Origin: a virus
Direction: 5' to 3' (one strand)
Virus record (IMG/VR): IMGVR_UViG_3300037847_002096
Coordinates: 3,121-23,954 of that record
DNA: 20,834 nucleotides
Below are positions 1 through 20,834 of the stretch, piece by piece. Position 1 is the first letter of the stretch; each line of letters starts with the position of its first letter. The notes under the pieces are model-generated. The model saw only the letters and a list, made by a program, of their open reading frames with translations, was not told where the DNA came from and did no database searches. The position numbers and the translations under genes are program-made.

Positions 1-86
1 TATGCACGGATCAACCGGCGACTGACACTGTTGCTATAGCGGTTGAGATCAATCGCGTTTCGGAATATCTCGCGAAGCTCGCTCAT
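1..86 (-). CDS. Probable head morphogenesis / minor head protein, N-terminal fragment
   Basis: Only the first 28 codons or so lie inside the window; the gene runs off the left edge. The visible start reads MSELREIFRNAIDLNRYSNS and continues VSRRLIRA. The pattern of a short helix followed by RYSNSVSRR resembles the beginning of SPP1 gp7 / Mu F-type minor head proteins, which assist capsid assembly and often follow the portal gene. Its ATG overlaps the stop of the upstream gene in an ATGA, so translation is probably coupled. The family call is inferred from position after the portal and from this short stretch only. It could instead be another structural protein. Confidence 0.55.
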   Translation of the reverse strand, partial: MSELREIFRNAIDLNRYSNSVSRRLIRA

Positions 87-367
87 GACTCATAAATGCC
101 TAGATATTGCGGGTCATCAATACAGGCCACCGACACGTCACAGCCAGCACGCAGCGCATTGCCGACAAGATTAGAAAACTCGGCAATGACATCTTGGTCA
201 TACAGGCCGATTGATGTTTCCGACACGCCGGAAATCTTGCCGCGCAAATACCAAGTGACCCGAATCACCGCGTAGGTCTGTTCTGTCAGCTCTTGCTTTG
301 AGAAGAACAGCAATCGGTTGATCGGCTCGTCCGGCTTGCGCTTGCGCAGATTATCCAGCCAACTCAT
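83..367 (-). CDS. Hypothetical protein between portal and head gene
   Basis: A 94-residue soluble protein beginning MSWLDNLRKRKPDEP. It has no signal peptide or membrane segment. The start overlaps the end of the portal gene by 17 bases and the stop overlaps the next gene in ATGA, so it is embedded in the packaging/head operon. I do not recognise the family. The N-terminus is basic, and the rest looks like a mixed alpha/beta fold containing two cysteines. Its position argues for a head accessory or structural role, but nothing in the sequence proves this. Confidence 0.75.
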   Translation of the reverse strand: MSWLDNLRKRKPDEPINRLLFFSKQELTEQTYAVIRVTWYLRGKISGVSETSIGLYDQDVIAEFSNLVGNALRAGCDVSVACIDDPQYLGIYES

Positions 368-1796
368 CTTCAGCCTCCGTCTCTGCTTCTGGCATTGTGA
401 CCTCTAATTCAGGCGCAGGCTCGGGTTCGGGCTGTTGCATCTCGATTAGGCCGCCGGTCTGCGTGGCCTCAATCTCCTCTTCAACGTCGAACTCATCGCC
501 CAATACCTCACCAGCAGACAGCTGGTTAAGCAGTGTTTCCTGCGTGATGGTGCCTGCGGTGTAAAGCTGCAGCAGTGCTTGTATTTCGTCCGGCTCAAGG
601 CGTGTAGCCAGGAAGTCGCGATTGATAAAGCTGCTGCCCGCCACAGGCTGTTGCATGTACTGCGCGTGAAAGCCCAAGCAGTTATCAATAAGGTCTTGCA
701 TCTGCTGAGCGATCACCATCATCGTGCTGTCGCCTTGGCTGCGATCGATGCGCTTGGCCTCTGCAGTCTCTGCGCTGAGCTTTTGACCCAGCACAGCGGC
801 CAGGCCTAGCTCATTGATCTGCTGCGCGATCTGATCAAGACGCTGGAACTGTGCGCTGTAGCTGTTACCGCTTGGCTCGATGTATTCCGCCCGTGCAGCT
901 TCAGGCAGTGCCATGGCTTCACCAGGCCCTGCGCTGATTTCTTCTGCTGACTGCGGGAACCCATAGATCGCCAGCATTGGCACAGCACTGATGTGTAGCT
1001 GGTTGTCCAGGTCGGATTGAACCTGATACGCCTTGAGATTCAACTCAGCAATGTCTGCCAGCGGTGGCCGCGACTCAAGAACATTGACGCGGTTGGAATA
1101 GGCAACAGCGAAAGGAATCTCGCTGAGGCTCGTCGTCCCTTCATCGACAAGAACAAAATCGCCTTTCTTGTCTTTCTGATGGATCTCAAACGCGCCAGGT
1201 GTTAACACCCGTACCTGCTGCACCTGCTTCTCGCCGTAAAGGCCATCGGGCACGGTGATGGTCTCCATCAGCCGCAGCTGGGTTAGCTGTTGCTTGCCTT
1301 CCTTGATTTCAGAGCGCCATCCCAAGATGTCCCGTGGCGTGTACTGCGTCCAATACGGGCGACCATTCTCGCCTGCCTTTGGCGCATCGACAAGAACACC
1401 AACGTGGCCATACCTTATGCAGCGTTTGGCTGTCTCGAAAGTCCAGACGTTTAGGTCATTGCCTTGCAGATCTACGTCAAAAAGCTGCTCAGTAACAACA
1501 TCGCTAACGTCTTCAAGCCGCACAGGTTTGCGGGTCAACATGCCCGCCAACATGCGTTCAAGCCTGACGTAATAAGGCGCAAGCGTTGAACGCATTAACC
1601 TGTTGTCATAAGCCTCGTCTAGTTCTCTTGGTTCTTGCGGAAGATATTTTCTATGCGCCTTGCGCACGGAATACGTTCCACCTTGCAGAGCCTCTATCAA
1701 CAACCAATGCGGCTCCATGTTGACGTAAGCCGTGTTCGGGCTTTCCACCGTCGTCACGTTGCCAACACGTTGGCGACCAGAAAAGCCTGAGTACAC
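351..1796 (-). CDS. Portal protein, DUF4055-like
   Basis: About 481 residues, the usual size for a DUF4055-type portal, the ring at one capsid vertex through which DNA is packaged and the tail attaches. Early residues contain HWLLIEALQGGTYSVRKA followed by KYLP, which fits the opening of this family. The C-terminus is an acidic Glu/Pro-rich tail. The annotated start is a GTG at 1796. Another GTG thirteen codons in (VTTVESPNTAY) is a fair alternative. The gene lies directly downstream of terL with a 26-base gap, the standard terS-terL-portal order. The role is strongly supported by context; the exact family is from recognition by eye. Confidence 0.85.
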   Translation of the reverse strand: MYSGFSGRQRVGNVTTVESPNTAYVNMEPHWLLIEALQGGTYSVRKAHRKYLPQEPRELDEAYDNRLMRSTLAPYYVRLERMLAGMLTRKPVRLEDVSDVVTEQLFDVDLQGNDLNVWTFETAKRCIRYGHVGVLVDAPKAGENGRPYWTQYTPRDILGWRSEIKEGKQQLTQLRLMETITVPDGLYGEKQVQQVRVLTPGAFEIHQKDKKGDFVLVDEGTTSLSEIPFAVAYSNRVNVLESRPPLADIAELNLKAYQVQSDLDNQLHISAVPMLAIYGFPQSAEEISAGPGEAMALPEAARAEYIEPSGNSYSAQFQRLDQIAQQINELGLAAVLGQKLSAETAEAKRIDRSQGDSTMMVIAQQMQDLIDNCLGFHAQYMQQPVAGSSFINRDFLATRLEPDEIQALLQLYTAGTITQETLLNQLSAGEVLGDEFDVEEEIEATQTGGLIEMQQPEPEPAPELEVTMPEAETEAEDELAG

Positions 1797-1822
1797 AGCT
1801 AAATCCCACCCATGCGATCAGT

Positions 1823-3172
1823 TTAGTAAAGCCTGATTCCAGTACCACGACCAGCGCGGGCATGGAGCATTGAGAAATCTCTGTAGACGAGATAGCCAAG
1901 CGCATCATTCATATGGTCATAGCCCGCATCTTTATCGGGGTCTCCTGCCTCGCTGTAGCTCTGCAGCTCCAAACATTCGATGGTCCGTTTGCAGCTAGCG
2001 GCAACCTGCAGCCTTACTTGACCTTTCCCATTCTCCAACAAAGCCTGAACAGAAGCCACCCGATCACGGATGGGAGGGTTGGCCTTCGGTGATTGATTGC
2101 TAAACCCATAAGACTCCAAGATCTGGATGTCAGTGCGCGAGGCGTTCGTGCTTCTGTTTCCGCCTGATGCGTCAGGGTAGATGTAAACCGGGCGTCCATC
2201 AGCTCGGCGTTGTATTTCTTGGGCCATGGCGTCGGTGTCATGTGCGCCGCTGATCTCATCGATCAGGAGAAGTTTTTCTCCAAGACGGACACCGATGACT
2301 GCGTTTGAGTTGCCGACGTTGAAGTCGCAGCCGACGCGTAGAGGTTCGCGGCTTACGTCTGGGATGTCGGTTATGACGTGCTTTGCCCGGTCGAAACGGT
2401 CATAGACCTGACCAGTTGTGAGTGAAACAAACTCGCCCTGCAGGTACGCCTTAAGAAGGCTGGGATCGTAGTTTGCCTCAAGTCGCTCGATGAAGTCTTG
2501 GGGCAGCCAAGGATTGTCTGCCGTGCGCATCTTAATCAACTTTCTGTCTGTGCGCTGTTGCGCATCCTCTGAGCCAAAGGTGTTCCACATCCAGCGGAAT
2601 CCTTCAGGTGTTGAGGCAGCACCGAACTGACGCACGTTGCCAGAGCGAAGACGACCAAGAATCTTGGGAAACGCCTTCTCAGCAATAGATGGCGCAACGG
2701 TATCGATTTCATCAGCCAGCACCCAAGCAAGGTTCAAGCCGATGATGCGTGACCAGTTTTCAAAACTGCGGCAAATTATTTTCGTATCACCGCCAGGCAG
2801 GTGGAGAACGTATTCAGCCAAAGGTGATGCCCTGAAGCTGTACGGGATGTCGTACTGCTCTAGAAACGCCTCAAAGTCGTTTTGCCAAATGTCACGGATC
2901 AAAGGGCCTGTGGGCTCCATGACGCAACCAACAAAGCCTTGATTGGCGATAGCAAGGGCTAAAGCCTTGGCGCACAAGCTTCTGGTTTTACCAGCCCCAT
3001 AGCCCGCAGAAAGCCCAATGATCTGCGTCGATTGATCGTCTACAAAGGCAAGCTGACCTGGGTGCAGATCAGCCTTGATGCGTTGAACCAAGCCGTCCGC
3101 TGATTCTTGCGTTGGCGGCGTGGCGAAGGCTAGGAGCGGCTCTGAGTCTGTTAGCCCTGTTAACAGTGGCAT
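1823..3172 (-). CDS. terL: Terminase large subunit (packaging ATPase and nuclease)
   Basis: 449 residues with the two expected domains. The ATPase part shows Walker A GYGAGKT (residues 57-63), Walker B VLADEID (151-157) and a coupling motif AASTP (185-189). The C-terminal RNase H-like nuclease shows GCDFNVG (D283), IYPDASGG (D334) and DHMNDALGYLVYR (D419, D423) as metal-binding acidic residues. It pumps and cuts concatemeric phage DNA at the portal during head filling. The start ATG shares one base with the stop of the small subunit (TGATG), so the two are translationally coupled. Confidence 0.96.
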   Translation of the reverse strand: MPLLTGLTDSEPLLAFATPPTQESADGLVQRIKADLHPGQLAFVDDQSTQIIGLSAGYGAGKTRSLCAKALALAIANQGFVGCVMEPTGPLIRDIWQNDFEAFLEQYDIPYSFRASPLAEYVLHLPGGDTKIICRSFENWSRIIGLNLAWVLADEIDTVAPSIAEKAFPKILGRLRSGNVRQFGAASTPEGFRWMWNTFGSEDAQQRTDRKLIKMRTADNPWLPQDFIERLEANYDPSLLKAYLQGEFVSLTTGQVYDRFDRAKHVITDIPDVSREPLRVGCDFNVGNSNAVIGVRLGEKLLLIDEISGAHDTDAMAQEIQRRADGRPVYIYPDASGGNRSTNASRTDIQILESYGFSNQSPKANPPIRDRVASVQALLENGKGQVRLQVAASCKRTIECLELQSYSEAGDPDKDAGYDHMNDALGYLVYRDFSMLHARAGRGTGIRLY

Positions 3173-3489
3173 CAGATGTCGAAGCGCAGCAGCTTGGCCT
3201 GAGTCTCCAGGGCCTTGATTGCCAACTGCAGATTGTCGTCCTTCCCAGCCTTCTGCTCATATTTAACAAGGCGTGCGATTGCAGCAGCTAGCCATTCAGG
3301 ACGCTCGATCTCTGCATCCTGTTGGATTAACTGGCGGGCACGTTGCATGTAGATGTCAGCAGTCCTTTCGCTGACATCCCACTGCTCCGCCGCATATTGC
3401 AAAATCTCAAACCGAGAATATGACTTAATTAGTAAGCCATAAACAGTTCGGACCCTGCTTTCAATTTCTGCGTTCGTACTTTTCGCCAT
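3172..3489 (-). CDS. terS: Terminase small subunit
   Basis: 105 residues immediately upstream of terL and overlapping it by one base. Residues about 25-52 (SRFEILQYAAEQWDVSERTA, then IYMQRAR) form a helix-turn-helix of the type used by small terminases to recognise the packaging site. The C-terminal half is helical (LAIKALETQAKLLRFDI), consistent with oligomerisation and contact with the large subunit. It is likely to select phage DNA and start packaging. Identification rests on the HTH, size and the terS-terL arrangement. Confidence 0.85.
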   Translation of the reverse strand: MAKSTNAEIESRVRTVYGLLIKSYSRFEILQYAAEQWDVSERTADIYMQRARQLIQQDAEIERPEWLAAAIARLVKYEQKAGKDDNLQLAIKALETQAKLLRFDI

Positions 3490-3525
3490 GCCCTGAAGTT
3501 AACAGGGGTTTGGGGCAAGGGTAGC

Positions 3526-3705
3526 TCAGAAGCGTTCGGGTTGATGTGCTTTGCGCCAATAGTCGGTGAGTCGAACAACCTTGTCTTCAACAAGGTGCAT
3601 CGAGCTGACTGTTGCCTTGAACTCCCCGACCAAGACTTGGATTGCCCCATCTGGGAGGTTGCGGATTTTGGGATTTGGCGTAGGCAGCTCTGAGGCGTCG
3701 CTCAT
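3526..3705 (-). CDS. Small hypothetical protein
   Basis: 59 residues if started at the ATG at 3705 (MSDASELPTPNPKIRNLPDG). The same frame is open far upstream, but the upstream residues look like random coding. Candidate upstream ATGs at 3729 and 3975 are therefore less likely. The protein is soluble, has a Pro-rich N-terminus and then a probable beta/helix segment (AIQVLVGEFKATV). It overlaps another plausible open frame (3587-3781) over more than 100 bases, so one of the two may be false or the pair may reflect a frameshift. Function unknown. Confidence 0.55.
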   Translation of the reverse strand: MSDASELPTPNPKIRNLPDGAIQVLVGEFKATVSSMHLVEDKVVRLTDYWRKAHQPERF

Positions 3706-3781
3706 AGTTGAGGAATGCGCGTAGTTCATTGTGGCGCTGAAGTTGGCGAAGGTCGTGGTCTTGAATGCGAATAAGTTCCAT
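3587..3781 (-). CDS. Possible small protein in an overlapping frame
   Basis: Open frame of 64 residues from the ATG at 3781. The N-terminal half (MELIRIQDHDLRQLQRHNEL, then RAFLNYERRLRAAYA) looks like a genuine amphipathic helical protein, rich in Arg and Leu. The C-terminal part (PPRWGNPSLGRG and beyond) overlaps the other small gene in a different frame and looks much less protein-like. Possibilities are a real gene with a large overlap, a gene whose true stop was lost, or a product continued by a frameshift into the neighbouring frame. No function can be assigned. Confidence 0.4.
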   Translation of the reverse strand: MELIRIQDHDLRQLQRHNELRAFLNYERRLRAAYAKSQNPQPPRWGNPSLGRGVQGNSQLDAPC

Positions 3782-3910
3782 GTGTTGAATTGTGGTGTCG
3801 GGGTATGGATCAGGCCTGAAGTCCTGCCCTGCCTTTCCCTGCACCCAGGGTGTTGTATAGCTTTCAGCCTGCTAAAGGAAGAGTCAGGCATCAGGCTCCC
3901 CGACGTGTGA

Positions 3911-4114
3911 TTAAGGCCAGTCACTGCGAACAGCAGCAAGAACAGCCGCAAGTCCTTTTTGAGGCGGCTGCTCATTGACGGCTAGCTGAATAGCCAATTC
4001 CAATAAAGCCCGGGAGGTAGCAGTACGACTCATGCCTGAAGCCTTAGCCAATTTTTTCAAACGGTCGTGATGCCAATCATCCAAACGGATGCCGACCTGC
4101 ATGGCACAAGTCAT
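3911..4114 (-). CDS. Ribbon-helix-helix DNA-binding protein
   Basis: 67 residues. The pattern MQVGIRLDDWHHDRLKKLAK, then ASGMSRTATSRALLELAIQLA, is a complete RHH (CopG/Arc/MetJ-like) fold: a short beta strand that reads the DNA major groove as a dimer, a first helix, the GMS-type turn, and a second helix. Such proteins are small repressors or plasmid/phage copy regulators. Its ATG shares a base with the upstream stop (TGATG). A likely phage regulator; its operator is not identifiable here. Confidence 0.78.
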   Translation of the reverse strand: MTCAMQVGIRLDDWHHDRLKKLAKASGMSRTATSRALLELAIQLAVNEQPPQKGLAAVLAAVRSDWP

Positions 4115-4389
4115 CAGTCGTACTCCTCCACGGTGTAAGAGAAGCCGCAGTCCTTGGCGTCTGCAATGAGCTGGTCACGCTCATGCTCTGTGTAGGCCCA
4201 TTCAGTCCATTCGAGCTTGTCGTTGAGCTTGGCCTCGACGTAGTAGCGGGTAGCAGGTTCCATGGTTTTCAGCTTTAGAAGGTTTGTGGCCTCAAGCTGA
4301 TCTTGGTGCTGCTGGAAGGACTCGAACAGATCGAGCATGTAATTGTGATAGTCCATCAGGCGGGGATCTCTCCAACGCCAATATGGCAT
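4114..4389 (-). CDS. Hypothetical protein
   Basis: 91 residues, soluble, acidic toward the C-terminus and rich in aromatic residues (MPYWRW start, EWTEWAYTEHERDQLIADAK near the end). A second start at the ATG at 4356 (MDYHNYMLDLF) is plausible. The segment RYYVEAKLNDKLEWTEWAYT followed by a helix resembles a small beta-alpha module, but I recognise no family. It lies between two RHH genes. A perfect hairpin sits just upstream of its start and carries the stop codon of the preceding gene. Confidence 0.65.
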   Translation of the reverse strand: MPYWRWRDPRLMDYHNYMLDLFESFQQHQDQLEATNLLKLKTMEPATRYYVEAKLNDKLEWTEWAYTEHERDQLIADAKDCGFSYTVEEYD

Positions 4390-4394
4390 ACCAG

Positions 4395-4416
4395 GCAGAG
4401 GGCGTCAACCCTCTGC
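4395..4416 (-). repeat. Perfect 8-bp inverted repeat at a gene junction
   Basis: On the minus strand GCAGAGGG, loop TTGACG, CCCTCTGC. The TGA stop of the RHH gene at 4405-4671 lies in the loop, and the next start codon (4389) is 5 bases past the stem. There is no T-run, so it is not a standard terminator. It may affect mRNA processing or downstream initiation. Confidence 0.5.
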
Positions 4417-4671
4417 TGCTAACGCGCAAATGACAGTACATATAATCGGCTCCAGTTGATGCCTGGGGATTCCGCCGTACTGGCGGCTAACAGCAGTGAT
4501 GGCGCGATCAATGCAGTCACGGCCGCTGCCCAGCGATGCGACGCGCTGTGGGTACAGCACACGCTCACGGATCAGTTCTTTGCGGGACATGCCATGAGCG
4601 GCTGCTTCCATGTTCAGCCTGTTGCGTTCCTCAGGCGTGGCGTCAAATTCAATGCGGCTTAAGTGGCTCAT
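4405..4671 (-). CDS. Ribbon-helix-helix-like protein
   Basis: 88 residues. The N-terminal half (SRIEFDATPEERNRLNMEAA, then AHGMSRKELIRERVL) fits a strand-helix-turn-helix RHH pattern similar to those in plasmid mobilisation accessory and phage regulatory proteins. The C-terminal half (residues about 45-88) is an additional helical segment ending ICTVICALAAEG. A DNA-binding, dimeric regulator is likely. The ATG shares a base with the stop of the upstream gene, placing it in the same operon. Its targets are unknown. Confidence 0.7.
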   Translation of the reverse strand: MSHLSRIEFDATPEERNRLNMEAAAHGMSRKELIRERVLYPQRVASLGSGRDCIDRAITAVSRQYGGIPRHQLEPIICTVICALAAEG

Positions 4672-4898
4672 CAGAAGTCGAAGGGTTCAGGTTCAGGTTT
4701 TGTGGATGGTGCTAGGTCTCGCGGGCTTGGCCCGGCTTCAACGTGCACAGCCTTGGGTTCATCCCGCAAAAGGTTGCGGTAGTTCTTGCTGATGCAGCCG
4801 GGCGGCGGCGTGTCGAGATCTTCCAGCGTCCAGTAACCCTTGGCGATGCCATCGCGCAAGGTCTTGATGGTGCTGGTGATGTCCTGTAATGGGTTCAT
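4671..4898 (-). CDS. Small hypothetical protein
   Basis: 75 residues from the ATG at 4898 (MNPLQDITSTIKTLRDGIAK); a TTG three codons further upstream (4907) would overlap the preceding gene. The first half is probably helical and contains KGYWTLEDLDTPPPGCISKN. The second half is Pro-rich, acidic and probably disordered (STKPEPEPFDF). No membrane segment or known domain is visible. Operon position between RHH genes and a nuclease-like gene is all that hints at function. Confidence 0.7.
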   Translation of the reverse strand: MNPLQDITSTIKTLRDGIAKGYWTLEDLDTPPPGCISKNYRNLLRDEPKAVHVEAGPSPRDLAPSTKPEPEPFDF

Positions 4899-4903
4899 GG
4901 GGC

Positions 4904-5785
4904 TCAAAGCTCTGGGATTTCAGGACGAGCACGGTTTTCACACCATTCCTCGAACTTCTCGCCGAGCTGGAAGCACTTGAGCTGCGGGAACTGCGGCGAG
5001 GCCATGCGCTTGAAGTCTGAGAGGTCAAAGTCAGCCAACACCCAAATCATGTCGTTGCGGGCAAGGTTATTGGCGTAGAACTCGATTTGCTGCAGAAGAA
5101 GCTCTGGGGCAGTTGGTTGTATTCGCACTTCACCCCAGTATGAAAAATTTTGGTTTCTTGAATAATTTCGTAGACTTGGACGGTCGCAACTGTATTTTCT
5201 GTCGGGATTCCAACTTAAAGCTCTAGCATCAAATTCAAGCTCCACAAGTGTTGACGGATTGCCGTAACCCTCCGGCCAAACCCGTGCTTCGTAGGAAAAG
5301 TTTCCGGAAACGTAAGAGGGCGTCAACGACCAGTCAGAAAAACATCCTCTAAAACTCACGTCTAAAAACCCCTTTGCACCCGATGCAGGCCCGACAACCA
5401 TCGACGTAAATTCTGCACAACTATCAATATCTTGTCGCGCCCAATAACCTTTAAATTGTTCAATGTGTTTTATAGCAGCCTTACGAAAAAGCTGAGGATC
5501 TGAAGGGACAACGGTTCCAGAGTGTTCAATCTTATCTGCAACGTCCTGAGGAATTCCCTTTAAGTGTTTTATTTGTAAGTCGTCAAAAATAGGATCTTCT
5601 TTGCAAAAAGAATTTTTTTCAATTTGCAGCATAGCGTGATCCTGGATTCTGTTTGCTAAAGATGCTTCAACCCAGGGGCGCATTTTTTCCTGTAGATACT
5701 CACAGGCAAGCCCATGCTTGGGGTCTTCCTTGTCAGGGTCACGAAAACCGAGACGAGAAAGCGCGGATTGGTGTTGACGAGTCAT
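4904..5785 (-). CDS. Orphan protein with a possible PD-(D/E)XK-like C-terminal motif
   Basis: 293 residues, by far the largest protein in this small-gene operon. I recognise no family with certainty. The C-terminal third contains YWGEVRIQPTAPELLLQQIE (residues about 217-236) preceded by LVELEFDAR. This recalls the E-V-K ... E-x-x-R-Q-I-x-x-Y pattern of some PD-(D/E)XK nuclease-fold phage proteins, but with Arg at the usual Lys position. The middle of the gene (roughly 5110-5700) is visibly richer in A and T than flanking genes, suggesting separate origin. Start and stop sit tightly against its neighbours. Confidence 0.7.
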   Translation of the reverse strand: MTRQHQSALSRLGFRDPDKEDPKHGLACEYLQEKMRPWVEASLANRIQDHAMLQIEKNSFCKEDPIFDDLQIKHLKGIPQDVADKIEHSGTVVPSDPQLFRKAAIKHIEQFKGYWARQDIDSCAEFTSMVVGPASGAKGFLDVSFRGCFSDWSLTPSYVSGNFSYEARVWPEGYGNPSTLVELEFDARALSWNPDRKYSCDRPSLRNYSRNQNFSYWGEVRIQPTAPELLLQQIEFYANNLARNDMIWVLADFDLSDFKRMASPQFPQLKCFQLGEKFEEWCENRARPEIPEL

Positions 5786-5790
5786 GGTGA

Positions 5791-6081
5791 TCAGTAAGAA
5801 CGAGAGGACTTGTATTCGGCGTCAGCCGCAGGATGCAGGACGAACCTGCCGGGCATGATGCCTTCAACAGATGGGCAGTAGGTGCAGTAGCGACCCAGGT
5901 GATCAAAACGGCCCATGCAGTGCGGAGCAGCAGGCCGCACGCGGCCATCCATTTGATTGAGGGCAGATTCCATGTCACCTGCACGGATGGCCTTGAAATC
6001 AGGCATGGCCCCCTCTTTGGCTTGCATGGGCACGACGGCAAAAACAAAGTGCTCGGCGGCTTCGGGTTCGAACAGCTTCAT
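5791..6081 (-). CDS. Hypothetical protein with a possible zinc-binding cluster
   Basis: 96 residues from the ATG at 6081, which shares one base with the stop of the upstream replication-like gene (TGATG). The same frame is open further upstream but that part overlaps the neighbour and is unlikely to be translated. Near the middle, H54-C55 and then C66-x2-C69 (HCMGRFDHLGRYCTYC) could form a small zinc site. The N-terminus (HFVFAVVPMQAK) is strand-like. It might assist the adjacent replication protein, but that is inferred from position only. Confidence 0.68.
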   Translation of the reverse strand: MKLFEPEAAEHFVFAVVPMQAKEGAMPDFKAIRAGDMESALNQMDGRVRPAAPHCMGRFDHLGRYCTYCPSVEGIMPGRFVLHPAADAEYKSSRSY

Positions 6082-6809
6082 CAGAGGAACATGGATGACT
6101 TGGTGGGCGCTGGGGCGTTGTCTTCGAGGTAGACGGCATAGCACTCATCACGGAGCCAACGAAAGCAATCAGGCAGCGGCGAGGCAAACTCCCCGACACC
6201 TTGCCTTGATCGGATGTCCTCAATGGCACCGTCAATGGCACGCATTAGGTCTTCGGGTTGTAACTCGTCAGGGACAAGCTGGCCCCAAAGCTGCACGGCC
6301 TTGGGTTTGGACTGGCCGTTGGCGCGATGGCGGCAGCCCTGATACCGCTTCCAAAAGGCCTCGAACTCAGGGGTGCCCTTGGTCTTCTTAGCGCGTGGTT
6401 TACGCGCCTTTTCGACCTTAATTTCAGTTTTAACACCTTTATATATGTTTTTTTCGTGGTCAGGTTCTTGGGCAGAAGACTGAACAGCCGTTGTCTGGGG
6501 CGGAGGTAGCTGCTGCTCTTGAGCAGTTTCTTCTGCGCTTTCAGGTTGCTTCAGCGAAGGCTTATGACCTGTGAGAGGGCGGAGGTTACCTTGTTGTGGT
6601 CCCGCACCGACGTGGTACGCGGACAGACTAGCGAACCCGTCAAGGCCTTGAATCTTTGAATCGATCAGATCCCTGATCACAGTTGACTTGTTGCGAAATG
6701 GTCTGACCTGCGACGACAGCCAAACCAGCTGTTCCTCCGTGATTCTGACGTTGATGTGTGGCACAAACGGTTGACGTTGCTTCGCAAAGGTGCCACGTTT
6801 GCGACGCAT
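6081..6809 (-). CDS. Replication-initiator-like protein with N-terminal RHH domain
   Basis: 242 residues from the ATG at 6809 (a TTG two codons upstream is less likely). Residues about 18-52 (HINVRITEEQLVWLSSQV, then NKSTVIRDLIDSKI) are an RHH DNA-binding domain. A long Gln/Pro/Ala-rich linker follows. The C-terminal domain has FEAFWKRY, then KPKAVQLWGQL and DCFRWLRDECYAVYLED. This order of FW-x2-Y, a Lys/Ala helix, W and a final aromatic helix resembles the C-terminus of phage replication organisers such as O-type proteins. Likely job: bind an origin and recruit a helicase or loader. The call is inference from motif order. It is divergent to the nuclease gene. Confidence 0.6.
   Translation of the reverse strand: MRRKRGTFAKQRQPFVPHINVRITEEQLVWLSSQVRPFRNKSTVIRDLIDSKIQGLDGFASLSAYHVGAGPQQGNLRPLTGHKPSLKQPESAEETAQEQQLPPPQTTAVQSSAQEPDHEKNIYKGVKTEIKVEKARKPRAKKTKGTPEFEAFWKRYQGCRHRANGQSKPKAVQLWGQLVPDELQPEDLMRAIDGAIEDIRSRQGVGEFASPLPDCFRWLRDECYAVYLEDNAPAPTKSSMFL
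6391..6454. other. Candidate replication origin inside the initiator-like gene
   Basis: A perfect inverted repeat GCGCGT-GGTTT-ACGCGC (6391-6407) is followed, 10 bases on, by a 37-base tract (6418-6454) in which 31 bases are A or T, including TATATAT and a run of seven T. It lies in the linker-coding part of a replication-like gene, as the lambda origin lies within O. Two short direct repeats (GGGCGGAGGT at 6498 and 6577; TCAGGTT at 6460 and 6541) sit beside it. This is an inference. Confidence 0.3.
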
Positions 6810-7467
6810 ACGCAACCCATTTGTGAGACAACCGCTAGATCCCGTGCCAGGGCTGGAGTTTTACCGCCTGCAGCACAAATACAGGCTGAACGGGGAATGG
6901 CTGCCGTACAACGTCAGCACCGTGCTTTCGTTCGACATGTCACCCTCTCAACGGGCTGCAATCGAACGCACAAAAGACGGCCCTGATGGCTGGGCTATTA
7001 GAGGTCAAACAATCCACCGTGTGCTGTGTGATGAGTTCTTGCGCGGCGAAGGTTCGATCTATGACGAGAAATGGGCACCATGGGTAGAGCCGCTGCTTGA
7101 GCAACCGCTGTTCAAAGGTGTTGAGACACTGGCAACTGAATATCCGGTGTGCGACAAGATCAAGCGAATTGGTGGCAGCTTGGATTTTTTGCTGGCTACG
7201 ACAGATCCCAACGATAAGAGGATTATTTTGGGAGACCTCAAGACGGTTTCGTCTAAAAAGGGAGTCTCCAGCAGACGCCCAGCAACTGCCCAGCTCCAGG
7301 CTTACAGGAGCTTCCTTGCGGTGCATCACCCTTCGTTGGTGGTGACAGATCTGGTGACAGTGGTTTGCGGCCCTGAACGCACGCGGATCATCAACTCAGA
7401 TCCTGAAGGGTGGCAGGAGTGGGAGGACGCATGGGGACGTTTCAACGCGACCACCCCCGATTTCTGA
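6790..7467 (+). CDS. PD-(D/E)XK (Cas4/RecB-like) exonuclease
   Basis: 225 residues from a GTG at 6790; GTGs at 6823 and 6844 are alternatives that would avoid overlap with the divergent gene. Key residues in order are H76 (GQTIHRVL), E117, D132 (GGSLDFLL), D149 and K151 (LGDLKT) and QLQAYRSFL (168-176). This is the H...D...D-x-K...Q-x-x-Y layout of RecB-family nucleases. It is probably a 5'-to-3' exonuclease that resects DNA for the annealing protein encoded downstream (9352-10056). It is the first gene of the rightward operon. Confidence 0.85.
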   Translation: MPRLRRIRNPFVRQPLDPVPGLEFYRLQHKYRLNGEWLPYNVSTVLSFDMSPSQRAAIERTKDGPDGWAIRGQTIHRVLCDEFLRGEGSIYDEKWAPWVEPLLEQPLFKGVETLATEYPVCDKIKRIGGSLDFLLATTDPNDKRIILGDLKTVSSKKGVSSRRPATAQLQAYRSFLAVHHPSLVVTDLVTVVCGPERTRIINSDPEGWQEWEDAWGRFNATTPDF

Positions 7468-7473
7468 TTTTTG

Positions 7474-7710
7474 ATGAAGTGCCCTGAATGCGGATGCTCT
7501 TGGATCAGCGTCCTTGAATCACGTCACACGAGCGACAAAGCCATTAGCCGTCGCAGACAGTGCAAAGGTTGCGACCATGTTTGGGCTACTGCTGAGGTGC
7601 CTGTGCCAAAGGGCGAGTGGGGTTACAAGCCTGTTGAGCGATTTAACGGCCAATCCAAGGCTGAGTTTGGAGTGCATCGCGGGATGCTTGAGCGGCTGCA
7701 GTCTGCGTGA
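7474..7710 (+). CDS. NrdR-type zinc-ribbon protein lacking the ATP cone
   Basis: 78 residues from the ATG at 7474; a TTG just before it is possible. The N-terminus MKCPECG...SRRRQCKGCDHVW (C3, C6, C30, C33) closely follows the zinc ribbon of the NrdR repressor of ribonucleotide reductase genes, including the SR...RRRxC pattern. NrdR normally continues with an ATP-cone domain; here only about 40 unrelated residues follow. The protein could be a DNA-binding factor or a zinc-ribbon accessory to the recombination operon. It follows the nuclease with a 6-base gap. Confidence 0.72.
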   Translation: MKCPECGCSWISVLESRHTSDKAISRRRQCKGCDHVWATAEVPVPKGEWGYKPVERFNGQSKAEFGVHRGMLERLQSA

Positions 7711-7826
7711 ACTGGTCAGAAATCTTGCGTAAAGGGGGCGTGCCTGAGCCTCCCGGCTACATAGAGACCGTAAGTAAAGTCGCGAGTAAACCCAAAAAAA
7801 AGAAGAAGAGTAAGGGCAAGCGTTGA
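7707..7826 (+). CDS. 39-residue basic protein
   Basis: GTG start overlapping the previous stop as GTGA. The protein begins MNWSEILRKGGVPEPPGYIE and ends in a cluster of lysines (SKPKKKKKSKGKR). The N-terminal motif NWSEILR..G(V/I)PEPPG looks like a conserved element I associate with small phage proteins. The Lys tail could bind nucleic acid. It is below the usual size cutoff for gene finders, but the operon overlap and non-random composition support it. Function unknown. Confidence 0.6.
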   Translation: MNWSEILRKGGVPEPPGYIETVSKVASKPKKKKKSKGKR

Positions 7827-7851
7827 CACGGTATGCCACCCACGACATACT
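7823..7851 (+). promoter_or_regulatory. Possible sigma-70-type promoter
   Basis: TTGACA (7823-7828, a perfect -35), a 17-base spacer, then CATACT (7846-7851, four of six matches to TATAAT). It would initiate about the ATG at 7859, giving an almost leaderless message. TTGACA also overlaps a stop codon, so the match may be chance. Confidence 0.3.
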
Positions 7852-7858
7852 GCTGCGC

Positions 7859-8080
7859 ATGAGCCCTTTCTCTCGTTTGCTCATGAAACGCTACAACGAC
7901 CGCAGCCCAGGCTTGTATGGCCCTGAGCGCAACACACCTCTAACGAATTTCATCATTGTCTCCATCTTTTGCATCTTGATGGGCGGTGGTTTTTGGATTG
8001 CTCTTACTCAGACCTTGGATTCCCAGCAGCGACAACACTGTGAGCGAGGCTGGCAGCCCGCTTGCGAAAAGCTGCAATGA
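7859..8080 (+). CDS. Small single-pass membrane protein
   Basis: 73 residues from the ATG at 7859 (MSPFSRLLMKRYNDRSPGLY). A TTG at 7823 overlapping the prior stop would add 12 residues and is a real alternative, because neighbouring genes use such overlaps. One strong hydrophobic segment (about residues 31-49: FIIVSIFCILMGGGFWIAL) is preceded by a basic N-terminus, predicting a cytoplasmic N-terminus. The C-terminal tail holds two cysteines (HCERGWQPACEKL) that could form a disulfide outside. No family recognised; a membrane role in replication anchoring or host takeover is possible. Confidence 0.65.
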   Translation: MSPFSRLLMKRYNDRSPGLYGPERNTPLTNFIIVSIFCILMGGGFWIALTQTLDSQQRQHCERGWQPACEKLQ

Positions 8081-8709
8081 GAAGAACTCTTAAGGAGTTT
8101 GAAGGCCAGCTGGTTGCCTTCAGTGGCTGGGAAACAGGCTCACGTCATAATCGGACTTGGGTCTGTGTTTCCAAGCCTTACGTCTGCATTTGGGACCGAA
8201 ACGACTCAGTGCAGACAGCTGTCAAAAGAAAAGGCGGCTATCGGTTTGACCATCTATGGCTTTCAGGGGACGACGCAAAAAACCCGCCGCAAGAACTCAA
8301 GATGTTCGGAAAAATTGGTGGCGTTGGCATTGTCCGCAAGTACAAACGCAGTGACGGCACATTTGATTACACCGTCAAGTCGCCTAGCGGCCGTTACTCA
8401 ATTGAGGAATTCCTTGATCTATACAACGAAGACTTTTACGAAAGAACGCAGCAGCAAAGGCTTGTCATGCTCCGAAACGCTTTGCAGTTAGTTGGCGAGC
8501 ATCAAAGAGGTTCAGATGACGTCATCTATGGAATAGCAAAGTCTGTTTCTAGCTTCAAAGAAGAGCTTTTAGAGCAGGAGCTTGAGATAAGTCGATCCAT
8601 AGCTGCAACTGAATCAGCGTTACAGACAGCAACGATGAACGGTAAATGCAAATCCCTTAACGTCTTGGGGTTTCCTGCGCGTCCTAGCGCAAAATCCAAA
8701 GGCTTTTGA
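8077..8709 (+). CDS. Hypothetical protein with C-terminal coiled region
   Basis: 210 residues from the ATG at 8077, overlapping the preceding stop as ATGA. The N-terminal half (residues 1-110) is rich in Trp, Gly and strands (LVAFSGWETGSRHNRTWVCV; GGYRFDHLWLSGDD), like a small beta-rich domain. The second half is helical (residues about 110-190; RQQRLVMLRNALQLVG-like helix and FKEELLEQELEISRSIAATE). No catalytic motif is apparent. Context is the recombination/replication operon. I do not recognise it. Confidence 0.75.
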   Translation: MRRTLKEFEGQLVAFSGWETGSRHNRTWVCVSKPYVCIWDRNDSVQTAVKRKGGYRFDHLWLSGDDAKNPPQELKMFGKIGGVGIVRKYKRSDGTFDYTVKSPSGRYSIEEFLDLYNEDFYERTQQQRLVMLRNALQLVGEHQRGSDDVIYGIAKSVSSFKEELLEQELEISRSIAATESALQTATMNGKCKSLNVLGFPARPSAKSKGF

Positions 8710-8755
8710 TCTTGGGCGGCATCCGCGTAAGTCCCATCATCCCAACATCTTGCAA

Positions 8756-8962
8756 ATGAAAAACGTTCAAATCGTCCTTGATCAAGGCCGAGCTGACAAG
8801 CTTGCCAAGATTTCAGAGGCCACTAAAGGCAACATGACCAACGTCTCAATCGCTGGTGAATTCATTGAGTTTGAACAGCCTAAACTCAGTGCCTCAAGAC
8901 TTGCTCAGGCTCTCCTGAACAGCGCCATTGACCGAGCTTTCAGCCAGTTACCCCAGCAGTAA
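8756..8962 (+). CDS. RHH-like small protein with an insertion
   Basis: 68 residues from the ATG at 8756 (a TTG at 8750 adds two). NVQIVLDQGRADKLAKISEA suggests an RHH strand and first helix. SASRLAQALLNSAIDRAF suggests the second helix, but about 20 residues (including GEFIEFEQPKL) intervene, longer than normal. If the fold is right it is a variant DNA-binding protein; if not, it is simply a small helical protein. Its end overlaps the resolvase start by 35 bases. Confidence 0.6.
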   Translation: MKNVQIVLDQGRADKLAKISEATKGNMTNVSIAGEFIEFEQPKLSASRLAQALLNSAIDRAFSQLPQQ

Positions 8963-9407
8963 CTCATTCACCTTCACTGTGCTTGGAAAGCCTGCCCCGC
9001 AAGGCAGCAAAACCTATAAAGGCAGGGGCGTCATGGTTGATTCGTGCAAACGACTTGGAGCATGGCGTCAGCTTGTCCGCAAGGCTGCCAAGGACTTGCG
9101 CCCTTGCAATTGGTATGCCAGGCTAGATGCGCCTATTTGCATCTCAGTCGTTTTTGTCTTTGCCAGGGCAAACGATCAATACGTCAACAACACTCCTGGC
9201 CCTGACCGACTAAAGCCTGATGCGCCTCAGCACTGCACAAAGCGCATTGGAGACGTCGATAAACTTTGCCGCGCCATTTTGGACAGCCTTTCTGAAGGCA
9301 TTGTCTACAACGACGACGCACAAGTGATCGACCTCATTGCACACAAACGTTATGCCAATGACAGAGAACAACCCTGCGCCATCATCACCGTCACAGCTCT
9401 TTCCTAA
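8928..9407 (+). CDS. rusA: RusA-family Holliday junction resolvase
   Basis: 159 residues. GKPAPQGSK (20-28) is the typical RusA opening, and GDVDKLCRAILDSL (109-122) followed by VYNDDAQVIDL (127-136) carries the conserved acidic residues (D109, D111, D129/D130) that bind the catalytic metal. RusA dimers cut four-way junctions formed during recombination and help trim branched phage DNA before packaging. The start is a TTG at 8928, because no ATG exists ahead of the conserved region; the overlap with the previous gene is therefore 35 bases. Confidence 0.92.
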   Translation: MTELSASYPSSNSFTFTVLGKPAPQGSKTYKGRGVMVDSCKRLGAWRQLVRKAAKDLRPCNWYARLDAPICISVVFVFARANDQYVNNTPGPDRLKPDAPQHCTKRIGDVDKLCRAILDSLSEGIVYNDDAQVIDLIAHKRYANDREQPCAIITVTALS

Positions 9408-10056
9408 CCTTGGCGATGTCATCACCATCGATGATGTCAGTCAAAAAGGAACCGGCAGCTACAAGGCTGACTACGTGAATTGGTGCCGCACCATGCACCT
9501 GCTACATGTTCACGCTCCAGGCTGGCAGTTTGCCTTAGCCAATGCTCCCGGCGGTGGTCATGTCTGGAAAGCACCGAATGAAACCGGCTATGTCGTCGGT
9601 TGTTTCATCGGCCCTGATCTGCAAACAACGCCGCACTTTCCGCAGGCGATCATGGACAACCGAAACAACCCGGTTGCCTTCGACAAGATCAGCGCTCGTG
9701 ATCTGACGGATTCACATCGGCGCTGCCTTTGCACTGCAGCAGCTGCACACTTTGGGCTTGCTTGGCAGTTGTGGGCACGCGAAGAGGTTGAAAATCCTCA
9801 CCGCGAAGAGAAGAAGGCAAAGCCTGAAGCTGGGCCATCTGTTGCCGGTGTGTCCAAAGAGGAGCAGCCCCTTTCGGATAGCGAACGCAGCTTCTTACTG
9901 CAGTGGATTGGCGACATGCCCCAGGACAATCGCGAGGCTTTCTGTAAGGCGTTCCGCTCAAAGTTTAATCTGGCAGCCACCGCTAAGGTTGCTCCGGCAA
10001 TCACAAGTAAAAAGCACGAGGCTTGGATTCAAGCCGTCATGAATGAGTATGCCTGA
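9352..10056 (+). CDS. Single-strand annealing protein, Sak3/DUF1071-like
   Basis: About 234 residues from the ATG at 9352; ATG 9358 and TTG 9337 are also possible. Matching elements are an early YVNWCRTMHLL in place of the family's YLSWA, then PQAIMDNRNNPVAF and DSHRRCLCTAAAAHFGLAWQ followed by LWAREE. These correspond to the PVMDxRNK ... RCLxKAxAxxGLGLxLYAGED core of DUF1071 (Sak3) recombinases. The protein would coat and anneal single strands resected by the exonuclease of the same operon. The Lys/Glu-rich C-terminus may be a separate helical part. It overlaps rusA at its start. Confidence 0.78.
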   Translation: MPMTENNPAPSSPSQLFPNLGDVITIDDVSQKGTGSYKADYVNWCRTMHLLHVHAPGWQFALANAPGGGHVWKAPNETGYVVGCFIGPDLQTTPHFPQAIMDNRNNPVAFDKISARDLTDSHRRCLCTAAAAHFGLAWQLWAREEVENPHREEKKAKPEAGPSVAGVSKEEQPLSDSERSFLLQWIGDMPQDNREAFCKAFRSKFNLAATAKVAPAITSKKHEAWIQAVMNEYA

Positions 10057-10228
10057 TGAAAAAACCACGCAAGCCAAGCAAGACGACAAACGTCGTGCTC
10101 AGCACTTTCAAGTTCGGCTGGACAAACAGCTAGCCGAACAGCTGCAGCACTACGCCGAAAAACGCCACCAAGGCGTAATCAACGCTGCGCTGCAAACCAT
10201 CATCTCCAAATTCTTCAACGGAAAGTAA
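10043..10228 (+). CDS. Ribbon-helix-helix-like small protein
   Basis: 61 residues from the ATG at 10043, overlapping the annealase end; a second ATG at 10049 is possible. After a charged N-terminus comes HFQVRLDKQLAEQLQHYAEK and then HQGVINAALQTIISKFF, which fits the strand-helix-helix RHH pattern with a minimal turn. Probably a dimeric DNA-binding protein that regulates this operon or helps replication. The next gene starts directly after its stop (TAAATG). Confidence 0.65.
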   Translation: MSMPDEKTTQAKQDDKRRAQHFQVRLDKQLAEQLQHYAEKRHQGVINAALQTIISKFFNGK

Positions 10229-10516
10229 ATGCCTGACTTCGCACCCGACGCCTTCAACATCTGGGGCAACTTCAACAAGGACCAAAAAAAAGACGGCCAC
10301 TACTGGGCAGCCATGGAAGTTCCTGTGACTGAACTGCGCAAGATGGTCGAATGGGTCAAGACCGCAGACCGCTGCGAGAATCAAAAAGGCGAGGAATGCG
10401 TCAAGCTCCGCGCCAACCTGATGCCGCGTCAAAGCCAAGCGGGCAACGATTATCTGCTGATGGCTCTCAGCGATGCCAAGCCCCGCCCAGCTGACAAATC
10501 AAGCGCTGACTTTTAG
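10229..10516 (+). CDS. Hypothetical protein, possible single-strand-binding accessory
   Basis: 95 residues, adjacent to the RHH gene with no gap and last in the operon before the terminator. It has NIWGNFNKDQKKDGHYWAAM at the start, a central helix (VTELRKMVEWVKTA) and a strand-rich end (CVKLRANLMPRQ and YLLMALSD), followed by a disordered Lys/Pro/Ser tail. The N-to-C pattern of strands with a charged tail and its position after an annealase make a DNA-binding role plausible, but I cannot match it to a family. Confidence 0.72.
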   Translation: MPDFAPDAFNIWGNFNKDQKKDGHYWAAMEVPVTELRKMVEWVKTADRCENQKGEECVKLRANLMPRQSQAGNDYLLMALSDAKPRPADKSSADF

Positions 10517-10537
10517 GCTTGTGGAGAACGAGAAACT

Positions 10538-10562
10538 AAGAGCGCACCCGCGCTCTTTTTTT
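10538..10562 (+). terminator. Rho-independent terminator
   Basis: A perfect 8-bp stem AAGAGCGC / GCGCTCTT with loop ACCC, running into seven T (10556-10562). It ends the rightward recombination operon. The next start codon (10563) touches the last T. Confidence 0.9.
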
Positions 10563-10727
10563 ATGTCGAAGCCAACCATGAAGCAGGTCGAGAAAGACGG
10601 GCTGCTGTTATGGGAGCTTTGCGTTGGTGGAACTGTGAGGTATTTCCGGGAAGATTGGAAAGCCCGATACCATTTTGAAAGTGCCTTGCGGTACTACCGC
10701 ACCAAAGTTCTTGGCAAAGGCTCTTAG
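10563..10727 (+). CDS. 54-residue hypothetical protein behind the terminator
   Basis: From the ATG at 10563 (MSKPTMKQVEKDGLLLWELC); another ATG at 10578 is possible. The composition is protein-like, with aromatic and basic residues in RYFREDWKARYHFESALRYY. The leader is the terminator itself, with no ribosome binding site, so expression needs read-through or a start at 10578. The stop TAG overlaps the TAA of the opposing gene. Function unknown. Confidence 0.55.
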   Translation: MSKPTMKQVEKDGLLLWELCVGGTVRYFREDWKARYHFESALRYYRTKVLGKGS

Positions 10728-10921
10728 TCCCAAGTGGCAATCTTGGCGTCGAGTTCCCCAATGCGGCCGACAGCTTGGCTAAGCAGCTTGCCCTGATGCC
10801 AGCTCTGCCTAACTAGCGAAACGCAGAGCGTCTTCAATACTTCTTCGTCTTGGCAGTTCTGCACTTCTCTAACACTGCGCTCAATCTCCAACTCTTCGTG
10901 AAGGGAAGGTGACACCTGCAT
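10724..10921 (-). CDS. Small two-helix protein, possibly NblA-like
   Basis: 65 residues from the ATG at 10921 (MQVSPSLHEELEIERSVREV); an ATG at 10939 is also possible. It has a first helix, a short turn (NCQDEE), and a long second helix (VLKTLCVSLVRQSWHQGKLL, then SQAVGRIGEL). This helical hairpin with a Q-x2-H-Q-x-x-L-L stretch resembles NblA, the phycobilisome-degradation adaptor, and some small picocyanobacterial proteins of similar layout. The resemblance is loose. It is the last gene of the leftward membrane/peptidase cluster and overlaps the preceding frame by 41 bases. Confidence 0.6.
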   Translation of the reverse strand: MQVSPSLHEELEIERSVREVQNCQDEEVLKTLCVSLVRQSWHQGKLLSQAVGRIGELDAKIATWD

Positions 10922-11132
10922 CCAGTCTGCCCAGCCCATCGGATTGTTGCAAAATCTTTCGCTCTGAATGGTACGGCCCGTTTTTGTGCATGTCCATGGT
11001 GTCTCTGACCCATGGCACAAGCCAGTCATTGACCTGCGAGCATCTTTCCCAGTTTGTTGGCTGGGCACAGTTAACGACCACAGTGCCCCAAAACGCACTG
11101 ATATACGCCCAGACCCAATAAAAGCTATTCAT
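10881..11132 (-). CDS. Small protein with hydrophobic N-terminus
   Basis: 83 residues. The first 20 (MNSFYWVWAYISAFWGTVVV) form a hydrophobic, Trp-rich segment that could be a membrane anchor or uncleaved signal. The rest (NCAQPTNWERCSQVNDWLVP and beyond) has two Cys and several Trp and would be exported or periplasmic. Its ATG overlaps the 3' end of the C39 peptidase gene by 8 bases, so it is probably co-translated. I do not recognise it; a role at the envelope is inferred from the anchor and neighbours. Confidence 0.62.
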   Translation of the reverse strand: MNSFYWVWAYISAFWGTVVVNCAQPTNWERCSQVNDWLVPWVRDTMDMHKNGPYHSERKILQQSDGLGRLDAGVTFPSRRVGD

Positions 11133-11868
11133 TCACCAAAATCACCCAACCTGTACGTGGCCCTTCCGCCTGCCACCGCTGGTAAAACGCAGCTTGCCTG
11201 ACTCGGGCATTACGCCCCAGATGCGGATTGCTGTGCCCGCCCTTCTCCATTTCGGGATAACCACGAGGGTCTTGGAAAATCCATTCCGGGTCGTTGCTGT
11301 TCTTCCCGGCAAAACCGCTGATAACGCTCCAATGCCCGCAACCCATCCCATCGCACATTGGCGGCTCGCCTAAAAGCATGTTTCCAGCGTGCAACCAACC
11401 GACCAGCACTGGTCTGCCGTTTTCAATCTCAAGCTCCACCATGTCAGCATCACCATCTTTCCGAAACTCAGCTTCCAGACCCAAACTCCGCAACGCTGCT
11501 AGCTGAGCTTCTACTGAAGTGGTGTCTCCGAATTTGGCGCGGATCGCGTTGTACTCATCATCTGTACGCACCTTCTTGTAAAACGCCGCCACCATGGCTG
11601 CTGCTGAACTGAAGCACTCTCGGTAGCCGGTTCCAGTTTTGTTGTCGAGCTGCTTGAAGTAAGGCATGTAGACCTGCTGGTCATAGCCACTTTCCTTCCA
11701 AGCCTGAAACCAGTCTGCGTCCTCCTCCAATAAGCCCTCTGGCACGGACTCCTCAAGTTCTTTAATTGCAGCCAACTGATGGGGCGTACCACGGAAAAAT
11801 TGAAAAAATGGAAGCAGCGCGAGTCCCATGACCAGCAACAGCAGGGCCAGTTGGATAATGCCGGACAC
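11125..11868 (-). CDS. C39-like papain-fold cysteine peptidase, membrane anchored
   Basis: 247 residues. Residues 3-22 are a single membrane segment. The catalytic layout is GYRECFSSAAAMVAA (C85), GHWSVISGF (H179) and WIFQDPRGYP (D200), the Cys-His-Asp order of C39-like peptidases. The substrate pocket is unknown. Such enzymes cleave peptides after a double-Gly leader, or act as lytic or adhesin-processing proteases. In this phage it may cut envelope or cell-wall peptides during lysis, or process a host or phage protein. The start is GTG, 3 bases after the preceding stop. Confidence 0.82.
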   Translation of the reverse strand: MSGIIQLALLLLVMGLALLPFFQFFRGTPHQLAAIKELEESVPEGLLEEDADWFQAWKESGYDQQVYMPYFKQLDNKTGTGYRECFSSAAAMVAAFYKKVRTDDEYNAIRAKFGDTTSVEAQLAALRSLGLEAEFRKDGDADMVELEIENGRPVLVGWLHAGNMLLGEPPMCDGMGCGHWSVISGFAGKNSNDPEWIFQDPRGYPEMEKGGHSNPHLGRNARVRQAAFYQRWQAEGPRTGWVILVNE

Positions 11869-11871
11869 TAC

Positions 11872-12045
11872 CTACTTTTCAACTCTTGTGTCAGGCAAAA
11901 GCATTTCACGGACGTGCTTCACTGCTAAGTCGTCCAGATCGTTGTCAGTCCTTGAAACGATCTTCTCCAGCATTGCCACAATTAATTCTTTAAACGCTCT
12001 TGATTTCCACATGGTCATCAAGATTGGCTTGAGAATCAAAAGCAT
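11872..12045 (-). CDS. 57-residue hypothetical protein
   Basis: ATG at 12045 with an in-frame stop a few codons upstream, so the start is well defined. It begins MLLILKPILMTMWKSRAFKE, a moderately hydrophobic helix, and continues with an acidic amphipathic helix (DNDLDDLAVKHVREMLL). It sits between the coiled membrane protein gene and the C39 peptidase gene, 3 bases before the latter. It could be a membrane-associated small regulator of lysis, but this is only context. Confidence 0.6.
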   Translation of the reverse strand: MLLILKPILMTMWKSRAFKELIVAMLEKIVSRTDNDLDDLAVKHVREMLLPDTRVEK

Positions 12046-12072
12046 GAGACTGCCTTGAATAGCACTATTACG

Positions 12073-12324
12073 TTAGTGCCTATCGCTGTGACCTTCCAGC
12101 CGCGCCACTGCACGCTCCAGCTCGCTCAATCTCCCAAACACCTCGACGTCTTTGCTTTTGATGTCCTGATGCAAAATGTCTAGTCGGCTGGAAAGATTGT
12201 CGACTGCTGTTGTCAGACGAATCAATGAGTCTTGACCTTGCCGCGTTTGGCGGTTGACGCCTGAAATGCCAAGCGCAGCAGTCGTTATTGACGCGCCAGC
12301 GACGGCGGCCCAGACTTCAACCAT
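12073..12324 (-). CDS. Holin-like membrane protein with coiled coil
   Basis: 83 residues. The first 20 (MVEVWAAVAGASITTAALGI) form a membrane segment. Residues 30-78 form a heptad-like coiled coil (LIRLTTAVDNLSSRLDILHQ; ELERAVARLEGH). One short membrane span plus a cytoplasmic coiled coil is typical of small phage holin-like or spanin-associated proteins. It is first in the leftward cluster with the C39 peptidase. The holin label is an inference; no function test is possible from sequence alone. Confidence 0.65.
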   Translation of the reverse strand: MVEVWAAVAGASITTAALGISGVNRQTRQGQDSLIRLTTAVDNLSSRLDILHQDIKSKDVEVFGRLSELERAVARLEGHSDRH

Positions 12325-12350
12325 GACCCGCCCCTAACACTCGCTTCATC

Positions 12351-12614
12351 ATGGCAGAACCAACCGGTGAGGATCAAAAAGATGGCTTTAGCGTTGCCGA
12401 CCTCGTCAAGTGTGCTGTCCTGATCTGGAGCGCCACACTGCTCACCGTTTCATATCTAGGGTTTTTTCCAAAAATGAAAATGGATAATACGTTCGTGGCG
12501 TCACTTTTGACTGGCGCTATGGCCTCGTTTGGCATTGAACGTAAGAGCAATGGAAATGCCAACAAGAAACCGAATATCATTGACAGCAAAGACACCAAAG
12601 CTGGCATCAAATGA
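12351..12614 (+). CDS. Membrane protein, holin-like
   Basis: 87 residues. Two hydrophobic stretches (about residues 17-38, VADLVKCAVLIWSATLLTVS; 46-62, FVASLLTGAMASFGIE) with a charged C-terminus (KSNGNANKKPNIIDSKDTKA). It fits a two-span class II holin or other small phage membrane protein. It is divergent from the coiled-coil membrane gene with only 26 bases between starts, and its end overlaps the next gene in ATGA, so it heads the exported-protein operon. Confidence 0.65.
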   Translation: MAEPTGEDQKDGFSVADLVKCAVLIWSATLLTVSYLGFFPKMKMDNTFVASLLTGAMASFGIERKSNGNANKKPNIIDSKDTKAGIK

Positions 12615-13108
12615 ACCGCACACTTTTGGTATTGGGCATCACCTTCGCAGCTGCGTTGCCAGCTCAAGCTGACATCAGTCATAGAATCCAATCCAGCGTT
12701 TCACTGTCTGTTGATGGAGCCGGATCAGTCGCAACGCGGATTCCATCCACAATGGCAGTATCTGGCAATAACGTCACTCTGGACACTGCTCCTGTGCTGG
12801 GGACACTTACTTCCGGCACTGCTCTTGGGTACACTCCTGGCGCTTACAGCATCACTACTGCTGGTGACGCATTTTCGTATTCAGAGTCATACATTGAAGG
12901 AGACGACGTCCCAAGCGTCCTCTCAACAACAGTCACCTCCGGAGTAGTTCCAGCTTTGCCGCAATTCGGTCAAGTCACTACAACTTCTGGTGGCGTTTCT
13001 GGCACCTTGGCTGGCACGATCGCAACCGACGGTGCTTTGACGATTACAGCTGGTGGCGCTGGTACAACCGCAATCGGACAAGTCATCCAAGAGCTAACAA
13101 TTAAATGA
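12611..13108 (+). CDS. Exported Ser/Thr/Gly-rich protein 1
   Basis: 165 residues. A Sec signal peptide (MNRTLLVLGITFAAALPAQA, cleavage after AQA at residue 20) is followed by a low-complexity, beta-prone region with many T, S, G and V (for example VTTTSGGVSGTLAGTIATDG). No enzyme motif is visible. Its ATG overlaps the holin-like stop and its stop overlaps the next start, both ATGA. It may be a surface or virion structural protein; which compartment it finally occupies cannot be told from sequence. Confidence 0.8.
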   Translation: MNRTLLVLGITFAAALPAQADISHRIQSSVSLSVDGAGSVATRIPSTMAVSGNNVTLDTAPVLGTLTSGTALGYTPGAYSITTAGDAFSYSESYIEGDDVPSVLSTTVTSGVVPALPQFGQVTTTSGGVSGTLAGTIATDGALTITAGGAGTTAIGQVIQELTIK

Positions 13109-13557
13109 GCTGGACTGCAGTCTGGATAGCCTATGGCGCTCTTTGCGTCATGGCTTTTGTCGCTCCAAAAGCTAAGGCCATTCCTGTTATCCCAAATTTT
13201 CAGCAGGGGGTTTTGAACTCAACGACGACTACGAAGACAAAAGTCTCAGAAGTCATCAACTCGTATGAATACCGCACAGGCTATGAACTCAGCGTCTCTG
13301 GGACAAATATCGCTCCAAAAGGCGGTGAGATCTCTCCACGCGCTTTGACGACAACAACCAACACACTTAACGGCATCTCTAGTCGCTGGGTTGGCCTTGA
13401 CCCCGCTGACAAACCTGCCTGGAATATCGTTAACGAAGGCGCTAGCTTCCAATATGTTGAAACCTTGCAGGGGCCTGGCTTGGTTAATCACACCATCATT
13501 AACCGCGACACTGACATCGAGTCACTAACAGAGACGACAAGCACCTTTACCCAATGA
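13105..13557 (+). CDS. Exported protein 2
   Basis: 150 residues. An N-terminal signal sequence (MSWTAVWIAYGALCVMAFVA, with likely cleavage near AKA at residue 25) precedes a beta-rich body with Thr-rich runs (TTTTKTKVSEVI) and motifs GYELSVSGTNIAP and GPGLVNHTIINRDTDIESLT. Few cysteines remain in the mature part. Translationally coupled on both sides by 4-base overlaps, so it is probably made with its neighbours in a fixed ratio. I do not recognise the family. Confidence 0.78.
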   Translation: MSWTAVWIAYGALCVMAFVAPKAKAIPVIPNFQQGVLNSTTTTKTKVSEVINSYEYRTGYELSVSGTNIAPKGGEISPRALTTTTNTLNGISSRWVGLDPADKPAWNIVNEGASFQYVETLQGPGLVNHTIINRDTDIESLTETTSTFTQ

Positions 13558-14261
13558 AGCGAGTCATCGCAACGCTTTTGCTGCTTTCCACTCCAGCACA
13601 CGCACAGGTTTCAAGTACCGCCGCCCCAGTTGCAAATAGTTCTGGAAGTGTGACGAATCAGGCAGTTCAAGTAGTTCCAAGTCGGCAATTTACGAATACT
13701 TACGGTGGAGGGATTAGCTGCCAAGGCTCAACATTGAACATCAATCCCTTTATCAGCTCAACTACAGGCTGGGCTATTCCGTATGAATCGCACTACAACG
13801 AGCCGGTCTACGACACTATTGATCTCATTGGCGCGCACGATCAGGAAGGTAATGCCATCCCCGACGGCAGGCCTGATAATCCGGGCAATGTCCTTTTCTA
13901 TAAACCTATTCGTACGGGCCAAAAAACAAATCTTTCGATCAATGGCGGAATCACAGCCACAATCTCCATACCGTTAGATCGCAGTCATATCCGTTCGTGC
14001 CAAAAAGCTGCAGAAAAGCAGGTGGCACTTCTCGACGCACAACTTGCCGACAAGCGCCTCAACTACGAAATAGCCAGACTCAAGAACTGCGCTGAACTGA
14101 TGAAGAAGGGCATTATGTTCCACCCAGACTCGCCTTATTCAAAAATTTGCGCTGATGTTGTCCTAACCAATTCGCCAGGCGTGATTCCGCCCCATATCCA
14201 CCCGATTACTTCTTCAAAGCCCTCTGGTTCTGCCGACGCTGCCAAGCAGACTCAACCTTAA
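13554..14261 (+). CDS. Exported protein 3
   Basis: 235 residues. The signal peptide MKRVIATLLLLSTPAHA (cleavage after residue 17) is clear. The mature protein starts with a Ser/Val/Gln-rich stretch, then a beta region (GGISCQGSTLNINPF), then a helical segment (about residues 150-190, CQKAAEKQVALLDAQLADKR) with paired cysteines, and a Pro/His C-terminus (PPHIHPITSSK). The three ATGA-linked exported genes look like one functional unit. The end overlaps the oppositely oriented gene by 56 bases. Confidence 0.78.
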   Translation: MKRVIATLLLLSTPAHAQVSSTAAPVANSSGSVTNQAVQVVPSRQFTNTYGGGISCQGSTLNINPFISSTTGWAIPYESHYNEPVYDTIDLIGAHDQEGNAIPDGRPDNPGNVLFYKPIRTGQKTNLSINGGITATISIPLDRSHIRSCQKAAEKQVALLDAQLADKRLNYEIARLKNCAELMKKGIMFHPDSPYSKICADVVLTNSPGVIPPHIHPITSSKPSGSADAAKQTQP

Positions 14262-14964
14262 CTTTCTTTCCTAGCTTCTCTTTGATCTTCTTTATCGTCT
14301 TCTTGACCATTGGCTTGACCGCTTTAAGCAGCAAGTCACCCAAAGGTTTTGCAACGATGGCAGCAGTCGTCGCAACCGCAGCAATCGCCGCAGTCGTAAT
14401 GACAACAGGCGCACCAGGAAGATAATTGCTGATGATGGTTGGTACTCCAAGCGGCTCATAGATCGCTTCGCACTTACCATCGATCCGTTTGTAACCAATG
14501 ATGACGGCAGTTTGGCTCTTGTTCTTAGCGCCAATAGGTATTGCGTCCGGTGGTGGGCATGGAAGTTCTGTGGCTACTTTTGGGGCGTCCGGGACAGCAC
14601 CGGGCTTGGGAGAGACACTGTCCGGCTGATTTGGTTCATCAGCCGGTTTTTCTGTGTCTAAATCAAGTGCCGGTGGCTTGGCTTCCTGGAAACCTGCAGT
14701 GTTAGGCGTAAAGTCCAACGCCTTAAATGAAGGCATCGTTCCATCGCAGACAACTAAGTTGCCTCGCGGATCGTTGCTATAAGCCTCTTCGTTTCCTGGT
14801 TGTGAATTTCGTGTCTCTACACAACCCGGAATATCTGCTACCGGAAAACCAAGCTGCAACGTAATCGGTGGCTCACTTGGAATACTCTGTGGTGGCATTG
14901 TTCGCCAAGCAGGGATTTCTGGAACAAAGACCCCTCGCACCCCAATCTCAGGAATTTCCGGCAT
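14206..14964 (-). CDS. Pro-rich protein with C-terminal membrane segment and basic tail
   Basis: About 252 residues from the ATG at 14964 (MPEIPEIGVRGVFVPEIPAW); a TTG at 15012 would add 16 residues but has no supporting features. The N-terminal half is rich in Pro with repeated PEIP. The middle is Pro/Asp/Glu rich and probably disordered. Near the C-terminus a hydrophobic stretch (VVITTAAIAAVATTAAIVA) is followed by a very basic tail (KKTIKKIKEKLGKKVKVESA). It could be tail-anchored in a membrane or bind nucleic acid. It overlaps convergently with exported protein 3. Confidence 0.72.
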   Translation of the reverse strand: MPEIPEIGVRGVFVPEIPAWRTMPPQSIPSEPPITLQLGFPVADIPGCVETRNSQPGNEEAYSNDPRGNLVVCDGTMPSFKALDFTPNTAGFQEAKPPALDLDTEKPADEPNQPDSVSPKPGAVPDAPKVATELPCPPPDAIPIGAKNKSQTAVIIGYKRIDGKCEAIYEPLGVPTIISNYLPGAPVVITTAAIAAVATTAAIVAKPLGDLLLKAVKPMVKKTIKKIKEKLGKKVKVESAWQRRQNQRALKK

Positions 14965-15280
14965 GAAGTCAGAACGATTTACAGCAGGCAAAGAGCTTTG
15001 GATTGAACGCAACCGCAGACGCGAAGGCCCGCCTGTTGTTTACACCGTAAAGGCAGGCAAAACAGCACAACTATTTACCGATCCAAAAGCCATCCTCAAG
15101 TGGGTTAAATGGCCAAAAGGTACGCCAACTGGTGACGCCTTACGCGAATGGCTTAAATCCTTTGAGCAGAAACCAGCAACACCCGCGCCAGAACTTGATA
15201 TGGCAAAAATCAAGGCGGAAGGTTTTGGGCCTGAAGCTCATGACGACGACCCAACCGCCAACACTAAAATGGTGACTTGA
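14963..15280 (+). CDS. Small hypothetical protein sharing a start site with the divergent gene
   Basis: 105 residues (MKSERFTAGKELWIERNRRR). Its first two codon bases overlap the ATG of the opposite gene inside a CATG. A weak AGGA lies about 9 bases upstream. The protein is Lys/Arg rich at the start and acidic at the end (PEAHDDDPTANTKMVT), with an internal WVKWPKGTPTGDALREWLKS that looks like a small folded core. No family recognised. It ends in a 17-base overlap with the small membrane protein gene on the opposite strand. Confidence 0.7.
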   Translation: MKSERFTAGKELWIERNRRREGPPVVYTVKAGKTAQLFTDPKAILKWVKWPKGTPTGDALREWLKSFEQKPATPAPELDMAKIKAEGFGPEAHDDDPTANTKMVT

Positions 15281-15494
15281 TTGGCAGTCCAGTCTCTGTT
15301 GGCAGTTCAGGCATTACGTCGTCAATCTGACCAGGCATCATTTCTGTGATCATGCCGCTCAACTCACCCTTCAGCTCGCTGATGTAGTGCTTGGTGATTG
15401 ACGGAATGCGTGAATAGAACACAACCGTTCCAACAACCATTGCTCCAGACATCACAAAGGATGCGGCAGCCATTACGTTGAAAAGCTTTTGCAT
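15264..15494 (-). CDS. Small membrane-anchored protein
   Basis: 76 residues from the ATG at 15494 (MQKLFNVMAAASFVMSGAMV); the longer open frame upstream lies in the terminator region and is rejected. Residues 6-26 form a membrane or signal anchor. The rest is a helix (HYISELKGELSGMITEM) and a Pro-rich C-terminus (PELPTETGLPIKS). Small cyanophage membrane proteins of this layout come to mind, but the role is unknown. It follows the barrel-protein gene after a terminator. Confidence 0.65.
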   Translation of the reverse strand: MQKLFNVMAAASFVMSGAMVVGTVVFYSRIPSITKHYISELKGELSGMITEMMPGQIDDVMPELPTETGLPIKSPF

Positions 15495-15497
15495 ATG

Positions 15498-15520
15498 AAA
15501 AAGGCCCCAGTGAAGGGGCC
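15498..15520 (-). terminator. Rho-independent terminator of the tail/barrel operon
   Basis: On the minus strand GGCCCC, loop TTCACT, GGGGCC, then TTTTT (15498-15502). It follows the barrel-protein gene and lies just before the start of the small membrane gene at 15494. Confidence 0.85.
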
Positions 15521-15552
15521 GCGAACGTGTGAGGTTCCAGCTAAAAGCTAGC

Positions 15553-15906
15553 TCAGAAGCTGTACTTCGCACCAAGTTTGGTTCCAATCGCAGGATCATC
15601 CTCGGCGGTGATGAAGCTCAGCTCGCCATAGATGCTGAAGTCCTCAGCAGCTTGGACACTGGCACCGACTTTGCCAGAAAGCTCAAGCTCAGTGTCACCA
15701 TCCGCAGGAGAGACGATCGCAGGCCCAGCTTGCACGTAATAGCCATAGGCTCCACCGCCTCCTTCAATTCCAATATGGAGATCTGTCGTGGATCCTAGGT
15801 ACTTTTCCTGATAGCCACCGTTATTTTCCACGTTCACATAGGGGCCTGCCAAGGCAGCTGAACCAGCGAGAACACCAGAAACAGCGATTGCGAGTGTTTT
15901 GATCAT
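15553..15906 (-). CDS. Exported beta-barrel-like (porin-like) protein
   Basis: 117 residues. The signal peptide MIKTLAIAVSGVLAGSAALA (cleavage after residue 20) precedes a series of short alternating strands typical of small outer-membrane barrels (GPYVNVENNGGY, LHIGIEGGGGAYGYYVQAGP, ELSGKVGASVQ, GTKLGAKYSF), ending in Phe as outer-membrane proteins often do. At about 97 mature residues it is small for a closed barrel and may act as an oligomer. Its location in the tail operon suggests insertion into the host outer membrane to alter permeability or block reinfection. Function is inferred. Confidence 0.78.
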   Translation of the reverse strand: MIKTLAIAVSGVLAGSAALAGPYVNVENNGGYQEKYLGSTTDLHIGIEGGGGAYGYYVQAGPAIVSPADGDTELELSGKVGASVQAAEDFSIYGELSFITAEDDPAIGTKLGAKYSF

Positions 15907-15917
15907 TTGGAAGAGAA

Positions 15918-16043
15918 CTAACGTTTTCCTTGCCCACGATACTTCTTTCGTCCATGGGACGGTTTTGAATTTGTCCCATCACCTTGTCTAGATTTTTTGG
16001 GTTTGCTAGGGACAAAATTTTGCCCGCTTAATGACTTGGCCAT
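15918..16043 (-). CDS. 41-residue Lys/Arg-rich protein
   Basis: ATG at 16043 shares one base with the stop of the upstream gene (TGATG). The sequence begins MAKSLSGQNFVPSKPKKSRQ and ends with a cluster of basic residues (GRKKYRGQGKR). This is a likely real, very small gene: the start overlap and the strong basic composition are non-random, and I recall related tiny proteins in marine cyanophages. It might bind nucleic acid or pack with virion proteins. Function unknown. Confidence 0.62.
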   Translation of the reverse strand: MAKSLSGQNFVPSKPKKSRQGDGTNSKPSHGRKKYRGQGKR

Positions 16044-16204
16044 CAGCCGCGAAACTGTTGGTATTTCTTGGCAAGACCTGTAAACAGACCATGCATTGGA
16101 TGATCAGGATCATCACGACGATCGAAGACGTACAGCTCATTGAGCCATTTGACGCGATTGCTCATCGCCTCAACGTCTTCCGCACCAGGCTTGTTAGGGA
16201 TCAT
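16043..16204 (-). CDS. Small hypothetical protein
   Basis: 53 residues from the ATG at 16204 (MIPNKPGAEDVEAMSNRVKW); an ATG at 16222 (MQRPDPMIP) is a good alternative and overlaps the upstream stop. The motif LNELYVFDRRDDPDHPMHGL, with FTGLAKKYQQFRG after it, looks like a compact helical protein. The gene shares its stop with the next gene start. I recall similar small proteins in cyanophages but no function. Confidence 0.6.
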   Translation of the reverse strand: MIPNKPGAEDVEAMSNRVKWLNELYVFDRRDDPDHPMHGLFTGLAKKYQQFRG

Positions 16205-16208
16205 CGGG

Positions 16209-16454
16209 TCAGGGCGCTGCATCAGAATTAGTCCACGCATCCGTGGCAAGAATGGTTGAAATTTCCTCTTTTGTGTATGGACCTTCTGTGTTCGTCAGGC
16301 TTGAGACAAAAGAGGGTTCGTCACTGTCCCATTTTATAAACGTCTTCGTGGTGTCAACACTTAAACGCACGGTCTCGACAGATGTCTCACATACTTGAGA
16401 GAAATCAACAGAACTAAGGTCAGAAGCTTGAATGACGAGATACGTTCGAGCCAT
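16209..16454 (-). CDS. Small structural-type protein
   Basis: 81 residues (MARTYLVIQASDLSSVDFSQ). Strands and short helices in the first half (ETVRLSVDTTKTFIKWDSD) are followed by a Glu/Thr helix (KEEISTILATDAW). A ribosome binding site GAGGT lies about 6 bases upstream, inside the preceding stop region. It sits between the LamG-like gene and tiny proteins, so it may be a tail or receptor-binding accessory. No firm family; it resembles short proteins found next to tail genes in cyanophages. Confidence 0.65.
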   Translation of the reverse strand: MARTYLVIQASDLSSVDFSQVCETSVETVRLSVDTTKTFIKWDSDEPSFVSSLTNTEGPYTKEEISTILATDAWTNSDAAP

Positions 16455-16456
16455 GA

Positions 16457-17314
16457 TTAGAACCTCCCGCTTAAAGCGTTGTAATTTTGCAAAACTTCTG
16501 ATGCTGTAAGCGCTTTTGTGTAAACCAGAAAATGGGCAATTCGACCATCTAAATAAGCATAACTTGCACCACCGATATCAAAACTATTGCTGGTTGATTT
16601 TAAGCCAAGACTGGTATTAGTACTAACATACTTTGCGTCTTCAGCGCCATCAATATAGGTATAAAAAGCATTATTAGTTACATCCAAAACGACTGCAACA
16701 TTGTGCCAGGTGTTGGCGCTTAATGCATTGCTGGAAGTTGAGAATCTTTTGGAGCTACTTGTATCGGTGACCATCGCAACAATTGCATTTGATGTTCCTC
16801 CGCCAGCATCACCCGCACCGGTATTATCTCTAGAGTATACACTTGCATCATGCCAGATAACTAATGGAGAACCAGTGGATACTTGATTCATAGCCACAAA
16901 AGCTCTGTCGCCCGAAGTTGTGTCTAGGTATGTCCAGAAAGATATAGTTATATCAGTTTCAGTAATAGCAGAATTTATTTGTGTGCCGAGAGTCACGTCA
17001 TCATTAGTTCCATCAAACTCAATAGAGCCACCATTCGCGCTGTTAAAAGTAGGACCATTAACCAAAGTCCCATCATTGTTGTTTCCGCTTAAATCAGTCC
17101 AAGTTGTACCAGAGCCGGGATAAGAGTTAGTGTCTCCAGCGTCTAAATGAACGATAAGGCTGGTTGTTACAAGCCCTGACGGCGCTTGGGTTGCAGGCCA
17201 TTTAGAAGCATTTTTATAAATTAGCTGTGAGGTTAAATCAAAAATGCCGCTCGCAGAGCTGCTGGTTGGCTCGCTTTCAGTTGATGTGATTAAATTACGA
17301 TTCCAATAACGCAT
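16457..17314 (-). CDS. LamG/concanavalin-A-like adhesin, tail protein
   Basis: 285 residues. The N-terminus (MRYWNRNLITSTESEPTSSS) is a short linker; residues about 54-285 form a concanavalin A-like (LamG) jelly-roll, with VHLDAGDTNSYPGSGTTWTD, DLSGNNNDGTLVNG, SIEFDGTNDDVTLG and ITISFWTYLDTTSG. Such domains bind carbohydrates and are common in phage receptor-binding proteins. The start is preceded by GAGGAG at good distance and overlaps the previous gene by one base. The gene is clearly more A/T-rich than neighbours, suggesting module exchange. Confidence 0.85.
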   Translation of the reverse strand: MRYWNRNLITSTESEPTSSSASGIFDLTSQLIYKNASKWPATQAPSGLVTTSLIVHLDAGDTNSYPGSGTTWTDLSGNNNDGTLVNGPTFNSANGGSIEFDGTNDDVTLGTQINSAITETDITISFWTYLDTTSGDRAFVAMNQVSTGSPLVIWHDASVYSRDNTGAGDAGGGTSNAIVAMVTDTSSSKRFSTSSNALSANTWHNVAVVLDVTNNAFYTYIDGAEDAKYVSTNTSLGLKSTSNSFDIGGASYAYLDGRIAHFLVYTKALTASEVLQNYNALSGRF

Positions 17315-17676
17315 CAGCTAATCTCCTCATAAGAGCAAATTGCCTGCAAATCACTTGCTGCGCTTGCAGTTACCGTAATCTTGTCGTTTTCTTCCAAATA
17401 AAGCTGCGTGTCTTTTGACACCACAACCAAAGTGGCTTCAGCCGGAACATCAATGTTTTTGGTTAAATTAAAGTTGTTTGATCCGGCTTTTTGCAAAATT
17501 ACATCGACAGAAGCAGTATTGGTTCCGTCAACGTTTGAAACGATAAGAGAGTTGATTTTAAATACTTTGTTGCTTGAAGCGGCGTTTGCCACAAGATCAG
17601 TCGCCGACGTACCAACAGCAACTCCAACGCTTTTCCCGGTGACAGTTGTCAGTCCTGCAATGTTTGGAGCGGTCAT
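17314..17676 (-). CDS. Small virion/tail-associated protein
   Basis: 120 residues (MTAPNIAGLTTVTGKSVGVA). Strand-rich with repeated T, V and N, for example KINSLIVSNVDGTNTASVDV and LYLEENDKITVTASAASD, matching small beta-sandwich tail accessory proteins, though I cannot name the family. The perfect ribosome binding sequence AGGTGA lies 4 bases upstream of the ATG. It sits between the collagen-like fibre and the LamG protein and probably forms part of the fibre complex. Confidence 0.7.
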   Translation of the reverse strand: MTAPNIAGLTTVTGKSVGVAVGTSATDLVANAASSNKVFKINSLIVSNVDGTNTASVDVILQKAGSNNFNLTKNIDVPAEATLVVVSKDTQLYLEENDKITVTASAASDLQAICSYEEIS

Positions 17677-17687
17677 GGCGTCACCTC

Positions 17688-19391
17688 TTAGCTAAAGATT
17701 AGCGCAATAGCAGTCGATTGAGCACGGGACATGCCACCGCCACTACCACCGCCACCGGAGGACTCAAATACTGCCAGAGCAAAGTCAGCATCAACCATTG
17801 ACAGGTTGCTACTACGTCTGATCGATACCGTAAATCCAGTAGTCGCTACGCTGGAATATCCCAACATCTCGATAGCACTGAATTCAGTCCCGAGAGAGCC
17901 AGTCAGCTGGATGGAATATCCAGCCGAAGACATTGAGGTAGTAAACAGAACCTCATATACACCAGTATTTGACGTTCTAGTAACAGACGCAATGTTGGAA
18001 CTGCCGTTCAGCGTACAGGTGCCGGTTGTACTCTGACTAGCGACATTAGCCCAGGCATCGGCGCCACCACCACCACCGCCACTACCACCAGATCCATTCG
18101 ATGCAGCCGTGAGTCGGCCTTGTGCGTCAACAGTGATGTTTGCCGACGTGTAACTGCCAGCCGTTACGGTCGTGTCTGCAAGCTTTGCAGCAGTAACAAC
18201 GTCATCGTCGATGGTGAACGTTGCACCGCTGTTGGAAACGGTGATATCGCCTTTATCACCATCCGAAAGGCTGCCACCAGACTGAGCCACCCATGCGTAG
18301 TCAGATCCGTTCCAGCTCAATACTTGACCAGAGCTAGCCCCAGAAACGTTTAAGTGAACGTCAACATCGCTGTTTGCATAGGCCGTAGTTTGATCAACCC
18401 AAGAAAGTGCTCCAGAGCCGTTAGTTTTTAAAACTTGGTTGGCTGATCCGTCTGTGGCTGGAAGCGTAAAAGTAATGTTGCCGCTGAAGTCAGCATGAGC
18501 AGGCGCTTTTAATGCCGCATAATGCGCATTGCTTGACTCACAGTAAAGACGAACTTCAGACTGCGTCCCGGTGTTTTTGATGCCAAGGATGCCACTGGAA
18601 ATGAACTTTGAGTTCATGTCCAAGTCGCCACCAAGCTGGGGCGTTGTATCTAAAACAATGTCTGTGCCACCATTGGCACCGTCTGCACCATCCGCTCCAT
18701 CGGCGCCTGCAGGGCCTGTTGCACCAGTAGCGCCTGTTGCACCAGTAGCGCCTGTTGGCCCTTGCGGCCCTGTTGCGCCTGTGTCGCCTTTGGGGATTGA
18801 AAAATCAAAAACTGCAGCAGCAGAAGTACCGCTATTAGTAACTGTTGCACTTGATCCAGCGGCCCCAGTGCTTACCGTCCCAACGGCGATAGTTGCAGCG
18901 GCACCATCTGCACCATCTGTACCGTCGGCACCATCTGCACCTGCAGCACCTGCAGCACCTGTTGCACCTGTTGCACCTGTTGCACCTTGTGGTCCTGTAG
19001 CGCCAGTAGCACCGGTTGCACCAGTTGCACCTTGAGGAATAGAAAAATCAAAAACTGCAGCAGCGGAACTTCCGCTATTGGTGACTGTTGCGCTACTGCC
19101 TGCAGCACCTGTCGTTACCGTTCCAACCGCAATAGTGGCCGCAGCACCATCTGCACCATCTGCGCCTGCTGGACCTGTAGCACCAGTAGCGCCAGTAGCG
19201 CCAGCAGGGCCTGTAGGGCCTGTAGGGCCTGTAGCACCAGTTGCACCTGTAGCGCCAGTTGGGCCAGTCGCACCCCGCGTTCCGGTAGTCAGCTCAACCG
19301 TTGTTGTTTTTGGTGTCTCAACAACAGTCGTGCTGTTCGCTGTCGTCACTTCGACAGTGTTTGCCTGCGTCGTGACGTTTACGGTGGTCAT
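17688..19391 (-). CDS. Collagen-like tail fibre / receptor-binding protein
   Basis: 567 residues. The short N-terminal tail-attachment part (1-39) is Thr/Val-rich. Three G-x-y blocks (about residues 40-83, 121-163, 202-241) alternate with two copies of a 37-residue beta module (84-120 and 165-201; core SSATVTNSG and [10 protein letters not shown]). The C-terminal half (from about 245) is Ser/Thr/Gly-rich with WVDQ and [11 protein letters not shown] motifs, then a Gly-rich linker (residues 433-443), and ends with a small domain and a Gly/Ser tail. Such fibres form trimers. Its start overlaps the upstream gene in ATGA. Confidence 0.88.
18789..18899 (-). repeat. Interblock module, copy 2
   Basis: Codes [15 protein letters not shown] then [20 protein letters not shown] and PK. 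It is nearly identical in protein to the copy at 19032-19142, with a period of 243 bases. Confidence 0.8.
19032..19142 (-). repeat. Interblock module, copy 1
   Basis: Codes [15 protein letters not shown] then [20 protein letters not shown] and PQ. It lies between the first and second GXY blocks and is the upstream copy of the 37-residue module pair. Confidence 0.8.
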
Positions 19392-19729
19392 GGCGCTGTA
19401 TATCCTTGGCTGACAAAAATTATGCCTTCCAAGTAATACTCACGCGTACCACCTGAGTCCTCAAGCAGTACGTCATAACGAAGTTCGTTAGGGAAAGCTG
19501 CGGTCTGCGTATCAGTCAAGCTGATGCTCACCTGCCCGTTGCTTCGGTTCGTATAAGCAACCGCAAAATCAGCCGACTTTGTGGTGCGAGCCTCGTCCCA
19601 CGCTTGTGCGTAAACCGTAAAACCAGTCAGATCAATAGCTGCGTTACTGCTGTCCTTAAACTGCAGATCAAGCGAATAGTCCGCCCGACGCTGCAACGTG
19701 AAGTTATAAGTGCCAGGGGATACAGCCAT
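19388..19729 (-). CDS. BppU-like baseplate / fibre-connecting protein
   Basis: 113 residues ([20 protein letters not shown]). The pattern of a strand followed by [54 protein letters not shown] and [13 protein letters not shown] matches the small BppU-N-like fold found in phage baseplate upper and fibre-connecting proteins. It probably joins the fibre to the tail tip. A strong AGGAGG lies 6 bases upstream of the ATG. Its stop overlaps the collagen-like fibre start, so the two are co-translated. Confidence 0.72.
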
Positions 19730-19731
19730 AA

Positions 19732-19746
19732 CAAGCCTCCTGCTTG
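19732..19746 (-). promoter_or_regulatory. Ribosome binding site inside a small hairpin
   Basis: Minus strand CAAGC, loop AGGAG, GCTTG: a perfect 5-bp stem whose loop presents most of the AGGAGG ribosome binding sequence (19736-19741) of the BppU-like gene, 6 bases from its ATG. Confidence 0.5.
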
Positions 19747-19760
19747 GATTTTACACCCGT

Positions 19761-20042
19761 TTAAGTCGGTTCAACAGGCCACGTAATGTCATTAGGAAAG
19801 CCTGTCTGCGAAGGAACATCGCGAAGCGCTTGGCGATAAGCGCGCCAATCATCACTCAAAGTGAGGTCAGAGCCTGCACGCCAATCTGTTTGCTGAAGCA
19901 GCCGGTCTCGTTCTTGGCGGACTTGTGCTGCTTTCCTTGTATCCGCCTCGGAAGCATGTTGAGCTTCCATTGCGTCCCACTGCGATTCCTCTTCTGCAGT
20001 GAATTGAACGTTGCCTTCTGGTGTTGCGTGAAAACGTGCCAT
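19761..20042 (-). CDS. Tail fibre assembly chaperone-like protein
   Basis: 93 residues (MARFHATPEGNVQFTAEEES). The C-terminal half RDRLLQQTDWRAGSDLTLSD, DDWRAYRQALRDV and TGFPNDITWPVEP is the common phage tail assembly chaperone motif (RDxLLxxTDW ... WxxYRQALRD ... GFPxxxxWP). These proteins help fibres fold or assemble. A ribosome site AGGAG lies 9 bases upstream. It sits between two fibre genes, the expected place. Confidence 0.82.
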   Translation of the reverse strand: MARFHATPEGNVQFTAEEESQWDAMEAQHASEADTRKAAQVRQERDRLLQQTDWRAGSDLTLSDDWRAYRQALRDVPSQTGFPNDITWPVEPT

Positions 20043-20057
20043 GGTCAGATGCTCCTA

Positions 20058-20834
20058 TCAGCTGATGCCGTAAAGCTTAAAAACGCCTGAGACTGTTCCC
20101 GAAACGGGGAACAGGCGCACCCCGTCAACATTGGTAAATGCTGAACCCTTTTCCATACTGCCACTGCCAAGGATTCCGCCGTTGCTAGCGCCTTGGCCAG
20201 TATGAAGTGTGTAACCTGCTCTATAAAACGTTTTAGATGTACTAGGGTCATCAATAATAATTTCTACAAGATTTAGGCCCTCCCCTAAACCCTCACTGAT
20301 TCCGTCTGTCAATTCAATTCTGCCTGAACTGCTGCTGCTCGCGCGACTAGGGCTGCTTCTATATTGAACATTCGCGTAATTGTATTCGCTTGAAGTGTTA
20401 AGCGTTCCGTTTACATAAAATTGCATACAGAATAAAACATTTCCTGAAGTTTCAACTTCTGATCCCAAGATTGCATACTGCCGGTAAGTGCTATTGATGT
20501 TGCTTGTAATGTCAACAGTCGACGCACTGCTTGCAGTTGTTGTTGACAGCAAATTCCACGCACCACCTCCTCCTGCTGCGTCTTGCCAAGTTGGTGCGCT
20601 GCCAGAACCGTTAGATGTCAGCACTTGACTGCTGGTTCCGTAATTAGCACCGCCTAAACCAATCGCACCATTAGATGCAATCCTCACCCTTTCTGCGCCG
20701 TTAGTACTAAAAGCAACTTCATCTGTGCCAGATGAATAAACTCCGTTGTCGGCAGAGCCAACACCAAGCGCAGGTGCCGCAGCTGTGCCGCTTGGCAAAA
20801 TCAACGCACCAGTCATGGTGTCGCCGTCAGCATC
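20058..20834 (-). CDS. Tail fibre protein, C-terminal part (start outside window)
   Basis: The frame stays open past the right edge. The visible part begins DADGDTMTGALILPSG, a motif common in tail fibres, so the true start lies beyond 20834; an ATG at 20816 is internal. At least 258 residues are visible. Features are a Ser/Ala/Gly-rich stretch, a GTSSQVLTSNGSGSAPTWQD motif like that in the collagen-like fibre, and a beta-rich C-terminal domain (QYAILGSEVETSGNVLFCMQ; DGVRLFPVSGTVSGVFKLYG). Receptor-binding role likely. Confidence 0.8.
   Translation of the reverse strand, partial: DADGDTMTGALILPSGTAAAPALGVGSADNGVYSSGTDEVAFSTNGAERVRIASNGAIGLGGANYGTSSQVLTSNGSGSAPTWQDAAGGGGAWNLLSTTTASSASTVDITSNINSTYRQYAILGSEVETSGNVLFCMQFYVNGTLNTSSEYNYANVQYRSSPSRASSSSSGRIELTDGISEGLGEGLNLVEIIIDDPSTSKTFYRAGYTLHTGQGASNGGILGSGSMEKGSAFTNVDGVRLFPVSGTVSGVFKLYGIS

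Follow-up and report, generated by a model that had tools for sequence, protein, structure and literature searches.

A replication origin of the lambda type is very probably embedded in an initiator gene of the 20,834-base stretch of viral DNA analysed here (the window), which is part of a virus record of 23,954 bases. We consider it likely that this gene specifies an initiator resembling lambda O and belongs to a marine cyanophage-like siphovirus, that the DNA encoding its linker is the origin and that an N-terminal ribbon-helix-helix (RHH) domain reads this origin, as proposed in the original prediction. That prediction is partly supported, being right in outline and wrong in some details.

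The likely source is a marine cyanophage of the S-H1/KBS-S-2A group because the terminase encoded in the window is 79% identical to that of Synechococcus phage S-H1 and 78% identical to that of KBS-S-2A. Of the window proteins that were searched, none was identified as a helicase, primase or polymerase, consistent with reliance on the host replisome. A search of bacterial genomes with the alignment of the initiator C-terminal domain (A3) found no prophage hosts. Other genes of the window include a tail-fibre-like protein with collagen-like repeats (17688-19391) and a small protein that has an NrdR-type zinc ribbon (7471-7710; Pfam E = 2.6e-12) but lacks the remainder of NrdR. S-H1 has another replication module at the corresponding position: ahead of its terminase (593-4737) lie an annotated beta clamp and a large unannotated protein with primase- and helicase-like features by reading, and no initiator of this kind.

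The initiator gene (6081-6815, minus strand) is an open reading frame (ORF) of 244 amino acids counted from its first start, TTG at 6815, with alternative starts at ATG 6809 and GTG 6764. Its 5' end overlaps that of a divergent exonuclease ORF (6790-6815), leaving no space for an ordinary intergenic promoter; the true start codons are uncertain. The protein matches PHROG 270 (replication initiation protein) over residues 100-234 (E = 2e-5) and, weakly, PHROG 1701 (DnaD-like helicase loader; E = 3e-3), and its C-terminus shares 36% identity with the corresponding protein, annotated for replication initiation, of Prochlorococcus phage MED4-184 / P-HS2. The C-terminal replisome-organiser domain (6084-6404, minus strand) is supported by an alignment (A3), AlphaFold and Foldseek. 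A model built from 47 relatives reached a pLDDT of 82, and its closest named viral models in BFVD (Foldseek) are replisome organisers and replication proteins. The proposal that the C-terminus is a replication organiser was thus borne out by PHROG 270 and by these folds. Checking structure and homology gave family and fold matches among viral replication initiators, while Foldseek and profile searches of the PDB returned no convincing solved structure. Judged by family membership and modelled fold, the domain belongs to the phage replication initiators and replisome organisers. In one relative (L029, 2608-3143) the initiator gene is broken: most of the linker is missing and translation meets a stop codon shortly past the RHH domain.

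Relatives of the gene (37) were fetched from viral contigs and aligned by codon, and summary figures were calculated across 33 of them. The linker-coding DNA (about 6420-6625) is under strong synonymous-site constraint. The ratio of observed to expected synonymous change is 1.2-1.7 in the C-terminal domain and about 1 over a large part of the RHH domain, compared with 0.17-0.35 in most of 6430-6600. Similarly, pS (Nei-Gojobori) is 0.19 in 6543-6599 and 0.185 in 6420-6479, against 0.59 in the C-terminal domain and 0.44 in the RHH domain, while pN/pS is 0.77 and 1.52 in the same two blocks and 0.32 in the C-terminal domain. The block at 6420-6479 (minus strand), where the sliding synonymous ratio falls to 0.17, forms the AT-rich side of the element. 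Fast amino-acid change combined with frozen synonymous sites is unlike the outcome of recent common descent or of protein constraint. An overlapping gene was rejected as the cause of the constraint because none of the alternative frames stays open throughout the relatives, and the element yielded no Rfam family, structured RNA, tRNA or promoter-like site.

The AT tract, a candidate unwinding element (6418-6454, no strand), has 31 A/T in 37 bases, a count that no other 37-base stretch of the window reaches. It lies on the C-terminal side of the candidate binding sites and occupies the same place in all relatives, with 29-32 A/T per 37 bases. Over 48 bases the A/T fraction is 0.738, compared with 0.630 (sd 0.007) under a synonymous-codon null that reached this value in 0/1000 cases. 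The tract had been proposed as part of the origin and persists in every relative even under a frame-shifted protein: it is kept across the alleles EKNIYKG and EKKHIVV, which differ by a frame shift, and is read as EKNIYKGVKTEIKVE or EKKHIVVKNEIKVE depending on a one-base length change. At GAAAAAAAC (6448-6456 in the window, and in relatives), A7/A8 length alleles produce a brief frame shift that is compensated downstream; the A AAA AAC of the window in this region is also a -1 frameshift-type heptamer.

The strongest elements, a core palindrome and the footprint next to it, were absent from the original prediction. The core palindrome TCCGCGTACCACGTCGGTGCGGGA (6600-6623, minus strand), a candidate initiator-binding site, is a 24-base imperfect inverted repeat that occurs once in the window, directly after the RHH domain and about 190 bases past the initiator start, inside the gene. 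The terms palindrome and binding site are preferred to hairpin here because its hairpin stability in the window is no better than that of shuffles (z = -0.95); some forms of the core can make a hairpin. Its 21-base core GCGTACNNNGTCGGTGCGGGA was found in 56 viral contigs, in every case inside an initiator-like gene (56/56). As the contigs were retrieved with an exact DNA pattern, the unbiased check relied on loci identified from protein similarity alone. In all 44 distinct loci of this kind the codons TAC, GTC, GGT, GCG and GGA do not vary, even though GCG accounts for only 18% and GGA for 11% of the family's codon usage. In one relative (L182) the core word is translated in a different frame, and the protein then resumes its usual frame. 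Together with the synonymous profile and pS, the invariant codons uphold the claim that the linker DNA is constrained beyond its coding role. In form B cassettes the left palindrome arm is missing. Bacterial genomes gave 11 scattered matches to the core pattern, in unrelated genomes and at about chance level.

Two further footprints lie between the palindrome and the AT tract. The first, AAGGTAACCTCCGCCCTCTCACAGGT (6567-6592, minus strand), combines the palindrome AGGTNACCT with CACAGGT, has a synonymous ratio of about 0.3 (pS 0.19) and occurs in 14 contigs; AGGTAACC-type sequence is also present in two distant RHH members (L069 and L132). The second, CCTTCGCTGAAGCAACCT (6543-6560, minus strand), was recognised in the alignment and carries the half-site ACCT. 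Across linkers, ACCT/AGGT occurs 112 times against 63 under the synonymous null, which reached the observed count in 0/500 cases. Repeated iterons were not found in window-type linkers, where no 8-mer occurs more than twice; the window linker has one palindrome and ACCT/AGGT half-sites instead of several iterons. A second conserved word, about GGGGATGGTGTCGGGAGGGAGTCTGAGGGAACCCCTAGG (protein GDGVGRESEGTPRK), was seen in relatives L174-L227, 105-171 bases past the core; it belongs to linkers of relatives with different C-terminal domains and was not seen in the window.

Some parts of the original prediction fared less well. The hairpin GCGCGT-N5-ACGCGC (6391-6407, no strand) and both pairs of short direct repeats are present, as is the AT tract. 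The hairpin folds as DNA at -7.6 kcal/mol (z = -3.6) and sits where synonymous change runs at the average rate. The 10-base repeat GGGCGGAGGT has copies at 6498-6507 and 6577-6586 (plus strand, 79 apart), the second inside the conserved footprint 6567-6592, and the 7-base repeat TCAGGTT starts at 6460 and 6541 (81 apart). As origin parts, both the hairpin and the repeats were rejected for want of conservation among 34 genes: 10/34 have a perfect hairpin and 1/34 has both copies of the 10-base repeat, so that both features look incidental. The alignment of homologous loci, which was to show whether AT tract and repeats persist, therefore retains the former and drops the 10-base repeat. A switch in GC skew had also been expected near the gene. 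No origin-type minimum appears there in the window or in four longer relatives. The skew peaks locally about 1 kb upstream of the initiator gene, where gene direction changes, and is accordingly not diagnostic.

The putative origin reader is the N-terminal domain (6642-6764, minus strand). Its 41 residues, searched as a family profile (A2), match the RHH domain of NikR (1q5v) over the whole domain, and this is the best PDB match. The proposed RHH N-terminus is borne out as RHH-like, weakly by sequence (E = 0.0074): Pfam RHH models gave nothing above cutoff with single N-terminal sequences, and no winged-helix or HTH match was found in the N-terminus of the window's initiator. The full-length model is poor (pLDDT 49), yet it has two helices in the expected order (monomer). 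Genetic linkage makes it plausible that the RHH domain is the origin binder. Further small RHH- or Arc-like proteins are encoded in the window at 3911-4114, 4405-4671, 8750-8962 and 10043-10228, and the phage seems rich in this fold.

Comparison of relatives reveals exchange at the joints of this gene. The core precedes at least three C-terminal domains, namely the FEAFWKRYQ type of the window, the IRDFWRIKGGSKGD type and the LPEFWAVKKGTRSE type. The latter two gave no PHROG match, so a replication role for them would be by analogy. When relatives were chosen by the third C-terminal domain alone (the core count adds three via the second), 12 RHH members carried the core and 23 carried a palindrome GGGAGN-..-N'CTCCC, while winged-helix members carried neither; in these class counts the automatic sorting misplaced one fragment (L269), and a degenerate core and form B are present in L242 and L304. 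Compensatory changes mark the second palindrome, with A-T, C-G, T-A and G-C all found at one pair, and its covariation is 0.181 against a shuffled mean of 0.056 (reached in 0/500 cases; at most 0.056 when slid). The winged-helix sister members match O-like initiators and HTH_36. They have the same C-terminal domain and, at the same place in the linker, short iterons in 3-5 copies; an 8-mer occurs at least three times in 22/27 winged-helix linkers. One such linker (L100) contains a 16-base near-palindrome resembling AGGTCAAAAACGACCT five times; three AACAAGAACCCAT-like repeats follow these palindromic iterons and may be an unwinding element that has a periodicity of its own. Two cultured phages, KBS-S-2A and MED4-184, have repeated linker DNA followed by AT-rich sequence. 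Iterons and AT-rich DNA placed in this way match the layout reported for lambda (PMC6022878, PMC7466680). From this pattern, we consider it an evenly balanced proposition that an RHH domain and a short palindromic cassette of origin DNA, encoded together in the first part of a single gene, make up an origin-plus-reader module that can be exchanged, is mounted on at least three replisome-recruiting domains and competes with modules of winged helix plus iterons at the same place.

The same exchanges raise the question of whether the RHH domain or another factor reads the core. The linker could be the origin while a host protein or another phage protein binds the palindrome, the RHH domain only regulating the gene or adding affinity. 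In relatives L018-L020 the RHH domain is exchanged for a different RHH and the downstream linker is kept, in L175 and L196 the core sits behind a winged-helix-like N-terminus, form B lacks one arm, and the same RHH type occurs with either the core or the other palindrome cassette. Against this, among loci chosen by C-terminal domain alone the core accompanies an RHH domain in 12 and a winged helix in 0 (Fisher p about 0.005), and winged-helix members have multi-copy iterons of their own. We judge a different binder unlikely.

Less likely still is that the conserved DNA is a regulatory element, either an autorepressor operator or an RNA signal, and not an origin. In its favour, RHH proteins are commonly autorepressors, and some forms of the palindrome can fold into a hairpin. 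The position well inside the gene and beside the conserved AT tract argues against such an element, as do the shuffle-level stability of the window's form, the lack of a promoter-like site or Rfam family in the element, and the lambda-like iterons that hold the same place in sister genes. More improbable again is a reading of the conserved blocks as recombination junctions whose similarity is maintained by frequent phage exchange, with short homology serving module swapping. Mosaicism is strong at exactly these joints and the window encodes a Sak-type annealing protein (9337-10056), but recent exchange does not produce a pN/pS of 0.8-1.5 in the blocks, and the compensatory palindrome changes and a DNA word maintained independently of frame also speak against it. 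Ordinary protein-coding conservation or chance has a negligible share, since some linker residues (GAG, RPLTG) are kept too but the rare invariant codons, the frame change in L182 and the synonymous profile contradict it.

The favoured reading remains an origin embedded in the initiator gene and read by its RHH domain; that this DNA acts as an origin and that the RHH domain binds it are both predictions. First, a dimer of the N-terminal RHH domain would bind the palindrome and the ACCT/AGGT half-sites (about 6543-6623). The resulting nucleoprotein complex would then strain the adjoining AT tract at 6418-6454, which would open as in lambda. Finally, the C-terminal domain, homologous to known initiators, would recruit a helicase or loader and hence the host replisome. 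The presence of a single palindrome, the uninformative GC skew and the weak sequence identity of the RHH domain leave some doubt about this scheme. In such a gene, the protein-coding sequence and the DNA site evolve in the same bases, and the reader and its site seem to be replaced by another fold while the recruiting end is kept. Initiator specificity becomes testable by simple swaps of domain and cassette, and the conserved sequence offers a signature for locating origins in uncultured cyanophage-like viruses.

The closest functional parallel is lambda. The N-terminal DNA-binding domain of lambda O is of the winged-helix type. Two defining features of lambda O and ori-lambda, a winged-helix reader and repeated iterons (four in lambda), are replaced in the window by an RHH-like domain and by one palindromic cassette with half-sites. 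The proposed parallel holds in the order of parts, which is DNA-binding domain, DNA-constrained element, AT tract and C-terminal domain: in lambda the origin lies in the middle of gene O, whose product has a DNA-binding N-terminus, a linker and a partner-binding C-terminus, and ori-lambda has four iterons with an AT-rich tract beside the binding sites (PMC6022878, PMC7466680). Among cyanophages, the initiators of MED4-184 / P-HS2 and MED4-117 have a homologous C-terminal domain (35-36%), a gene that adjoins RusA upstream of the terminase genes, and repeats and an AT-rich tract in the linker. They differ in having an HTH_36 N-terminus, not RHH, and the core palindrome is absent from MED4-184. 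In MED4-117 (8544-9312) the annotation divides the initiator between the ORFs CPWG_00027 and CPWG_00026, apparently because of a frame shift when compared with MED4-184. KBS-S-2A, a phage of Synechococcus WH7803, belongs to the same phage group as the window, and its initiator-like gene CPKG_00028 has three CCCCCAAAAGGTGG-type iterons in the linker; this gene differs in its winged-helix-like N-terminus and its C-terminal domain of the LPEFWAVKKGTRSE type.

To our knowledge, the known embedded-origin initiators read their origins through winged-helix-type domains. The open-access titles and abstracts listed in literature searches describe no RHH-type initiator, which is weak evidence of novelty, and an RHH initiator that reads its own embedded origin appears to be undescribed. 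By its sequence, the N-terminus appears to resemble NikR, Arc and CopG in its strand-helix-helix order and would likely form a palindrome-reading dimer. Those proteins are repressors, whereas the domain in the window is fused to a replication domain and has its candidate site inside its own gene.
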